Positions 1-64,000 of a stretch of DNA of 64,000 nucleotides are shown here, one piece after another. Under the pieces are notes generated by a model. It was not told the DNA's origin. It worked only from the letters and a program-made list of their open reading frames with translations, and did not search any database. Every line of letters starts with the position of its first letter. Position 1 is the stretch's first letter. Position numbers and translations under genes: made by a program. The DNA is from Kordia algicida OT-1 (lineage in GTDB: Bacteria; Bacteroidota; Bacteroidia; Flavobacteriales; Flavobacteriaceae): assembly GCF_000154725.1 (NCBI RefSeq), contig NZ_DS544873.1:3881339-3945338 (forward strand). Reading direction: 5' to 3'.

Positions 1-90
1 AAAGAAGCCATAAAAAAATCTTATCAAAACATAGAAAAGTTATATTTTGATAAGATGTATTATAGAAAAGATATTGGCTTTGACTTATAA
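1..90 (+). CDS. purD: Phosphoribosylamine-glycine ligase, C-terminal fragment
   Basis: Only the last 29 codons are in the window; the frame is open from base 1 and stops at 88-90. The tail ends in YYRKDIGFDL. The RKDIG motif close to the C-terminus is typical of PurD (GAR synthetase), which joins phosphoribosylamine and glycine in purine synthesis. The stop region is shared with the converging small membrane-protein gene: the palindrome TTATAA at 85-90 supplies both stop codons, a 6-base tail-to-tail overlap. The identification rests on a short tail, so another ligase cannot be excluded. Confidence 0.65.
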   Translation, partial: KEAIKKSYQNIEKLYFDKMYYRKDIGFDL

Positions 91-312
91 ATAAGAGTGA
101 GCCGTAACGTCTTTGCTTTCTTCGTTATTGTCGTTGAATTTTTTTAACTGCATTACCCAGTAAACCATGGCAACGGCTCCAATAATCATAAAAAGCCAGT
201 TAACTGTATTTGCTACTGTCCAGTTTTCTAATTCTAATTCACGCATTGCATTAAAAGGAGCAAATAATACTTCTTCAAACAAGTAAGCGATTCCTTCAAA
301 AAGATCTTTCAT
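85..312 (-). CDS. Small single-pass membrane protein (DUF6341-like)
   Basis: This 75-residue protein has one clear hydrophobic segment (about residues 36-55, TVNWLFMIIGAVAMVYWVMQ), an acidic amphipathic N-terminus and a polar C-terminus. It resembles small flavobacterial proteins of the DUF6341 type that sit beside purD; that family name is from memory and not checked. Function is unknown. A TATTTTTG box on the minus strand (338-345) lies 26 bases upstream of the start and fits the Bacteroidota -7 element. It is divergent from the DUF6427-like gene and converges on purD with shared stop bases. Confidence 0.7.
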   Translation of the reverse strand: MKDLFEGIAYLFEEVLFAPFNAMRELELENWTVANTVNWLFMIIGAVAMVYWVMQLKKFNDNNEESKDVTAHSYL

Positions 313-337
313 CGATAAATCATTTATATTTACACTA

Positions 338-345
338 CAAAAATA
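338..345 (-). promoter_or_regulatory. Putative -7 box of the small membrane-protein gene
   Basis: Read on the minus strand the sequence is TATTTTTG, matching the Bacteroidota TAnnTTTG element. It is placed to start transcription about 20 bases before the ATG at 312. The 45-base divergent spacer also serves the gene on the other strand. Confidence 0.45.
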
Positions 346-357
346 TAAAAACCTAAA

Positions 358-1281
358 ATGATAACAAGCGTTTTTGGCAAATCAAAACCAATAAATTTTA
401 TTTTATGCATAGGAATTCTTCTTATGTATTTTGTAATATACTTATTTTCAAGTAATAAGAGCATTGGTTTAGAAATGTTAACTGTTGAGGTTCCTGTAGT
501 ACTTTTATTGTTGTTTTCGCTATTTATGGTAGATTTTATCGTAAAAAAGAACGAACTCACACAGCAGAATGATTTTGCACTATTTGCTTTTACCTTACTC
601 ATTGGTGTTTTTCCCAACATATTTGCGCATATAAAAGTGGTAAGTATTTTAGTGTTGGCATTGTTGGCATTTAGAAGAATCATCAGTTTAGCGTCTTTAA
701 AAAGTATCAAACAGAAATTATTTGATGCATCTTTATATATCACTTTGGCAATCTTGTTGGATTCGTGGATGGTTGTTTACTTTGGTGTAATTTACTTGAC
801 AATTCTTGTATATGTATCGAGTGATTACAGAAATTGGCTTGTTCCTTTAATTAGTTTTTTTGGAATAATTGGCTTGTTTCTCGTATACTTATATATAAAT
901 GACAAAAGCATTCTTACAAATCAGCTATTTCAGTTTGATATAAAAATTAACTATTTGGAGACAGATTTTAGAAGAATTCTGCTACATTCGCTATTTACCT
1001 TGCTTTTTGGTTTAAATTTTGTAATATTTTTATTAAAAATCAAAACGTATTCTTCTCAAAAAAAGATTTCTTTTTTATTAACTAAAATGCTGTTTTTTAC
1101 AGGGGCTGCGTACGTTTTATTCGCTAAAAATAACACCTACAATACCGAAGTTTTATTGCTCTTTCCAGCAGGTTTTTTTGTGGCAAATCTTCTAGAAAAT
1201 ATTGAAAATAAAAGGATAAGCGATATTCTACTCTTTTTACTAATGATTGTTAGTTTCTTATTCAATTTTTATTCAAAATAA
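358..1281 (+). CDS. Multi-pass inner-membrane protein (DUF6427-like)
   Basis: The 307-residue product is almost entirely hydrophobic. I count roughly eight to ten membrane spans, among them residues 12-32, 44-60, 75-100, 130-160, 165-185 and 215-235, and a final span before the C-terminal NFYSK. It resembles flavobacterial DUF6427 proteins, which travel with purD and the small DUF6341-type protein; this is recall, not a search. No catalytic motif is visible. The ATG at 358 lies just behind a weak TATATTTA box, so the mRNA may have almost no leader. Function unknown. Confidence 0.7.
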   Translation: MITSVFGKSKPINFILCIGILLMYFVIYLFSSNKSIGLEMLTVEVPVVLLLLFSLFMVDFIVKKNELTQQNDFALFAFTLLIGVFPNIFAHIKVVSILVLALLAFRRIISLASLKSIKQKLFDASLYITLAILLDSWMVVYFGVIYLTILVYVSSDYRNWLVPLISFFGIIGLFLVYLYINDKSILTNQLFQFDIKINYLETDFRRILLHSLFTLLFGLNFVIFLLKIKTYSSQKKISFLLTKMLFFTGAAYVLFAKNNTYNTEVLLLFPAGFFVANLLENIENKRISDILLFLLMIVSFLFNFYSK

Positions 1282-1520
1282 GCCTACAAACCGTAATCGA
1301 AGGAAGGTTTTGACTTACATTTTTGTAATACTAAAGCTACATAACGTGCTTTTTCTCGATTTTAATGACGTTTTATCTAAAAGAAAACCCGTTGTCTGTT
1401 TATTACAAGAATTAAAAATATTTTTGTGTTCGAGAATTAAGCCGCTCACCCCAAACTTATTATTAATTTTTTCTATTTGTGTATTAAGCCACATATAATA
1501 GTTAACTAAACAGCAAATCA

Positions 1521-4500
1521 ATGAAGACTAAAATTACTCTTTTGGTCCTAACAGCCTTATTAGGACTGACGAACGTTTTCGCAAATTCAATGCCTTCAAG
1601 CGAAAATGTTGTTGAGAATGAAATTATGACTACCAATGATAACTCGATTATCATTTCGGCAGGAAAAAGAATTTACACGCTCAACATGAACACGTACCAA
1701 GCTACGTTGTTGGCAACATCACCTTATGTAAACGAAATTAACTCTATCGCTAGTGACGCCACTACGGGATGGATTTTTTACGTTTCAAACCACATCTCTA
1801 GTTACAACTGGACGATTTATGGTTACAATGTGTATACAAATACACACAAAAACTTTGGATCAGTTAGACATTTCTTTACAAGTACTGGTCACGCGTATTC
1901 TTCTAGAGGTCTAGCTTCTGGTGGAGCAACATTTTACAATGGGAAATTATATTTCGCAATGGAATACCCAACGTATTGTTACTACTACAGAGGAACTAGC
2001 TCTGGTAACAGTAATCCAAAAGATGAATTAAACAACAATCCAAGAGCGGCGGGAACAGCGCCAACAGGAATGTTTGCTAATGGACCTGTAACAAGAAGCA
2101 CAGCTACAACTGAAGCTGACGAAGTAGACAACGGAGGTAGAGACGGAGACGGAGAAACTCCTGCTGATTTCGAAATTGTTGAAGCTGAAGAAGCTAACCA
2201 ATTAAACGACAATGTAAACGACTACATTCCTGAAGCTGAATTACCTGAAGCTGAAACAACTAATAACGATGGTGACTTACAACAAAGAGGAGCTACACAA
2301 GCAGAATCTTACACGCAAAGTTACTCGCACAGTACATACAATAACAAAATGTACTTATTAGAAATCTCTTTCAATGGATTATCTGATAACACTGGTCAAA
2401 CAACTTCTGTAGCAAACGGAAGACCAGTATATGACAACTGGTGGTACTCTAGTTTCCTTTACAGAGGAGAACTTGGAGATATCGTAGTTGATGACAACGG
2501 TCAAATGTATGCGGCTACATCTTACCAAGTTCAAGCTTACAACTTCAATAGCAACAGATATGACTGGGCTAACAACGAAGATGTATACGCTCAAATGGCA
2601 AAAGATAAGCACAGCAACCTTCAATTATTAAAAAATAAGAGAACATATTCTACTTATTACTACTACGGTTGTCCTCAAAATTCTTATGTAACAAAAAGTT
2701 TCGTACAAACGTATACGGCACCTTCAAGCTTAAGAACTTACAATAGCATTCAATTAGGATCATTACACGAAATTTCTGGTTTAAATCCACACGATGTTGG
2801 TAGAATTACAGATGCGTCTGATTACATCAACTTAACACCACCTGTATCATACAAAGTAAAAGGAACTGTTTACGATGATAACAACGAAAATGGAAACCTA
2901 GAGAATACTGACGGAAGATTACAAGGTGTTCTAGTAACATTATATGCTGATAACAACGCTGATGGTGTGTTAGATTCAGGAGATACTGTAATTGATACAA
3001 GAAACACAAGTTCAACAGGATGGTATGCATTCCCAGACGTTCAAGTTGCTAACACATTAGTAGCAGTTACTGTACCAAGTAATACAAATACTACTACATA
3101 CACATCAACAACACCAGAAACCGTAGCGGTAACAGGTTCTACAGATGATGTAAGAGTTAACTTTGGAATTAACGAGGAGCAAATCCCTGTAAATTATGAT
3201 GTTTTCGGAACTGTTTATGATGACAATAACGAAAACGGAGCATTAGAAAACGGAGAAGCTGGATTAAGCAACGTAACATTAACTTTATACAACGACACAA
3301 ACGCTGACGGAGTATTAGATGCTAATGATACAGTAATTACAACAACTACATCTGCAACAGATGGAACTTATAGCTTCTTACACGTATGTATTCAAAATAC
3401 AATCGTAGCAGTAACAGTACCTACTAATACAGGAACTTTTACTTACACACTTACAACACCAGGAACTCAAGCAATTGATGAAATCAATAATGACGTAACT
3501 GGAGTTGACTTCGGAATCAATGAAGAAGAAGTTATCAACTATGCAATCTCAGGAAATGTATACGATGATAATGACGAAAGTGGAGCACAAGATGCTGGAG
3601 AAGATAACTTAGATGCTATCACAGTAACATTATATGCTGACAACAACGCAAACGGAACGGTTGATGCAGGAGATACAGCAATCTCAGCAGCAACAACTGG
3701 AGTTGACGGAACATATAGCTTCACAAACGTAACTGCTCCAAACACAGTAGTAGCGGTAACAGTACCAGGAAACACACCTGACTTTACATACACATTAACA
3801 ACTGCAGGAGAAGTAAACACAAGTTCTACAACTACAGATGTAACTGGAGTTAATTTTGGAATCAATGAAGTTCAAGTGATCGATTACACTATCTCAGGAA
3901 ATGTATACGATGACAATGACGAAAGTGGAGCGCAAGATGCTGGAGAAGATAACTTAGATGCTATCACAGTAACATTATATGCTGATAACAACAATGATGG
4001 AGCACTTGATGCTGGAGACACAGTAATCACTTCTGCTACAACAGGAGTTGACGGAACATACAGCTTTGCAAATGTAACTACACCAAACACAGTAGTAGCA
4101 GTAACAGTACCAGGAAACACACCAGACTTTACATATACATTAACAACTCCAGGAGTTGTAAATACAAGTTCTACAACTACAGATGTAACTGGAGTTAATT
4201 TTGGAATCAATGAAGTACGTGTTATCAATTACAACATCTCAGGAACTGTATTTGATGATGATAACGCTAACGGAGTTAATGATTCAGAAGCAGGTTTAGA
4301 CGCAGTAACTGTAAAATTATACTCAGATAATGACCAAAGTGGAACATTAACTGCTGGAGACGGACTTTTAGAAATTGGTTCAACTGGAGTTGATGGAACA
4401 TATAGCTTTACAAACGTAACAACTGAGTTCACATTAGTAGGAGTTGAAGTACCAGCAAACACACCAGAATTCACATATACAGCGACTACAGCTATAAAAT

Positions 4501-6983
4501 TAGCAGTTAGCTCTACTATCACAGATGTAACTGACCAAGACTTTGGAATCAATAAAGTTCAAATTATTGACTACAATATCTCAGGAACTGTATTTGATGA
4601 TAACAATGAAAATGGTGTAAACGATACAGAAGCTGGATTAGACGCAGTAACACTTACATTATACGCTGATAACAATGCTGATGGAGCAGTTGACGCAGGT
4701 GATACAGTAATCACTTCAACAACTTCTGCAAACGATGGAACATACAGTTTCTCAAATGTAACAGTACAAAACACAGTAGTTGAAGTAACTGTACCAACTG
4801 ATACGGCAACATTCACTTACACATTAACAACAGCAGGAGAAGTTAATACTAGCTCTACTATTGCTGATGTAACAGGAGTTGACTTCGGAATCAACGAAGA
4901 AGAAGTTATCTTATACAACATCTCAGGAAATGTATTTGATGACAACAACGCAAGTGGAGTAAGAGAAATGGGAGAAGGATTTATTGGAGCTGTTTTAGTA
5001 ACACTATATGCAGATAACAATAATGACGGAGTTTTAGATGCTGGTGATACAGTAATCACAACAACAACAACTAGCACAATGTCTGGAAACTTCAGCTTTA
5101 CAGGAGTAACTGTACAAAACACAATTGTTGCTATAACTGTACCAGCAGATACTGCTACATTTACATACACGTTAACTACAGCTGGAGATCAAGCAGTAAG
5201 TTCAACTATTACAGATGTAACAGGTGTTAACTTCGGAATTGACAGAGTTCAAGTAATTAACTACAACATCTCAGGAACTGTATTTGATGACGATAACGAA
5301 AACGGAACTATCGATGCTGCTGAAGCTGGAAGATTAGAAAACGTAACGCTTACATTATATGCAGATAACAACAATGATGGAGCAGTTGATACTGGCGATA
5401 CAGTAATCACTACTACAACTTCTGCAAACGACGGAACATACAGTTTCTCAAATGTAACAGTACAAAATACATTAGTTGAAGTAACAGTACCAACAAACGA
5501 CAGTAACTTTACTTACACGTTAACAACATCAGGAATAGTAGACACAAGTTCTGCTACAACTGACGTAACTGGAGTTGACTTTGGAATCAATCAAGATAGT
5601 GCTACTTACGCAGTAACTGGAAACGTATTCAACGATCAAAATGGTGATGGAGACATTACTGGTGACGGTGGATTAGCTGGTGTAACAGTAAGATTATTTA
5701 ATGACATCAATGGAAACGGTAGAGTAGACAGAGGTGAGCCATTATTAGGAACAACTAACTCAGACAGAAATGGAAACTACCAGTTTACAGGATTAACTGC
5801 TGCAAACGTAATTGTTCAGGTATTAGTACCATCAAACAATGCACAGTTCCAGTACACAGCAACAACGCCAATATCTGTATCGTTAAGCTCAGGAATGAAT
5901 ACAAACAATATCAACTTTGGTATCCAAAGAACAATTGTAGTTTCATTTAACATAAGCGGTATCGTTTGGGATGACCAAAATAGTGACCAAGTTAAAGATT
6001 CTAACGAATTAAGATTAGAAGGTGTTGGAGTATCATTATACAACGATGCTAACGCAAACGGAATTGTTGATGCTGGTGAAACTCCAGTAAGTACAATATT
6101 TACAGGTACAACTGGTTTCTTCGAGTTCACAAATGTAAGCTTTGCAAACGCAATTGTTGTTCCTACAGTACCATCTAACGGAACATTAACAACACCAGGA
6201 GCAAGAATTGTTTCTAGTCTTAACACAGACATTGTTGATATAGATTTCGGTATTAAAATTGCTGCTAGCTTATTTGAAGTAACAGGAGTTGTATTTGATG
6301 ATGATAATGAAAATGGTATCGCTGATCCAGGAGAAGGTTCATTAGACGGACTTGATGTTGAAATCTATGCAGATACTGATTTATCAGGAACATTCGATCC
6401 TAATGTTGATGCTCTAGTAGCATTTACACAAACGTCAAACGGAGGATTCGGATTCTTAGATCCTAACTACTTTGTAAATGAAGTACCACCAGGACTTGTA
6501 TTTGTTGTAATTGTAATTCCAGATGACAATCCACCATTCGAATCTTGGACAGCAACATACGATCCTGATACAGGAACTGCAAGCCCTGATGGAGTATACC
6601 CAACAATCATGACAGGTAACGTTACAGGAGTTAACTTCGGTATCAACTATGTAAACTTAAACAACACATCTAGAGATCAAAATACGGATGATGTTATGTT
6701 CACAAACGGAACTACAGTAAATGAAGCTCCAGTTGATGTATCTGAAAGATTAAGATTATATCCTAACCCAACTGTTAGACAAATCGCTATCAATGCTGAT
6801 GAGTTTGCAGGAGACGTAACTGTTGAGATTTACAATGACCGTGGTTATAAAGTAATGACAACAACTGCAGGTCAGGTAGCAGGTGAAATTAAAATAGACG
6901 TTGCAAGATTAGCGCCAGGAATGTACTACGCTAAATTCGCATCAAACAATAAAGTTGCTAGTAAGAAGTTTATCAAACGATAA
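1521..6983 (+). CDS. Giant secreted repeat protein with SdrD/Cna-B-like domains and type IX sorting signal
   Basis: This 1820-residue protein begins with a signal peptide (about 1-21, ending NVFA). Residues 45-430 are rich in Tyr, Ser and Asn with propeller-like phrases (ISAGKRIYTLNMNTYQATLL) and an acidic insert at about 215-260. From about 442 to 1710 come eleven repeats of about 115 residues. Each opens like ISGTVFDDNNENG and carries an EF-hand-like loop such as DNNADGVLDAGDT, then TGVDGTYSF and DVTGVNFGIN. They look like SdrD B/Cna-B-like domains, probably Ca-binding. The last 80 residues (YPNPTVRQ... KKFIKR) form a type IX secretion sorting domain. It is likely a cell-surface adhesin or stalk. 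The gene stands alone and ends at a strong terminator. Long open frames on the minus strand are codon shadows. Confidence 0.88.
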   Translation: MKTKITLLVLTALLGLTNVFANSMPSSENVVENEIMTTNDNSIIISAGKRIYTLNMNTYQATLLATSPYVNEINSIASDATTGWIFYVSNHISSYNWTIYGYNVYTNTHKNFGSVRHFFTSTGHAYSSRGLASGGATFYNGKLYFAMEYPTYCYYYRGTSSGNSNPKDELNNNPRAAGTAPTGMFANGPVTRSTATTEADEVDNGGRDGDGETPADFEIVEAEEANQLNDNVNDYIPEAELPEAETTNNDGDLQQRGATQAESYTQSYSHSTYNNKMYLLEISFNGLSDNTGQTTSVANGRPVYDNWWYSSFLYRGELGDIVVDDNGQMYAATSYQVQAYNFNSNRYDWANNEDVYAQMAKDKHSNLQLLKNKRTYSTYYYYGCPQNSYVTKSFVQTYTAPSSLRTYNSIQLGSLHEISGLNPHDVGRITDASDYINLTPPVSYKVKGTVYDDNNENGNLENTDGRLQGVLVTLYADNNADGVLDSGDTVIDTRNTSSTGWYAFPDVQVANTLVAVTVPSNTNTTTYTSTTPETVAVTGSTDDVRVNFGINEEQIPVNYDVFGTVYDDNNENGALENGEAGLSNVTLTLYNDTNADGVLDANDTVITTTTSATDGTYSFLHVCIQNTIVAVTVPTNTGTFTYTLTTPGTQAIDEINNDVTGVDFGINEEEVINYAISGNVYDDNDESGAQDAGEDNLDAITVTLYADNNANGTVDAGDTAISAATTGVDGTYSFTNVTAPNTVVAVTVPGNTPDFTYTLTTAGEVNTSSTTTDVTGVNFGINEVQVIDYTISGNVYDDNDESGAQDAGEDNLDAITVTLYADNNNDGALDAGDTVITSATTGVDGTYSFANVTTPNTVVAVTVPGNTPDFTYTLTTPGVVNTSSTTTDVTGVNFGINEVRVINYNISGTVFDDDNANGVNDSEAGLDAVTVKLYSDNDQSGTLTAGDGLLEIGSTGVDGTYSFTNVTTEFTLVGVEVPANTPEFTYTATTAIKLAVSSTITDVTDQDFGINKVQIIDYNISGTVFDDNNENGVNDTEAGLDAVTLTLYADNNADGAVDAGDTVITSTTSANDGTYSFSNVTVQNTVVEVTVPTDTATFTYTLTTAGEVNTSSTIADVTGVDFGINEEEVILYNISGNVFDDNNASGVREMGEGFIGAVLVTLYADNNNDGVLDAGDTVITTTTTSTMSGNFSFTGVTVQNTIVAITVPADTATFTYTLTTAGDQAVSSTITDVTGVNFGIDRVQVINYNISGTVFDDDNENGTIDAAEAGRLENVTLTLYADNNNDGAVDTGDTVITTTTSANDGTYSFSNVTVQNTLVEVTVPTNDSNFTYTLTTSGIVDTSSATTDVTGVDFGINQDSATYAVTGNVFNDQNGDGDITGDGGLAGVTVRLFNDINGNGRVDRGEPLLGTTNSDRNGNYQFTGLTAANVIVQVLVPSNNAQFQYTATTPISVSLSSGMNTNNINFGIQRTIVVSFNISGIVWDDQNSDQVKDSNELRLEGVGVSLYNDANANGIVDAGETPVSTIFTGTTGFFEFTNVSFANAIVVPTVPSNGTLTTPGARIVSSLNTDIVDIDFGIKIAASLFEVTGVVFDDDNENGIADPGEGSLDGLDVEIYADTDLSGTFDPNVDALVAFTQTSNGGFGFLDPNYFVNEVPPGLVFVVIVIPDDNPPFESWTATYDPDTGTASPDGVYPTIMTGNVTGVNFGINYVNLNNTSRDQNTDDVMFTNGTTVNEAPVDVSERLRLYPNPTVRQIAINADEFAGDVTVEIYNDRGYKVMTTTAGQVAGEIKIDVARLAPGMYYAKFASNNKVASKKFIKR
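2848..6640 (+). repeat. Eleven in-frame tandem domain repeats
   Basis: The units start near 2848, 3193, 3538, 3883, 4228, 4567, 4912, 5260, 5602, 5941 and 6273, giving a period of about 345 bases. Units 3 and 4 are nearly identical at the DNA level over long runs, indicating recent duplication or gene conversion. Units 9-11 are the most diverged. Assemblies from short reads may collapse here. Confidence 0.85.
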
Positions 6984-7008
6984 TTAATAGCAAACCCCAT
7001 AACCTAAA

Positions 7009-7040
7009 AGAAAAGCCGCTGAAAAGCGGCTTTTCTTATT
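7009..7040 (+). terminator. Intrinsic terminator after the repeat protein
   Basis: A perfect hairpin has arms AAAAGCCGCT (7011-7020) and AGCGGCTTTT (7025-7034), loop GAAA, and a T-rich tail. Confidence 0.9.
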
Positions 7041-7064
7041 TACCATAAAAATCAAATATTAGCG

Positions 7065-7072
7065 TATATTTG
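7065..7072 (+). promoter_or_regulatory. Promoter -7 box of the DUF4254 gene
   Basis: TATATTTG matches TAnnTTTG and lies 18 bases before the ATG at 7091. A start at 7070 would fall inside this box, which argues for the 7091 start. Confidence 0.6.
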
Positions 7073-7090
7073 CATCAAAATAAAAGAATT

Positions 7091-7696
7091 ATGTTTAGTG
7101 ATCTAGCGAATAAAATATTTCAAGAAAGCATTGAAAAATACCATATCATTGATGATGTAAACCAACCTTTTGAAAATCCATATCCAAAAGATAAAATAGA
7201 GCATTTACTCTACAGAAAAAATTGGATTGATACTGTACAATGGCACTATGAAGACATCATTAGAGATCCAAACATAGATCCTGTAGCAGCATTAAAATTA
7301 AAACGCTTAATAGATGCTTCTAACCAAGACAGAACCGATACTGTAGAATATGTAGACAGCTACTTTCTTCAAAAATACAACGACGTTCAAGTAAAAGAAT
7401 CAGCGACAATCAACTCAGAAAGTCCAGCTTGGGCAATCGATCGCTTATCCATACTAGCACTAAAAATATATCACATGCAAGAAGAAGCAGATCGTAAAGA
7501 TGCTTCTGATGCGCACAGAGCTAAATGTCAAGAAAAACTAAACGTATTATTAGAACAACGTGTAGACCTTTCAACAGCAATCGATCAACTCATTGCAGAC
7601 ATAGAAAATGGCGACAAATACATGAAAGTGTACAAGCAAATGAAAATGTACAACGATGATGATTTAAACCCAGTATTATACAATAAAAACAAATAA
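7091..7696 (+). CDS. DUF4254 domain protein
   Basis: From the ATG at 7091 the product is 201 residues, starting MFSDLANKIF. An upstream in-frame start at 7070 would overlap the promoter box and is rejected. The protein is soluble, largely helical and charged, with phrases (LLYRKNWIDTVQWHYEDIIRDP, NQDRTDTVEYVDSYF) that I recognise from DUF4254 proteins. These are commonly found beside glycosyltransferase family 9 genes in Bacteroidota. No enzyme motif is evident. The next gene begins 32 bases downstream in the same direction, so the two probably form an operon with a role in surface polysaccharide or LPS assembly (inference from context). Confidence 0.75.
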   Translation: MFSDLANKIFQESIEKYHIIDDVNQPFENPYPKDKIEHLLYRKNWIDTVQWHYEDIIRDPNIDPVAALKLKRLIDASNQDRTDTVEYVDSYFLQKYNDVQVKESATINSESPAWAIDRLSILALKIYHMQEEADRKDASDAHRAKCQEKLNVLLEQRVDLSTAIDQLIADIENGDKYMKVYKQMKMYNDDDLNPVLYNKNK

Positions 7697-7728
7697 AATA
7701 TAAGTCTCAACGAAACGAAACATACCTG

Positions 7729-8772
7729 ATGATACAATCATCTTCAACACATATTTTAGTCATACGTCTCTCTGCCATGGGAGACGTTGCTATGACAGTA
7801 CCAGTCATAAAAGCAATGGTGCGTAGTTATCCAAATGTGAAAATTACGGTTGTTTCAAGAGCATTTCTAAAGCCAATCTTTCAAGACATTCCAAATGTAT
7901 CTTTCTACACAGCAGATGTAAAAGGAAGACACAAAGGTGTATACGGACTTTTTAAACTCTACAAAGAACTCAAAAAACTTAACATTGATCTCGTTGCGGA
8001 TTTACATAATGTCCTGCGTTCAAAAATCTTAGGTATTTATTTCAAACTTGGCGGATATAAAATTGCTAAAATTGACAAAGGCAGAGCAGAAAAAAAAGCC
8101 TTAATCAACACAGAAGATAAAATCTTCCAACAACTCAAAACGACATACGAACGTTATGCAGACGTTTTTGCAGAATTAGGGTACGCAATCAAACTAAAGA
8201 AAAAAGATGTCTTAGCACAACTCGAAATGACAAAAAAAGCAACTTTGTTCATTGGTGAAGACACAAAAAAATGGATTGGCATTGCACCTTTTGCCGCTTT
8301 CGCGGGAAAAACCTATCCTGCAACACAAATGGAAACTGTAATTGCAAAACTAAGCGAAACCAATCAATACAAAATCATCCTTTTTGGTGGTCCAGCAGAT
8401 AAAAAACAACTAGCAACTTGGGAGCAAAAACACAACAACGTCATCAACTGTGCAGGATTATTTTCTTTTGAAGAAGAACTCATGCTCATCTCCAACTTAG
8501 ATGTAATGCTTTCTATGGATTCTGGAAATGCACACTTAGCCGCAATGTTTGGTAGAAAAGTAGTGACTATTTGGGGAGTGACGCATCCGTATGCAGGATT
8601 TTATCCATTTGGACAACCGCAAGAAAATGCATTACTGGCAGACAGAGAAAAATATCCACTATTGCCAACATCAATCTACGGAAACAAATATCCTGAAGGT
8701 TACGAAAACGTCATGGAAACCATTTCCCCACAAGCCGTTTTTGATAAAATTGTGGAAGTAATTGAAAAGTAA
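7729..8772 (+). CDS. Glycosyltransferase family 9 (heptosyltransferase-like)
   Basis: The 347-residue protein has the GT9/ADP-heptose transferase plan. The N-terminal domain begins ILVIRLSAMGDVAMTVPVIKAM (the xRLSxxGD motif). The C-terminal nucleotide-sugar domain carries IGIAPFAAFAGKTYP, IILFGGPADK, NCAGLFSFEEELMLI and the acceptor/donor loop MDSGNAHLAAMFG followed by WGVTHPYAGFYPF. Such enzymes add heptose or a related sugar to the lipid A core at the inner membrane's cytoplasmic face. The donor sugar cannot be read from sequence. It follows the DUF4254 gene by 32 bases and converges on the reductase gene with a 27-base gap. Confidence 0.88.
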   Translation: MIQSSSTHILVIRLSAMGDVAMTVPVIKAMVRSYPNVKITVVSRAFLKPIFQDIPNVSFYTADVKGRHKGVYGLFKLYKELKKLNIDLVADLHNVLRSKILGIYFKLGGYKIAKIDKGRAEKKALINTEDKIFQQLKTTYERYADVFAELGYAIKLKKKDVLAQLEMTKKATLFIGEDTKKWIGIAPFAAFAGKTYPATQMETVIAKLSETNQYKIILFGGPADKKQLATWEQKHNNVINCAGLFSFEEELMLISNLDVMLSMDSGNAHLAAMFGRKVVTIWGVTHPYAGFYPFGQPQENALLADREKYPLLPTSIYGNKYPEGYENVMETISPQAVFDKIVEVIEK

Positions 8773-8799
8773 TTCTTTACCAAGACCCAAGACCCAAAA

Positions 8800-9840
8800 T
8801 CAAATATCATCAAAATCAACAGCAATAGTAGCCGTTGTTGGATGTGCTTGGCACGCTAAAATCATTCCTTCTTCCAATTCGCTATCAGTCAAAATCTGAT
8901 TCTTCTCCATAATCGCTTTTCCTTCAGTAACTCTACAAATACAACTACTACAAATTCCACCTTGGCATGAATATGGTGCATCAATCTTTTGCTTCAAAGC
9001 AGCATCCAAAATCGTTTCGCTAGCGTCCATTTCAAAAGTAAAATCTTCATCATCAACCGTTACAGAAATTGTTGATTTTCCAGTAATGGCTTCTGCTTCC
9101 GAATTCGTTTCAGAAGAAGATGTAAACAACTCAAAATGAATTGCTTCTTCAGCAACACCATTACTTTTTAACGTATCAGAAACGGTGGTAATCATCGCTT
9201 CTGGTCCACAAATATAATAATGAGTAAAAGCAGTAGCTGCCATCTGATTTTTCAACACATAATTCACGGAAGTGCTATCAATTCGTCCTGCCAATGCATT
9301 TTCAGAACGTGATCGACTGTACACAAATTTCAAATAAAAATTAGGATATTTTTCTGCCAAAGCGATCAATTCATCATGAAAAATAGTTTCTTCCGTAGAC
9401 TTATTTCCATACAACAACGCAACGGTATTTCCGTATGCTAACGCAGTTTTTAAAATGCTCATAATTGGTGTAATTCCACTTCCTGCGGCAAAAAGTGCAA
9501 TAGCGCCACTATGTGAAGAAGGCGTATATATGAAATTTCCTTCCGGAGAATGTACATCGAGCAAGGTTCCTGCTGTCAATTCACGGTTAGCGTACTTTGA
9601 GAACGTTCCGTCAGAAACTTCTTTGATAGCAACCTTCAACTTATTCTCTTTCGGTGTGGTACATAACGAATATGCTCTGCGAATTTCTTCACCATTCAAC
9701 ACGGTTTTTATCGTAATATATTGTCCTGCTTTAAAAGAAAAAGAAGGCTGTAACGCTTCTGGAACATGAAATTCTACGCTTACCGCGCTTGGAGTTTCTC
9801 TATGAATATGACGTACTTCTAACTGACGAAAATCTGACAT
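8800..9840 (-). CDS. FAD/NAD(P)H ferredoxin-type reductase with C-terminal 2Fe-2S domain (PaaE-like)
   Basis: This 346-residue protein has an FAD-binding barrel (GQYITIKTVLNGEEIRRAYSL, with the RxYSL flavin motif), an NAD(P)-binding half (FAAGSGITPIMSILK, YICGPEAM) and a plant-type 2Fe-2S ferredoxin module at the C-terminus. The cluster ligands are CQGGICSSC plus a later Cys in MILACQA. This is the architecture of PaaE, the reductase of phenylacetyl-CoA epoxidase, and of related oxygenase reductases. No paaABCD genes are nearby, so it may serve another oxygenase, such as a desaturase or hydroxylase encoded elsewhere. It is divergent from padR across a 155-base spacer. Confidence 0.88.
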   Translation of the reverse strand: MSDFRQLEVRHIHRETPSAVSVEFHVPEALQPSFSFKAGQYITIKTVLNGEEIRRAYSLCTTPKENKLKVAIKEVSDGTFSKYANRELTAGTLLDVHSPEGNFIYTPSSHSGAIALFAAGSGITPIMSILKTALAYGNTVALLYGNKSTEETIFHDELIALAEKYPNFYLKFVYSRSRSENALAGRIDSTSVNYVLKNQMAATAFTHYYICGPEAMITTVSDTLKSNGVAEEAIHFELFTSSSETNSEAEAITGKSTISVTVDDEDFTFEMDASETILDAALKQKIDAPYSCQGGICSSCICRVTEGKAIMEKNQILTDSELEEGMILACQAHPTTATIAVDFDDI

Positions 9841-9948
9841 GGTGTAATCTTTTTAATAAAAATGATCGCAATCTGCGAATAATTGAGCAAAAATAGACAA
9901 TACTACAAGGCTTTTAAAACGAATTTAGAAGAAATTATACCTAAAAAA

Positions 9949-9960
9949 CTTATGCATAAG
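9949..9960. promoter_or_regulatory. Palindrome, candidate PadR operator
   Basis: CTTATGCATAAG is a perfect 12-bp palindrome. It lies 12 bases upstream of the TATATTTG box (9973-9980) of padR, where it would overlap the -33 region. PadR regulators often repress their own operons through palindromes, so it is a candidate autoregulatory site (inference). Confidence 0.4.
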
Positions 9961-9972
9961 AAGATTATGTAT

Positions 9973-9980
9973 TATATTTG
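9973..9980 (+). promoter_or_regulatory. Promoter -7 box of the padR operon
   Basis: TATATTTG fits TAnnTTTG and precedes the ATG at 9996 by 15 bases. The in-frame TTG at 9978 falls inside the box and is unlikely to be the start. Confidence 0.55.
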
Positions 9981-9995
9981 AGTATAAATTTGGCT

Positions 9996-10331
9996 ATGGG
10001 AAACTCAAAACTATATCGCGGAAGCTTGCACACCATCATTTTAAAACTCTTGGAAGAACATGGGAAAATGTACGGTTATGAAATCACACAAAAAGTAAAA
10101 GAAATTACCAAAGGTGAACTCAATATTACCGAAGGCGCATTATACCCTGCATTGCATAAGCTAGAAGCAGAAGAATTGTTGGATGTCGAAATAGCAAAAG
10201 TTGAAAATCGCTTACGCAAATACTACAAACTCACCGAAAAAGGAAGTATAGAAACCGAATCTAAACTCAAAGAACTCGAAGAATACATCAGAAACATGCA
10301 CACGTTGGTCAATGCAAAATGGAGCATTTAA
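9996..10331 (+). CDS. PadR family transcriptional regulator
   Basis: The 111-residue product starting MGNSKLYRGS is a short PadR protein. It has a winged helix (LHTIILKLLEEHGKMYGYEITQKV, then the recognition part LNITEGALYPALHKLEAEELL) and a wing (RLRKYYKLTEKG), followed by a dimerising helix. The GxLYPxLxxLE signature is clear. An ATG at 9996 is preferred over the upstream TTG because of the promoter box. It heads an apparent four-gene operon with a membrane protein, a DUF5687 permease and an ABC ATPase, so it probably senses a compound handled by that exporter. The ligand is unknown. Confidence 0.9.
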   Translation: MGNSKLYRGSLHTIILKLLEEHGKMYGYEITQKVKEITKGELNITEGALYPALHKLEAEELLDVEIAKVENRLRKYYKLTEKGSIETESKLKELEEYIRNMHTLVNAKWSI

Positions 10332-10366
10332 TCTTATTAAAAATTAGATGAATAAAAGCGAAAAAC

Positions 10367-11092
10367 ATGAAACTAACACAGGAGCAAATACAATATATTG
10401 ACGATTACCTACAACGAAGTGGCGTAACCTATTGGGACGTTCGTGCAGAATTATTAGATCATATCGCTTCTGCCATTGAAGAAGAAATCACAACCAACAA
10501 AAGTACCTTTGAAGAAGCACTAAAATCGGTAAGTCTCTCGTTTGGAAATCAAGTGCGAAAAGGCTACATTCTCAATAAAGACAACACCAAATGGATTCCC
10601 GCAGGAACTTTTTCAGATGGCGAAGGTTTCAAAAAACTACAACGAGAAAAGCAAAAACAAATTGGTAAAAAGAACCTAAAAGCATATTGGAAACAAGTAT
10701 GTCAATTATTTTTTTCGGCACGTTTTTATGCAGAATTTCTGCTGATGATACTTTTAGTAATGACAACCGCGCAATACAGCGAAAAGACGTCTCTTTTACT
10801 AGGTTTTATCTATCTTTTTTATCCGTTTCTTCCAATAGGTTATAAATATTTTAAAGGAGAAATTCCCAAAAAATCATTACACATACACATGTCAATGATC
10901 GGATTGGTATTATGGCTAAACCTATTCAATTTAGTGCCAAACGGCTACCAAATTTTCTTTGATACCAAGCTAGATTTCCAAATCTATGCGTGGATGCTTA
11001 TCTTGGTATTTCCCTTTATCAAAGCGAGTTTTGTGCGATACCATACTGTATGCAAGGAATACAAAAAACAGTACGATTTAATCAAAAGTTAA
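10367..11092 (+). CDS. Membrane protein with N-terminal HAAS-like helical domain
   Basis: This 241-residue protein has a soluble N-terminal half that looks like the helical domain paired with PadR regulators in many bacteria (LTQEQIQYIDDYLQRSGVTYWDVRAELLDHIASAIEEE). It is followed by about four hydrophobic segments (residues 120-137, 140-160, 172-190, 203-220). The PadR partner gene lies 35 bases upstream. A regulatory membrane role, perhaps coupling PadR or the ABC unit to the envelope, is inferred only from this arrangement. A 159-base gap with a palindromic repeat separates it from the permease. Confidence 0.65.
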   Translation: MKLTQEQIQYIDDYLQRSGVTYWDVRAELLDHIASAIEEEITTNKSTFEEALKSVSLSFGNQVRKGYILNKDNTKWIPAGTFSDGEGFKKLQREKQKQIGKKNLKAYWKQVCQLFFSARFYAEFLLMILLVMTTAQYSEKTSLLLGFIYLFYPFLPIGYKYFKGEIPKKSLHIHMSMIGLVLWLNLFNLVPNGYQIFFDTKLDFQIYAWMLILVFPFIKASFVRYHTVCKEYKKQYDLIKS

Positions 11093-11179
11093 TTCAGTAC
11101 TTTAGATCACTAAATAGCATCCAAAAACAAATCCACGCAAAACAAAGAACAAAAAACAAAGAACAAACCCAACAAACCT

Positions 11180-11218
11180 CACACTAAGCAAAGTCAAAGT
11201 GTAACATTTTCAAAAAAC
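11180..11218 (+). repeat. Palindromic intergenic repeat, copy 1
   Basis: The segment reads CACACTAAGCAAAGTCAAAG then TGTAACATTTTCAAAAAAC. Its first part folds as CACACT...AGTGT. Its second part is identical to copy 4 at 23772-23789. It belongs to the ACTGAGCnnAGTCGAAGT family also seen at 14355, 23521 and 23752. Confidence 0.7.
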
Positions 11219-11251
11219 GGCTACTAACACTACAACCAACCCACAGAAAAA

Positions 11252-12739
11252 ATGATCAGAACATTTCTAAGTTTACAATGGAAAGAATTCAAACGATCGG
11301 CTTCCTTTCAAAAAGGAATTGCCATAAAAATATTGCTCATTTTTGCAGCGTTATATTTTGGTAGTTTTGCGATATTATTAGGAGCTTTTCTATTCAAAAT
11401 TCTAAGTGAATTTTTCCCTGAGCAAGACCCGATAACAACTGCCAACAACTATCTTATCTTTTGGTTTCTATTCGATCTTGTATTTCGCTACTTCATGCAG
11501 CAAATGCCTGTAATGAATGTAAAACCACTCATGATAATTCCTATCAAACAAAAAACCATCATTCACTTTCTGCTTGGAAAAACAATGGTGTCGTTTTTCA
11601 ACTTCTTGCCATTATTTATCTTTATTCCATTCTCAATTGTATTATTGGTACAAGGATATTCGCCGGTAAACGTCATTCTTTGGTTTCTTGCTATCGTTGC
11701 AATTACGTATGTGCTTAATTTTACAAATATTCTCGCTAATAAAAGCAATACTGTTTTTTACATTGTACTAAGTGTTATAGCTGTTCTTGCAGGATTAGAA
11801 TACTTATATATCAACGAATATTTTGACGCTTTTAAAGTTTCCGAAATCTGCGGAATGGTTTTCAATGCACTATACAACTATCCGTTTTTAGTATTAATTC
11901 CAATTGTGTTGGCTGCGTTTCTATACTATCTCAACTTTGACTATCTCAACAAACGCTTTTACTTAGACGATGCTATTTCCAAAAAAGTAAAAGAAGTCAC
12001 AACTACTGATCTTTCTTGGATGAATCGTTTTGGGAAACTGGCAACCTTTCTAAAAAATGATGTACGAATGATTTGGAGAAATAAACGCCCAAAACAAGTA
12101 CTATTCATGTCTGGTTTTTTCCTCTTTTACGGAGTCATTTTCTTCGTGCAAAAACAATACAATGACATGCCAGGATTTTTAGCATTTGCTTCCATATTTG
12201 TCACGGCAGGATTTCTCTTTTCGTTTGGACAATTAGTACCTTCTTGGGATAGTGAATACTACAAAATGCTTATGAGTCAAAACATTCCCTACCGAAAATA
12301 CCTTGAATCCAAATGGTATCTTATGGTATTGGCAGTTTTCATCTCGTTTCTACTCAGCACACCGTACATTTACTTTGGTTGGGACAAATATGCCATGATT
12401 GCGGCAGGCGCTTCGTTCAATATCGGAATCAACTCGTTTGTCACACTATTTGGTGGCGCACTTAACAGAGTTCCCGTAAAACTCAATGAAAAAGCAAAAG
12501 CATTTAGTAATACACAAGGTTTCAATCCTACACAATTGCTCATTGCTTTGCCAAAAATGCTATTGCCAGTTATCATATTTTACATTCCTTACCTCATTGC
12601 AGGATTAAATGCCGGAATTATCTCTTTGGCGCTCAGTGGTGTCGTCGGATTGTTATTTAGAAACTTCTTTCTAAAAAAAATAGAACAAGTCTACCAAAAA
12701 GGAAAATACAAAACCATTGAAGCTTTTGGCGAAAACTAA
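11252..12739 (+). CDS. ABC-2-type export permease (DUF5687 family)
   Basis: The 495-residue protein has about twelve membrane spans. It opens MIRTFLSLQWKEFKRSASFQKG, the usual start of DUF5687 permeases in Bacteroidota, and has two halves joined by a cytoplasmic segment at about 235-275 (KKVKEVTTTDLSWMNRFGKLATFLKNDVRMIWRNKRPKQ). It pairs with the ATPase encoded 20 bases downstream. Together they would form an exporter of unknown substrate, under control of PadR encoded upstream. Length is normal for the family. Confidence 0.85.
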   Translation: MIRTFLSLQWKEFKRSASFQKGIAIKILLIFAALYFGSFAILLGAFLFKILSEFFPEQDPITTANNYLIFWFLFDLVFRYFMQQMPVMNVKPLMIIPIKQKTIIHFLLGKTMVSFFNFLPLFIFIPFSIVLLVQGYSPVNVILWFLAIVAITYVLNFTNILANKSNTVFYIVLSVIAVLAGLEYLYINEYFDAFKVSEICGMVFNALYNYPFLVLIPIVLAAFLYYLNFDYLNKRFYLDDAISKKVKEVTTTDLSWMNRFGKLATFLKNDVRMIWRNKRPKQVLFMSGFFLFYGVIFFVQKQYNDMPGFLAFASIFVTAGFLFSFGQLVPSWDSEYYKMLMSQNIPYRKYLESKWYLMVLAVFISFLLSTPYIYFGWDKYAMIAAGASFNIGINSFVTLFGGALNRVPVKLNEKAKAFSNTQGFNPTQLLIALPKMLLPVIIFYIPYLIAGLNAGIISLALSGVVGLLFRNFFLKKIEQVYQKGKYKTIEAFGEN

Positions 12740-12759
12740 TAACCTCTAATTCTACGACA

Positions 12760-13488
12760 ATGATTACAATAGACAACATATCAAAAACATACGGACAAAA
12801 CACAGTTTTAAAAATTGATTACCTAAAAATTCCAAAAGGACAAAGTTTTGGGCTCGTAGGAAACAACGGAGCAGGAAAAACAACGCTTTTCAGCTTGCTA
12901 CTCGATCTTATTCAACCCACAACCGGACATATCAAAAACAACGGAATCAAAGTGCATGAAAGTGAAAAATGGAAACCATTTACATCATCATTCATTGACG
13001 AAAGCTTCCTTATAGGTTACCTAACACCAGAAGAATATTTCTACTTCATTGGCGAACTCAGAAACCAAAACAAAGCAGACGTTGACGCACTTTTGGCAAA
13101 GTTTGAAGACTTTTTTCACGGTGAAATTCTCAATCAAAAAAAATACCTGCGCGATCTCAGTAAAGGAAATCAAAAAAAGGCAGGAATCGTAGCGTCGTTC
13201 ATCGGAAATCCTGATGTTATCATTCTCGATGAACCTTTTGCAAACCTCGATCCGACAACGCAAATTCGTCTCAAAGGCATCATCAAAAAACTAGCAGAAG
13301 ACAGCAATACAACGGTTTTAGTTTCCAGTCACGATTTAATGCACGTCACAGAAGTTTCAGACAGAATTGTAGTGCTCAACAAAGGTGAAGTGGTTAAAGA
13401 CATCGTAAAATCGGCAGAAACACTCAAAGAACTCGAAATGTTCTTTGCGGGAACAGACGTAGAAGTACAAATCTCCGAAGAAGAATAA
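12760..13488 (+). CDS. ABC transporter ATP-binding protein
   Basis: This 242-residue ATPase carries Walker A GNNGAGKTT, a Q-loop region (SSFIDESFLIGYLTPEEY), signature LSKGNQKKAGI, Walker B VIILDEPFANLDP and the H-loop in VSSHDL. The signature begins LSKGN rather than LSGGQ, a common variant in export-type subunits. It follows the DUF5687 permease by 20 bases and ends the padR operon. The C-terminus is acidic. Substrate unknown. Confidence 0.92.
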   Translation: MITIDNISKTYGQNTVLKIDYLKIPKGQSFGLVGNNGAGKTTLFSLLLDLIQPTTGHIKNNGIKVHESEKWKPFTSSFIDESFLIGYLTPEEYFYFIGELRNQNKADVDALLAKFEDFFHGEILNQKKYLRDLSKGNQKKAGIVASFIGNPDVIILDEPFANLDPTTQIRLKGIIKKLAEDSNTTVLVSSHDLMHVTEVSDRIVVLNKGEVVKDIVKSAETLKELEMFFAGTDVEVQISEEE

Positions 13489-13506
13489 TTTGGGCGTTCC
13501 CAAAAC

Positions 13507-13594
13507 AAAAAAGACTGTTTAAAAACTACAATTCGTCAAACTGAACTCGATTCAGTTTCTCATCACGATTTGTATACTTTTAAACAGTCTTTTT
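13507..13594. terminator. Large bidirectional hairpin after the ABC operon
   Basis: Arms AAAAAAGACTGTTTAAAA (13507-13524) and TTTTAAACAGTCTTTTT (13578-13594) flank an inner hairpin AAACTGAA-ctcga-TTCAGTTT (13538-13558). It can form a long cruciform and, with its T-run, end transcription of the ABC operon. Confidence 0.7.
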
Positions 13595-13605
13595 CGTTCT
13601 GGTCA

Positions 13606-13648
13606 GGCTATCCGCGTTACACGGTAACTTGCTACTATCCTTAACGCA
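13606..13648. repeat. Flavobacterial-type intergenic palindromic element
   Basis: GGCTATCCGC is followed by GTTAC-acg-GTAAC (13616-13628) and TTGCTACTATCCTTAACGCA. Elements with a GGCTATCCGC start and a TATCCnTAACGC end recur between genes in flavobacteria (recall). Only one clear copy lies in this window. Confidence 0.4.
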
Positions 13649-13713
13649 AACTTCCTATAAAAATCAAAAATTTCAACAAAATTTGTAGATTCCCATAATC
13701 GGATTATTTCTAA

Positions 13714-14193
13714 TTACAACGGAATCTGTATCGGACCAATAGCGCAAATAATATTATACCCTACAACCCAACCGAGTTTTCCATCACACTCCAAAATATA
13801 AGCCACTGCACAAATAGTACAAAGTGGATTGTAAGGATTTACACCACATGTAATTGTGCGCACACCTTTCAAATCACAATCATCATAATCATCTGGAACT
13901 CCACTCGTAATAGTGCAATCTTCATCAATGATGGCTAATCCGCCAACAAATGTGACGCAACCATACCGAACTTCATCGCCTTCGGCAAAAGTTTCCAACT
14001 GTTTGGCTACATACGCTTCCGGATTATCCAAATACTTTCTAGGAATACGATTAAACACTCCAACACTTGAAGCATCTCGTTTCAATTCAATAACGTCTCT
14101 TTCAAAAGCTTCTGTTTCAGTCTCAACAGAATCTGTCTGACAAGCAAACAACACAAACAGCAACAATACTAAAATGTAACTAAATTTTTTCAT
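13714..14193 (-). CDS. Small cysteine-rich lipoprotein, unknown function
   Basis: The 159-residue product has a lipoprotein signal (hydrophobic 4-15, lipobox LFAC with Cys18), then an acidic stretch (TDSVETETEAFERD) and a C-terminal half with about eight cysteines (YGCVTFVGG, EDCTITSG, DDYDDCDLKG, TITCGVNP, PLCTICAVAY, LECDGK, NIICAIG). It ends in hydrophobic IGPIQIPL. The even number of cysteines suggests disulphides after export. I do not recognise the family. It stands alone; 298 bases separate it from sprE on the other side. Confidence 0.65.
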   Translation of the reverse strand: MKKFSYILVLLLFVLFACQTDSVETETEAFERDVIELKRDASSVGVFNRIPRKYLDNPEAYVAKQLETFAEGDEVRYGCVTFVGGLAIIDEDCTITSGVPDDYDDCDLKGVRTITCGVNPYNPLCTICAVAYILECDGKLGWVVGYNIICAIGPIQIPL

Positions 14194-14354
14194 GACTTTT
14201 GGTTTTTTAGATTAGATATAAAAGGTAAGTAATCTAAAAATCAAATAGTTACGGGAATTCCGTATATTTTAAAAGTGTTTTTAAAAATGAAATATGACTT
14301 AAAATGGGCAATCATAGTTAGGGATGTACAAGGAACCCACAACCTAAAACCTAT

Positions 14355-14376
14355 CACATTGAGCGCAGTCAAGGTG
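14355..14376 (+). repeat. Palindromic intergenic repeat, copy 2
   Basis: CACATTGAGCGCAGTCAAGG followed by TG is a diverged copy of the ACTGAGCnnAGTCGAAGT family with CAC/GTG arms. The 298-base region 14194-14492 otherwise shows only AT-rich sequence and no gene. Confidence 0.55.
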
Positions 14377-14492
14377 CAAAACCCACATTTTACCTACCAT
14401 TTTATCAAATTTTTCAAAAAGAAATGTATTTTTACCCTTCTGTATACTAAAAACGAAAGAATTTAGTTTAAGAAATACAAAAAAGATCGACC

Positions 14493-16955
14493 TTGAAGAA
14501 AACAATACATATATTAATAATCGTTTCACTACTAGGGATTTTACTCTTTAGCTGTTCTATCAAAAAAGATACATTTATCAACAGAAATTGGCATGCTGTT
14601 ACCACAAAATACAATGTGCTCTTTAATGGAAATGTTGCCTTTGAAGAAGGACGTGAAGCACTCATGAACGCCTATATTGACAACTATTGGGAAATTCTTC
14701 CTGTAGAACGTATGGAAGTTCAGGACGATTTGACACTTCCAGGACAAGGTGGAAAAAATCCGAACTTCAAAAAAGCAGAAGAAAAAGCTGTAAAAGCCAT
14801 TCAAAAACATTCTATGGATATCAAAGGTCGTCAACGCAATCCGCAAATGGACGAAGCATATCTATTACTTGGAAAAGCGCGCTATTTTGACCAACGATTT
14901 ATTCCCGCATTAGAAGCGTTTAATTACACCATTGGCGAATATCCAGACAGTGACAAAATCAATCAAACAAAAATTTGGCGCGAAAAAACACACCTTCGTT
15001 TAGAAAATGAAGAATTTGCCATTGTCAACCTAAAAAGAATCTTAGAATTTGAAAAACTAAGCGATCAAGAATATGCAGATGCAAATGCTGTGTTGGGTCA
15101 GGCATACATCAATTTAAAACATAAAGACAGTGCTGTACAAGTATTAAAACGTGCCGCATATTCTACTAAAATTCACGAAGAACAAGGTCGTTACAACTAT
15201 ATCATTGGACAATTGTTTAATGAATTAGGCTATAAAGACAGCGCCAATATTGCTTTTGATAAAGTCATTGAACTCAATAGAAAATCGCCACGTGTGTACA
15301 TGATTAATGCACATATTGAAAAAGCGAGAAACTTTGACCTAGAAACAGGAAACAAAGAAGAATTTCTTGAAATGCTAAACGACTTGGCAGAAGATCGTGA
15401 AAACAGACCTTTCTTAGATCGCATCTATCGCCAATTGGGAGAATATCATCTATCGCAAGATTCACTAGAATTGGCAGAAGCATATTTCAACAAATCGCTT
15501 CGTAAAGCAACTACAGACAGATTTCTAAAAGCATTAGACTACGAAAATATAGCAGCATTGCGTTTTGATGAAGCACAATACAAAGAAGCAGGAAAGTATT
15601 TTGACAGTACCTTGCTAAACTTAGAAAAAAATACGCGCAAACACCGAAGAATCTCAAAGAAAAGAGCCAACCTTGACGATGTCATCGAATATGAAGATGT
15701 AGCGCAAAAAAATGACAGTATCTTAAAATTGGTCAACTTTACAGAAGAAGAACGAACTGCCTATTTTCAAGCATACATTGACGAATTGAAAGCTGCGGAA
15801 GAAGCCAAAAAAGAATTGGAAGAACAAAAACAAAGCTTTGTTGCCAACGAATTTGCTTCTAGCAGAAACTCAGGACCAAAAAACGATGGTGGAGATTTTT
15901 ATTTTTACAGTCAAACAACGGTTGCCTACGGTAAAAACGAATTCCGCAAAAAATGGGGCGATCGTGCACTAGAAGATAATTGGCGTTTATTTGATAAAAA
16001 TACAATTGTAAAAACAAGTACAGAATCTTCAGGAATAGTAGGAAATGCAGAATTAGTAGAAGCAGATATTTACTCCGTAAAACTCTATACAGATAGAATA
16101 CCAACAGACGAAAAAGTAATTGATAGCATTGGTAAAGAACGCAACTTTGCATACTACCAATTGGGATTAATTTACAAGGAAAAATTTAAAGAATACAAAT
16201 TGGCTGCCAACCGACTGGAGCAACTATTGCAAAACGATCCGGAAGAAAAATTAATTCTGCCTTCAAAGTACAATCTCTATAAAATTTACGTGCTTTTAGA
16301 GCAACCAGCAAAAGCAGATCAATGGAAAAATGATATTCTTAACAATCATGGAAACACGCGTTACGCACAAATTCTGAGAAATCCGCAGGAAGTTATTACG
16401 TCAGATGAAAATAGTCCAGAAAGCTTATATGCCAATACCTATAAAAAGTTTGCCAATCAGGAATTTGAAGCTGCTTTAAATGATGCTGAAAAATACATCA
16501 ATCAATTTACGGGCGAAGAAATTGTGCCAAAATTTGAGATGTTAAAAGCAATCATCATTGCACGTTTAGATGGTTATATGGCATACAAAGATGCATTGAA
16601 CTATGTAGCACTCAACTATCCGAATGATGAAGAAGGAAAGCGCGCGCAGGAAATCATTGCTACATCATTACCAAAAATAGCCAACAAAACAGTGGTAAAT
16701 GATGATAAGGCAACCAACTTTAAAATCATTTACACATTTCAGAAAAATGAAACAGAAGCTATGGAAGCACTCGAAAAAACAATTGCAGAAGCCTTTGAAG
16801 ATCGAGGATACAACTCGCTTTCCGTTTCTCGTGATGTATACAACAGAAGTCAACACTTTGTTGTAATTCATGGATTCAAATCAAAATCAGTAGCCATGGT
16901 TTTGAAGACATGCTTAAAACAGGACCATCGTATATGGTTGAAAAGCCAAATGTAA
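14493..16955 (+). CDS. sprE: Type IX secretion lipoprotein SprE/PorW, frameshifted near its end
   Basis: This is a TPR-rich lipoprotein needed for type IX protein secretion and gliding (SprE in Flavobacterium, PorW in Porphyromonas). The TTG start gives a lipoprotein signal with lipobox LFSC (Cys21), then IKKDTFINRNWHAVTTKYNVLFNGNVAFEEG, the family's hallmark N-terminus. TPR units run from about 105 to 680, with a charged linker near 420-450. The open frame stops after 820 residues in a tail (MVLKTCLKQDHRIWLKSQM) unlike the family. A different frame, from 16895 to 17017, continues with a convincing C-terminus. A one-base indel near 16893-16897 therefore truncates or alters the protein. The C-terminal part before it (NETEAMEALEKTIAEAF...FVVIHGFKSKSVA) is intact. 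Confidence 0.85.
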   Translation: MKKTIHILIIVSLLGILLFSCSIKKDTFINRNWHAVTTKYNVLFNGNVAFEEGREALMNAYIDNYWEILPVERMEVQDDLTLPGQGGKNPNFKKAEEKAVKAIQKHSMDIKGRQRNPQMDEAYLLLGKARYFDQRFIPALEAFNYTIGEYPDSDKINQTKIWREKTHLRLENEEFAIVNLKRILEFEKLSDQEYADANAVLGQAYINLKHKDSAVQVLKRAAYSTKIHEEQGRYNYIIGQLFNELGYKDSANIAFDKVIELNRKSPRVYMINAHIEKARNFDLETGNKEEFLEMLNDLAEDRENRPFLDRIYRQLGEYHLSQDSLELAEAYFNKSLRKATTDRFLKALDYENIAALRFDEAQYKEAGKYFDSTLLNLEKNTRKHRRISKKRANLDDVIEYEDVAQKNDSILKLVNFTEEERTAYFQAYIDELKAAEEAKKELEEQKQSFVANEFASSRNSGPKNDGGDFYFYSQTTVAYGKNEFRKKWGDRALEDNWRLFDKNTIVKTSTESSGIVGNAELVEADIYSVKLYTDRIPTDEKVIDSIGKERNFAYYQLGLIYKEKFKEYKLAANRLEQLLQNDPEEKLILPSKYNLYKIYVLLEQPAKADQWKNDILNNHGNTRYAQILRNPQEVITSDENSPESLYANTYKKFANQEFEAALNDAEKYINQFTGEEIVPKFEMLKAIIIARLDGYMAYKDALNYVALNYPNDEEGKRAQEIIATSLPKIANKTVVNDDKATNFKIIYTFQKNETEAMEALEKTIAEAFEDRGYNSLSVSRDVYNRSQHFVVIHGFKSKSVAMVLKTCLKQDHRIWLKSQM

Positions 16956-17017
16956 TCATGTCTTCTGAGAACTATCAAACCATACAAATTCATAAAAATT
17001 TAGACGAAATAAAATAA
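16895..17017 (+). other. Out-of-frame native C-terminus of SprE/PorW
   Basis: Reading from 16895 gives 40 codons ending at TAA 17015-17017: HGFEDMLKTGPSYMVEKPNV and then IMSSENYQTIQIHKNLDEIK. The SSENY...IQIHKN phrase is what SprE/PorW C-termini normally look like. The frame is shifted by one base relative to the 14493 frame at about codon 801. It is either a sequencing error or a real mutation. Confidence 0.75.
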
Positions 17018-17056
17018 CATTAGCCAAACACTAAGTAATCCCTCAAATTTAAAATC

Positions 17057-17467
17057 ATGTTTTCAGAATCTAAAAAAAAGCGTAACGGAGAAGCGACTCG
17101 TGGTCAATCGAATCGAATTGGAAAGTCAACACATATTAAAGGAGATGTAGTTTCAGAAGCTGATTTTAGAATTGATGGAAAACTAGAAGGAAGTGTAGAA
17201 ACTTCGGGGAAAATTGTGATTGGAGAAAATGGTGTCATCACAGGAAAAGTAATATGTACCAATGCGGACATTGAAGGTCGTTTTCACGGAGAGTTGACAG
17301 TTTCAAACTTACTAACGCTAAAAAAGACAGCAATCATTGAAGGAGAAGTTTTTGTTAGCAAACTATCTATTGAACCTGGCGCTACTTTCAATGCTACCTG
17401 TGTGATGAAAACTGGTGTAAAAGAACTCAACTCAAGTGGAGAAAAAAAAGCGGACAAAACAGCTTAA
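17057..17467 (+). CDS. Bactofilin (polymer-forming cytoskeletal protein)
   Basis: The 136-residue protein has the bactofilin core (about residues 20-115): repeating short strands of a right-handed beta-helix, with IGKSTHIKGDVVSEADFRIDG, LEGSVETSGKIVIGENGVITGKV and ADIEGRFHGELTVSNLLTLKKTAIIEGEV. It is flanked by short polar tails. Bactofilins self-assemble without nucleotide into filaments and scaffold envelope enzymes. The 3' end overlaps the next gene by 32 bases, suggesting coupled translation with the ATP-synthase accessory gene. Confidence 0.92.
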   Translation: MFSESKKKRNGEATRGQSNRIGKSTHIKGDVVSEADFRIDGKLEGSVETSGKIVIGENGVITGKVICTNADIEGRFHGELTVSNLLTLKKTAIIEGEVFVSKLSIEPGATFNATCVMKTGVKELNSSGEKKADKTA

Positions 17468-17660
17468 AAGCTATGTAAAATTTACAGGAATCGCCTTTCA
17501 AATGGGAATTATCATTGGAATTGGCGTGTATCTTGGTATGTGGCTCGATGAAAAATTTCCGAACAAACACAAACTCTTTACCATTATATGTTCTTTAGTA
17601 TTTGTAAGTTTGTCCATGTGGCAAGTGATACGTCAACTCAAAAAATTCAACAAAGACTAA
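17436..17660 (+). CDS. ATP synthase accessory protein AtpZ/AtpI-like
   Basis: This 74-residue protein with two membrane spans (about 14-33 and 46-64) has the Gly-rich first span (GIAFQMGIIIGIGVYLGMWLDEKFP) typical of AtpZ/AtpI accessory proteins, which help assemble the c-ring or carry Mg/Ca. The GTG start at 17436 lies inside bactofilin. A second accessory membrane gene follows 4 bases later, then atpB after 136 bases. Confidence 0.85.
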   Translation: MEKKKRTKQLKSYVKFTGIAFQMGIIIGIGVYLGMWLDEKFPNKHKLFTIICSLVFVSLSMWQVIRQLKKFNKD

Positions 17661-17664
17661 ACAG

Positions 17665-18051
17665 GTGAAACAAAACGTACTCAAATTCTTTACACATTTC
17701 TTACTATTTACGTTGGCGCTTTTCGCAATACACCAATTAGTAGACTTGTTCGTATTGTCAGAAACAAAATTCTATTACAATCCTTGGAGTATTCATCTCT
17801 TTCTCTTTCTAATTACTTTCTTACTATATGTTGCGGTAGCGTATATAAAAACTATTTTTGCTGAAAAAGCCGCGTTGGCATTCTTGGGTGGAAGTTTTTT
17901 AAAAATGATGGCGGGAATTTTATTTCTGGTTCCTTTTTTCAAAAACAAAGACTATTTTAACATTGAAAATGTATTGGCATTTTTCATTCCTTATTTCTTC
18001 TATTTGGCATTTGAAGCATACTATGTTTTAAAGTTGATAAACGAAAAATAA
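17665..18051 (+). CDS. Four-span membrane protein of the ATP synthase locus (DUF6168-like)
   Basis: This 128-residue hydrophobic protein with four predicted spans (about 10-27, 42-64, 68-90, 102-124) starts at GTG 17665, four bases after the AtpZ-like gene. Its position and four-span plan match the accessory gene that Bacteroidota keep between atpZ and atpB, possibly the counterpart of AtpI. I recall the label DUF6168 but cannot check it. Confidence 0.7.
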   Translation: MKQNVLKFFTHFLLFTLALFAIHQLVDLFVLSETKFYYNPWSIHLFLFLITFLLYVAVAYIKTIFAEKAALAFLGGSFLKMMAGILFLVPFFKNKDYFNIENVLAFFIPYFFYLAFEAYYVLKLINEK

Positions 18052-18135
18052 GGGCTTCCCAAGGCACTTATCAAAAAACTTTTCAGGGAATCAAAAAAAA
18101 AAGAGTTATTAACCTTGTATTGTTAATTAAAAACT

Positions 18136-18143
18136 TACCTTTG
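18136..18143 (+). promoter_or_regulatory. Promoter of the atpB-atpG operon
   Basis: TACCTTTG matches TAnnTTTG. A TTG at 18115-18117, 18 bases upstream, fits the -33 element. The start codon of atpB is 45 bases downstream. Confidence 0.65.
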
Positions 18144-18187
18144 CACCGAAATTTAGGAACCATATATTTATATACAATACAATAAAT

Positions 18188-19252
18188 ATGATAGCTAAAA
18201 AATCTATCAAGAATCTAATTCTAGCAGTACTTTTCGCATTACCACTATTCGCAACGGCAAGTGGAAGCTCTGAAAAAGGTGAAGAAAAGAAATTTGATGT
18301 AGTAGAAATGATAATGCATCATATTGCTGATTCACACGAATGGCACTTATGGGGAGAAGGTGAAGACGCCATGACTATTCCACTTCCTGTAATATTATAT
18401 ACGGACAATGGTTTGGTGACTTTTTTGTCTAATGAATTTCATCATGACGATACAGGTCATCATATTGTGACGAAAAACGGAATGAATTTCGTTAGAAATC
18501 ACGGAAAAATCTACCAGTTAAATGCAGGAGAAACTTCTGTGAAAATGGAAGATCACCACATTACAAATGGTTCAAAACCATTAGACTTCTCAATTACAAA
18601 AAACGTTGCGTCAATGTTTATATCAATCATTTTGATATTATTGATTTTCACAAGCATTGCACGATCATACAAAAAATCATTAGTTCCAACAGGATTCGCA
18701 GGATTAATGGAGCCGCTTATCATCTTCGTAAGAGATGACATTGCAAAATCATTAATTGACGAGAAAAAGTACATGAAATATGTGCCGTACTTACTAACGT
18801 TGTTCTTCTTTATTTGGGTAAATAACTTACTTGGTTTAGTGCCAACAGGAGCGAACCTTACAGGAAACATTGCAACCACAATGGTATTGGCAGTATTAAC
18901 CTTACTTATTGTAAACTTCAGCGGTAACGCAAACTATTGGAAACACATCTTTTGGATGCCAGGAGTTCCAGTGCCAATGAAAATAATATTAGCACCAATT
19001 GAATTTGTTGGAATCTTTACAAAACCGTTTGCATTAATGATTCGTTTATTTGCAAACATTACCGCTGGTCACATTATCATATTAAGTTTAGTATCATTAA
19101 TATTTATCTTCCAATGGGCAGGAACACCATCTATGCTATTGGCAATCTTTATTATGATCTTAGAATTTGTGGTAGCCTTTGTACAAGCATACATATTTAC
19201 CTTCTTAACAGCGTTATTCATCGGAATGGCTGTGGAAGATGCACATCACTAG
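18188..19252 (+). CDS. atpB: ATP synthase F0 subunit a
   Basis: The 354-residue subunit a carries the proton half-channels. A signal-like start (LILAVLFALPLFATASG) and a His-rich periplasmic extension of about 110 residues precede the membrane core, as is usual in Bacteroidota. The core includes PYLLTLFFFIWVNNLLGLVP and the essential Arg in MIRLFANITAGH; the last spans (FVVAFVQAYIFTFLTALFIGMA) carry the conserved Gln. First gene of the operon after its own promoter; atpE follows 53 bases later. Confidence 0.96.
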   Translation: MIAKKSIKNLILAVLFALPLFATASGSSEKGEEKKFDVVEMIMHHIADSHEWHLWGEGEDAMTIPLPVILYTDNGLVTFLSNEFHHDDTGHHIVTKNGMNFVRNHGKIYQLNAGETSVKMEDHHITNGSKPLDFSITKNVASMFISIILILLIFTSIARSYKKSLVPTGFAGLMEPLIIFVRDDIAKSLIDEKKYMKYVPYLLTLFFFIWVNNLLGLVPTGANLTGNIATTMVLAVLTLLIVNFSGNANYWKHIFWMPGVPVPMKIILAPIEFVGIFTKPFALMIRLFANITAGHIIILSLVSLIFIFQWAGTPSMLLAIFIMILEFVVAFVQAYIFTFLTALFIGMAVEDAHH

Positions 19253-19305
19253 AAAAGAATAAAAGAAACAAAAACATAAAGAATTAATTTTTAAATTTTA
19301 TTATT

Positions 19306-19524
19306 ATGATTGGTAGTATCGCAGCATTAGGAGCCGGACTTGCAGTATTAGGAGTAGGTCTTGGTATCGGAAAAGTTGGTGGACAAGCAATGGAAGCTAT
19401 GGCTAGACAACCAGAAGCAGCAGGTAGAATACAAACAGCAATGATTATTGCAGCTGTATTTATCGAAGGTGCGGGAATGTTTGGTATCGTAGTATCGTTA
19501 CTAGGTCTTAACCCAGCAGCATAA
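19306..19524 (+). CDS. atpE: ATP synthase F0 subunit c
   Basis: This 72-residue hairpin has two membrane helices. Helix 1 has the glycine-rich packing motif (GAGLAVLGVGLGIGKVGG), the cytoplasmic loop contains RQP (34-36), and helix 2 carries the ion-binding carboxylate Glu54 in FIEGAGMFG. The length is normal. Between atpE and atpF, a hairpin with arms ACTCTTGTAGTAC/GTACTACAAGAGT (about 19533-19566) may protect or tune the mRNA for the high c-subunit need. Confidence 0.96.
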   Translation: MIGSIAALGAGLAVLGVGLGIGKVGGQAMEAMARQPEAAGRIQTAMIIAAVFIEGAGMFGIVVSLLGLNPAA

Positions 19525-19532
19525 GCTAACAC

Positions 19533-19566
19533 ACAACTCTTGTAGTACGGTTGGTACTACAAGAGT
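19533..19566 (+). promoter_or_regulatory. mRNA hairpin between atpE and atpF
   Basis: ACTCTTGTAGTAC pairs perfectly with GTACTACAAGAGT across a short GGTTG-type loop, directly after the atpE stop. There is only a short T-run, so partial termination or 3'-end protection of an atpE-rich transcript is more likely than full termination. Confidence 0.6.
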
Positions 19567-19610
19567 TTGTATCATTTTTAAAATTTAAAAAAAGATAAAC
19601 ATACAATACT

Positions 19611-20105
19611 ATGGATTTAATTACACCTGCAATTGGATTGGTATTTTGGGTAACAATAGCTTTCTTAGCATTGGTTATCATCTTAAGAACAGCAGCTTGG
19701 AAGCCAATCTTAGGAGCAGTAAAAGAAAGAGAAGACTCTATCAAAAATGCTTTGGAAGCGGCTGAAAACGCAAAAAAAGAAATGCAAAACTTGCATGCTG
19801 ATAACGAAAAGTTATTAAAAGAAGCAAGAGCTGAAAGAGAAGCTATGTTGAAAGAAGCACGTGAAATCAAAGAAAAAATGATTGCAGATGCTAAAGGAGA
19901 AGCACAAGAGCAAGCAAACAAAATGATTGCACAAGCACAAGAAAGCATTCGAAGTGAAAAACAATCTGCTTTGGCTGAATTGAAAAATCAAGTAGCAAAC
20001 ATTTCTGTAGAAATTGCAGAAAAAGTAGTACGTGAAGAATTAGCAGACAAAGACAAGCAATTATCATTAGTTGATAAAATGCTTGGTGATGTTACATTAA
20101 ACTAA
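19611..20105 (+). CDS. atpF: ATP synthase F0 subunit b
   Basis: The 164-residue stator subunit has one N-terminal membrane span (about 5-27), then a long charged coiled coil (EREDSIKNALEAAENAKKEMQNL and onward to the end) that reaches up the side of F1 to bind subunit delta. It is followed after 10 bases by atpH, the usual partner order. Confidence 0.95.
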   Translation: MDLITPAIGLVFWVTIAFLALVIILRTAAWKPILGAVKEREDSIKNALEAAENAKKEMQNLHADNEKLLKEARAEREAMLKEAREIKEKMIADAKGEAQEQANKMIAQAQESIRSEKQSALAELKNQVANISVEIAEKVVREELADKDKQLSLVDKMLGDVTLN

Positions 20106-20115
20106 TAAAAGCACT

Positions 20116-20652
20116 ATGGCAGGATCTAGAGCAGCAATACGTTATGCAAAGGCAATCTTAGGATTAGCGCAAGAGCAAAATGCAGGAGAAGCTGTAGCGA
20201 AAGATATGGACGGTATCGTAAAAACTGTAGAAAACAGTAAAGACTTACGATTAATGTTAAACAGTCCTATTGTAAAGTCTGAAACTAAAAAAGCAGCTTT
20301 ACTTGAAATCTTTACAGGAATGCATTCTGTATCGGAAGGAGTAATAGATATGTTAATGGCTAACAAGCGAATTGACTTATTAGACAACATAGCTGTTCAA
20401 TATTGCAACTTATTCGATCAATTACAAGGCAAACAAACCGCAGTGGTAACTACGGCAGTACCTTTAACAGATGGACTAAGAAGCAAAGTACTGGCTAAGG
20501 TGAAAGATCTTACGAATAACGAAGTAACAATAGAAAACAAAATCGACGAAAGTATTATCGGTGGATTTATTTTACGTGTGGGCGATTTGCAATACAACGC
20601 AAGCATCGCAAACCAATTAAATACACTAAAACGAACTTTCTCTCAAAATTAA
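20116..20652 (+). CDS. atpH: ATP synthase F1 subunit delta
   Basis: The 178-residue subunit joins the b stator to the crown of F1. The N-terminal helical domain (RAAIRYAKAILGLAQEQ) and the C-terminal part (ENKIDESIIGGFILRVGDLQYNASIANQL, with the family's GGFxLRVGDxxxD-like motif) are clear. It sits 12 bases before atpA. Confidence 0.95.
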   Translation: MAGSRAAIRYAKAILGLAQEQNAGEAVAKDMDGIVKTVENSKDLRLMLNSPIVKSETKKAALLEIFTGMHSVSEGVIDMLMANKRIDLLDNIAVQYCNLFDQLQGKQTAVVTTAVPLTDGLRSKVLAKVKDLTNNEVTIENKIDESIIGGFILRVGDLQYNASIANQLNTLKRTFSQN

Positions 20653-20664
20653 ATACTAAATAAA

Positions 20665-22242
20665 ATGGCAGAAGTTAAAGCTGCTGAGGTATCAGCAATA
20701 TTAAAAAAACAACTATCAGGATTTGAAGCTACAGCTTCTCTTGACGAAGTTGGAACTGTACTACAAGTAGGTGATGGTATCGCTCGTGTTTACGGATTAG
20801 CTAACGCTCAATACGGAGAATTAGTAGAATTTGAAACAGGAATGGAAGGTATCGTATTGAACCTTGAAGAAGACAATGTTGGTGTGGTATTATTAGGACC
20901 TTCTAAAGAAGTAAAAGAAGGAGCTACTGTAAAACGTACACAACGTATTGCTTCTATCAAGGTAGGAGAAGAAATGGTAGGACGTGTAGTTGATACGTTA
21001 GGAAACCCAATTGATGGAAAAGGACCAATAGGAGGCGATCTTTATGAAATGCCTTTAGAGCGTAAAGCACCTGGAGTAATCTTCCGTCAGCCAGTAAACG
21101 AACCATTACAAACAGGAATCAAATCTATTGATGCAATGATTCCAGTGGGTAGAGGACAACGTGAGTTGGTAATTGGTGACCGTCAAACAGGAAAAACCAC
21201 CGTATGTTTAGATACAATTCTTAACCAAAAAGAATTTTATGATGCTGGTGAGCCTGTATTTTGTATCTATGTAGCTATTGGACAAAAAGCGTCTACAGTT
21301 GCAGCGATCGCAAAAACATTAGAAGAAAGAGGAGCATTAGCTTATACAGTAATTGTAGCGGCTAACGCATCAGATCCTGCGCCAATGCAGGTATACGCAC
21401 CATTCGCTGGAGCAGCAATTGGAGAATATTTCCGTGATACAGGTCGTCCTGCATTAATCGTGTATGATGATTTATCAAAACAAGCAGTTGCTTACCGTGA
21501 AGTTTCATTATTATTACGTCGTCCACCAGGACGTGAGGCGTATCCAGGTGACGTTTTCTACCTTCACTCTCGTTTATTAGAGCGTGCGGCGAAAGTAATT
21601 GCAGATGATGATATCGCAAAAGATATGAACGACTTACCAGATTCATTAAAGTCAATCGTAAAAGGTGGTGGATCATTAACAGCATTACCAATCATTGAAA
21701 CACAAGCAGGAGATGTATCTGCCTACATTCCAACAAACGTAATTTCGATTACAGATGGACAGATCTTCTTAGATGGTGATTTATTTAACTCTGGTGTACG
21801 TCCAGCAATTAACGTAGGTATTTCGGTATCACGTGTAGGAGGTTCGGCTCAGATTAAATCAATGAAAAAAGTTGCAGGTACGTTAAAGCTTGACCAAGCG
21901 CAGTTCCGTGAATTAGAAGCATTCGCAAAATTTGGTTCTGACTTAGATGCAGTTACATTAAACGTAATTAACAAAGGTAAGCGTAACGTTGAGATCTTAA
22001 AGCAAGCACAAAATGATCCATATACAGTAGAAGATCAGGTTGCTATCATTTATGCTGGATCTAAAAACTTACTAAAAGACGTTCCTGTTGATAAAGTAAA
22101 AGAATTTGAAAGAGATTTCTTAGAATTCTTAAACGCTAAGCACAGAGGTGTTTTAGATACTTTAAAAGCTGGAAAACTAACAGACGAAGTTACAGACACA
22201 TTAACACAGGTTTGTAAAGAAATGTCTGCGAAATATAACTAA
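20665..22242 (+). CDS. atpA: ATP synthase F1 subunit alpha
   Basis: This 525-residue subunit has the beta-barrel start ([17 protein letters not shown]), the P-loop GDRQTGKT from about residue 171, and [25 protein letters not shown] with the arginine-rich region that completes the catalytic site on beta. The nucleotide site on alpha is non-catalytic. Its stop codon runs directly into an AT-rich palindrome cluster that precedes an inserted four-helix-bundle gene instead of atpG. Confidence 0.97.
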
Positions 22243-22271
22243 TTCTGAATTAGGAATTCTAAATTCAGAAT
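22242..22271. repeat. Inverted repeat upstream of the inserted four-helix-bundle gene
   Basis: ATTCTGAATT (22242-22251) and AATTCAGAAT (22262-22271) form a hairpin directly after atpA. ATTCTGAATT recurs at 22627-22636 just after the inserted gene, so the insert is bracketed by the same 10-mer. Confidence 0.6.
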
Positions 22272-22278
22272 TTAGACT

Positions 22279-22620
22279 ATGGCTTACAAAGAAAAAAACA
22301 ATGTTGTTGTCGACAAGAGTTTTTATTTTGGCTGCGATATTGTTAATTTCTGTAAAGAGTTAAAACAAAACCATGACTTTGAAATTGCACGTCAACTAAT
22401 AAGAAGTGGTACAAGTATAGGTGCAAACATAAGAGAATCACAACGAGGTGTAAGTACTAAAGATTTTAAAAATAAATTAGGAATTGCACTTAAAGAAGCT
22501 GATGAAACGCTATACTGGTTAGATATTATTGAAGAAACCACAATGGAAGTTCCCAATAATTTGAAAGCCAAATGTGAAGAACTTATAAAGCTTTTAGTTA
22601 CAATAATTAAAAATTCATAA
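22279..22620 (+). CDS. Four-helix-bundle protein (S23/IVP family) inserted between atpA and atpG
   Basis: This 113-residue all-helical protein has the family core LIRSGTSIGANIRESQRG, then KNKLGIALKEADETLYWLD. The family takes its name from proteins encoded in intervening sequences of 23S rRNA genes; many free-standing copies exist with unknown function, some with diversity-generating elements. Here it breaks the near-universal atpA-atpG junction, bracketed by ATTCTGAATT repeats, and is probably co-transcribed. A relative lies at 60211 in another operon. The short flanks (36 and 31 bases) argue against a separate promoter. Confidence 0.9.
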   Translation: MAYKEKNNVVVDKSFYFGCDIVNFCKELKQNHDFEIARQLIRSGTSIGANIRESQRGVSTKDFKNKLGIALKEADETLYWLDIIEETTMEVPNNLKAKCEELIKLLVTIIKNS

Positions 22621-22651
22621 TTAAGAATTCTGAATTCATAATTACAAACAA

Positions 22652-23512
22652 ATGGCAAACTTAAAAGAAATACGTAATAGAATTAGTTCTGTAAAATCAA
22701 CAATGCAGATTACAAGCGCTATGAAAATGGTGTCGGCTGCAAAGTTGAAAAAAGCACAAGACGCGATCACTGCGATGCGTCCGTATGCAAACAAACTTAC
22801 AGAATTATTACAAAGCTTAAGTGCTACATTAGATGCAGATAGCGGAAGTAAATTTGCAGATCAACGTGAAGTAAATAAAGTATTAATTGTAGCTATTACA
22901 TCTAACAGAGGATTGTGTGGAGCGTTTAACTCTAACATTATCAAACAAGCAAACAACCTAATCAACAACGTATACGCTGGAAAGCAAGTTGATGTGTTGT
23001 CTATTGGTAAAAAAGGAAATGACATCTTATCAAAAACAAATACGATTCTTGAAAATCGTAGTGATGTTTTTGACGCATTGACTTTTGATAATGTAGCAGA
23101 AATTGCGCAAAAATTAATGGATTTATTTGAAGATGGATCATACGATAAAATCGAGATCGTTTACAACAAATTCAAAAATGCAGCGACACAAATTATCATG
23201 ACAGAGCAATTTTTACCAATTGTTCCTATCGAATCAAGTGAAAACGTTCAATTAGATTATATTTTTGAGCCATCAAAAGAAGAAATCGTTGAAGGATTGA
23301 TTCCAAAGTCATTAAAAACACAATTATTCAAAGCTATCAGAGACTCTTTTGCAAGTGAGCACGGAGCGCGTATGACAGCAATGCACAAAGCAACCGACAA
23401 CGCAGCAGAATTGAGAGACTCATTAACATTGACATACAACAAAGCACGTCAAGCAGCCATTACAAACGAAATCTTAGAAATCGTTGGTGGAGCGGAAGCG
23501 TTAAACAATTAA
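22652..23512 (+). CDS. atpG: ATP synthase F1 subunit gamma
   Basis: The 286-residue rotor shaft starts MANLKEIRNRISSVKSTMQITSAMKMVSAAKLKKAQ, the conserved N-terminal helix, and ends in the C-terminal helix (SEHGARMTAMHKATDNAAELRDSLTLTYNKARQAAIT). The Rossmann-like middle (ITSNRGLCGAFN) is intact. It ends the operon; atpD and atpC are not downstream, as is normal in Bacteroidota, where they form a separate pair. Confidence 0.96.
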   Translation: MANLKEIRNRISSVKSTMQITSAMKMVSAAKLKKAQDAITAMRPYANKLTELLQSLSATLDADSGSKFADQREVNKVLIVAITSNRGLCGAFNSNIIKQANNLINNVYAGKQVDVLSIGKKGNDILSKTNTILENRSDVFDALTFDNVAEIAQKLMDLFEDGSYDKIEIVYNKFKNAATQIIMTEQFLPIVPIESSENVQLDYIFEPSKEEIVEGLIPKSLKTQLFKAIRDSFASEHGARMTAMHKATDNAAELRDSLTLTYNKARQAAITNEILEIVGGAEALNN

Positions 23513-23520
23513 ATAAAGGC

Positions 23521-23546
23521 GTACACTGAGCGGAGTCGAAGTGTAC
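23521..23546 (+). repeat. Palindromic intergenic repeat, copy 3
   Basis: GTACACTGAGCGGAGTCGAA followed by GTGTAC has perfect GTACACT/AGTGTAC-type arms. It is the cleanest copy of the family and lies right after atpG. Confidence 0.75.
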
Positions 23547-23563
23547 TCTCATTATAGCATTAA

Positions 23564-23591
23564 AAACCTCATGGAAACGTGAGGTTTTTTG
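23564..23591 (+). terminator. Terminator of the ATP synthase operon
   Basis: AAACCTCA-tggaaacg-TGAGGTTT followed by TTTTG gives a stable hairpin with a T-tail, 52 bases after atpG. Confidence 0.8.
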
Positions 23592-23660
23592 TTTATCAAC
23601 AATTTTGTCATTCCTGTAGAGGCAGGTATCTACTATCACGAATTACTTACTCTTATGCAG

Positions 23661-23679
23661 AACTGAATTAAGTTCAGTT
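23661..23679. repeat. Hairpin AACTGAA...TTCAGTT in the atpG-hydrolase gap
   Basis: AACTGAA-ttaag-TTCAGTT repeats the inner hairpin of the element at 13538-13558 (AACTGAA-ctcga-TTCAGTT). With repeat copies 3 and 4 and the terminator it accounts for most of the 311-base gap 23513-23823, in which I see no gene. Confidence 0.5.
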
Positions 23680-23751
23680 TGATGATAGGTTACACGAAAA
23701 TTCTGTTCATAAATATTAAGTCAAAAAACAAAGCGATCTGAAAAAAAAGTT

Positions 23752-23789
23752 CACACTGAGCTTGTCGAAGTGTAACATTTTCAAAAAAC
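23752..23789 (+). repeat. Palindromic intergenic repeat, copy 4
   Basis: CACACTGAGCTTGTCGAAGT then GTAACATTTTCAAAAAAC. The second half is identical to copy 1 (11201-11218), so the unit is longer than the palindrome alone. Confidence 0.7.
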
Positions 23790-23823
23790 TGCATCTAAAG
23801 GGAAAATCAAAAACACAAACAGT

Positions 23824-24672
23824 ATGCAAACCTTTAGAAAACTCCTCATTGCAAGTTGTCTATTCATTACATTTTCAACAATCGCACAAGAAAAATCATT
23901 TCAAGTTAAAATCATTGGAAAAGGAAATCCGATACTACTATTTCCAGGATTCAGTTGTACAGGCGATGTTTGGAACGAAACTGTAAAAGAACTCTCCAAA
24001 ACCCACGAATGTCATATTTTTACCTTTGCGGGATTTGGGAATGTTCCAGCGATTGAAACTCCTTGGTTAACCACCATCAAAAACGATCTAGAAAATTACG
24101 TAACTCGTAAAAAACTAAAAAAACCTACCATTATCGGACACAGTATGGGTGGATCATTAGCACTCTGGTTAGCTTCCGAAAATCCAAACACGTACAAAGA
24201 ACTCATCATTGTAGATGGCTTGCCAAGTATTGGTGCATTGATGATTCCAGATTTCTCTCCAGACAAAGTAAGTTACGACAATCCGTTTGCAAAACAACAA
24301 CTAGAAATGGACGAAACTGCCTTCAAACAAATGGCTACTCAAATGGCAGCAGGAATGACAAAAAACGAAGAAAAACAACCGCAAATCGTTTCATGGATGC
24401 TTCAAGCCGATCGAAAAACCTATGTATATGGTTATATTGATTTAATGAAACTAGACTTGCGAGAAAGTATCAAAAACATCAAAATTCCAGTGACAATTAT
24501 GGCGGCAGTTAGTTTCTATCCAAAACCACAAGTAGAAAAACTCTATACAGAACAATATCAAAAACTAGACAAGAAAAAAATCATATACGTTGATAACTCA
24601 GCACACTTTATTATGTTTGACAAAACAGATTGGTTCGTAAAGGAAGTTCGAAAGCTAGTCGTTAAAAGGTAA
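23824..24672 (+). CDS. Secreted alpha/beta hydrolase
   Basis: The 282-residue protein has a signal peptide (1-20, ending STIAQ) and an alpha/beta-hydrolase fold. The segments are ILLFPGFSCTGDVWNETV (oxyanion region), the nucleophile elbow GHSMGGSLALWLA with its serine, and a late His in VDNSAHFIMFDKTDWF. An acid residue is expected in the IPVTIMAAVSFYP region, but I cannot place it with certainty. The substrate is unknown. It stands alone between repeat-rich gaps. Confidence 0.85.
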   Translation: MQTFRKLLIASCLFITFSTIAQEKSFQVKIIGKGNPILLFPGFSCTGDVWNETVKELSKTHECHIFTFAGFGNVPAIETPWLTTIKNDLENYVTRKKLKKPTIIGHSMGGSLALWLASENPNTYKELIIVDGLPSIGALMIPDFSPDKVSYDNPFAKQQLEMDETAFKQMATQMAAGMTKNEEKQPQIVSWMLQADRKTYVYGYIDLMKLDLRESIKNIKIPVTIMAAVSFYPKPQVEKLYTEQYQKLDKKKIIYVDNSAHFIMFDKTDWFVKEVRKLVVKR

Positions 24673-24810
24673 TTAGTTTTTAGTTTTCGGTTGTCAGTTC
24701 ACTAATATAAAACGTGGAATAGATAAACTAAGTTATGAGTTTTGAATGAAAAGTAAACAAACACCTTAGAGTAAGCAGAACAAATAACAAACAACGAATA
24801 ACCGAAAAGT

Positions 24811-24932
24811 TAAGAGTTATGAGTAAAAAAGCCAAACAAGCTAAAAAATTAGTGCCAATTCAAAACACAAGAAGATCAAACAAAACAATTCGTGAATTCG
24901 TGGTAAAAACACCTTCGAGTCAGTAAAAACAA
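24811..24932 (+). repeat. Leader repeat family, copy before the ECF sigma gene
   Basis: Contains gttaagagttatgag, gccaaacaagctaaaa, gtgccaattcaaaacac and the 19-mer AACAATTCGTGAATTCGTG (24884-24902). The same order recurs at 28301-28582 and 29634-29770. The 262-base gap 24673-24934 otherwise holds only AT-rich sequence. Confidence 0.75.
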
Positions 24933-24934
24933 AA

Positions 24935-25414
24935 ATGTCAAAACAATTCACAAAAATATACAAAGAACACTACGAAAAAGTTCATCGTTTATGTCTCGGA
25001 TATGTAAATGGCGATCAGGCGTTGGCAAAAGATTTGTCGCAAGATGTTTTCATAAAAGTGTGGGAACATTTAGACGAATTTCAACACAAATCGAGTATTG
25101 GAACTTGGATTTACAGAATCACTGTCAATGTCTGTTTGCTATTCATCCGAAAAAATAAAAAGAAGAAAAAAGTAGATTTCGTAGAAATAAAAGAAGAAGT
25201 CCAAGAAGAACATGACAATCAAAATCGCATGCAACAAATGTACGCGTGCATACATAAGCTCAAAGAAACAGAGCGAATCATTATTCTATTAGTTTTAGAA
25301 GGTTTACCGCAAAAAGAGATTGCGGAAATCACAGGGCACTCACACCAAAACATTCGTGTGATGGTATACAGAATCAAAGAAAAACTCACAAAATGCGTAT
25401 CCAATGGAATTTAA
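24935..25414 (+). CDS. ECF-type RNA polymerase sigma factor
   Basis: This 159-residue sigma-70 family factor has region 2 (LCLGYVNGDQALAKDLSQDVFIKVWEHLDEF, then IGTWIYRITVNVCLLFIRK) and region 4 (CIHKLKETERIIILLVLEGLPQKEIAEITGHSHQNIRVMVYRIKEKL), joined by a Lys-rich linker. It overlaps the next membrane-protein gene by 11 bases, the usual sign of a sigma/anti-sigma pair. Targets unknown. Confidence 0.92.
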   Translation: MSKQFTKIYKEHYEKVHRLCLGYVNGDQALAKDLSQDVFIKVWEHLDEFQHKSSIGTWIYRITVNVCLLFIRKNKKKKKVDFVEIKEEVQEEHDNQNRMQQMYACIHKLKETERIIILLVLEGLPQKEIAEITGHSHQNIRVMVYRIKEKLTKCVSNGI

Positions 25415-25955
25415 AGACATACAAAACATATGGCAACAACAATCGGGAGAAACCACACTTCCTGATTTTGAACCAGCGAAGCAAAACTTAAGACAACTTC
25501 GTAAAAAACAACAAATCTCAAAAATTATATTAGCCATTACAGGAATTGTGCTCATTGCATTCTTTTTCTACATTTCGGCATACAAATACAGCGGACCATT
25601 ATTAGGAATGTCATTGCTCATCGGAGTTGTCTTGGTGAGAGTCTATATCGAAATAAAAAGTCAGCAGCAGCTAAAAAAAATAAGTGTCTTACTTTCGTTA
25701 GAAGATTTCAAAGCGCAACTCATCAATTACTATCAAAAGCGAAAAAACCTAGCGTTTAGAACCATTCCAATCTTGTTGATAATTTACAACATAGGAATTC
25801 TAATTATGATGTATTATTTCTATCAATACCTTTCAAGAGGATTTTTCTATTACATTGTCATCTCGTATCTCGTATCGTTTGCAGTATTATTCTATTTCAT
25901 CCGAAAACAAGTATTAAACGAACTTTCAATCTTAAAAAACCTTCAGGAATCTTAG
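25404..25955 (+). CDS. Membrane protein, putative anti-sigma partner
   Basis: The 183-residue product starts MEFKDIQNIWQQQSG, a soluble N-terminal segment of about 35 residues suited to bind the sigma factor, then two paired hydrophobic regions (about 37-75 and 115-170, four spans). It is translationally coupled to the sigma gene by an 11-base overlap. Similar small proteins follow ECF sigma genes in flavobacteria. No zinc motif of classic anti-sigma factors is present, so the function is inferred from position. Confidence 0.65.
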   Translation: MEFKDIQNIWQQQSGETTLPDFEPAKQNLRQLRKKQQISKIILAITGIVLIAFFFYISAYKYSGPLLGMSLLIGVVLVRVYIEIKSQQQLKKISVLLSLEDFKAQLINYYQKRKNLAFRTIPILLIIYNIGILIMMYYFYQYLSRGFFYYIVISYLVSFAVLFYFIRKQVLNELSILKNLQES

Positions 25956-26124
25956 AAATACTGAATTTTAAACAGATTAAAAGTTATGAGTTGTGAGTAA
26001 AAAGTATACAAGATATATTTGAGTACGTAAAACAAACAAATAAATCCACAAAAAATACATACAAAAAATCATTTTGGGAAAGCCCTCAGAAATCAATACT
26101 TTTAAGGCTTAAACAAAACATTCC

Positions 26125-27588
26125 TTGAGCGCACTAAAAAAGTTCTTCAAAGACACCATAATCTACGGAATTGCGGCAATCTTGCCACGAGCCATCAACA
26201 TAGGTTTACTAAAATTACATACCAATGCTTTTGGATCAGAACGTTATGCGGTAAACACAGAATACTATGTATACGCAGCATACTTAAACGCGTTGCTAAC
26301 CTACGGAATGGAAACGGCGTTTTTCCGTTTCTTCAGTAAAGAACAGGAAAAAGGAAAAATCATTTCCACATCATTCATAAGCCTACTATTTACAACAGTA
26401 TTATTCTTAATTTTAGGATTGAGTTTTGCACCAGAAATCACAACATCACTCGGTTTTGAAAAAGTCATGTATGTCAAAATCTTGGTGTGGACAGTTTTTC
26501 TCGATACCATTGTCGTCATTCCATTTGCCTATTTGCGTGTCACCAACAGACCGATTCGTTTTGCGGGCATCAAAATCGCAAACATTTTATTCCTAGCCGT
26601 ACTAAATGTAATCTTTCTGTGGGCGATTCCAAATGGTTTCCTTTCGGAAGGAATATTGCCAGATTCACTCAACTTTTACATAAAAAATCAACCGCAAGTT
26701 ATCTACATATTCTTGGCAAATGTCTTTGCAAGCTTATTAACGCTGATACTACTCTTTCCACAAATTCTAAAAATAAAATGGACGTTTGATGCGAAAGTTT
26801 TACAGAAGCTTCTAATCTATGGAACACCAATTATGATTGGAAGTCTAGCATATGTAACCAATGAAAACATTGACAAACTTTTCTTAGGCGAAATAATTGG
26901 CGATGCCGAAATGGGGAAATATTCTGGTTGTTACAAACTCGGTGTATTCATGACGCTTTACATAACGGCATTCCGATTGGGCGCAGAACCATTTTTCTTC
27001 AATCATGCCAAAGAAAAAAATGCTAAAAATAACTATGCTACCATTCTCAAGTGGTTTACCATTCTAGGCGCTATTTTTATGCTGATCGTTGTTGCGTATA
27101 TTGATCTATTCGCAAGTTTACTCATCAGTAAACCAGAATATCTAGACGCTTTAGCAATTGTACCTATCATTCTCTTGGCAAATCTCTGTTTGGGAATCTA
27201 TAACAATCTCTCCATTTGGTACAAACTCACGGACAAAACGAGCTACGGAATGTACATTTCTATATTTGGTGCGTTGGTAACAATCGTATTCAATCTAATC
27301 ATGATAAAAAAAATAGGATTCATGGCTTCGGCTTGGGCAACCTTAGTTGCATACGGAAGCATGATGATAATCTCATACATACTCGGGCAAAAACACTATG
27401 CAGTTCCATACAAAATAAAGCAAATTGGTGCATACATGCTATTAGCTTCCGTACTATCGGCAATAGCATTCTATGACAGCTTTCGCGGAAACTATATCAT
27501 TGCAACTGCATTAGTTTTAGTATTTTTGGCAATCGTGTATCTATCAGAACGCAAAGAACTCAAACGACTCATTCAAAAAGGCTCTTAA
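26125..27588 (+). CDS. Polysaccharide flippase (MOP/Wzx-like)
   Basis: This 487-residue, 14-span protein belongs to the oligosaccharide flippase/MATE superfamily (FKDTIIYGIAAILPRAINIGLLKLHT at the start, NENIDKLFLGEIIGDAEMGKYSGCYKLGVFMTLY in the centre). It would flip lipid-linked sugars across the inner membrane. The start codon is TTG at 26125, with no in-frame ATG near. It heads the cluster with dut, TPR proteins and the nucleotidyltransferase, an arrangement conserved in flavobacteria by recall. Confidence 0.85.
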   Translation: MSALKKFFKDTIIYGIAAILPRAINIGLLKLHTNAFGSERYAVNTEYYVYAAYLNALLTYGMETAFFRFFSKEQEKGKIISTSFISLLFTTVLFLILGLSFAPEITTSLGFEKVMYVKILVWTVFLDTIVVIPFAYLRVTNRPIRFAGIKIANILFLAVLNVIFLWAIPNGFLSEGILPDSLNFYIKNQPQVIYIFLANVFASLLTLILLFPQILKIKWTFDAKVLQKLLIYGTPIMIGSLAYVTNENIDKLFLGEIIGDAEMGKYSGCYKLGVFMTLYITAFRLGAEPFFFNHAKEKNAKNNYATILKWFTILGAIFMLIVVAYIDLFASLLISKPEYLDALAIVPIILLANLCLGIYNNLSIWYKLTDKTSYGMYISIFGALVTIVFNLIMIKKIGFMASAWATLVAYGSMMIISYILGQKHYAVPYKIKQIGAYMLLASVLSAIAFYDSFRGNYIIATALVLVFLAIVYLSERKELKRLIQKGS

Positions 27589-27636
27589 ACAATTAATAAT
27601 GTTGAATGCTTAATTTTAAATGTAAAAGTATTTTTG

Positions 27637-27678
27637 AATAACGAATAACGAATAACGAATAACGAATAACGAATAACG
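27637..27678. repeat. Six tandem copies of AATAACG
   Basis: Six perfect 7-base units run without interruption, then decay to AAAAGCTG. Copy number of such repeats commonly varies. Single AATAACG-like units (aacgaataaccg, aacgaataacc) occur in the other leader repeats at 24800, 28437 and 29770. The array lies in the 179-base gap before dut. Confidence 0.85.
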
Positions 27679-27767
27679 AAAAGCTGTATGTTGTAAGTTA
27701 TTAGTGGGACAAAAAGCGTTCGGGTAAGCAAAACAAACAATAAAATACAAACAACGATAATCAACAA

Positions 27768-28202
27768 ATGAACATAAAAATCATCAACAAATCGCAACAC
27801 GCGTTACCACATTATGAAACTTTGGCTTCCGCCGGAATGGACTTACGTGCAAATCTATCCGAAGCAATAACGCTTGAACCTATGGACAGAACCATCGTAA
27901 AAACTGGATTATTCATTGAATTGCCTATTGGATACGAAGCACAAGTACGCCCGAGAAGCGGTTTAGCGGCAAAAAAAGGAATCACGGTACTTAATGCACC
28001 TGGAACGGTTGATGCAGATTACAGAGGAGAAATTGGCGTAATTCTTGTCAATCTATCCAAAGAAACCTTCACGATTGAAAATGGAGAACGGATTGCACAA
28101 TTGGTCATCGCCAAACACGAACGTGCAATGTGGGAAGAAGTAAGTGAACTATCAAAAACAGATAGAGGCGCTGGCGGATTTGGAAGCACAGGAACGAAGT
28201 AA
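27768..28202 (+). CDS. dut: dUTP diphosphatase
   Basis: The 144-residue trimeric dUTPase hydrolyses dUTP to dUMP and pyrophosphate. All five motifs are visible: [35 protein letters not shown] (the catalytic Asp and Tyr region), GERIAQLV, and the C-terminal [10 protein letters not shown] that closes over the active site. Length and motif order are standard. Confidence 0.96.
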
Positions 28203-28300
28203 GGAAGATGAAAATATAAACGTAAAATGCTGAATTTTAAATTAAAAAGTATTTTTGAATAATGAACTATTGAAAAGTTGTGAGTTGTGAGTTGTGAGTT

Positions 28301-28582
28301 TTGAGTTAAGAGTTAAGAGTGAAAAGTCAAACAAACTAAAATTAGTGCCAATTCAAAACATAAGAAACTCAAACAAAAACAATTCGTGAATTCGTGATAA
28401 AAACACGTTTGAGTAAGCAGAACAAACAACAAACAACGAATAACCAAAAAGTTAAGAGTTGTGAGTTAAGAGTGAAAAGTCAAACAAGCTAAAATTCGTG
28501 CCAATTCAAAACACAAGAAACTCAAACAAAAAACAATTCGTGAATTCGTGGTGAAAAACACGTTTGAGTAAGCAGAACAACC
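28301..28582 (+). repeat. Leader repeat family, tandem pair before the TPR lipid-exported gene
   Basis: Two units of about 130 bases lie in tandem, each with the AACAATTCGTGAATTCGTG 19-mer (28378-28396 and 28532-28550), preceded by runs of gttgtgagttgtgagt. They fill the 394-base gap 28203-28596 together with an AT-rich tttaaattaaaaagtatttttgaataatgaa segment shared with 29590. No gene is seen here. Confidence 0.8.
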
Positions 28583-28596
28583 AAAAGCAAATCAAG

Positions 28597-29568
28597 ATGA
28601 AAAAAATAACACTATTACTAAGTCTATTGCTACTAAGCACATTCATATTGCATGCGCAAGAAAGTGATGCTGAAAAAGCTAAAAAAATAAAAAATATATC
28701 TCAAGAAGCTTGTGAGTGCATTGCAAAAATTGATTTGAAATTAAAAAATATAGAAAAAAACAAAGAAATCAAAAGTTGTATCACTACTGAAATTTTAGCG
28801 GAGCAGATGAGTGAATCATTACTTAAACAATTTGAAAAAGTAAAAGATACTCTAGATAAAATGGGATCTGAAAAAGATTCGATTTCTATCAATTTTGACA
28901 TGAACAACACCGTAATCGCCGATAAAGACTATGATGAAATAGAAGAATACTTATTGCGAAACTGTTCAGCACTCAAAGAACTCATCATGATTTCAGATGA
29001 AAAACATGAAAACTCAGTCTCAGACAAAGAAAAAGCATTAAAATTTTACAACGAAGGAGTTACATATTACCGTAAAGGCGAATATGAAAATGCAGTTGTT
29101 GCCTACAAAAAAGCAGTAAAAAAAGACAAAAAATTTGCATTTGCATGGGACAACTTAGGACTCAGTTACCGAAGATTAGAAAACTACAGACAAGCCATCA
29201 AAGCATATCGTAAATCCTTAAAACTAGATCCAAAAGGAAGAGTGCCACTTATGAATTTACCCATCGCACAATCCTATCTAGGAAAATACAAAGACGCTAT
29301 CAAAAGTTACCAAAAATTCATTGAAATCTATCCTGAAGATCCAGAAGGTTACTACGGCATCAGCCGAATGTATATGGAAACCAAAGAATATGAAAAGTCT
29401 CTAGACAACGTTATGAAATCGTTTGTCATGTACAAAACGGTCAATTCACCATACCATAAAGACGCACAAAGCATCATTGTTATGTTATACGACATCATGA
29501 AAAAGGAAAATATGATGGATGAGTTTCAAAAAATAGCAAAAAAGCACAACATCAATATCAAGGAATAA
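28597..29568 (+). CDS. Exported TPR protein
   Basis: From the ATG at 28597 the product is 323 residues with a signal peptide (MKKITLLLSLLLLSTFILHAQ). The TTG eleven codons upstream lies in the repeat and is rejected. Residues 22-125 hold a helical domain with three cysteines (EACECIAK, KSCITTEI, NCSALKEL). Then come four to five TPR units (KALKFYNEGVTYYRKGEYENAVVAYKKAV, FAWDNLGLSYRRLENYRQAIKAYRKSLKLDP and more). It probably scaffolds a periplasmic complex; partner unknown. Confidence 0.8.
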   Translation: MKKITLLLSLLLLSTFILHAQESDAEKAKKIKNISQEACECIAKIDLKLKNIEKNKEIKSCITTEILAEQMSESLLKQFEKVKDTLDKMGSEKDSISINFDMNNTVIADKDYDEIEEYLLRNCSALKELIMISDEKHENSVSDKEKALKFYNEGVTYYRKGEYENAVVAYKKAVKKDKKFAFAWDNLGLSYRRLENYRQAIKAYRKSLKLDPKGRVPLMNLPIAQSYLGKYKDAIKSYQKFIEIYPEDPEGYYGISRMYMETKEYEKSLDNVMKSFVMYKTVNSPYHKDAQSIIVMLYDIMKKENMMDEFQKIAKKHNINIKE

Positions 29569-29633
29569 CGAAATTTGAAGTTCTAAATTTTAAATTAAAA
29601 AGTATTTTTGAATAATGAACGACTGAAAAGTTA

Positions 29634-29770
29634 TGAGTTGTGAGTTGTGAGTGTAAAGTTGCACAAGCTAAAAAATTAGTGTCAATTCAAAACACAAGAA
29701 ACTCAAACAAAAACAATTCGTGAATTCGTGATAAAAACACGTTTGAGTAAGCAGAACAAACAACAAACAA
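29634..29770 (+). repeat. Leader repeat family, copy before the nucleotidyltransferase gene
   Basis: Same order as the other copies, with the 19-mer at 29712-29730 and cacgtttgagtaagcagaac after it. A further decayed unit (aattgatgaattcatagcaaaacac) follows at about 29817. The 341-base gap 29569-29909 holds nothing else I can support. Confidence 0.8.
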
Positions 29771-29909
29771 CGAATAACCAAAAAGTTAAGAGTTATGAGT
29801 GAAAGTAAACAAAAATAATTGATGAATTCATAGCAAAACACATCCGAGTAAGAAAAACAAATACACAAAAAAACGAATCAATAAATAACAAAATATAAAT
29901 ATCGACAAA

Positions 29910-30929
29910 ATGAAAATAATTGTACCAATGGCAGGACGCGGCTCAAGACTTCGTCCACATACACTCACTGTTCCAAAACCATTAATCCCAATCGCAGGAA
30001 AACCAATAGTACACCGATTGGTTTCTGACATCGCAAAAGTACTCGGCGAACCTATCGAAGAAGTAGCGTTTGTATTAGGTGATCCAGCTTTCTTTGGAGA
30101 CGATGTGGTAGAAAGTTTAACGGAACTGGCAGAAAGTTTAGGCGCAAAAGCAAGCATCTATCGTCAAGATCAACCTTTAGGAACAGGTCACGCTATCATG
30201 TGTGCAAAAAATTCGCTATCAGGTCCGGCGGTAATCGCTTATGCGGATACATTAATCAGAGCCGATTTCAATCTCGACAAAGATGCAGATGCAGCCATTT
30301 GGGTAAAACAAGTAGAGCAACCAGAAGCATACGGAGTTGTAAAATTAAATGACAACAAAGAAATTGTAGAATTAGTAGAAAAACCAGCCGAATTTGTCTC
30401 AGATTTAGCCGTAATCGGAATCTACTACTTCAAAGATGTTGCCGTATTAAAAGACGAATTACAACATGTGTTAGACAACAATATCATTCACGGTGGCGAA
30501 TATCAAATCAATGATGGAATCAAAGGAATGATGGCAAAAGGACGTCGTTTTGTCACTGGTAAAGTAGACGAGTGGATGGACTGCGGAAACAAAAACGTTA
30601 CCATTGAAACTAACGGGAAAATGTTAGGTTTCTTAAGTGCTGACAATGAAAAATTAGTGGCAGATTCTGCACAAATCATTGATTCAGAAATCATTCCACC
30701 ATGTTACATCGGAGAAAATGTAATCATCAAAAATTCAACCGTTGGACCAAATGTTTCTGTGGGAGACCATACGCAATTGGAAAATGTAACTCTTAAAAAT
30801 AGCTTAATACAAACCAATACTACGGTAAAAAATGCTAATTTAGAGGAAGCAATGATCGGAAATCATGCAAAATTTGATGGAAGCTTCACCAAAATTAGTA
30901 TTGGCGATTACTCAACACTTGAAGCATAA
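29910..30929 (+). CDS. Sugar-phosphate nucleotidyltransferase
   Basis: This 339-residue enzyme starts MKIIVPMAGRGSRLRPHTLTVPKPLIPIAGKPI, the GxGxRLxPxTxxxPKP nucleotide-binding signature. It has DQPLGTGHAIMCA for base recognition and a metal/sugar region (ADTLIRADF, EKPAEFVSDLAVIGIYYF, GGEYQINDGI). The C-terminal 100 residues are left-handed beta-helix hexapeptides (CYIGENVIIKNSTVGPNVSVGDHTQLENVTL). It makes an NDP-sugar from a sugar-1-phosphate; which nucleotide and sugar cannot be told. Confidence 0.9.
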   Translation: MKIIVPMAGRGSRLRPHTLTVPKPLIPIAGKPIVHRLVSDIAKVLGEPIEEVAFVLGDPAFFGDDVVESLTELAESLGAKASIYRQDQPLGTGHAIMCAKNSLSGPAVIAYADTLIRADFNLDKDADAAIWVKQVEQPEAYGVVKLNDNKEIVELVEKPAEFVSDLAVIGIYYFKDVAVLKDELQHVLDNNIIHGGEYQINDGIKGMMAKGRRFVTGKVDEWMDCGNKNVTIETNGKMLGFLSADNEKLVADSAQIIDSEIIPPCYIGENVIIKNSTVGPNVSVGDHTQLENVTLKNSLIQTNTTVKNANLEEAMIGNHAKFDGSFTKISIGDYSTLEA

Positions 30930-30949
30930 CAACACTTAAAATTCTTCTT

Positions 30950-31879
30950 ATGAAAAAATACATGTGCATACTATTACTCGCAGGAATATTATCATTTTTT
31001 CCTAAACATGCATATGCACAAGAAGAAGAAAGTGCAGAAATTTCACTAGAAGAAAACATCGACGAGTTTCAAGAACACTTCTTTGAAGCCCTAAAACAAC
31101 GCGGAATTGAAAACTATGATCGTGCCATTGACGAACTCCTAAAATGCAAAGCAATAGACGCAAGCGCAACCATCTATTTTGAATTGGGGAAAAATTATTT
31201 CTCTCAAAAAGAATATGACAAAGCAAAAGAATCATTTCAAACGGCGGTCAACAAAAAACCGCAAAATCAATGGTATCTCACAGGATTATTCAATGCACAA
31301 CTCAAAACAAATGAACGTGAAGAAGCATTAGATACGGGAAAGAAAATCATCAATCTCAATCCGATGTTTCGTGAAGATGTTGCCAAAGTGTATGTAGGAA
31401 TGGGCGAATACAAAAAAGCCTTAAAACAACTTGAACAACTTGAAAAAAAAGGCGGATTATCGTTTACGGCTTCCAACATGAAAACCATGCTCGAAAAGCA
31501 AGTCAACAAAAAGAAAAAATCTGATGGAGAAGTGGCAGAAGTCATCAACCAAACACCAAAACCAAGAGTAAGAGGCGATGCAAGAATTCTTGCTCAAGTT
31601 GAAGATGCTTTACAAACCAAATCGTATCAAGCGGCAAATAGGCTCGCAAAAATTGGTTTAAATGACTTTCCGTCGCAACCAAAGCTATATTTATACAATG
31701 CAAAGGCATTAAATGCGTTAACTGAATATAAGAAAGCGATAGAAATGCTTGAAATTGGCTTAGATTACATCATTGACGATGCGCCACTTGAAAAAGAATT
31801 CTATCAAACCTTTGTGGAAGCGTACAGAAAAATGGGCAATTCGAAAAAGGAAAAATATTATCTCAAAAAAATTCAATAA
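30950..31879 (+). CDS. Exported TPR protein
   Basis: The 309-residue product has a signal peptide (1-23, ending HAYAQ), an acidic start (EEESAEISLEENIDEF), then about six TPR-like units (YDRAIDELLKCKAIDASATIYFELGKNYFSQKEYDKAKESF, LNPMFREDVAKVYVGMGEYKKALKQLEQLEKK and a second set near the C-terminus). It follows the nucleotidyltransferase by 20 bases and precedes the DUF4292 lipoprotein, suggesting one operon for envelope assembly. Confidence 0.8.
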   Translation: MKKYMCILLLAGILSFFPKHAYAQEEESAEISLEENIDEFQEHFFEALKQRGIENYDRAIDELLKCKAIDASATIYFELGKNYFSQKEYDKAKESFQTAVNKKPQNQWYLTGLFNAQLKTNEREEALDTGKKIINLNPMFREDVAKVYVGMGEYKKALKQLEQLEKKGGLSFTASNMKTMLEKQVNKKKKSDGEVAEVINQTPKPRVRGDARILAQVEDALQTKSYQAANRLAKIGLNDFPSQPKLYLYNAKALNALTEYKKAIEMLEIGLDYIIDDAPLEKEFYQTFVEAYRKMGNSKKEKYYLKKIQ

Positions 31880-31906
31880 GCGTTTACGCAAACTAAAAAT
31901 AAAGAC

Positions 31907-32677
31907 TTGAAAAACAGTATCCAAATAATAATTACAAGTATAGTATTGCTCTTGTTTGTTGGTTGTAAATCGACCAAAACAATAGTGTCTTCTGGAGAAG
32001 TAGCAAATCTGTCTACGCGAAACATCATCAAAAATCATTACAAAAATGCGCTGAATTTTAAAACGATTCGCGGGAAACTAAAAGTAAATTTTGATGATGG
32101 AAAAACGCAAGAAAGTTTCTCCTTAAGCTTACGCATGAAAAAGGACGAAGCTATTTGGCTAAGCGCGACACTATCTTTAGTAAAAGTGTACATTACGCCA
32201 GAAAAAGTAAGTTTCTATAACAAATTAGATAACACGTATTTTGAAGGCGATTTTGCACTTATCAGTAATTTTCTAGGAACTGAGCTCGATTTTGAAAAAG
32301 TACAAAACTTACTTATTGGTGATGCATTATTCGATCTAAAAAAAGAACGTTTCAACTCAGAAATACAAGACAAAGCATACATGCTAACGCCAAAACGTGA
32401 CTTCGAACTTTTCAAACGATTATTTCTATTAGATGCGTTTCATTTCAAAATAAAACAACAACAACTTGCACAAACTGCAGAACAACGTTTGCTTACAATT
32501 GATTACCCTGCGTACCAAGAAATTACTGGGCAAGCTTTCCCAAAAAATGTAGAAATTAAAGCAGAAGAAATAAACAAAACAACCACCATTCAAGTTGAAT
32601 ACAGAAAAATAACGTTCAATGAAGATGTGCGTTTTCCGTTTAAAATTCCAAGTGGATACAAAGAAATTAAAATCTAG
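31907..32677 (+). CDS. DUF4292 lipoprotein
   Basis: The 256-residue product starts at TTG 31907 and has a lipobox (LFVGC, Cys20). The body (NALNFKTIRGKLKVNFDDGKTQESFSLSLRMKKDEAIWLSATLSLVKVYITPEKVSFYNKLDNTYFEGDF) is the beta-rich DUF4292 fold, which resembles LolA/LolB-like lipoprotein carriers, so an outer-membrane lipid or lipoprotein role is possible. Its stop codon TAG shares a base with the GTG start of the EnvC-like gene. Confidence 0.82.
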   Translation: MKNSIQIIITSIVLLLFVGCKSTKTIVSSGEVANLSTRNIIKNHYKNALNFKTIRGKLKVNFDDGKTQESFSLSLRMKKDEAIWLSATLSLVKVYITPEKVSFYNKLDNTYFEGDFALISNFLGTELDFEKVQNLLIGDALFDLKKERFNSEIQDKAYMLTPKRDFELFKRLFLLDAFHFKIKQQQLAQTAEQRLLTIDYPAYQEITGQAFPKNVEIKAEEINKTTTIQVEYRKITFNEDVRFPFKIPSGYKEIKI

Positions 32678-33909
32678 TGAAAATCACATTCAATCAACAT
32701 AGCTACAAAAAAATCATCGTACTCTTACTCCTTTTCGTAAGTGGTATGAGCATGGCGCAAGACAAAAAGAAAGAGCTGGAAGCGATGCGTTTGCGTTTGC
32801 AAAAAGAAATTCGACTCATCAACAAACTCATCAGTAAAAACACGTCTAAAACAAAATTTATTGTAGAAGATGTGCAAAGCATCAATCATAAAATTCGTGT
32901 CAAAAGAGATCTTGTCAAAGTGATGAATCAACAAACAAACTTGTTGACGAAACAAATCAATACGAATATCAAAAAAATTGGACAATTACGAGACGATTTA
33001 ACGAAGCTAAAAGCTGATTATGCAGAAATGATTCGGAAGTCGTACAAAAGCAACTCAGAGCAAAGCAGATTGATGTTTTTGCTATCGTCTGAAAGTTTCC
33101 TGCAAGCGTATAAACGTGTGCAATACATGAAACAATATACGGACTATCGTAAAAAGCAAGGAGAAGCCATTGTAACGCGTACACAAGAGTTACAAACGCT
33201 CAACAAAACCTACTCTGATCAGAAAAAGGAAAAAGAAGCGCTTATTGCAGAAAACCGAAAAGTGCAAAAAGAACTAGAAAAAGAAAAAAAGCTACAAAAT
33301 GAAATGTTGGCAGAATTGCGAAAAGACACCAACAAATACACTGCACAAGTAAAAAAGAAACAGCAACAAGCTGACGAAATAGATCGCCAAATTGATAAAA
33401 TTATTCGTGATGCCATCGCGAGTTCCAACAAAAAAGCTGGAAAAAATACCTCAAACAAAACCTTTGCTTTAACACCAGAAGCCAAAGCCATTGGAAACAG
33501 TTTTGCAGCAAACAAAGGAAAACATATTTGGCCAGTTGCAGAAGGAACCAAAGTAAAAGGCTACGGAAAATACCGCGATGTGGTAAACCCAAATGTAACC
33601 AGAGAAAGCAATGGTGTTGTCATTGCGACCAATGTTGCCGAACCTGTTCGTGCAGTTTACAAAGGCGAAGTTACATACATGTTTACCACAAATGAAGGTG
33701 TAAAATGTGTGGTAATTCGTCACGGAAGTTACATTACAACGTACTTCGGACTCCAATCGGTTTCGGTAAAAACAGGCGATAAAGTCTCAAAAAAGCAAAA
33801 CATCGGAACAATGTACACCAACAAAAGTACAGGAAAAACGGAACTCAAATTCACGGTTTTCAAAAATACCACACGTTTAAATCCAGAAAGTTGGTTGTAT
33901 CGAATGTGA
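32677..33909 (+). CDS. EnvC-like murein hydrolase activator with degenerate LytM domain
   Basis: The 410-residue protein has a signal (1-27, ending GMSMAQ), a long coiled coil (about 30-235: KKELEAMRLRLQKEIRLINKL through KQQQADEIDRQIDKI), then a M23/LytM domain. The zinc ligands are missing: the HxxxD motif is replaced by ESNGVVIAT and the HxH motif by ELKFTVF, although VIRHGSYITTYFGL is kept. This matches E. coli EnvC, which activates amidases without being an enzyme. GTG start, 1-base overlap with the DUF4292 gene. It likely works in septal or envelope peptidoglycan splitting. Confidence 0.88.
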   Translation: MKITFNQHSYKKIIVLLLLFVSGMSMAQDKKKELEAMRLRLQKEIRLINKLISKNTSKTKFIVEDVQSINHKIRVKRDLVKVMNQQTNLLTKQINTNIKKIGQLRDDLTKLKADYAEMIRKSYKSNSEQSRLMFLLSSESFLQAYKRVQYMKQYTDYRKKQGEAIVTRTQELQTLNKTYSDQKKEKEALIAENRKVQKELEKEKKLQNEMLAELRKDTNKYTAQVKKKQQQADEIDRQIDKIIRDAIASSNKKAGKNTSNKTFALTPEAKAIGNSFAANKGKHIWPVAEGTKVKGYGKYRDVVNPNVTRESNGVVIATNVAEPVRAVYKGEVTYMFTTNEGVKCVVIRHGSYITTYFGLQSVSVKTGDKVSKKQNIGTMYTNKSTGKTELKFTVFKNTTRLNPESWLYRM

Positions 33910-33960
33910 TTCAGTATGACGCCACAAGTTCATAAAATAAACAACCAAAAAAACTAAACT

Positions 33961-34054
33961 CGAAGCGAACCTAAAAACGTTATTAATGTGTCAATTTGAA
34001 AATTTGGAAATGTATCAATTAGTTTCAAACAACACTCAAATTTGTCTCAGAAAC
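33961..34054 (+). repeat. 94-bp intergenic repeat, copy A
   Basis: Begins CGAAGCGAACCTAAAAACGT and ends AAATTTGTCTCAGAAAC. It matches 47365-47458 at 89 of 94 positions. Immediately after comes the shared motif CCTTGAATCATTGAATTTTT (from 34056), also found at 42492 and 47510. The 398-base gap 33910-34307 contains this repeat, the candidate island edge and a terminator. Confidence 0.8.
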
Positions 34055-34194
34055 AACCTTGAATCATTGAATTTTTAAATCTTTGAATTGATACCACACG
34101 ATTCCGAAATCTAAGTTTTCTATCAAAGATATCATAGCTTTTGGGGAGTATTTAGAAAACAATTCTGAACTACTTGAAGCAAGCTAGGTAATAC

Positions 34195-34238
34195 AAACCG
34201 TAGCATAACTACATCTTAGTTATGCTACGGTTTTTTTT
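34195..34238 (+). terminator. Very strong terminator at the left edge of the element
   Basis: Arms AAACCGTAGCATAACTA (34195-34211) and TAGTTATGCTACGGTTT (34217-34233) pair perfectly over 17 bp with loop CATCT and a run of eight T. It may insulate the element from EnvC transcription. Confidence 0.9.
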
Positions 34239-34253
34239 ATGCTTCACTTTTTT

Positions 34254-34270
34254 CAGTCTTGGACTGAGAA
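34254..34270. promoter_or_regulatory. Palindromic site CAGTCTTGGACTGAGAA, left copy
   Basis: CAGTC-ttg-GACTG is a perfect inverted repeat. A 16-of-17 match lies in inverse orientation at 40378-40394, upstream of the recombinase. This copy sits 38 bases before the HTH-like gene, as an operator would. Confidence 0.5.
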
Positions 34271-34307
34271 CATTCAAAAATTCACAAAACATTCAAATCG
34301 AAAAATT

Positions 34308-34517
34308 ATGTCTACAACATACCGTTATAAATCCGTTTCAAAAGTTCAATTAGCAGATGCCTATGGTGTCACACTTCACACATTTTGCCAATGGCTCAAA
34401 CCTATTGAGCATAGTATAGGCGAATACGTTGCACGATGCTTCACACCAAAACAAGTTCAGAAAATTGTTGAACTCTTAGGAGAACCCGAAGATATCACAA
34501 CAGTTAGAAACCAATAA
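34308..34517 (+). CDS. Small HTH-like protein of the element
   Basis: From the ATG at 34308 the product is 69 residues (MSTTYRYKSVSKVQLADAYGVTLHTFCQWL). The segment KVQLADAYGVTLHTFCQWLKPI reads as a helix-turn-helix like those of MerR/excisionase-type or DUF4248-like small proteins; a second helical part (VARCFTPKQVQKIVELLGEP) follows. An upstream in-frame ATG at 34239 lies in the terminator tail and is rejected. It is 19 bases before the VapE gene, so it is a candidate regulator, helicase loader or excisionase. Confidence 0.65.
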   Translation: MSTTYRYKSVSKVQLADAYGVTLHTFCQWLKPIEHSIGEYVARCFTPKQVQKIVELLGEPEDITTVRNQ

Positions 34518-34536
34518 CTATTAAACAGCTATTACA

Positions 34537-35814
34537 ATGATAATTGAACATACAGATATCGAACGTACAAACGGAGAAGAAAACGAAAAGAAAACACCCA
34601 TTGAGAAAATTATGGATTATTTAAACTTGCGTTATGTATTCCGTAGAAATGTACTAACCTCAAACATAGAATGCAAAGAAATTGACCAAGTTGAGTATAG
34701 AATTTTAGACGATTCTATACTTAATTCTATTTGGGTTAAAATGCAAGTGGATGGCTTTAAGTATTCGCCCACTTTTATAGGGCGAATTTTAAATTCTGAC
34801 TTCATTGCAGACTATAATCCAATCACAGCATATTTTGAAAGCTTACCTATGCTATCAGATGACAAAGACTATATTTCCATGCTTGCCGATACTATTACCG
34901 TTCAAGACATTAAAGTCAATGATGTAGCACTTAGAAAGCTTTGGAAACCATATTTTAAAAAGTGGCTTGTAGCTTCGGTTGCGACTTGTTTAGGATTAGG
35001 AATAAATCACACGTGTTTAATTTTAGTAGGCAATCAAGGAAGCGGAAAAACCACATGGTTAAACAAGCTTTGCCCTGCTGAAATGAAAAAGTATTTAGTT
35101 TGCTCACATATCAATCCTTCGCTTACCGATCAAACAACAGCAAACTATTTGGCTGAAAAATGGTTTGTAAATATTGACGACCAACTAGAAACGATTTTCG
35201 GAAAAGATTTTAATTCCATGAAGGCGATTATAACCGCACCAAGTGTGACCAATCGCAAGACATGGCACAAGTTCTCAAAGACGCGTCCACGTGTATGTTC
35301 CTTTATGGGTTCTGTAAACGAACCAAAGTTTTTAACAGATACAGAAAACAGACGCTATTTAGTATTTAGCGCAGAAAAAATCAATTATACGCATGAGGTA
35401 GATATGAATAAGGTTTGGGCGCAAGCTTTACAGTTAGTCAAAGAGAATTATCCGTATTGGTTTTCATCAGAAGAAATGAAACAACTTAACAAAGCAAATC
35501 AAGTATATAGACAGCAAAGTATTGAAGAAGAATATCTAATACGAATGTTTAAACCTTGCAAGCCAGACAACCCAAAAGCACGTTTTTTAATGCCTTCGGA
35601 ACTACTAACATTATTAAATGCGCATTCGGGAATGCGTTTGTCACTTAAAAAGCTATCACGAGCGATGAAAGTATGCGGTTATGGAGAACCAATATCAAAA
35701 AGATTAAAAGATATAGGTGCAAGAAAAGTATATCCAGTACTTGAAATTTCTGAAAGCGAACAAAACAACATACAGCAAGAATATAGGAACGATTTTAAGC
35801 TAGATAACAAATAG
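34537..35814 (+). CDS. VapE-type AAA+ ATPase/helicase
   Basis: This 425-residue member of the virulence-associated E family has a helical N-terminal domain (about 1-145) and an ATPase with Walker A GNQGSGKTTWLNKL near residue 165, Walker B-like WFVNIDDQLE, and the VapE phrases KAIITAPSVTNRKTWHK, CSFMGSVNEPKFLTDTENRRYLVF. A C-terminal winged-helix-like tail follows. VapE proteins replicate or prime replication of phages, satellites and islands. There is no primase domain here, so a host primase or another initiator would be required. It ends at a terminator 27 bases downstream. Confidence 0.88.
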   Translation: MIIEHTDIERTNGEENEKKTPIEKIMDYLNLRYVFRRNVLTSNIECKEIDQVEYRILDDSILNSIWVKMQVDGFKYSPTFIGRILNSDFIADYNPITAYFESLPMLSDDKDYISMLADTITVQDIKVNDVALRKLWKPYFKKWLVASVATCLGLGINHTCLILVGNQGSGKTTWLNKLCPAEMKKYLVCSHINPSLTDQTTANYLAEKWFVNIDDQLETIFGKDFNSMKAIITAPSVTNRKTWHKFSKTRPRVCSFMGSVNEPKFLTDTENRRYLVFSAEKINYTHEVDMNKVWAQALQLVKENYPYWFSSEEMKQLNKANQVYRQQSIEEEYLIRMFKPCKPDNPKARFLMPSELLTLLNAHSGMRLSLKKLSRAMKVCGYGEPISKRLKDIGARKVYPVLEISESEQNNIQQEYRNDFKLDNK

Positions 35815-35840
35815 TATAACAATTAGCAAAAACACTCTAA

Positions 35841-35866
35841 AAAACCGCGTAAAGCGGTTTTTTTTA
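35841..35866 (+). terminator. Terminator after vapE
   Basis: AAACCGC-gtaaa-GCGGTTT with a run of eight T. The tail CGGTTTTTTTTATGC (35855-35869) is identical to the tail of the terminator at 34228-34242. Confidence 0.85.
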
Positions 35867-35984
35867 TGCCTTAAAAGTATTTACACAAATCCTGTAAGTA
35901 AATCAAGTTCAAATACACCTCTTTTTCAAAATTTCAGAAATATCCAAATTGTATTTGCCACAATACCACACCGTATAATCAATA

Positions 35985-36320
35985 GCTTATATATCTATAT
36001 AACTATCTTATATATAATATATTATATAATAAATGTAGTATATACAATAGTAGTAAAAATGTGGTAATGGTGGTAGCAACTTTTAAAAGTGTAGTAGCGT
36101 GGTAAGTAGTTTTTTCAAAATTTGAACTTCGTTTTTTTTGAAAAGTCTTTAATGAGCAGTCAAAATACACTCAACGAACTTTAACGAATTGTCATAAACT
36201 ACTAGAAAACAATCAAATAACAGTCTAGTAACAGTCAAATGCAAGTAAGAAATCAGAAATTATCTAAGAAATTAAGAGTATGTTTTTACATATTTACGGT
36301 AAACCGTAAGGAATAAATGT
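35985..36320. other. AT-rich non-coding region with repeats, possible replication origin
   Basis: The 878-base gap 35815-36692 has no supported gene. 35985-36055 is almost pure A/T (tatatataatatattatataa). At 36177-36206 three 10-bp phased units AACTTTAACG, AATTGTCATA, AACTACTAGA appear, related to the larger array at 40211. CAGTC words recur nearby (36156, 36221, 36231). A palindrome TACGGT-aa-ACCGTA lies at 36295-36308 and a half copy TACGGTAAA at 36369. An AT-rich stretch plus iterons beside a replication-type ATPase gene suggests an origin (inference). Confidence 0.45.
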
Positions 36321-36404
36321 TTCTTATTTGTAATGTAGTAATGATTTGCGCAAAGACCATACTTATTTTACGGTAAAACTATATTTGTTTGCTTTTCATA
36401 GACG

Positions 36405-36412
36405 TATATTTG
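36405..36412 (+). promoter_or_regulatory. Promoter box in front of the structured leader
   Basis: TATATTTG matches TAnnTTTG. It would start a transcript near 36419, directly before the first hairpin of the leader at 36432. Confidence 0.5.
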
Positions 36413-36420
36413 TGCTGTCT

Positions 36421-36692
36421 AAAAATAATATTTCAAATGATACCCCACTATCATTTGAAGATATAAAACACATTTTTATAATTTATAAATATGTGTTTTA
36501 TCAAATTAAAATTTCTTTTAATTAGCAGATTGCTTTTCCCCATTAAGTGAAATGTTTTAAGAAGGAGTTTTATTATTAAAAACTTTTCCCAGATGCAGTG
36601 ATTATCGCCATAATCTTTAACTGCACCATATTTTCTAATGGGCGTAGCCGAAAACCCTCTAAGAGTAGGCATAATTTAAATAACTAATAAAA
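36421..36692 (+). ncRNA. Long structured leader or small RNA of the element
   Basis: Three strong hairpins follow each other: TTCAAATGATA-ccccac-TATCATTTGAA (36432-36459), ATAAAACACAT...ATGTGTTTTAT (36463-36501) and TGCAGTGATTAT-cgcc-ATAATC-ttta-ACTGCA (36594-36625). A smaller fold (GGC-gta-GCC, CTC-taa-GAG) lies at 36651-36668. It begins at a promoter box and runs to the lipoprotein gene at 36693. It may be a cis-regulatory leader or an independent RNA. No known class was recognised. Confidence 0.45.
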
Positions 36693-38522
36693 ATGAAAAA
36701 AAACATTTTTATGTTCGCTTTGTTACTTTTTTTATTCTCATGTAGTAATGATGAGTTTGGAGAAGCAGAAAAAACAAAAAGCCATTTATCAACAGATTTA
36801 AGAGTTCAGTATAAAAGAGGCAACAATGTTTCTACCTCTGCAATCAATTACATAAGGGAACGAACGAACAACACCTTTAGGGTCGACACTAAGAAAGGGA
36901 GAATCAAATTAAATAACTCACAATCTTTTTCAAAAAGTGATGAGCTAGGAACTGTAGATACTTCAAAAGAAATTGTAGTTGTAAATGAAACAAATACAAA
37001 GCATACTTTTAAAGTCATTACACCTCAAGAACCTTTAAATACTATTACAAACCTTATCATTGTAGAAAAAGGAAATGATAGCTATGAATATTTTTTAAAA
37101 TATACCTTTTCAGGAGAACTTCCCATAAATGAAGAAACAGGAACCATAGATTTTTCTAAATTCAATGGAACCATTGAAACTTTTAATGCTAGTGGTGATT
37201 TAATAGGTTCAATGACAATTGAAAACAGCATAATAACCAGCGATCAAGGACAACTTTCGCCTTGTCCTGATGACAATCAAGATCCTAATGATGATGATGA
37301 CACAAACGCAGGTTCAAATTCAAGCGGTTCAGATAGTAGTACAGGAATACCAAATGACGATACAGACGAAGATCCAGTAAATGCTGGTAATGGAGATCCT
37401 GATAGTAGTGCCCAATTTACAGACCCAAATGGCGATTGTGGATTGACATTTAGTTATGAACAATGTGGTTGTGGAGGCGATGCTAATGGTCATGCGCCAC
37501 AAGCGGGTTATGACTGTTGTCAAGGAAGTCCTTTAGTAATTAGAGATTGTAATGGAACGATTATTGCACAAAGAAATTCAGGTACGTCAACAACGATGTT
37601 TAAAAGAAATGTTTTTGATCCATGTGATGATGGCGATGTTGGTGTAATTTTAGATGATGATGTTTTATGCGGAATGAACGACGAAAACTTTAATGCATAT
37701 TATTCTAATAAATCGCCTTTTAATGTAGATTTAAGTCAAGTAAGAAAACATTGCGATAGTATAAATTTTCCTGATCCAGCAAATGAAAAATTTATGTGTA
37801 TTTATAATAAGCTTATAAAAACTCCTCTTTATAAAAATATGATAGAGAATACCTTTGGAGAAAATCAAAGTAATTTACATTTAACTTTTGTTATGGTAGA
37901 CACTCTTTCTAGAAGTTCTGCGGGTAGAACAGATAAAATGCCAGGGACAAATCCTACAAGAAATACTCAAACTGGTATAGTGAATTTACATTTAAGAATA
38001 AGAATTAGTAAAGAATATATGGAAAACTATTCAGCAATTGCAGTAGCTAAAACAATATTACATGAAACTATACATTCGTATCTTATGGTAAAGCATGTAA
38101 ACTGTAATCAAGGAACGCCGATTGATGAAATTATAGAGGAATTAAATAATAAATCTTTTGAAGAATTAATGGAATATTATTTTAATAATGCTTGTGATGG
38201 TCAAGAACAGCATGAATTCATGTATGATAAAATGCTGCCTGTTTTTAGAAATATATTATCTAGTATTAGAGACGAATTAATTCCTCCTGCTCATGTTGAA
38301 GCTGCGGAATTAGATGACACATTTATAAACGAATCAAACCCTAATGGTGATACAGTCGCTTTTAATTGGAATGAATTTTATAAATACTTATCCTTACAAG
38401 GACTGCAAAACACTAATTATTTTGCTAATAACATACTGAATAATCCACATAAATATTCTAACTACCTTAGGTATGCTGATGAATATGGAAGGTTTTTATT
38501 TGAAAAAGATTGTATAAATTAA
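36693..38522 (+). CDS. Lipoprotein with HExxH motif, putative metallopeptidase (cargo)
   Basis: The 609-residue product has a lipobox (FLFSC, Cys17), a beta-rich N-terminal domain (about 30-195), an acidic low-complexity linker (about 196-250; PDDNQDPNDDDDT), a Cys-rich patch (CGLTFSYEQCGCGG, GYDCCQGS) and a C-terminal helical domain. There the motif HETIH (457-461, AKTILHETIHSYLM) is followed by EEQ/HEFMYDKM at about 505-511, like zinc peptidases of the SprT/zincin kind. Surface exposure is likely. The gene starts behind the structured leader. The protease call is inferred from the motif alone. Confidence 0.65.
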   Translation: MKKNIFMFALLLFLFSCSNDEFGEAEKTKSHLSTDLRVQYKRGNNVSTSAINYIRERTNNTFRVDTKKGRIKLNNSQSFSKSDELGTVDTSKEIVVVNETNTKHTFKVITPQEPLNTITNLIIVEKGNDSYEYFLKYTFSGELPINEETGTIDFSKFNGTIETFNASGDLIGSMTIENSIITSDQGQLSPCPDDNQDPNDDDDTNAGSNSSGSDSSTGIPNDDTDEDPVNAGNGDPDSSAQFTDPNGDCGLTFSYEQCGCGGDANGHAPQAGYDCCQGSPLVIRDCNGTIIAQRNSGTSTTMFKRNVFDPCDDGDVGVILDDDVLCGMNDENFNAYYSNKSPFNVDLSQVRKHCDSINFPDPANEKFMCIYNKLIKTPLYKNMIENTFGENQSNLHLTFVMVDTLSRSSAGRTDKMPGTNPTRNTQTGIVNLHLRIRISKEYMENYSAIAVAKTILHETIHSYLMVKHVNCNQGTPIDEIIEELNNKSFEELMEYYFNNACDGQEQHEFMYDKMLPVFRNILSSIRDELIPPAHVEAAELDDTFINESNPNGDTVAFNWNEFYKYLSLQGLQNTNYFANNILNNPHKYSNYLRYADEYGRFLFEKDCIN

Positions 38523-38535
38523 TTTGAAAATTATT

Positions 38536-39030
38536 ATGGGAAAATATATATGCATATTGACATTGTTTTGTTTAGGTGTATTAAAGGGACAAAATTTACA
38601 AGACCTCAAAGGAGAAAAATCAATATTTATTCTTTATGATGCAACAGATAATGATGTAAAAAAGAACTTATCTTCTTTAGCAAATGGAAAGATAAAAGCA
38701 GACACTTATTACTATACTTTTTTGAATCAAAATAAAAAGGATGATTGTGAGTCTGAGCAATTTAATTTTTGGATTACATACAAGAGTTATGAGAGCTTTA
38801 ACGATTTAGCCAAAAACAAAAAAACCTCTAAGTTTAATGTAAGTAAAGATTTTTTAGAAATAAATAAATCTAAAATTATAAACAGAGCTTTTATGGATTC
38901 TATTGGTTTTAAAAAAACATTCAATCTTTTAAAAGATATTGAATATATCTATTTAATAGATAAACAAGAGGTTAAAAATAATGTCTATACCGTAAAAAAA
39001 GTTAATTTAAGTTTTTCTCGTGAAGAATAA
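38536..39030 (+). CDS. Exported protein of the element, unknown
   Basis: From ATG 38536 the product is 164 residues with a signal peptide (MGKYICILTLFCLGVLKGQ). A TTG four codons upstream is possible too, abutting the previous stop. The mature part is Lys/Asn-rich and ends KKVNLSFSREE; no conserved motif is recognised. It follows the HExxH lipoprotein by 13 bases and is probably co-expressed with it. Confidence 0.6.
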   Translation: MGKYICILTLFCLGVLKGQNLQDLKGEKSIFILYDATDNDVKKNLSSLANGKIKADTYYYTFLNQNKKDDCESEQFNFWITYKSYESFNDLAKNKKTSKFNVSKDFLEINKSKIINRAFMDSIGFKKTFNLLKDIEYIYLIDKQEVKNNVYTVKKVNLSFSREE

Positions 39031-39060
39031 TTTTTTGAGATTAAAATAAAGAATAGCAAT

Positions 39061-39888
39061 ATGAAGCATTTTATTGTAGCACTTTTTCTTCTTTTTACCT
39101 CTTATCTTTTTGCTTGTGATTGTGATGCAAAAAAGCCAATATTAGAGTTTTACAATGCAGAATTTGTTTTTGAAGGAGAAATTGTATCAAAAGTATATGC
39201 TGAAGATGCACAAACATATACAGTAAGATTTGTAATTACTAAACATTACAAAGATGGAGAAAAGCCAGAAGAATTGAGTTTTGTTTTAAAATCAGAAGAA
39301 TTATATACTGACATTTCAACATTATGTGATTGGAATGTAGAAGTTAGAGAAAGATGGCTTGTGTATGCACACAGAAATAAAAAAGGTGCTTTAAATTTTA
39401 GTTATTACTGTTCCAATTCAAAAAAACCTGACTTTTCAGCAATTGGCGAAAATGAACAAGAAGTTTTAGAAAATGGTAATGATTTTATTTTAGAAAATTA
39501 TATTTACGAAAATGAGAATGGTTTTACAAATCCAAAACCACTGACAGATGTAGCTGCTGTACTAAAATCAGGAAAAAAAGATAATTACGAAAATACGTTT
39601 GCCGTTATAAAAATTCATGTTGACAAAGAAGGATATTTAAAAGCGGTGACTACTGATAGAGACTATAATGCGCTGAAAATAGATAAAATTTTTGATCTCC
39701 TATATTCTTTTACTGTCGATGAAAATATGGCAGTTTCAAATTTTGAAAAAGAAGCAATACGCTTATCAAAAAAGATATATAAATGGGAAATCAAATATCA
39801 CAAAAAAAGCAACATACCAGTATCTTATATAAAACCCGTTATTTTTCAATATGACAAAAAGAATCATACTTGGAGTTATGAGTTTTAA
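39061..39888 (+). CDS. Exported protein with TIMP/NTR-like domain
   Basis: The 275-residue product has a signal peptide ending at Ala18 followed directly by CDCD (Cys19, Cys21). Then comes EFYNAEFVFEGEIVSKVY, TVRFVITKHYKDGE, STLCDWNVEVRERWLVYA and FSYYCSNSKK. The N-terminal CxC, the F-x-G-E/KV strand, the late Cys and the LVYA...C order match the netrin/TIMP-like fold. TIMPs inhibit zincin proteases through the N-terminal Cys. The LFAC signal could alternatively be a lipobox. The last 110 residues are unassigned. It is the third gene of the cargo block with the HExxH lipoprotein. Confidence 0.6.
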   Translation: MKHFIVALFLLFTSYLFACDCDAKKPILEFYNAEFVFEGEIVSKVYAEDAQTYTVRFVITKHYKDGEKPEELSFVLKSEELYTDISTLCDWNVEVRERWLVYAHRNKKGALNFSYYCSNSKKPDFSAIGENEQEVLENGNDFILENYIYENENGFTNPKPLTDVAAVLKSGKKDNYENTFAVIKIHVDKEGYLKAVTTDRDYNALKIDKIFDLLYSFTVDENMAVSNFEKEAIRLSKKIYKWEIKYHKKSNIPVSYIKPVIFQYDKKNHTWSYEF

Positions 39889-39953
39889 CTTTTTCTGTTG
39901 AATTATTCTTAAAAACCATTATAAATATATGTTGTATATGGCTTCAAGAAAAC

Positions 39954-40023
39954 ATGAAAAAACTTTTTTATTATACTACTTTTTATCGCCTATAATTTGT
40001 TTGGACAAACTATAAACAAATAA
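39954..40023 (+). pseudogene. Remnant of an exported-protein gene start
   Basis: ATGAAAAAA starts a signal-peptide-like sequence that continues only after a one-base shift (NFFIILLFIAYNLFGQ, 39961-40008) and stops at 40021. It is short, so chance is possible; it resembles a broken 5' end of another cargo gene. Confidence 0.3.
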
Positions 40024-40057
40024 TTATCTAAAATTATATTTATTCTAAATTCGCAAG

Positions 40058-40087
40058 GCTTCAATTGTAAAGATTGAAGCTTTTGTT
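40058..40087 (+). terminator. Terminator of the cargo block
   Basis: GCTTCAAT-tgtaaag-ATTGAAGC followed by TTTTGTT. Confidence 0.75.
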
Positions 40088-40115
40088 ATATAATATTGAA
40101 TATGTTATATAATAT
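40084..40115. repeat. AT-rich direct repeat TGTTATATAATAT
   Basis: Two copies at 40084-40096 and 40103-40115 form a strongly melting stretch just before the phased repeats. Confidence 0.6.
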
Positions 40116-40150
40116 GTTGCTATGTTATAAATATAACTAATAAAACCTAT

Positions 40151-40208
40151 CGAACGCAATATTTTTAAACGAAACTCCACGAACGTAATATTTTTAAATA
40201 AAACTCCA
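40151..40208. repeat. 29-bp tandem direct repeat, two copies
   Basis: Copy 1 begins CGAACGCAATATTTTTAAAC (40151) and copy 2 CGAACGTAATATTTTTAAAT (40180); they differ at only three positions and end ACTCCA. Confidence 0.8.
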
Positions 40209-40210
40209 CA

Positions 40211-40285
40211 AACTGGCATAAACTTGCACGAACTTCCATAAACTTAAAATGTTTGACACGAACTAGCACGAACTGGCATAAACCG
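40211..40285. repeat. 10-bp helically phased repeats (iteron-like)
   Basis: Consecutive 10-base blocks read AACTGGCATA, AACTTGCACG, AACTTCCATA, AACTTAAAAT, GTTTGACACG, AACTAGCACG, AACTGGCATA. The exact 10-base register keeps each unit on one face of the helix. Similar units occur at 36177-36206. The 657-base gap 39889-40545 holds these, the AT-rich repeat, a terminator and a palindrome but no intact gene. Confidence 0.75.
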
Positions 40286-40377
40286 CAAAGTAGTTTTTCA
40301 AACTTTATAATATTTGTGAAAGTTAATCAAAGACCACTAGCATAATATTTAACACCTTAATATTGCTTAATTGTCTT

Positions 40378-40394
40378 TTCTTAGTCCAAGACTG
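40378..40394. promoter_or_regulatory. Palindromic site, right copy (inverse orientation)
   Basis: On the minus strand it reads CAGTCTTGGACTAAGAA, 16 of 17 identical to the left copy at 34254-34270. It lies 150 bases before the recombinase module. Confidence 0.5.
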
Positions 40395-40545
40395 TGAAAA
40401 TATAGTTTGAAAATTTGAATGTAGGTTACACAAATCTTTATATCATTGATAATATAATTTTCAAAATATCATATACATAGTTAAGGAAATTTAGATGCTA
40501 AAGCGCATGATTAACAGTATTGTATAAAACTGTAATTCCTTGAAT

Positions 40546-40746
40546 ATGAAAATTGTAAAAGATACAAAGACACCACAAAACCTAACTATTGAAAAACTTA
40601 GAAGTTTTAAAGGATTTGCCAATGTATCAGATGCAGAAGCAAAGCGAATTATAGCCAGCATGAAAGAACTATCAATATTAACATATAATACCATTATTGA
40701 ACATGAGCAATTTAAGTCAATTCCAAAGCTTCGGAAAGCGGAGTAA
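40546..40746 (+). CDS. Small protein overlapping the recombinase gene
   Basis: This 66-residue protein starts at ATG 40546 (MKIVKDTKTPQNLTIEKLRSFKGF). It is charged and helical, with NVSDAEAKRIIASMKELSILTYNTIIEHEQFK. Its last 44 bases overlap the recombinase gene in another frame, implying coupled translation. Possible roles are a directionality factor or a control protein; neither is shown by sequence. Confidence 0.6.
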   Translation: MKIVKDTKTPQNLTIEKLRSFKGFANVSDAEAKRIIASMKELSILTYNTIIEHEQFKSIPKLRKAE

Positions 40747-42265
40747 TAAAACTGTTATTCATAATAACAAAGCGGTTATTTACACGAGAGTTTCAAGTGG
40801 AAAGCAAAAAGAAAATACAAGCTTGGAAAACCAACGCGAATACTGTACACTATATGCAGAACGTGCCAAGTTTCAAATAAGTGCCTATTTTGGTGGAACA
40901 AATGAAAGTGCGAAAAATGACGATAGAAAAGAGTATCAAAAAATGCTCACTTTTGTACGTCAAAAGAAAATTTCAAATATCATAGTGTACAGTATTGACC
41001 GCTTTTCACGTGCGGGTTCTTCTGCTATCACTACCGTTGAAAAATTAAAAGAAAAAGGTATCAACGTCATTTCGGTAACCCAACCAATGGACACCAAAAC
41101 ATCTACAGGTACATTCTTTCAAAACCTAAATTTACTATTCAGTAAATACGATAATGACCAACGAAAAGAAAAGACCACCGCAGGAATGAAACAACGCCTT
41201 TTGCAAGGGTATTATATCGGAGTTGCGCCAGTAGGTTATAAAAATTCAAGGGATGCACAAAACCGCCCTATTTTAATACATAGTGACAAAGCGAAACTCA
41301 TACGCAAAGCTTTTGAATGGAAAGCAAATGAAAGTATATCAAATGTTGAGATTATAAAACGTCTAAAGAAATACGGGTTAACCATACAAAAGCAACACAT
41401 GACGCGCATATTTAGAAATCCTATCTATTGCGGATTACTAGCAAATCGTTTACTTGATGGTAAGGTTGTCAAAGGAAATCATAAGCCTATCGTATCAAAA
41501 GAATTGTTCTTAAAAGTAAATAATATCAATACCGAGAAAAACGGGATAAGAAGCAAACAGCGAAAGAACAACCCAAACTTACCAATGAGAGGATTTGTAA
41601 AATGTGATGCGTGTGGAAAACCAATCACAGGATATACAGAAAAAAAATATAACCTTGATTATTACAGAGGTCACACAAAAGGGTGTTGCGGATATAAACG
41701 TGCTTACAAACTCAATGAAAAGTTCAAAACCTTTTTAGCTTCATTTCAAATAGACGAGCATATAATAGAACCATTAAAGCTACAAATGAAATATACCTTT
41801 GATTACTTCAACGAATCAAATAAGGACGTTATAGAGCATTTAAAATACAATCTAAAGGCAACTAAAGAAAAGATTGAAAAAGTAGAAGAACGTTTCGTAT
41901 ATGGCGAAATTAACATGGAACTATACAATAAATTCATCAACAAATTAAAATCAGAAGAAGCTGAAATACTCAAAGAAATAGAAAAAAGTGGTATTGAAAA
42001 GTCTAAGTTTAATTTATACGTTGAAAATTCGCTAAAATTATTAGCTAACTTACCTAAAACATGGGAGTTATCAAGTTTTACAGTTAAGCAAAAATTACAA
42101 AACCTATTGTTTCCTAATGGTATTCGCTATAACCGTGAAAATGATAGTTATCTAAGTTTTGAAATAAGTCCAATATTAACAGTAACAAGTACATTATCAG
42201 TAAATTATAATCAAATAAATATGAACACAAAAACAAACAAAATGAAAAAGTCGCAAGGGGTATGA
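40703..42265 (+). CDS. Large serine recombinase (integrase) of the element
   Basis: The 520-residue protein starts at ATG 40703. The catalytic domain has VIYTRVSSGKQKENTSLENQ (nucleophile Ser near 31), then IVYSIDRFSRAG and TGTFFQNLNLLFSKYDNDQRKEKTTAGMKQR. The recombinase domain carries APVGYKNSRDAQNRPIL and HMTRIFRNPIYCGLL. The zinc ribbon has CDACGKPITG and a later GCCGY; a coiled coil (EKIEKVEERFVYGEINMELYNKFINKLKSEEAEI) follows. This is the full large-serine-integrase plan, enough for integration. Its 3' end is about 30 bases from the presumed right edge, as usual for such integrases. Confidence 0.93.
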   Translation: MSNLSQFQSFGKRSNKTVIHNNKAVIYTRVSSGKQKENTSLENQREYCTLYAERAKFQISAYFGGTNESAKNDDRKEYQKMLTFVRQKKISNIIVYSIDRFSRAGSSAITTVEKLKEKGINVISVTQPMDTKTSTGTFFQNLNLLFSKYDNDQRKEKTTAGMKQRLLQGYYIGVAPVGYKNSRDAQNRPILIHSDKAKLIRKAFEWKANESISNVEIIKRLKKYGLTIQKQHMTRIFRNPIYCGLLANRLLDGKVVKGNHKPIVSKELFLKVNNINTEKNGIRSKQRKNNPNLPMRGFVKCDACGKPITGYTEKKYNLDYYRGHTKGCCGYKRAYKLNEKFKTFLASFQIDEHIIEPLKLQMKYTFDYFNESNKDVIEHLKYNLKATKEKIEKVEERFVYGEINMELYNKFINKLKSEEAEILKEIEKSGIEKSKFNLYVENSLKLLANLPKTWELSSFTVKQKLQNLLFPNGIRYNRENDSYLSFEISPILTVTSTLSVNYNQINMNTKTNKMKKSQGV

Positions 42266-42489
42266 GCAAAGCGAATCTAAATTTCAGGTTTTAGCTTTTG
42301 GGTGTTAGCTATTAGTCAAGTCCTAAGAGGATTTGGAAATTCAAATTAAAATACGAATATACTAAGAGCGAAGCCAAGTCTAAAAACCAATATTTCTTCT
42401 AAAGTCGAACTTTATAGTTGAAGATTTAAGAGCAGTAAGTTTATTCATAAAAGAACATGCTTCTTTATGTATCACAATTAAGATCGAAA

Positions 42490-42526
42490 CAGCCTTGAAT
42501 CATTAAATTTTTAAATCGCTTAAATT
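42490..42526 (+). repeat. Intergenic motif right of the element
   Basis: CCTTGAATCATTAAATTTTT and following bases match 34056-34090 on the left of the element and 47510-47543. The 291-base gap 42266-42556 holds otherwise only unassigned sequence. Confidence 0.65.
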
Positions 42527-42556
42527 AAGCGAAGCGAATCTAACATCGTCAGCGAT

Positions 42557-43072
42557 CTAATCAAAGAACAACGCTTTCAACTCAGTAGCATCAGCAGGTT
42601 TCATCTTTCCAGCAAGTACCAAACTCAATTGTCTTCTTCGCAAAGCACCATCAAAACGTTCTTTTTCTAACTTAGTTTCTGGAACTAAAGCAGGAATTTG
42701 CACAGGTCTTCCTGTATCATCTACAGCGACAAACGTGTAAATAGCTTCATTTGCTTTATCGCGCATGCCAGATTCACGATCTTCAATCCAAACATCAATA
42801 TAAATCTCCATAGACGATTTAAACGCTCTAGAAATATTAGCTTCTACCGTAACCACACTTCCCACAGGAATTGAACGGTTGAATGCTACGTGATTCACTG
42901 AAGCAGTCACTACAATTCTTCTAGAATGTCTACGCGCAGCAATACTTGCAGCTCGGTCCATACGTGCTAACAATTCGCCACCAAATAAATTATTCAACGG
43001 ATTTGTCTCACTTGGCAATACCAAGTCAGTCATGATAGTTTTAGAGGATTTTGGATGTTTTGTTTCCATCAA
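42557..43072 (-). CDS. Acyl-CoA thioesterase (hotdog fold)
   Basis: This 171-residue hotdog thioesterase is of the YciA/BFIT kind. NPLNNLFGGELLARMDRAASIAARRHSRRIVVTASVNHVAF contains the Asn/Asp catalytic region, and VTVEANISRAFKSSMEIYIDVWIED is the second hotdog strand set. It hydrolyses acyl-CoA to free acid and CoA in the cytosol. It lies directly right of the element. Start at 43072; a second Met follows immediately. Confidence 0.92.
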   Translation of the reverse strand: MMETKHPKSSKTIMTDLVLPSETNPLNNLFGGELLARMDRAASIAARRHSRRIVVTASVNHVAFNRSIPVGSVVTVEANISRAFKSSMEIYIDVWIEDRESGMRDKANEAIYTFVAVDDTGRPVQIPALVPETKLEKERFDGALRRRQLSLVLAGKMKPADATELKALFFD

Positions 43073-43248
43073 TACATTTTTTGCAAAGGTACACAGATTC
43101 GTTTTCTAGGACGCTAAAAAAGCAGAATAATTACAAGAAATCTTGAACGAATCACAAAATGATGGTCATTTGTTTTATCTCGCGAAAGCACAAAAAAAGA
43201 CCGCTTATAAAAGCAGTCTTTCCATATTATAAATAAAACGATAATTTC

Positions 43249-44202
43249 TTATTCAGTGACTAACAACCAAGCTTCAGGAGCTTCAGTTTTCTTAATTTTT
43301 GCCAAAGCTTCACTTGCTTCTTCACGCGTGGCAAAACTAGCATACGATACTTGATGCAAACCGTATTTGTTTTTTCCTAACAAAGCGGCATCAAAACCAT
43401 TTGCTTTCAACTCAGCTACTTTCGTATGCGCATTTTCTTCAATACGAAACGCACCTGCAACTACATGATAATTTTGAATTTCTTTCGCTACTTTTAATGT
43501 GATAGAAGGCAATTCTACAGGATTCGTATTGAAAAAAGTAGCTTGTTGTATGTATGAATTGATAGATTCTTGTGCTTTGGTTTGCTCAGCAACTTGTTGA
43601 TTTGATTGATATTCTCGCATTCCAAAAAAGCCTGCACTTAAGATAATGGCAGCAGCAGCGGCGTATTTCCATGGAAAACGGAATCGGCGATTTTCTTCTG
43701 CAACCACTAAAGGAATGACATCTGTTTCAGCTTCTTCAGTAACAACTGTAGGAGCAAATTCTTCTTTTGTTTCTTCAATGACTCTACTAATTTCAGAAGA
43801 AACAAATGACGACAATCCAAAAGATGAGGTTAAATAATTTAAATGATACGAAGGTTCAAATTGAATCTTTCCTTCTTCATTTAAAGATAAATCACCAATA
43901 TTTTCAAGCGAAACAATTTCGGAGTTCTCTAATTGCTTTTTCCACTCACTCACTTTAGAAGTTACTTCTTGTAGCGTACTTTCGTATTCTTCTCCCGTAA
44001 CATCGGCAATATATTTTACCAACAAACCATCATTAGAAATCAATTGTGCATTAAATGACAATTCTTTTGATGGTGGATAAAAAGCATTAGTAGTGTGATG
44101 TACTTGCGCTCCTTTTCGCTGCGTTAAAAAAGCACCGAAATTTGGAACGGTTACACATTCATATCTATATAAAAGGTCGCTGATGTATTGGTCTAATCTC
44201 AT
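43249..44202 (-). CDS. HU/CCDC81-like and SPOR domain membrane protein
   Basis: From the Met at 44202 the product is 317 residues. The N-terminal part (MRLDQYISDLLYRYECVTVPNFGAFLTQRKG) resembles the HU-CCDC81 domain that Bacteroidota place before SPOR. One membrane span follows (about 180-198, AAAAAIILSAGFFGM). The C-terminal SPOR domain (YHVVAGAFRIEENAHTKVAELKANGFDAALL, GLHQVSYASFATREEA) binds denuded septal peptidoglycan. It probably functions at the division site. An upstream start at 44229 adds only MIFFLNLLV and is less likely. Confidence 0.85.
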   Translation of the reverse strand: MRLDQYISDLLYRYECVTVPNFGAFLTQRKGAQVHHTTNAFYPPSKELSFNAQLISNDGLLVKYIADVTGEEYESTLQEVTSKVSEWKKQLENSEIVSLENIGDLSLNEEGKIQFEPSYHLNYLTSSFGLSSFVSSEISRVIEETKEEFAPTVVTEEAETDVIPLVVAEENRRFRFPWKYAAAAAIILSAGFFGMREYQSNQQVAEQTKAQESINSYIQQATFFNTNPVELPSITLKVAKEIQNYHVVAGAFRIEENAHTKVAELKANGFDAALLGKNKYGLHQVSYASFATREEASEALAKIKKTEAPEAWLLVTE

Positions 44203-44298
44203 TACTAACAAATTTAGAAAAAATATCAAGCGAATAAAATATCGGCATAACTTTTTATTAACATTTAAAAATCCTGTAACTTTAGTTTTGAAAACTAG

Positions 44299-45411
44299 AT
44301 GACTATGAATTCTGAAAATGAATTATTGTACACGCTTGCGCTACAAAAGACAGCAAAAATAGGCGATGTAAATGCGAAAAAACTTATAAGACATTGCGGA
44401 AATCCAGAAGCCGTATTCAAAGAGAAGAAAGAAAACTTACTTAAAATAGACGGAATTGGGACGTATGTCGTTTCTGATTTGCAGAATGCTGAAAATTTTA
44501 AAGCTGCCGAAAACGAATTAAAATTTATTCAAAAAGAAAAAATACAAACGCATTATTTTTTAGATGAAAGGTATCCGAAACGTTTGCAACATTGTGTTGA
44601 TGGACCTATTTTACTTTTTCAGAAAGGAAATGCAAATTTGAATGCTTCCAAAATGATAAGCATTGTCGGTACGCGAAAAGCCACAACATACGGAACTAAG
44701 TTTTGTGAAGAATTGATAGAAAATTTATCACCATTACAACCCACCATTGTTTCAGGTTTTGCTTACGGAATTGATATTGTTGCACAACGAGCTTCTGTAA
44801 AAAATAACATTCCTACCATTGGCTGTTTGGCGCATGGTTTGAATCAAATTTATCCAAAAGCGCATAAACGTTATATGAAATCGGTACAAGACAATGGCGC
44901 ATTTGTAACTGATTTTTGGAGTACTTCCAATCCTGATCGCGAAAACTTTTTAAAACGAAATCGCTTAATTGCAGGAATGACACAAGCTACGATTGTGATT
45001 GAATCTGCCGAAAAAGGTGGAAGCTTAGTAACTGCGCATATTGCCAATTCGTACAATCGTGATGTTTTTGCAGTGCCAGGCAGAGTAGGAGATTCGCAAA
45101 GTATCGGCTGTAACAATTTGATTAAACAACAACGCGCACATATTTTAACGTCTGCGGCAGACATCGTATATCTTTTAGGTTGGGAATTGGAAGCAGAGCC
45201 GTTTCAACCTGTACAAAAACAATTGTTTGTAGATTTATCTTCAGAAGAAACGATCATTCATTCATACTTACAAGAAAAAGGGCAAAGCGTGTTAGATAGT
45301 ATTGCGTTAGCATGTAAATTGCCAATTCATAAAATTGCACCGCTTTTATTACAAATGGAAATGAAAGGTGTGGTAAAACCGTTGCCTGGAAAGTTGTTTG
45401 AAGCGGTTTAA
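44299..45411 (+). CDS. dprA: DNA-processing protein DprA
   Basis: The 370-residue DprA loads RecA on incoming single-stranded DNA during transformation. A SAM/HhH-like N-terminal part (GDVNAKKLIRHCGNPEAVFKEKKENLLKIDGIG) precedes the Rossmann core with ISIVGTRKATTYG, VSGFAYGIDIVAQ, LKRNRLIAGMTQATIVIESAEKGGSLVTAHIA and VFAVPGRVGDSQSIGCN. The C-terminal winged helix is present. It is divergent from the SPOR gene across 96 bases. Confidence 0.96.
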   Translation: MTMNSENELLYTLALQKTAKIGDVNAKKLIRHCGNPEAVFKEKKENLLKIDGIGTYVVSDLQNAENFKAAENELKFIQKEKIQTHYFLDERYPKRLQHCVDGPILLFQKGNANLNASKMISIVGTRKATTYGTKFCEELIENLSPLQPTIVSGFAYGIDIVAQRASVKNNIPTIGCLAHGLNQIYPKAHKRYMKSVQDNGAFVTDFWSTSNPDRENFLKRNRLIAGMTQATIVIESAEKGGSLVTAHIANSYNRDVFAVPGRVGDSQSIGCNNLIKQQRAHILTSAADIVYLLGWELEAEPFQPVQKQLFVDLSSEETIIHSYLQEKGQSVLDSIALACKLPIHKIAPLLLQMEMKGVVKPLPGKLFEAV

Positions 45412-45435
45412 TATTTAAATCACTACAATACTAAA

Positions 45436-45486
45436 AAAACTGCCTGAATAGTGAAAACATATATTTTTACTTTTCAGACAGTTAAA
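45436..45486. terminator. Shared terminator between dprA and the peptide genes
   Basis: AACTGCCTGAA (45438-45448) pairs with TTCAGACAGTT (45473-45483), with an inner AGTGAAAA/TTTTTACT stem. The A/T-rich flanks let it serve both strands. Confidence 0.7.
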
Positions 45487-45509
45487 TTTATTGAGAATTA
45501 AGCCAATTT

Positions 45510-45704
45510 TTAGTGATCTGCTGGTGATGGGTCTGCGGGTCTTTCTTCCACTTTACAGTCATCTCCTTTTGTCCAATTTACACAAGACATACAACAAGTT
45601 CCGTGTCCTCCAGCAGCAGTCTTAGCAATTCCACCGCGAACAACATCAAGGTTAGAAATTGTGTTCTTGCTTAGGCTTAAGTTTGATAAATTCTTTTTTT
45701 TCAT
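45510..45704 (-). CDS. GG-leader natural-product precursor peptide 1
   Basis: This 64-residue peptide has a leader MKKKNLSNLSLSKNTISNLDVVRGG, typical of Bacteroidota class I lanthipeptide/RiPP precursors with a double-Gly cut. The predicted core IAKTAAGGHGTCCMSCVNW continues TKGDDCKVEERPADPSPADH. The core holds four Cys and several Ser/Thr. The paralogue at 45819 shares K-T-A-x-G-G, C-x-M-S-C-V-N-x-T-K and C-x-V. No LanB/LanC or C39 exporter is in the window. Confidence 0.75.
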   Translation of the reverse strand: MKKKNLSNLSLSKNTISNLDVVRGGIAKTAAGGHGTCCMSCVNWTKGDDCKVEERPADPSPADH

Positions 45705-45818
45705 AATAAAATAATTAAAGGTTGTTAATATAATTGAGTGATAACTTAGTTTCTGGAAACAAGAATATTTTTGAAATAGATGATAAAAATTTCTTGTGTA
45801 AAGAAATGCAGTTATCGA

Positions 45819-46019
45819 TTAATTGTTTGCAGGTTCCTGACCTATTGGTTCTTTGTCCACTCTACAATATTTTGCTTTTGTAAAATTAACACAAGACATG
45901 TAGCATGTTTCGTTTCCGCCATTGGCTGTTTTTGTAGCGCCACCACGCAAATCGTGAAGATTAGAGATTCTCTTTTTCTTTAAGCTTAATTTTAAGTTTG
46001 GTAATTTCTTTTTTTTCAT
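45819..46019 (-). CDS. GG-leader natural-product precursor peptide 2
   Basis: This 66-residue paralogue of the preceding peptide has leader MKKKKLPNLKLSLKKKRISN then LHDLRGG. The core ATKTANGGNETCYMSCVNFT continues KAKYCRVDKEPIGQEPANN with three Cys. One Cys of peptide 1 (CC) is Tyr here (CY), so CxMSC and the later C are the conserved cysteines. It is the upstream gene of the pair (115-base gap) and divergent from the papain-like protease gene. Confidence 0.75.
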   Translation of the reverse strand: MKKKKLPNLKLSLKKKRISNLHDLRGGATKTANGGNETCYMSCVNFTKAKYCRVDKEPIGQEPANN

Positions 46020-46211
46020 GGTAAATAATTAATGGTTTTTAATATGATTGTAACTAAACCAGCTTCTTTTCACAAGAAACTGATTTATGTAGTAGTTATC
46101 ATAACAGTCATTTGTTACCCAATAGAAAAAACTACTGAAGTATAATTTTTAATCGGTTGATATTTAGTAAATAAATGGTATATTTATTTTTAAAACATGT
46201 AATAATCACTG

Positions 46212-47165
46212 ATGAAACTTTTTCCTTTTTATACTCTTATTTTAAGCATTTCATGTGTGTGGAGTCAAACAACGCTTCAAAACCCAGAAACACTTAGGCG
46301 AACTCAAAAAAGTACCATTCACATAGGTTCTCAAACTCCTGTAAAAAATCAAGGAAACGGAAATACTTGTAGTGCATTTGGTGTAGCGGCTGCTTTGGAA
46401 GTATTGCCAAACATGCCAAAAGATATTAGTGAAAACTTTTTGTATTCGGCACAAAAATATGAACAACTCGAAACTAACATTGGTGTTACTAAAGGAAATT
46501 TTTTAAAATCCTACATCAAGTCATTGCCAAAGTATGGAATTCTTACAGAAGCCGAATTGCCATATCCAGAAATCTTAGCAGAAACGTGGAACGAAAACGA
46601 TCCAGAAATATTAAAAGCACTCAAAGAATCTACAACAGGACCAGTTTCTTTTTTATACAAATACAAGTCAATTGCAAAATTGCTATCGTTAGATTCTTTT
46701 GAATATCTAGGACAAGTTGATAGTAAAAATGTAAAGCATTTACAATATTTACTTGATAGTGGCGTAAAAGCGATTCCTGTGTCATATGAATTGTATATTC
46801 CAGCTTGGAAATCCTTCAAATCACAAAAATATACAACCATTACGCCCAATGAAGGATATGGTATTTTAATGCAAGATGGAAGCTACAAAAAATACTCTGA
46901 CATCAAAAAGTTGTATCCAGATATCAATACACGAATTAATAATAGATCTGTTACATTTTCAAGAACTGTAGTGCCAACCGCAAATTATAATCCGTATGGT
47001 GGTCACGTGGTTACTATTGTAGGGTACGATTCTGAAGGTTTTATTATTAAAAATTCTTGGGGAGCAGATTGGCGTTATTACGGATATGAACGCATTAGCT
47101 ACGATTACCATGAAATTTTTGCCTATGAAGCTTTGATTTTAAGACGCGTGAGTTATAAAAAGTGA
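46212..47165 (+). CDS. Secreted C1-family (papain-like) cysteine protease
   Basis: The 317-residue protein has a signal peptide (1-18, ending CVWSQ). There is no long propeptide. The active-site pieces are QTPVKNQGNGNTCSAFG (Gln47, nucleophile Cys53), GGHVVTIVGYD (His265) and IIKNSWGADW (Asn281). This is the bleomycin-hydrolase/papain fold in its Bacteroidota exported form. It lies divergently, 192 bases from the GG-leader peptide genes, so it may process the exported peptides (inference). It could also be an unrelated scavenging protease. Confidence 0.85.
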   Translation: MKLFPFYTLILSISCVWSQTTLQNPETLRRTQKSTIHIGSQTPVKNQGNGNTCSAFGVAAALEVLPNMPKDISENFLYSAQKYEQLETNIGVTKGNFLKSYIKSLPKYGILTEAELPYPEILAETWNENDPEILKALKESTTGPVSFLYKYKSIAKLLSLDSFEYLGQVDSKNVKHLQYLLDSGVKAIPVSYELYIPAWKSFKSQKYTTITPNEGYGILMQDGSYKKYSDIKKLYPDINTRINNRSVTFSRTVVPTANYNPYGGHVVTIVGYDSEGFIIKNSWGADWRYYGYERISYDYHEIFAYEALILRRVSYKK

Positions 47166-47280
47166 TTTTCCCTTTTTTGTCAATTTGTTTATAAAATAAC
47201 ATTCTACAGAATTCAACTCATCTTCACAAAAGAGTAAGCCATTTGTGAAGATCATCAAAAGCAAGAGAAGAAACCTCACA

Positions 47281-47299
47281 AACAATTCGTGAATTCGTG
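47281..47299 (+). repeat. Isolated 19-mer AACAATTCGTGAATTCGTG
   Basis: Identical to four copies in the leader repeats at 24884, 28378, 28532 and 29712, here without the rest of the unit. Confidence 0.8.
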
Positions 47300-47364
47300 A
47301 CAAAAAATTTAGAAGTGATTAACTTGTTATAAAAGAACAATCTTCTAAACAACCTTGAATTAAA

Positions 47365-47458
47365 CGAAGCGAACCTAAGAACGTTATTAATGTGGCAATT
47401 TGAAAATTTGGAAATGTATCAATTAATTTCAAACAACACTTAAATTTGTCTTAGAAAC
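47365..47458 (+). repeat. 94-bp intergenic repeat, copy B
   Basis: Matches 33961-34054 at 89 of 94 bases. The CCTTGAATCATT motif follows at 47510-47543 after a 50-base insert. With the 19-mer, it explains most of the 407-base gap 47166-47572; no gene is seen. Confidence 0.8.
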
Positions 47459-47572
47459 GCATTCAACATTTAGCATTTTATATACAATCAAATAATGATC
47501 TTCGAAACAACCTTGAATCATTAAATTTTTAAATCCTTGAATTAAGCAAAGCAATCTTGTTTCTAACCAAAT

Positions 47573-48541
47573 CTAATATCCAACTTTTTTACGAACTCTT
47601 GCCAATACTTCATTGGCAATTTTACGAGCTTTTTCTGCACCAATTGCCAAAGCATCGTCTATTTCGTTTTTGTTTTCCATATAATGATTAAAACGTTCGC
47701 GTTCGGTAGCAAATCGTTCTGTAATCAATTCAAATAAGGCTTGTTTTGCATGTCCGTAACCGTAATTTCCACCTGTATAATTTTGGCGCATGGTTGCTAT
47801 TTGTTCGTCGTTAGCCAATAATTTATACAATGCAAATACGTTATCGGTTTCAGGATCTTTCGGATCTTCCATCGGCGTACTATCGGTTTGGATACCCATA
47901 ATTTGCTTGCGAAGCTTTTTATCTGTCTGAAAAATATCGATTATATTATTTTTACTCTTGCTCATTTTTGTGCCGTCTGTTCCAGGAACCAACTTGGTTG
48001 CTTCTCGAGTTTTAGCTTCTGGCAATATAAAAGTTTCGCCTAATTTTTCATGAAAACGTGTCGCAACACTACGTGTAATTTCTAAATGTTGCTCTTGGTC
48101 TTTTCCTACGGGAACAATCTCAGCATCGTATAATAAAATATCTGCAGCCATCAACATTGGGTACGTAAATAAACCGGCATTTACATCTTCCAAACGACCA
48201 GCTTTGTCTTTAAAACTATGTGCTAATTTTAAGCGATTATATGGAAAAAAACAATTCAAATACCAAGCGAGTTCGGTGACTTGCGGCACATCACTTTGGC
48301 GATAAAATACTGTTTTGTTTACATCCAAACCAAATGCAAGCCAAGTAGCGGCTGTTTTATATGTGTTTTCTCGCAATGTGTCTCCATCTTTAATTTGCGT
48401 AAGCGAATGCATGTCTGCAATAAACAGAAAAGATTCGTTTGCGGTATTTTGAGCCATTTCTACAGCAGGAATAATTGCTCCTAAAATGTTTCCTAAATGT
48501 GGTGTTCCTGTGCTTTGAATTCCTGTAAGTATTCGTGCCAT
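47573..48541 (-). CDS. trpS: Tryptophan-tRNA ligase
   Basis: The 322-residue class I synthetase has the HIGH-type motif in TGTPHLGNILGAI and KMSKS in GTDGTKMSKSKNN. AHSFKDKAGR and GLFTYPMLMAADILLYDAEIVPVGKDQEQHLEI are the Trp/tRNA-binding parts. Length is standard. It charges tRNA-Trp. No tRNA gene is nearby. Confidence 0.96.
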   Translation of the reverse strand: MARILTGIQSTGTPHLGNILGAIIPAVEMAQNTANESFLFIADMHSLTQIKDGDTLRENTYKTAATWLAFGLDVNKTVFYRQSDVPQVTELAWYLNCFFPYNRLKLAHSFKDKAGRLEDVNAGLFTYPMLMAADILLYDAEIVPVGKDQEQHLEITRSVATRFHEKLGETFILPEAKTREATKLVPGTDGTKMSKSKNNIIDIFQTDKKLRKQIMGIQTDSTPMEDPKDPETDNVFALYKLLANDEQIATMRQNYTGGNYGYGHAKQALFELITERFATERERFNHYMENKNEIDDALAIGAEKARKIANEVLARVRKKVGY

Positions 48542-48706
48542 GGGTAATCGTAATTATTGAATTTTAGCAAATGTACTTCTTTTGAAATGACGATGGAAAA
48601 TTTCTTAGCGATAAATTTTAGCAATTTGTCTGAAATGACTTTTTAAAATTTAGCTGTTGTCGTTTCAGAAAAATACTTTTTAAAGCCATTTTTTCAAACT
48701 TTAGTG

Positions 48707-48714
48707 TATTTTTG
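48707..48714 (+). promoter_or_regulatory. Promoter -7 box of plsC
   Basis: TATTTTTG ends six bases before the ATG at 48721, so the message is probably leaderless or nearly so. The upstream TTG at 48712 lies in the box and is rejected. Confidence 0.55.
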
Positions 48715-48720
48715 GCAGAG

Positions 48721-49467
48721 ATGATTACTTTTTTAAAGAACATAGCAATCTTAATTTGGCGCGTTTGGTTTTACCTTTTAGTGCTTCTTCCGATACTTAT
48801 ATTTTTCCCTTTACTCCTTTTATTTACTGCAAGTGAAAAGCTATATCCTCAGTTTTTTTGGATTGCTCGAAATTTCTGGGCGAGACCAATTTTGTTCGGA
48901 ATGGGATTTATCACAAAGTTTAAAAAAGAAGAAGAAATCATCAAAGGAAAAAGTTACATGCTTATTGCCAATCATACGAGCATGACTGATATTATGCTGA
49001 TGTTGGTCGCGTCTAAAAATCCTTTTGTTTTTGTGGGAAAAAAAGAACTTTCAAAGATTCCCATTTTTGGTTTTTTCTACAAGCGAACGTGTATTTTGGT
49101 CGATAGAGGAAGTGCAAGAAGCCGAAAAGCCGTGTATGACAGTGCGCAAAAGCGACTCAATCAAGGCATGAGTATTTGTATTTTCCCGGAAGGACGAGTT
49201 CCTGAAGAAGATATTTTATTAGACGAATTTAAAGATGGTGCCTTTCGTTTGGCAATAGAACATCAAATTCCAATTGTACCGATGACGTTTGCCGATAATA
49301 AAAAACGATTTTCGTATACTTTTTTTAGTGGTTCGCCAGGTCGTATGCGTGTTACAATTCACAAATTTTTAAGTACAGCAGGAAAAGAAGTTGCAGATAA
49401 AAAAGAACTGAGTAAAACCGCACGCGATATTATTTTGAAAGAGCTAGAAGCTTATGGTGCTTTTTAA
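48721..49467 (+). CDS. plsC: 1-acyl-sn-glycerol-3-phosphate acyltransferase
   Basis: The 248-residue membrane-bound acyltransferase of phospholipid synthesis converts lysophosphatidate to phosphatidate. Two N-terminal hydrophobic segments (about 9-40) are followed by NHTSMTD (the HX4D motif), KRTCILVDRGSARSR and the FPEGRVPEED motif. The gene is single and ends at a hairpin terminator. Confidence 0.92.
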   Translation: MITFLKNIAILIWRVWFYLLVLLPILIFFPLLLLFTASEKLYPQFFWIARNFWARPILFGMGFITKFKKEEEIIKGKSYMLIANHTSMTDIMLMLVASKNPFVFVGKKELSKIPIFGFFYKRTCILVDRGSARSRKAVYDSAQKRLNQGMSICIFPEGRVPEEDILLDEFKDGAFRLAIEHQIPIVPMTFADNKKRFSYTFFSGSPGRMRVTIHKFLSTAGKEVADKKELSKTARDIILKELEAYGAF

Positions 49468-49472
49468 AAACA

Positions 49473-49512
49473 TAAAAAAACCGCTTCCTTATTGTATAAG
49501 AAAACGGTTTTT
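49473..49512. terminator. Terminator between plsC and the converging barrel-protein gene
   Basis: AAAAAAACCG and CGGTTTTT arms surround a T/A-rich middle (cttccttattgtataagaaaa). The A- and T-runs on each side permit bidirectional use. Confidence 0.7.
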
Positions 49513-49566
49513 ATGGCAAACATCACTGCTTTTAAGGTATATGGCAATACCTAACCAACTAAAAAA

Positions 49567-51306
49567 CTAAAACCTAAAACTGACACCTGTATAAACTCCT
49601 ACCGAGTAAGGTTTAAAGTTGCCAGTATTTCCTGAAAATGTATTTAACTGATATTTTAGCATTGGCTCTACATTGACTTCAATTTGTTTGGAAACCTTAT
49701 AATCTATTCCGAGACCAATATTTGTGCTAAAACTCACATCATTTACATTCGTAGCTTCTCCTATTTCTGTGAAAACTTCAGGAGAATCTAATACAATACT
49801 ATTCTCTGTTAGCAATAGTGTACTTACACCACCAATAACATTAACTCCTAATTTTTTATCAACCAAAGCGTATTTCAATTCTACAGGAACTTCAATATAA
49901 CTCATACGCTGATTTAAGTTTCCTTCTATTTGTTTCTCTCTAATAGACGATTCTGTACTTGGCAATTGATATTGTGAAAACACCACATTTGATGGCGCTT
50001 GACGATCTTTAATATCAAACGAATTGTTATTTCCTCTAAACTGAATGGTTGTCAAATCTGTTCCATCAATAGAAGGAACCAACGCAATATCTCGAGTACT
50101 GTAGCTGTAATCTACTTTGTGAATTCCTGAACGAACTGTCAATCTTTTATTCACGTCGTAACCAACATTTACACCATAACTAAAGTTAACATCTCCTGTT
50201 TTTGAATTATCAGCAAATGTTTCGTCAATTGGAGAACCATTACTTAATGTATTGTAATATACAGGCGATGCATTTGGCGAAATTGACCATCTTTTTGGAG
50301 TTGCTTCTGCAATGTCTGTTTTGTCTTTTTCTAAATCGTATAAATCATTAATTTCATCCAATAGTGATTTTTTAATAGGATCATCTTTCTTTACTTCGGC
50401 AACAGCTGTTTCCGTAGTTGTTGCATCCGTATTAGTGCTTGTGTTTGTATTAGATGAATTTGAATTTGTTGTATTGTTTTGTGCGACTGCTGTCGAATTG
50501 GAATTCGTAACAGGGTTTGTGTTTGTCTCAGCACCATTTTCACCATTTTGAACGTCATTCGTAGTCACATTCGTATTGTTTGATGAATTATTTTGAGCAA
50601 CAGTATTTCCAAATCTATCAAGACCATTTACCGTATTTTGAGACGTATTTGTGGTCGTTCCATTTATTGCATTCGAATTGTTATTTTGTGTCGAATTTGA
50701 ATTGGCAACGGCGTTTTCTTGGTTTATGGTATTGTAATTTTGAATGGAATTTGGTTGCAATCTATCGTTAGATGATTGTTTCGAATTGCCATTAGAATTT
50801 GAGTTTATTTCATCTTGATTTACCACAGCATTTTGCAACGCATTTCCTTTTTGAATACTGCTGTCGCTTCCATCTTTCAATTCATTGCCATCACTGTCAA
50901 GTCCGTTTTTATTTTCATTGGCAATACGTTCCTGGTTTTGCAATACATTATCAGAAGAATTCTGTTGCTTGTTTGATGAATTTTGCTCTGAATTTGTAAT
51001 GTTTCTGTTAGCATCGTTGTCACGCGAATCATCATTAGTTGTAGTGGTAACTTTTTCGTCAGTACCAATTCCAGTTTTATCAGAATTTAAAAATTCATTC
51101 CCAATAAAAAAGAACAGGACGATTGCGGCGGCAATTCCAGCAGCTCTGTACAACCACGGAAGAAAGACAATGCCTTTTTTATCTTTCTCAGCTTCTTTTG
51201 CGTCTAATTTTTCGGATATTTTATCCCATAACGCAGGGTCGGGAGAAGCTTCAAAATCTTTGAAACTGTCCTGAAACAGTTGATCTATATTTTTTTTATC
51301 ACTCAT
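49567..51306 (-). CDS. Anti-sigma-like membrane anchor fused to an outer-membrane barrel
   Basis: The 579-residue protein has three parts. Residues 1-50 are soluble and start MSDKKNIDQLFQDSFKDFEASPDPALWDKI; a membrane span lies at about 52-72 (AAGIAAAIVLFFFIGNEFL). About 75-310 is low-complexity Asn/Ser/Thr/Gln-rich. The last 240 residues are beta-strands of an outer-membrane-protein barrel (NFSYGVNVGYDVNKRLTVRSGI ... PYSVGVYTGVSFRF, terminal Phe). It overlaps the sigma-factor gene by four bases (ATGA), so the N-terminal part likely binds the sigma factor. The linker could span the periplasm. Confidence 0.8.
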   Translation of the reverse strand: MSDKKNIDQLFQDSFKDFEASPDPALWDKISEKLDAKEAEKDKKGIVFLPWLYRAAGIAAAIVLFFFIGNEFLNSDKTGIGTDEKVTTTTNDDSRDNDANRNITNSEQNSSNKQQNSSDNVLQNQERIANENKNGLDSDGNELKDGSDSSIQKGNALQNAVVNQDEINSNSNGNSKQSSNDRLQPNSIQNYNTINQENAVANSNSTQNNNSNAINGTTTNTSQNTVNGLDRFGNTVAQNNSSNNTNVTTNDVQNGENGAETNTNPVTNSNSTAVAQNNTTNSNSSNTNTSTNTDATTTETAVAEVKKDDPIKKSLLDEINDLYDLEKDKTDIAEATPKRWSISPNASPVYYNTLSNGSPIDETFADNSKTGDVNFSYGVNVGYDVNKRLTVRSGIHKVDYSYSTRDIALVPSIDGTDLTTIQFRGNNNSFDIKDRQAPSNVVFSQYQLPSTESSIREKQIEGNLNQRMSYIEVPVELKYALVDKKLGVNVIGGVSTLLLTENSIVLDSPEVFTEIGEATNVNDVSFSTNIGLGIDYKVSKQIEVNVEPMLKYQLNTFSGNTGNFKPYSVGVYTGVSFRF

Positions 51307-51839
51307 TGATGGCGATTTTTTTTTTTAAACGATTCTATCTTATTCTTCAAAATCATCCGTGCTCTTGCTAGGTTTGACTTTGAAGTTCCTTGCGAAATGC
51401 CTAACATTTCTGCAATTTCTTGATGTGAATAATCATCAAGGACATATAAATTAAATACCAATCGATATCGATCGGGTAATTCTTGTACAATACTTAACAG
51501 ATAATCTATTGAGATATCTTCTTCATATACCGAAACAGGTTCATCTTTTAAAACTCGTTCGTTTACAACTTCAAAAGCACCTTTGCCTCTATATTTTTGA
51601 AGCACGGTGTTTACGGTAATTCTTCTAAGCCAACCTTCAAACGAGCCTTTAAATGTATATTGCCCAATTTTTTCAAAAATAACCATAAAGCTATCTTGCA
51701 GATTATCTTCCGCTTCAACCTTGTTCCGAGAGTACTTTAAGCTAGTTGCGTATAGTTTTTTTGCGTATTCTCTATACAGTTGTGCTTGTGCATCACGGTC
51801 GTTATTCTTACATTTATGTATGAGTTGTTCTAAACTCAC
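51303..51839 (-). CDS. ECF-type RNA polymerase sigma factor
   Basis: The 178-residue sigma factor has region 2 (ATSLKYSRNKVEAEDNLQDSFMVIFEKIGQYTFKGSFEGWLRRITVNTVLQKYR) and region 4 (ELPDRYRLVFNLYVLDDYSHQEIAEMLGISQGTSKSNLARARMIL). It is translationally coupled to the barrel/anti-sigma-like gene. This pairing recurs in flavobacteria (recall). The regulon is unknown. Confidence 0.92.
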   Translation of the reverse strand: MSLEQLIHKCKNNDRDAQAQLYREYAKKLYATSLKYSRNKVEAEDNLQDSFMVIFEKIGQYTFKGSFEGWLRRITVNTVLQKYRGKGAFEVVNERVLKDEPVSVYEEDISIDYLLSIVQELPDRYRLVFNLYVLDDYSHQEIAEMLGISQGTSKSNLARARMILKNKIESFKKKNRHQ

Positions 51840-51870
51840 TCGGTCTGTTGGTTTTGTTTAGTAGCTTATT

Positions 51871-52290
51871 TTAGTTGTTGACAGATACTTCGTATATCAA
51901 ATACATATCTTGTCCGTTGTCATCCTTTCCTTGCCAAAACCTAAACGTATACGGCTCGTCATCAAGCACGCTGAAACTAAAAGTTTCGGTTTTAAAATCA
52001 TCTTCTAAGGCTTCACAGTCATTTCCAGAAGTTACAAAGTTTACTACGGCAATAGTTCGTACATTTCCGGTTTCTTGTAAGTATTGAAAATTACTAAATG
52101 AATGACATGTTGAAGGACGTTTGTAAGTTACACTGATAGTATGTGTATCTCCAAAGTTAAATTCTTCAGGCATTTCTACAGTTTCAATTGGGATAAATTC
52201 AAACTGAAAATCGGCCGTATTATCATCAACCGAACATGAACTGAACAATGTCAATCCTGCTACTAAAGCTAAAAATAATATCTTCTTCAT
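51871..52290 (-). CDS. Small lipoprotein, unknown function
   Basis: This 139-residue product has a lipobox (LFSSC, Cys19) and a beta-rich mature part with two Cys (PSTCHSF, GNDCEALED) likely disulphide-bonded. The pattern (VTYKRPSTCHSFSNFQYL, FRFWQGKDDNGQDMYLIYEVSV) suggests an immunoglobulin-like beta-sandwich. It lies 31 bases upstream of the sigma-factor gene on the same strand and may share its transcript. Confidence 0.7.
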   Translation of the reverse strand: MKKILFLALVAGLTLFSSCSVDDNTADFQFEFIPIETVEMPEEFNFGDTHTISVTYKRPSTCHSFSNFQYLQETGNVRTIAVVNFVTSGNDCEALEDDFKTETFSFSVLDDEPYTFRFWQGKDDNGQDMYLIYEVSVNN

Positions 52291-52351
52291 AAGTTAAAAT
52301 ATAAACTACTTTTTCAAGTAGATGCTTAAATATACAAATGGTTGCGTTTAA

Positions 52352-52384
52352 AAATAAAAAAAATCCCGAGAAGGGATTTTTTTA
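52352..52384 (-). terminator. Terminator of recA
   Basis: AAATCCC-gagaa-GGGATTT with A- and T-runs on both sides lies 40 bases downstream of recA (minus strand). Confidence 0.8.
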
Positions 52385-52423
52385 AAGTATTTATTCTGAA
52401 TGTTGCAATTAGCAATTTAAAAA

Positions 52424-53431
52424 TCAACTATTTGCAATAGCATCTTTTATTTTGATTTCAAGTTCTTCTAGCAACTCTGGGTTATCTTCTAATAAAGTCT
52501 TTACAGCGTCTCGTCCTTGCCCAAGTTTAGAATCGCCATAACTAAACCATGAACCACTCTTTTTAATGATTTCATAGTTGACACCGATATCTAAAATTTC
52601 ACCAACTTTAGAAACTCCAGCGCCATACATAATATCAAATTCTACTGTTTTAAAAGGTGGCGCAACTTTGTTTTTTACCACTTTTACACGTGTTTTGTTA
52701 CCTTTTACTTCGCCATCTGTTCCTTTTATTTGTGTAGAACGTCTAATATCTAAACGAACAGAAGCATAAAACTTTAAGGCATTTCCACCAGTAGTAGTTT
52801 CAGGATTTCCAAACATCACACCAATTTTTTCACGCAATTGGTTGATAAAGATCACGGTACAGTTTGTTTTACTGATAGAAGCTGTCAATTTACGAAGTGC
52901 TTGTGACATTAAACGAGCGTGTAATCCCATTTTCGAATCACCCATTTCTCCTTCAATCTCACTTTTTGGTGTTAACGCAGCAACCGAGTCAATTACGACA
53001 ATGTCAATAGCGCCTGAACGAATTAAATTGTCAGCAATTTCTAATGCTTGTTCTCCATGATCTGGTTGAGAAATAATTAAATTGTCAATATCAACGCCTA
53101 AACTCTCAGCATAAAAACGATCAAATGCGTGTTCAGCATCAATAAAAGCAGCAATTCCACCTGCTTTTTGCGCTTCTGCAATGGCATGTAATGTTAAGGT
53201 AGTTTTACCAGACGATTCAGGTCCGTAAATCTCAATCACTCTCCCACGTGGATATCCACCAACACCTAAGGCAATATCTAATCCTAATGATCCTGAAGAA
53301 ATGGCATCTACATCCACAACTGCTTGGTCACTCATTTTCATCACAGTACCTTTTCCATAAGTTTTGTCTAACTTATCTAAGGTAAGTTTTAATGCTTTTA
53401 ATTTTGCTTCTTTTTCTTTGTCTGAACTCAT
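52424..53431 (-). CDS. recA: Recombinase RecA
   Basis: The 335-residue RecA catalyses strand exchange and LexA-type self-cleavage. Walker A is GPESSGKTT; Walker B-like [10 protein letters not shown] follows. L1/L2 loop regions ([23 protein letters not shown] and [27 protein letters not shown]) are canonical. The C-terminus is acidic and short. A likely promoter box lies at 53610-53617. Confidence 0.97.
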
Positions 53432-53609
53432 TATGTCAATTTTCTATTAATTTGAACGATGCTAAATTACCATTTCTTTTTGCTGAAAACAATTCGCAAC
53501 TTCTCATTTTAGATAAATACACTCAAAAAAAAATAATAGTTGGACGCAACCTTTTTCAAAAACGTGTATCTATTAAATAAAATAGCTTAGAAAAAATGAG
53601 AATTTCAAA

Positions 53610-53617
53610 CAAATTTA
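53610..53617 (-). promoter_or_regulatory. Putative recA promoter box
   Basis: On the minus strand TAAATTTG matches TAnnTTTG; a TTG 16 bases upstream (53634-53636) fits the -33 element. The leader would be about 170 bases. No clear SOS-type box was seen. Confidence 0.4.
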
Positions 53618-53633
53618 TTTACAATACACGAGA

Positions 53634-53779
53634 CAACGCCTCGGTTCCATTATTCGGGAATTGCAGGCTAGACGGTGGCTAGCTTCATTGTTAATTCTAT
53701 TATTTAATAGAAAAATTTAATATTAACAATGAATTAGCTAGTAAAAGTGCTTCTTACCACAAGAAGCACTTTTATTTTT
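53634..53779 (+). ncRNA. Structured RNA with intrinsic terminator, class unknown
   Basis: Hairpin 1 (53638-53668) pairs GCCTCGGTTCC with GGAATTG-c-AGGC around ATTATTCG. Hairpin 2 pairs CTAGCT-TCATTGTTAAT (53679-53695) with ATTAACAATGA-att-AGCTAG (53722-53741), and its loop holds CTATTA-tt-TAATAG. A competing small hairpin GCTAG-acggtgg-CTAGC (53667-53683) uses part of both. A terminator follows: TAAAAGTGCTTCTT-accac-AAGAAGCACTTTTA plus T-run (53742-53779). It fills part of the 646-base recA-trhO gap, where no gene was found. Confidence 0.6.
53742..53779 (+). terminator. Terminator of the structured RNA
   Basis: A perfect 14-bp stem TAAAAGTGCTTCTT/AAGAAGCACTTTTA with loop ACCAC is followed by TTTTT. 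Confidence 0.9.
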
Positions 53780-54031
53780 CCCGTAGTTGCAGTAAAAACT
53801 ATTTTTTAAGCGTCAAAAACGCTCTTTTTTATCCTCATTTCAGCTATTTTTAGGGTGTAATTTTTTCCAAAAACAGCATGTGCTGATGTAATTTTTTTTC
53901 TTTTCACACTCAATTACATTTCTAAAAATACAGTTTTCATTTCATTAATCACTGATATAATGTATAAGCGTATGTTTTTTTGTGTAAGCGTTGTTTTTCT
54001 TGATAAAATGTGGAAATTTCACTAAAAAACG

Positions 54032-54039
54032 TATTTTTG
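54032..54039 (+). promoter_or_regulatory. Promoter -7 box of trhO
   Basis: TATTTTTG matches TAnnTTTG, 38 bases before the ATG at 54078, so trhO has its own promoter downstream of the RNA terminator. Confidence 0.6.
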
Positions 54040-54077
54040 CCGAAAATATTCACTTTAAACTTAAAAATTGATATAGC

Positions 54078-55109
54078 ATGCAACTGTACAATAAATTAAG
54101 TGCTAAAGAAAGAGCAGAACTTATCGAAAAAGCGGGTAAAGATCGCATGACGATATCTTTCTACAAGTACGCCAACATTGGAAATCCTGAAATTTTACGA
54201 AATCATTTATTCATTAACTGGGACAAAATAGACGTTTTAGGTAGAATTTATGTGTCTTATGAAGGCATTAATGCACAACTATCTGTGCCAGCCGAAAATT
54301 TCAATACCTTCAAAGATCATTTAGACACAATCACATTTCTAGAAAATGTACGTCTTAATGTGGCAATTGAACAAGATAATATGTCTTTCTTAAAGCTAAA
54401 AGTGAAAGTTAGAGATAAGATTGTTGCAGATGGATTAAATGACGAAAGTTTTGATGTCACAAATAAAGGTGTACATGTTGCCGCAGAAAAATTCAACGAA
54501 TTACTCGATGATAAAAATACCATTCTGGTAGATATGCGAAATCATTATGAAAGTGAAATTGGTCATTTTCAAGGAGCTATCACACCAGATGTAGATACGT
54601 TTAGAGAATCATTACCAATTATTGAAGACGACTTAAAAGAATACAAAGAAGACAAAAACTTGGTCATGTATTGTACAGGTGGTATTCGTTGTGAAAAAGC
54701 CAGTGCCTACTTCAAACACAAAGGTTTCAAAAAAGTATATCAGCTAGAAGGCGGAATTATCAATTATGCGCGCCAAGTAGAAGCACAAAACTTAGAAAAC
54801 AAATTTATTGGTAAAAACTTCGTATTCGATCATCGACGTGGTGAGCGTATTTCAGATGATATCATTGCCAACTGTCATCAATGTGGAAATCCTTGTGATA
54901 CGCATGTAAACTGTGCCAATGAAGCATGTCATTTACTATTCATTCAATGTGAAGCGTGCGCTGAAAAAATGGACGATTGTTGTTCTGCGGAATGTAAAGA
55001 AGTGCATAACTTGCCAAAAGAAGTGCAAAAAGAATTGCGTAAAGGGAAAGAAGTCAGCAACAAAATTTTCAAAAAAGGAAGATCGGAAGTACTCAAGTAT
55101 AAAAAGTAG
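54078..55109 (+). CDS. trhO: tRNA uridine(34) hydroxylase TrhO (rhodanese family)
   Basis: The 343-residue protein belongs to the YceA/TrhO family, which hydroxylates U34 of tRNA using oxygen. It has an N-terminal acylphosphatase-like domain (ISFYKYANIGNPEILRNHLF, GRIYVSYEGINAQLS), a rhodanese domain with the catalytic loop YCTGGIRCEKASAYF, and a C-terminal Cys-rich zinc-like tail (CHQCGNPCDTHVNCANEACHLLFIQC, CCSAEC). Length and motif order are usual. Confidence 0.93.
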   Translation: MQLYNKLSAKERAELIEKAGKDRMTISFYKYANIGNPEILRNHLFINWDKIDVLGRIYVSYEGINAQLSVPAENFNTFKDHLDTITFLENVRLNVAIEQDNMSFLKLKVKVRDKIVADGLNDESFDVTNKGVHVAAEKFNELLDDKNTILVDMRNHYESEIGHFQGAITPDVDTFRESLPIIEDDLKEYKEDKNLVMYCTGGIRCEKASAYFKHKGFKKVYQLEGGIINYARQVEAQNLENKFIGKNFVFDHRRGERISDDIIANCHQCGNPCDTHVNCANEACHLLFIQCEACAEKMDDCCSAECKEVHNLPKEVQKELRKGKEVSNKIFKKGRSEVLKYKK

Positions 55110-55209
55110 ATTTTCGATGCTACAGAAATAATCCTATCTTTACAACTTTAGAAAAAAGTACGAACCCTATATCTGCATATCCCGAATTGCAGATTCTATA
55201 TATAAAAAT

Positions 55210-56541
55210 ATGAGTTGTAACAGTTGTTCAACTGGTAAAGATGGTCAACCAAGAGGCTGCAAGAACAATGGTACTTGTGGCACTGATAGTTGTAACAAAC
55301 TAACTGTATTCAATTGGTTATCAAACATGTCGCTACCGAGCAGTCAGAAACCTTTTGACTGTGTTGAGGTGCGTTTTAAAAACAGTAGAAAACATTTTTA
55401 CAGAAATACAGAAAATTTATCGCTTAGTATTGGAGACATTGTAGCTACAGAAGCTTCTCCAGGACATGATGTCGGAATTGTAACTCTTACTGGAGAATTG
55501 GTAAGAGTACAAATGAAGAAGAAAAAAGTAAGTCCAACGAGCGAAGATGTCAAAAAAATATACCGAAAAGCATCTCAAAAAGACATTGATGTTTGGTCGC
55601 GTGCACGCGATAGAGAAGAAGGAATCAAGAAGCGTTCGCGCGAATTAGCAATTGCGCTTGGTTTGCAAATGAAAATCTCAGATGTAGAATTTCAAGGAGA
55701 TGGCTCCAAAGCAACGTTTTATTACACTGCGGAAGATCGTGTAGATTTTCGTCAGTTAATCAAAGACATGGCAAAAGCCTTTAGCATTCGTATTGAAATG
55801 CGTCAAATTGGTTTTCGTCAAGAAGCAGCTCGCTTAGGCGGAATTGGCTCATGTGGACGCGAACTTTGCTGTTCAACATGGTTGACCGATTTTCGCTCTG
55901 TAAATACAGCTGCCGCTAGATATCAGCAACTTTCGTTAAACCCTCAAAAACTAGCAGGACAATGCGGAAAACTAAAATGCTGTCTCAACTTTGAATTAGA
56001 TGCATACCTAGAAGCATTAAAGCAATTTCCAAAAAGCGATGTAAAATTATACACCGAAAAAGGAATTGCAGTTTGCCAAAAAACGGATATCTTTAAAGGA
56101 CACATTTGGTACGCGTATGAAGGGGAATGGATGAATTGGCACAAACTTACCACCGATCAAGCCAATGAAATCATTGCGATGAATGTGAAAAAAGAAAAAG
56201 TAATAAGTTTAGAAGAATACGCATTAGAACTTATTGAAGAAGATACTAAAACAAACTTTGAAAACGTTGTAGGTCAAGACAGTCTTACACGATTTGATAA
56301 AAAACCCACTCGAAACCGAAAAAGAAGAGGCGCTCAAAACAAGAAAAGACGCAGAAACAACAACAATGCTGGCAACAAAGCTACTGCAAAAACAGGCGGA
56401 AACCCGAAAAAAAGCAACAATCAAAATGCTAAAAAAGGAAATCATCCAAATGCAAAAAACAGTACCAAAAACGCCAACAAAAACAGGAACAAGAATAACA
56501 ACAGACGTAAAAAATCGAATAAAAATGCAAAACCAAAGTAA
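55210..56541 (+). CDS. ricT: PSP1-domain protein RicT
   Basis: The 443-residue protein has a Cys-rich N-terminus (CNSCSTGKDGQPRGCKNNGTCG) and a PSP1 core with IGSCGRELCCSTWLTDF and CGKLKCCLNFELDAYLEALKQFP. RicT forms an iron-sulphur complex that supports RNA processing in Bacillus; the role in Bacteroidota is inferred. The last 75 residues are a Lys/Asn/Arg-rich tail (RKRRGAQNKKRRRNNNNAGNK). Its end overlaps gldH by 17 bases. Confidence 0.88.
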   Translation: MSCNSCSTGKDGQPRGCKNNGTCGTDSCNKLTVFNWLSNMSLPSSQKPFDCVEVRFKNSRKHFYRNTENLSLSIGDIVATEASPGHDVGIVTLTGELVRVQMKKKKVSPTSEDVKKIYRKASQKDIDVWSRARDREEGIKKRSRELAIALGLQMKISDVEFQGDGSKATFYYTAEDRVDFRQLIKDMAKAFSIRIEMRQIGFRQEAARLGGIGSCGRELCCSTWLTDFRSVNTAAARYQQLSLNPQKLAGQCGKLKCCLNFELDAYLEALKQFPKSDVKLYTEKGIAVCQKTDIFKGHIWYAYEGEWMNWHKLTTDQANEIIAMNVKKEKVISLEEYALELIEEDTKTNFENVVGQDSLTRFDKKPTRNRKRRGAQNKKRRRNNNNAGNKATAKTGGNPKKSNNQNAKKGNHPNAKNSTKNANKNRNKNNNRRKKSNKNAKPK

Positions 56542-57010
56542 AATCGCATTTTTTATAGCTATTCTTAGTATGCTATTCATTTCTTGTGACGGAAATCGTG
56601 TGTATGACGAATATACGTCCGTAGGAACATCTTGGGACAAAGAAACCTCTTTAAATTTCAAATTTCAACAGCCAGACAGTACAAACAGATACAATTTGTT
56701 TGTCAACGTGAGAAATACAGACGAATATCAATTTCGAAACCTATTTCTTATTGTCAATATGAACTTTCCAAATGGAAATGTCGTTTCAGATACACTAGAA
56801 TATGAAATGGCAAAACCAAATGGAGAATGGCTCGGTAAAGGTATGACGACCAAAGAAAGCAAACTTTGGTACAAAGAAGACGTTCGTTTTCCATACCAAG
56901 GAATGTATGAAGTAACCATACAACAAGCCATGAGAAAAATTAATGAACCAGACGGAATCCAAAGCTTAAAGGGAATCTCTGAGGTTGGCTTTAGAATTGA
57001 AAAAAAATAG
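56525..57010 (+). CDS. gldH: Gliding motility lipoprotein GldH
   Basis: The 161-residue lipoprotein starts at ATG 56525 (MQNQSKIAFFIAILSMLFIS, lipobox Cys21). The mature part (CDGNRVYDEYTSVGTSWDKE, SLNFKFQQPDSTNRYNLFVNVRNTDEYQFRNLFLIV) is the GldH beta-rich fold. GldH is required for gliding in Flavobacterium. A longer in-frame extension upstream to 56294 is only the shifted image of the RicT tail. The order ricT-gldH-pbp1A is conserved in flavobacteria (recall). Confidence 0.92.
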   Translation: MQNQSKIAFFIAILSMLFISCDGNRVYDEYTSVGTSWDKETSLNFKFQQPDSTNRYNLFVNVRNTDEYQFRNLFLIVNMNFPNGNVVSDTLEYEMAKPNGEWLGKGMTTKESKLWYKEDVRFPYQGMYEVTIQQAMRKINEPDGIQSLKGISEVGFRIEKK

Positions 57011-57028
57011 TACAAACAACGTATTGAA

Positions 57029-59383
57029 ATGGCAAAAAAGCAAGTCAAAAAGAAACAAGAAACACCTGCATCTTTTAAAACGTTTATCAAATGGTTTTGG
57101 AGAGTATTCGTAGGCGGAATAGCAAGTGTAATCCTTTTATTCTTACTAGCTTCATGGGGAGCTTTGGGAAAAATGCCTTCTTTTGAATTTTTAGAAAATC
57201 CGCAAACAAACTTAGCAAGTCAAGTAATTTCTGCCGATGGAAAAACACTCGGAAAATATTACTTAAAAGACAACAGAACTCCTGTTGATTATAAAGATTT
57301 ACCAAAAGATTTAGTAAACGCACTTATCGCTACAGAAGATGCACGTTTTCACGACCACTCAGGAATTGATGTGCGTGGAACCGTTAGAGCATTTGCATTT
57401 TTAGGAAGCAAAGGTGGCGCAAGTACGATATCGCAACAATTAGCACGACAACTATTTGTCGGTGAAGGTTCTAAAAATCTTCCTGAACGTCTCATTCAAA
57501 AAATAAAAGAATGGGTTATTGCGACACGTTTAGAACGCCAATACACCAAAGAAGAAATCATTGCGATGTACTTCAATATCTATGACTTTGGAAACAATGC
57601 AGATGGAATTCGCTCTGCAGCAAGAATTTACTTTGGAAAAGAACCACAAGAATTGCAAATTGAAGAATCGGCAATGCTAGTAGGAATGTTTAAAAACTCC
57701 TCTTTATTCAATCCGAGAAGAAGACCAGAACGTGTAAAAACCAGAAGAAATGTCGTATTAGCACAAATGTATAAATACGATTACATTACGAAAGAAGTAA
57801 AAGACTCGTTACAAAAACTACCCTTAACTATTGATTACAATCCAGAATCACACAATGAAGGTATAGGAACCTATTTTAGAGAACACTTAAAAGGTTTCTT
57901 AAAAAAATGGACTGCAGAAAATCCAAAAGAAAATGGCGAAAAATATGATATTTATCTTGATGGATTAAAAATTTACACCACTATTGATTCACGCATGCAA
58001 GAATATGCCGAAGAAGCAATGGAGGAACACATGAAAAAATTACAAGCAGAATTTTATCATCAAAACACAAAAAAAAGGAATAAAAATGCACCTTTTGCCA
58101 AAGATGTAGAACAAAGCACCATTGATTTTGTGATGAACAAAGCAATTGAAAATTCTGAGCGTTGGAAAATCATGAAAAAAGAAGGAAAAACTGAAAAAGA
58201 AATCCTTGCTTCTTTTGACAAAAAAACGCCGATGACCGTATTTTCATGGAAAGGAAAAAACAATCGTATCGATACCATTATGACGCCGCGCGATTCTATT
58301 TTATATTCAAAATTCTTTTTGCGTGCTAGTTTCATGTCACTAGAACCACAATCAGGGCAGGTAAAAGCTTGGGTTGGCGGTTTTAACTACAGAAACTTTA
58401 AATATGATATGGTAAAACAAGGAAAACGTCAAATTGGTTCTACATTCAAACCATTTGTATATGCAACAGCGATCGATCAATTGCACTTATCACCTTGTGA
58501 CTCCATGCCAAACGGACCATTTTGTATCGAAACAGGAAAGTATGGTTTGCAGGAACCTTGGTGTCCAAAAAATTCTGATGGAAAATACGAAGGTATGCGC
58601 ACGCTCAAAGGTGCACTAGCAAACTCCGTAAACACAGTTACTGCACGTTTAATGGACAAAGTTGGTCCTGCCAATGTTCGGTCGTTAGCACAACGTCTTG
58701 GTGTAGAATCTGAAATAGAAGAAGTGCCTTCTATTGCTTTGGGAACACCAGATATTTCATTGTACGAAATGCTAGGCGCTTACGGAACATTTGCAAACAA
58801 AGGTGTATATGTAAAACCCGTAATTGTCACACGTATTGAAGACAAAAACGGAACCATACTTTATGAATTTGTACCAGAAACAAAAGACGTATTAAGTGAA
58901 GAAGTAGCTTACACAGTGGTCAATCTTATGGAAGGTGTCACGCAAAGTGGTTCAGGAAGAAGACTTCGCCACAAAGGAGCTAATAAATGGAATAAAATGT
59001 ATGACGAAATCATTACAGGATATCCATACGAATTCAAAAATCCTATTGCAGGAAAAACAGGAACTACACAAAACAACAGTGATGGTTGGTTTATCGGAAT
59101 GGTGCCAAATTTAATCTCTGGCGCTTGGGTTGGAGGTGAAGATCGTCAAATACGTTTTGCCAGAACCAAATATGGGCAAGGAGCTTCTATGGCATTGCCA
59201 ATTTGGGCATTATTTATGAAAAAATGTTATGCTGATAAATCACTATCGGTCTCAGATGGTCGATTTGAAAAGCCAGAAGAAGAAATGACCATTAACATCG
59301 ATTGCTCTAAAACAACTTCCACGACAGAGGAAAATAATGGCAAAGATCCTGATGAAGACAAGTTAGAAGGAATTGACTTTTAA
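57029..59383 (+). CDS. Penicillin-binding protein 1A
   Basis: The 784-residue bifunctional peptidoglycan synthase has a membrane span at about 22-46. The glycosyltransferase domain carries ATEDARFHDHSGIDV (catalytic Glu), ASTISQQLARQLFVG and RKIKEWVIATRLERQYTKEEI-like motifs. The transpeptidase domain carries QIGSTFKPFVY (SxxK), ANSVNT (SxN) and AGKTGTTQNNSDGWF (KTG). The acidic tail ends EGIDF. It follows gldH by 18 bases. Confidence 0.95.
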   Translation: MAKKQVKKKQETPASFKTFIKWFWRVFVGGIASVILLFLLASWGALGKMPSFEFLENPQTNLASQVISADGKTLGKYYLKDNRTPVDYKDLPKDLVNALIATEDARFHDHSGIDVRGTVRAFAFLGSKGGASTISQQLARQLFVGEGSKNLPERLIQKIKEWVIATRLERQYTKEEIIAMYFNIYDFGNNADGIRSAARIYFGKEPQELQIEESAMLVGMFKNSSLFNPRRRPERVKTRRNVVLAQMYKYDYITKEVKDSLQKLPLTIDYNPESHNEGIGTYFREHLKGFLKKWTAENPKENGEKYDIYLDGLKIYTTIDSRMQEYAEEAMEEHMKKLQAEFYHQNTKKRNKNAPFAKDVEQSTIDFVMNKAIENSERWKIMKKEGKTEKEILASFDKKTPMTVFSWKGKNNRIDTIMTPRDSILYSKFFLRASFMSLEPQSGQVKAWVGGFNYRNFKYDMVKQGKRQIGSTFKPFVYATAIDQLHLSPCDSMPNGPFCIETGKYGLQEPWCPKNSDGKYEGMRTLKGALANSVNTVTARLMDKVGPANVRSLAQRLGVESEIEEVPSIALGTPDISLYEMLGAYGTFANKGVYVKPVIVTRIEDKNGTILYEFVPETKDVLSEEVAYTVVNLMEGVTQSGSGRRLRHKGANKWNKMYDEIITGYPYEFKNPIAGKTGTTQNNSDGWFIGMVPNLISGAWVGGEDRQIRFARTKYGQGASMALPIWALFMKKCYADKSLSVSDGRFEKPEEEMTINIDCSKTTSTTEENNGKDPDEDKLEGIDF

Positions 59384-59457
59384 TTCACTTTAAATTATTC
59401 GGAAAAAAAGGGAACATCTTTTGAAAATTTCGTAATTTTCAGTCAAAATACTGATTG

Positions 59458-60156
59458 ATGATTAATAAAAAGATAGATACGGTACAACAAGCAGTTGAAG
59501 GAGTCAAAGACAACATGACTTTAATGCTTGGAGGCTTTGGTTTATGCGGAATTCCTGAAAATGCCATTGCCGAATTGGTGAAACTTGGCGTAAAAAATCT
59601 CACGTGTATTTCTAACAATGCAGGTGTGGACGATTTTGGCTTAGGATTTCTTTTGCAAGGACGCCAAATAAAAAAAATGATTTCCTCTTATGTAGGAGAA
59701 AATGATGAATTTGAACGTCAAATGCTTTCGGGCGAACTTGAAGTAGAACTTACGCCCCAAGGAACACTTGCAGAAAAATGCAGAGCCGCACAAGCAGGAT
59801 TTCCCGCATTTTACACACCTGCAGGTTACGGAACTGAAGTAGCCGAAGGAAAAGAATCTAGAGAATTTAATGGAAAAATGTACATTCTTGAAAAAGCGTA
59901 TGAAGCCGATTTTGCTTTTGTAAAAGCTTGGAAAGGAGACGAAGCTGGAAACTTGATCTTTAAGGGAACCGCTCGAAATTTCAATCCGTGTATGTGCGGT
60001 GCCGCAACCATTACAGTAGCTGAGGTTGAAGAATTGGTGCCTGCTGGCGAATTAGATCCAAATCAAATACACATTCCAGGAATCTTTGTACAGCGTATTT
60101 TTCAAGGAGAACAATATGAAAAACGAATAGAACAGCGTACGGTGCGAACACGTTAA
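59458..60156 (+). CDS. scoA: 3-oxoacid CoA-transferase subunit A
   Basis: From ATG 59458 the product is 232 residues with the alpha-subunit motif [16 protein letters not shown] and CoA-binding regions ([30 protein letters not shown]). With subunit B it moves CoA between succinate and acetoacetate. The B gene lies 516 bases on because a four-helix-bundle gene has been inserted between them. Confidence 0.93.
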
Positions 60157-60174
60157 TTTGAAAATTTGATGATG
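60157..60174 (+). repeat. Left arm of perfect 18-bp inverted repeat
   Basis: TTTGAAAATTTGATGATG starts directly after the scoA stop. The exact reverse complement lies at 60628-60645, before scoB. Confidence 0.85.
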
Positions 60175-60210
60175 GATTAATTTGAAAATAAAGTTGAAAA
60201 GAACCGCTCA

Positions 60211-60564
60211 GTGAGAAACGACAAAGACAACATTATTATAAAACGAACTTTTGACTTTTCCATTCAAATTATCAAATTTTCAGAAAAATTAAGGAATTTG
60301 CACAAGTACGAAATGGCTTCGCAAATTTTTAGAAGTGGAACATCTATTGGAGCTAATATTAGAGAAGCACAGAATGCAGAAAGTAAGGCAGATTTTATTC
60401 ATAAATTCAAAATTTCAGCCAAAGAAGCAGACGAGCTAGAGTATTGGCTGTTGCTTTGTAAAGAGTCAGAATTTTATCCAAATCCATCACAACAATTACA
60501 TGCTGATCTACTAACAATAATAAAAATAATAAGTAAAATTATAGCAACATCTAAAAAGAGATGA
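60211..60564 (+). CDS. Four-helix-bundle protein (S23/IVP family) inserted between scoA and scoB
   Basis: The 117-residue helical protein starts at GTG 60211. The family core reads IFRSGTSIGANIREAQNAES, then KFKISAKEADELEYWL; this matches the paralogue at 22279 (RSGTSIGANIRE identical). It separates the two CoA-transferase subunits and is bracketed by perfect 18-bp inverted repeats. A second, decayed half copy (ACATTTTCAAATCACAT) lies at about 60651. Confidence 0.9.
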   Translation: MRNDKDNIIIKRTFDFSIQIIKFSEKLRNLHKYEMASQIFRSGTSIGANIREAQNAESKADFIHKFKISAKEADELEYWLLLCKESEFYPNPSQQLHADLLTIIKIISKIIATSKKR

Positions 60565-60627
60565 GTTAATTTAATAAGATTTACAAAAGCTTCTAGTGAA
60601 AAGAAATTATAAAACGAAAAAGGAGCG

Positions 60628-60645
60628 CATCATCAAATTTTCAAA
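60628..60645 (-). repeat. Right arm of perfect 18-bp inverted repeat
   Basis: CATCATCAAATTTTCAAA, the reverse complement of 60157-60174, closes the segment holding the four-helix-bundle gene; scoB starts 27 bases after. Confidence 0.85.
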
Positions 60646-60672
60646 TGAACACATTTTCAAATCACATATAAA

Positions 60673-61329
60673 ATGTTAGACAAAAACGGAATCGCAAAAA
60701 GAATTGCAAAAGAAGTAAAAGACGGTTACTACGTAAACTTAGGTATTGGAATACCAACGTTGGTTGCCAACTTTGTAAGAGACGATATAGAAGTAGAATT
60801 TCAAAGTGAAAATGGCGTGCTCGGTATGGGACCTTTTCCCTTTGAAGGTGAAGAAGATGCAGACATTATAAATGCAGGAAAACAAACCATTACGACTTTG
60901 CCAGGCGCAAGTTTCTTTGATTCAGCAACGAGTTTCTCAATGATTCGTGGAAAGCATGTCGATTTAACTATTTTAGGAGCGATGGAAGTTGCTGAAAATG
61001 GCGATATTGCCAATTGGAAAATTCCAGGGAAAATGGTCAAAGGAATGGGCGGCGCTATGGATTTGGTCGCTTCCGCAGAAAATATAATCGTAGCAATGAT
61101 GCATACCAACAAACGAGGTGCATCCAAACTACTAAAAAAATGTTCACTGCCGCTTACAGGCGTTGGTTGTGTCAAAAAAATAGTAACCAATCTTGCAGTG
61201 CTTGAAATTACTTCGGAAGGTTTCAAACTATTAGAAAGAGCTCCAGGCGTTACGGTTGATGACATCAAAAATGCAACGGAAGGAACACTAATTGTCGAAG
61301 GAGAAATCCCAGAAATGCAGCTTTCATAA
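60673..61329 (+). CDS. scoB: 3-oxoacid CoA-transferase subunit B
   Basis: The 218-residue beta subunit has GYYVNLGIGIPTLV, the catalytic Glu in FQSENGVLGMGPFP, and FDSATSFSMIRGKHVDLTILGAMEV. Length is standard. It ends at a strong terminator. With scoA it supports ketone-body and branched-chain acid use. Confidence 0.93.
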   Translation: MLDKNGIAKRIAKEVKDGYYVNLGIGIPTLVANFVRDDIEVEFQSENGVLGMGPFPFEGEEDADIINAGKQTITTLPGASFFDSATSFSMIRGKHVDLTILGAMEVAENGDIANWKIPGKMVKGMGGAMDLVASAENIIVAMMHTNKRGASKLLKKCSLPLTGVGCVKKIVTNLAVLEITSEGFKLLERAPGVTVDDIKNATEGTLIVEGEIPEMQLS

Positions 61330-61357
61330 CATTCAGAAAAATCTTCAAAAATCTTAC

Positions 61358-61394
61358 AAAAGCGTCGTATTATTAACAATACGACGCTTTTTTT
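61358..61394 (+). terminator. Terminator of the CoA-transferase operon
   Basis: AAAAGCGTCGTATT-attaac-AATACGACGCTTTT plus T-run forms a perfect 14-bp stem. Confidence 0.92.
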
Positions 61395-61624
61395 AGTTCC
61401 ATCTCCCAAAAAAACTAAAATACGTATAAAAAGATCAATTTTCATGCTTAAACAACAGGTTTTCAGACGATTGTACAACTGCGAATAATTTATGTTTATC
61501 GAAACTTTTCGTGTGTTTCGTCGAAAAAAAATGTATTTAATCGGATTATTCACAAAAAATTAACATATTTGATACGTTTTTGACAATCGTCGAAAAAAAT
61601 AAAGACCAACTTAAAAACTTTTTT

Positions 61625-63850
61625 ATGAAAAAAAACTTTACACTTTTATTGTTGAGTTTTTTATTTGTCGGAATGTCGTTCGCTCAGGAGCGTGACTGTT
61701 CTACAATGGAAAACCTAGAGTACAGAAAACAACTTGATCCGCAATTGGAAGCTCGTATGCAACAAATCGAGGACTTCACAAGACAGCGAATTCAAGAATT
61801 GGGACCACAAGAAAGCATTACAGGAAATATTATTACAATTCCTGTTGTAGTGCACGTAATCTACAATAATTCACAAGAAAATATTAGCGATGCACAAATT
61901 CAATCACAATTAGATGTATTGAATGAAGATTTTAGAAGAACCAATGCTGATGCAGACAACAGATGGTCACAAGCTGTTGATACGGAAATTCAGTTTTGTC
62001 TGGCAACAGTTGATCCTAACGGAAATGCAACTACAGGAATTACAAGAAAATCTTCTACTAGAACTGCATGGGGAACTAATGATGCTATGAAAAGTACTGC
62101 TCAAGGTGGAGTTAGTCCTTGGAATACGTCAGAATACCTGAACATGTGGGTATGTAATATTGGAGGCGGAATCTTAGGATACGCACAATTTCCTGGCGGA
62201 AGTGCTGCAACCGATGGCGTTGTAATGAGTCCACAGTATTTTGGAAGCAGTGCTAAAGGATCAGGATTTTACCTTTCTGCACCTTTCGATTTAGGAAGAA
62301 CGACAACACACGAAGTAGGTCACTATTTAAATTTACGTCACATTTGGGGAGACGGCGGATGTGGAGTTGACGATTTTGTATCTGATACACCAACTTCTGA
62401 CGGACCAAACTACGGATGTGATACTACACATGTTTCATGTGCAAGCACAGATATGGTACAAAACTATATGGATTACTCAGATGATTCATGTATGAACTTA
62501 TACACAGCAGGACAAAAAGCACGTATGCGTGCTGTATTAGATGTTGGAGGCGTTAGAAGAAGTTTAGCGTTGTCTGATAAATGTGGAGGAACACCACCAC
62601 CAGCACCAACATGTAATGACGGCATTCAAAATGGAGACGAAACAGGAGTTGACTGTGGAGGTTCTTGTGCGCCATGTCAATCAGGTTGTTCAGATAATGA
62701 AGTAACTTTAACAATTACATTTGACAACTATCCAGAAGAAACTTCTTGGGCTATCGTAACAGATGGAGGAACAACAGTTGCATCTGAGAGTTATTCAGCA
62801 TCAAATCCTGATGGTTCTACAGTAACAGAAACATTATGTTTACCAAACGACTGTTACACATTTACCATCAACGATGCTTACGGTGACGGAATTTGCTGTA
62901 CTTACGGAAGCGGGTCATACACATTAACAGGTCCAGACGGACAAATTGTATCTGGAGGAAGCTTTACATCTTCTGAAGCTACAGACTTCTGTTTAGGAAG
63001 TACACCGCCACCAGCGCCAACTTGTGATGATGGAATTCAAAATGGAGACGAAACAGGAATTGACTGTGGAGGTTCATCATGTGCACCATGTCAAACGGGA
63101 GGAACTACAGTATTACACGAAGGATTCTTTGAAACAGGACTAGACGGATGGACTGATGGAGGAAGCGATTGCTACCGTTACAGAGGCTCTCGTTCTTACG
63201 AAGGAGACTACTCTATCAGATTAAGAGATAACTCTGGTACAGCTTCGGCAATGACATCAGAAACATTTGACTTACGAGGATTCGATCAGGTAGAATTTAC
63301 CTTCTATTTCTATCCAAATTCAATGGAAAATGGAGAAGATTTCTGGGTACGTTATTACAACGGATCATCTTGGAGCACTGTAGCAACGTATGCTAGCGGA
63401 AGTAGCTTTACAAACGGAAGCTTCTATACAGCAACGGTAACTTTAGATAGTTCTAATGTAAACTTCGCATCAAACTCAAGATTTAGAGTACAGTGTGATG
63501 CAAGTGCAAACGCAGATCAAGTATATATTGACCAAGTAACAATTACGGGTATCAATGGAGGCGGAGCAAGAGCAGCTGATGGAATTCAGGCATTGCGTTC
63601 TGGACCACAAGGTTCTATTGCAGGAGACTTCTTAATGACGCCAACAGTAACTCGTGGAGATATTACGATCAACTTAGCAAGCTACAATGTAAACTCTGCA
63701 TACAGAATTCTTAACTTAATGGGACAAACTGTAAAAACAGGAAACCTTAAAGACGGAAGACTAAACGTAAGTGAATTGAAATCTGGAGTTTACTTACTTG
63801 AAGTAACAGATGAAGAAGAAAAAATTATTCAGAAGTTCGTAAAGCAATAA
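61625..63850 (+). CDS. Secreted M43-type metallopeptidase with type IX sorting domain
   Basis: From ATG 61625 the product is 741 residues with a signal peptide ending MSFAQ. The peptidase domain (about 70-320) has HEVGHYLNLRH (His229, Glu230, His233, His239) followed by SDTP and NYMDYSDDSCMNLYTAGQ, the pappalysin (M43) Met-turn region. Two short Cys-rich modules (DGIQNGDETGVDCGGSCAPC and its copy) flank a beta domain, then a MAM/jelly-roll-like domain, then a C-terminal sorting domain (YRILNLMGQTVKTGNLKDG...KFVKQ). It is likely exported by type IX secretion. Confidence 0.92.
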   Translation: MKKNFTLLLLSFLFVGMSFAQERDCSTMENLEYRKQLDPQLEARMQQIEDFTRQRIQELGPQESITGNIITIPVVVHVIYNNSQENISDAQIQSQLDVLNEDFRRTNADADNRWSQAVDTEIQFCLATVDPNGNATTGITRKSSTRTAWGTNDAMKSTAQGGVSPWNTSEYLNMWVCNIGGGILGYAQFPGGSAATDGVVMSPQYFGSSAKGSGFYLSAPFDLGRTTTHEVGHYLNLRHIWGDGGCGVDDFVSDTPTSDGPNYGCDTTHVSCASTDMVQNYMDYSDDSCMNLYTAGQKARMRAVLDVGGVRRSLALSDKCGGTPPPAPTCNDGIQNGDETGVDCGGSCAPCQSGCSDNEVTLTITFDNYPEETSWAIVTDGGTTVASESYSASNPDGSTVTETLCLPNDCYTFTINDAYGDGICCTYGSGSYTLTGPDGQIVSGGSFTSSEATDFCLGSTPPPAPTCDDGIQNGDETGIDCGGSSCAPCQTGGTTVLHEGFFETGLDGWTDGGSDCYRYRGSRSYEGDYSIRLRDNSGTASAMTSETFDLRGFDQVEFTFYFYPNSMENGEDFWVRYYNGSSWSTVATYASGSSFTNGSFYTATVTLDSSNVNFASNSRFRVQCDASANADQVYIDQVTITGINGGGARAADGIQALRSGPQGSIAGDFLMTPTVTRGDITINLASYNVNSAYRILNLMGQTVKTGNLKDGRLNVSELKSGVYLLEVTDEEEKIIQKFVKQ

Positions 63851-63880
63851 GCGATACTTCTCAATAACTTTATAAAATTG

Positions 63881-63918
63881 AAAACTCCCAAGTGTCAAAG
63901 CTTGGGAGTTTTTTTATT
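63881..63918. terminator. Shared terminator at the right end
   Basis: AAAACTCCCAAG-tgtcaaag-CTTGGGAGTTTT, with T-run on the plus strand and A-run on the other, serves both converging genes. Confidence 0.88.
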
Positions 63919-63922
63919 TCTT

Positions 63923-64000
63923 TTAATTTGAGATAAATTTCATAGCGCGTCCGTTAATCTTAGAAACACCATCTACTTTTTTGACACTGATAATGTCTTC
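63923..64000 (-). CDS. C-terminal fragment of an unidentified gene
   Basis: Reading on the minus strand gives EDIISVKKVDGVSKINGRAM, then KFISN and a stop at 63923-63925. The frame is open to the window edge. The lysine-rich tail does not identify the family. It converges on the peptidase gene across a shared terminator. Confidence 0.55.
   Translation of the reverse strand, partial: EDIISVKKVDGVSKINGRAMKFISN

What the first reader, a model, noticed from the sequence alone, without database searches (positions are those of the whole stretch)
34135..42302. Compact VapE plus serine-integrase element with exported cargo, no capsid or transfer genes
Seen: an HTH-like gene, a VapE ATPase, three exported cargo proteins, and a large serine recombinase at the right edge, inserted between envC-like and thioesterase genes. 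Known: VapE is carried by phages and phage-inducible satellites. Inferred: the element is a satellite-type or self-replicating minimal island in Bacteroidota. A combination of VapE with a large serine integrase and secreted protease-type cargo is not one I can match to a described group.
Basis: partly seen in the sequence, partly recalled or inferred. Interest (0 to 1): 0.8.

Follow-up and report, generated by a model that had tools for sequence, protein, structure and literature searches.

The report
Toxin island with self-splitting integrase
A small piece of mobile DNA in a bacterium carries a predicted protein-cutting toxin with likely protective partners, and it inserts by an enzyme whose own gene is cut by the insertion, an arrangement that could act as a built-in switch.

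Summary
The element is 34093-42263 (8,171 bp), fixed by uninterrupted paralogous copies of the dispersed repeat it entered and by a G003 island sharing its left end. HTH and VapE lie inside; nine congeners keep envC-thioesterase without it. The pairing of VapE with this serine integrase was seen only here: sibling islands lack VapE, VapE relatives lack this integrase, ORF175 is missing, and a related G007 copy has lost VapE. The cargo looks like a lipoprotein polymorphic toxin: its N-terminal half is shared with an AHH-nuclease toxin on another island of this genome; its C-terminal half holds an HExxH peptidase motif. Two exported partners follow, one a homologue of animal TIMP inhibitors (profile E 6.5e-6; four cysteines spaced nearly as in TIMP-1). 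Unexpectedly, attP lies inside the integrase gene: its last ~30 codons sit at the left end when integrated, and the frame closes at the circular joint in three of three islands checked. I found no serine integrase described this way (partial library). Toxicity, immunity and any switching role are inferred, not shown.

The parts
34091..34092 (.). attL core (AT; exact dinucleotide uncertain by 1-2 bp)
   Evidence: best junction 34092/42264, 11 spanning alignments to repeat copies in 5 fetched G000 stretches; alignments
34095..34187 (+). Displaced 3' end of the integrase gene (30 codons + stop), left terminus of the element
   Evidence: reads in frame with Rec across the circular joint in W and E064; this end is 94% identical over 104 bp to the left end of the G003 island
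34189..34239 (+). Hairpin followed by T run, terminator-like
   Evidence: inverted repeat I5, arms 34189-34211 and 34217-34239, 91% complementary
34239..34517 (+). HTH gene, DUF4248-like tail; start probably 34308
   Evidence: PF14053 8.2e-5, below cut-off, and PF13384 0.021; relatives upstream of VapE in 13 of 16 loci
34537..35814 (+). VapE-domain ATPase/helicase, 425 aa, no primase part
   Evidence: PF05272 1.3e-30, PHROG 1313 1.6e-45
36638..36671 (+). DUF805b RNA in front of the toxin gene
   Evidence: RF02914 33.7 bits, E 1.4e-6, just under the gathering score of 35.6
36693..38522 (+). Lipoprotein, candidate polymorphic toxin, 609 aa; HETIH zinc motif at 38061-38075
   Evidence: PF10263 SprT-like 1.2e-6; N-terminal 339 aa 77% identical to the AHH protein in L067
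38536..39030 (+). Small exported protein p168, candidate immunity protein
   Evidence: relatives behind three other HExxH lipoprotein genes, in L171, L173, L175; no Pfam family
39061..39888 (+). TIMP-like exported protein p275, mature N-terminus CDC if cleaved before Cys19; candidate inhibitor/immunity protein
   Evidence: profile of p275 and 8 relatives hits TIMP-2 (2tmp) at 6.5e-6; invariant Cys19, 21, 89, 117
40194..40283 (.). Array of 10-bp direct repeats upstream of the integrase
   Evidence: similar position in 9 of 15 Rec loci, unit sequence differs
40546..40746 (+). Small gene p68 overlapping the integrase start
   Evidence: relative before Rec in 13 of 15 fetched Rec loci: 11 over 64 residues or more at 46-56% identity, L077 and L078 over 33-36 residues; none in L075 and L076
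40703..42265 (+). Large serine integrase as present in the integrated state; its stop is completed by host DNA
   Evidence: PF00239 8.6e-31, PF07508 5e-13, PHROG 95 integrase 4.3e-74
42262..42263 (.). attR core

Best explanation
An 8.17-kb integrative toxin island. A large serine integrase (with the small gene p68) inserts the circular form into a copy of a dispersed intergenic repeat, here between envC and a thioesterase gene. attP lies inside the 3' end of the integrase gene, so insertion moves the last ~30 codons to the other end of the element and leaves an integrase that ends where host DNA supplies a stop (shown from sequence). I infer that the shortened enzyme is altered or less able to excise, so that insertion would be stabilised and excision would need a full-length relative or p68; this is not shown. 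The payload is a surface or periplasmic lipoprotein toxin with a C-terminal zinc-peptidase domain, plus p168 and a TIMP-like protein; I infer that these protect the carrier, the TIMP-like one by its mature Cys-x-Cys end capping the zinc. HTH and VapE are a replication module shared with another element family and trimmed here; their present use is unclear.
For: Ends: host repeats match the window up to 34091-34092 and from about 42262-42265, and in G000:633023-633226 the halves lie joined. The G003 island E064 shares the left terminal 104 bp at 94% and a right end with the same p68-Rec pair; its flanks, with the shared TAAC counted once, read TCTAACAGCGAAGCG, as does the orthologous site of G004 without the island. 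Split gene: frame open across the circular joint in 3 of 3 islands checked, W and E064 and E069; tail-like sequence on the same strand upstream of Rec in 10 of 10 islands with long upstream DNA (W, E064-E072); a decayed integrase relic in G001 carries the tail unsplit. Cargo: N-terminus shared with an AHH protein whose next gene is DUF1963; a TIMP-like gene 21-1932 bp downstream of an HExxH lipoprotein gene in 4 of 10 TIMP-like loci and in 4 of 6 such lipoprotein loci; sibling islands carry an Rhs core, PoNi immunity or grasp/SPASM maturases.
Against: No circular form, excision or toxicity has been seen. Only 3 joints were read, by my own joining of ends; chance alone keeps a frame one time in three each. 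In the other seven islands the pairing of tail and Rec, some 16-56 kb apart, is by strand and nearness; some regions hold more than one tail, or tails without Rec, and no tail was reported in L073-L078, which have 0-13 kb of upstream DNA. W-type and E069-type tails resemble each other only weakly (26 aa, 38%, E 0.16). The agreement of E064's left flank with G004 spans only about 9 bases. TIMP-like genes stand without an HExxH gene in 6 of 10 loci. Both structure predictions failed (mean pLDDT 33.6 and 38.9). Pfam TIMP for p275 itself is below cut-off (0.014).
Confidence: 0.75

Rival explanations
1. A phage satellite or VapE-driven minimal replicon that uses a helper phage.
For: VapE is a phage-type helicase; a Rec relative (56%) sits on an IMG/VR contig, L151.
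Against: No capsid or packaging-interference gene; no VapE relative in viral contigs with the patterns used; ORF175 absent; related copy in G007 without VapE; the fetched sibling islands lack VapE.
Confidence: 0.12
2. Two neighbouring insertions: a decayed HTH-VapE element beside a separate serine-integrase cassette.
For: Rec and VapE occur apart in all other loci fetched; GC content differs along the unit.
Against: The left terminus before HTH matches the left end of the G003 island, and G007 holds left end, HTH and the post-VapE stretch in the same order.
Confidence: 0.05
3. The left-end open frame is only a chance reading and attP merely lies next to the integrase gene.
For: Short tail; an open frame in one case would be no surprise. 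Of 11 further tail loci, one has a stop (L244) and one is split over two frames (L239).
Against: In frame in 3 of 3 islands read; 9 of those 11 loci keep the tail as one open stretch at 72-97% identity; unsplit relic in G001; integrated Rec ORFs end in host-coded residues in sibling islands, several reading into tRNA genes.
Confidence: 0.06
4. The TIMP-like protein is a general secreted regulator and p168 alone is the immunity protein.
For: TIMP-like genes stand without an HExxH gene in 6 of 10 loci; L171 and L175 have p168-like but no TIMP-like genes; the Listeria Tim protein is cleaved by its metzincin (PMC8235301, abstract and passages).
Against: In L172 (also seen as L155) the TIMP-like gene is the next gene after the HExxH lipoprotein gene, 21 bp on.
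Confidence: 0.35

Closest known systems
Archaeal 'suicidal' (SSV-type) tyrosine integrases
   Same: The att site lies within the integrase gene and integration splits it; an intact relative may be needed for excision (PMC8371274, passages)
   Different: Here a bacterial serine integrase; only the last ~30 codons are displaced and the catalytic and recombinase domains stay whole. [quoted passage not shown]
Myxococcus phage Mx8 IntP (recalled, not looked up)
   Same: attP inside a bacterial integrase gene; integration changes the C-terminus
   Different: Tyrosine family, phage
Multi-targeting large serine recombinases (PMC10083194, passages, 12 of 28 places shown)
   Same: Closely related integrases at many unrelated sites
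   Different: The places shown do not mention a split integrase gene; 'c-termin' has 0 occurrences
Listeria metzincin and TIMP-like pair Mtz-Tim (PMC8235301, abstract and passages)
   Same: Adjacent genes for a secreted zinc peptidase and a TIMP-like protein, phage-linked, said to occur in pairs across Gram-positive bacteria
   Different: Here the peptidase motif sits in the variable end of a polymorphic lipoprotein and is of SprT-like type; the TIMP similarity is detectable by sequence profile; the Cys-x-Cys end follows a signal-peptide-like stretch that by eye lacks the lipobox described for Tim
Polymorphic toxin systems (PMC3482391, passages)
   Same: Exchangeable C-terminal toxins including AHH nucleases and metallopeptidases, immunity genes alongside
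   Different: TIMP and SprT have 0 occurrences in the part of the text held

Membership tests
Large-serine-integrase island | Serine integrase with catalytic and recombinase domains at one end | tested here: met
   PF00239, PF07508, PHROG 95
Large-serine-integrase island | Defined attL/attR and an empty site | tested here: met
   Paralogous uninterrupted repeats; 9 of 9 congeners with envC keep the gene pair without Rec between. The orthologous attB of this insertion was not aligned base for base because intergenic DNA diverges
Large-serine-integrase island | Excision and transfer | not testable with these tools
   no reads
Phage satellite (PICI, P4-like, cfPICI; features recalled) | Packaging or capsid-interference genes | tested here: not met
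   none among 7 proteins; only a weak ATPase-type hit of VapE to a terminase small subunit family, E 0.076
Phage satellite (PICI, P4-like, cfPICI; features recalled) | Primase-helicase replication gene | tested here: inconclusive
   only the VapE helicase part, 425 aa
Polymorphic toxin | Same N-terminus with different C-terminal toxin domains | tested here: met
   AHH in L067, HExxH in the window, L171, L172, L173 with related N-termini
Polymorphic toxin | Toxic activity and cognate immunity | not testable with these tools
   position of p168 and p275 only
TIMP (N-domain) | Cysteines at mature 1, 3, 70 and 100 (TIMP-1; PMC9409782 passages) | tested here: met
   four invariant Cys in 9 of 9 sequences at mature 1, 3, 71, 99, if cleavage precedes Cys19; bonds and cleavage not tested; the third TIMP disulphide has no invariant counterpart
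TIMP (N-domain) | Sequence or fold match | tested here: met
   15 of 17 PDB matches up to E 10 are TIMPs, best 6.5e-6; p275 alone 0.014, under cut-off, and no PDB match by itself; fold not obtained
TIMP (N-domain) | Inhibits a metallopeptidase | not testable with these tools
   none
Integrase with attP inside its own gene | Frame continuous across attP and split in the integrated state | tested here: met
   3 of 3 joints, unsplit relic
Integrase with attP inside its own gene | Integrated form impaired | not testable with these tools
   none

The most novel reading that the evidence does not exclude
A family of bacterial large serine integrases carries attP inside the 3' end of its own gene, so that each insertion swaps the enzyme's C-terminal tail for host-coded residues or none. 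This would be a self-contained directionality switch in serine integrases, used by islands of 8 to perhaps 56 kb that trade antagonism cargo, one of them with a TIMP-like inhibitor as immunity to a zinc-peptidase toxin.
Probability: 0.45. Interest if true: 0.82.

Novelty: new variant of a known kind. Interest (0 to 1): 0.68.

Why it matters
How serine integrases keep integration one-way is an open question centred on their C-terminal part and on directionality factors (general knowledge). A natural family in which integration itself changes the C-terminus would give a direct test, and possibly a tool. The cargo adds a second point: an inhibitor family known from animals, reported in bacteria by structure prediction in the one paper I found (PMC8235301), here sits beside peptidase toxins on mobile DNA, which bears on where TIMPs came from.

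Tried and rejected
My own first guess for attL (near 34184) and a search for a left arm by inverted similarity to the right arm: led nowhere. Composite of two insertions: my working view, dropped. tRNA target: no tRNA in the window, although several siblings sit beside tRNA genes. E069 against G004: the G004 site carries a left-end relic as well as the attB-like copy, so it is not pristine. Structures of p275 and the toxin end: too poor to use, so no fold search was run. VapE and Rec in viral contigs: 0 and 1 confirmed loci. Rec in 397 genomes of the family at E up to 1e-150: 2 of 397, with at most 3 candidates scored per genome. Rec in phage and plasmid records: none at 1e-60; at 1e-15 126 and 17 records, the listed ones about 33% identical or less, so no free form with an unsplit gene was found. 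Integrases near the 16 VapE loci, sought with three tyrosine-type query pieces and one serine-type query: matches in L095 and L097 only; direct repeats around five of the VapE elements: none convincing. PADLOC: nothing better than E 0.003. The joined string of E064 printed was cut one base short by my script; I use the ends printed. Paper searches; listings only, except papers named with passages.
Full report
What is there. Between an envC-like gene and a thioesterase gene are an HTH gene, a VapE-domain ATPase, three genes for exported proteins, a 68-aa gene and a large serine integrase. Nine of the ten congeners gave an envC match (G010 none). In these nine the thioesterase gene follows at 47 bp to about 10.6 kb with other or no genes between, and none of the 40 Rec matches falls there. 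VapE is absent from all ten congeners; 4 of 99 genomes had a match, the own one included.

Ends. DNA searches of both flanks showed that the element sits in one copy of a dispersed intergenic repeat with about a hundred matches in G000 (108 and 101). Many copies match the left flank up to 34091-34092 and the right flank from about 42262-42265, and at G000:633023-633226 the two halves lie together. A scan of trial junctions peaks at 34092/42264 (11 spanning alignments among 21; shifts of 2 bases score almost as high). An island in G003 (E064, Rec 86% identical) begins with the same 104 bp at 94% identity in another host context and ends with the same gene pair. Its flanks, with the shared TAAC counted once, read TCTAACAGCGAAGCG, as does the G004 locus without the island; on the left this agreement is only about 9 bases long. 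HTH and VapE are therefore inside the element. In G007 a contig end shows the same left end and HTH (86% over 427 bp) followed directly by the stretch that lies at and behind the end of VapE here (74% over 476 bp), without VapE.

The split integrase. The left terminus reads YHTIPKSKFSIKDIIAFGEYLENNSELLEAS and stop. At the circular joint it continues the integrase frame; the same is true of E064 and of E069 in G006, whose tail differs in sequence and whose core is GTACC. Tail-like sequence on the same strand lies upstream of Rec in the other islands for which I had long upstream DNA: E065 and E066 by separate stretches, E067, E068, E071 and E072, and E070 by L150. With W, E064 and E069 that is 10 of 10; the pairing in seven of them is inference. 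No tail was reported in L073-L078, which have 0-13 kb of upstream DNA. In G001 a decayed integrase runs unbroken into such a tail, which shows the natural order without any joining by me. In the integrated state the Rec ORFs end in host-coded residues, in several islands read from tRNA genes; here the host supplies the last two bases of the stop. I could not test whether the shortened enzyme behaves differently.

Cargo. The 609-aa lipoprotein shares its N-terminal 339 residues (77%) with a protein on another island of the same genome that ends in an AHH nuclease domain (4.6e-7) and is followed by a DUF1963 gene. Its own end has HETIH and a SprT-like match. Related HExxH lipoproteins in G004 (two), G007 (two) and G069 (one, broken) are followed by small exported proteins. 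p275 and eight relatives share seven invariant residues, among them Cys19, 21, 89 and 117. Their profile finds TIMPs in the PDB set, 15 of 17 listed, best 6.5e-6; six of nine members hit Pfam TIMP at E up to 1, best 0.0016. Ten TIMP-like loci were examined: four have an HExxH lipoprotein gene 21-1932 bp upstream on the same strand, six have none within 6 kb; of the six lipoprotein loci, L171 and L175 lack a TIMP-like gene, as do two short stretches with weaker HExxH genes, L181 and L182. Other islands carry an Rhs core (E064), a PoNi immunity gene (E070) and grasp-with-SPASM maturases (E069, E072; the ATP-grasp partners score just under their cut-off). With the AHH island that is five of nine siblings; the cargo of E065, E066, E068 and E071 was not classified. 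That the toxin is antibacterial is inference.

VapE. Sixteen loci of named Bacteroidota records (three pairs from one isolate each) hold relatives at 55-66% identity. An ORF of about 175 aa precedes VapE in 14 of 16 (the other two begin inside VapE), and HTH in 13 of 16; the window lacks that ORF. Behind VapE lie at least two different gene sets, one with an LPD1 protein and a VanY-type endolysin; this integrase was found in none. The window module is thus a trimmed one whose present use is unknown.

Repeat array. In 9 of 15 Rec loci an array of 10-bp direct repeats lies 463-592 bp upstream of Rec (0 or 1 of 300 shuffles reach it), with a different unit in each; 4 of 1287 control windows, at two places, reach 0.60. 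In E064 a period of 11 scores higher (0.68 against 0.64). E066, E068, E073, E077, E078 and L151 lack the array. I have no explanation.

Literature. Suicidal integrases: PMC8371274 (passages), which states that recombinases disrupting their own gene are exclusive to archaea; Mx8 is recalled as a bacterial tyrosine case. No paper on a serine integrase of this kind appeared in the listing or in the places shown of PMC10083194; the library is partial. Bacterial TIMP-like proteins: PMC8235301 (abstract, passages), found.

Noticed in passing
window 36638-36671 and loci L183-L212: DUF805b RNAs number 11 to 53 matches per genome in the genus (31 in G000; E up to 0.01; 2 of 14 control genomes ring, none over the cut-off). 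Of 30 loci fetched a motif scan placed 18; behind 7 of these lies a short ORF with a double-glycine leader look. They may mark antagonism or peptide genes.
   Followed up: partly
window 40194-40283; Rec loci: 10-bp direct repeats of differing unit sequence at a similar distance upstream of the integrase in 9 of 15 loci.
   Followed up: partly
L082, L083, L086, L087: VapE-bearing elements with a ~1000-aa LPD1 protein that weakly matches a minor head/DNA pilot family (7e-4), a 264-aa protein without family and, in L083, a VanY endolysin: possible undescribed virus-like elements.
   Followed up: partly
L089, L090, L092: A second set of small VapE units (about 5 kb) with a shared gene set and no integrase recognised.
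   Followed up: no
L069/L130 (G006:C9), inside E069: ORFs that look by eye like Cas9, Cas1 and Cas2 lie between the island's ends; not tested by profile.
   Followed up: no
L238-L246: Integrase tails without a Rec match in the fetched stretch (4.5-19 kb beyond the tail); L238 and L242 are assigned to E065 and E066 by strand, the rest may be relic left ends. In L238 and L246 a 428-aa ORF that looks like a tyrosine recombinase follows the tail.
   Followed up: partly
window 45510-46019 and 46212-47165: Two short minus-strand ORFs with double-glycine leader look, next to a papain-like protease gene (PF00112 3.1e-12).
   Followed up: no
G000, about 100 places: A large family of dispersed intergenic repeats, in tandem in places such as 632.6-633.4 kb, serves as the insertion target.
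   Followed up: partly
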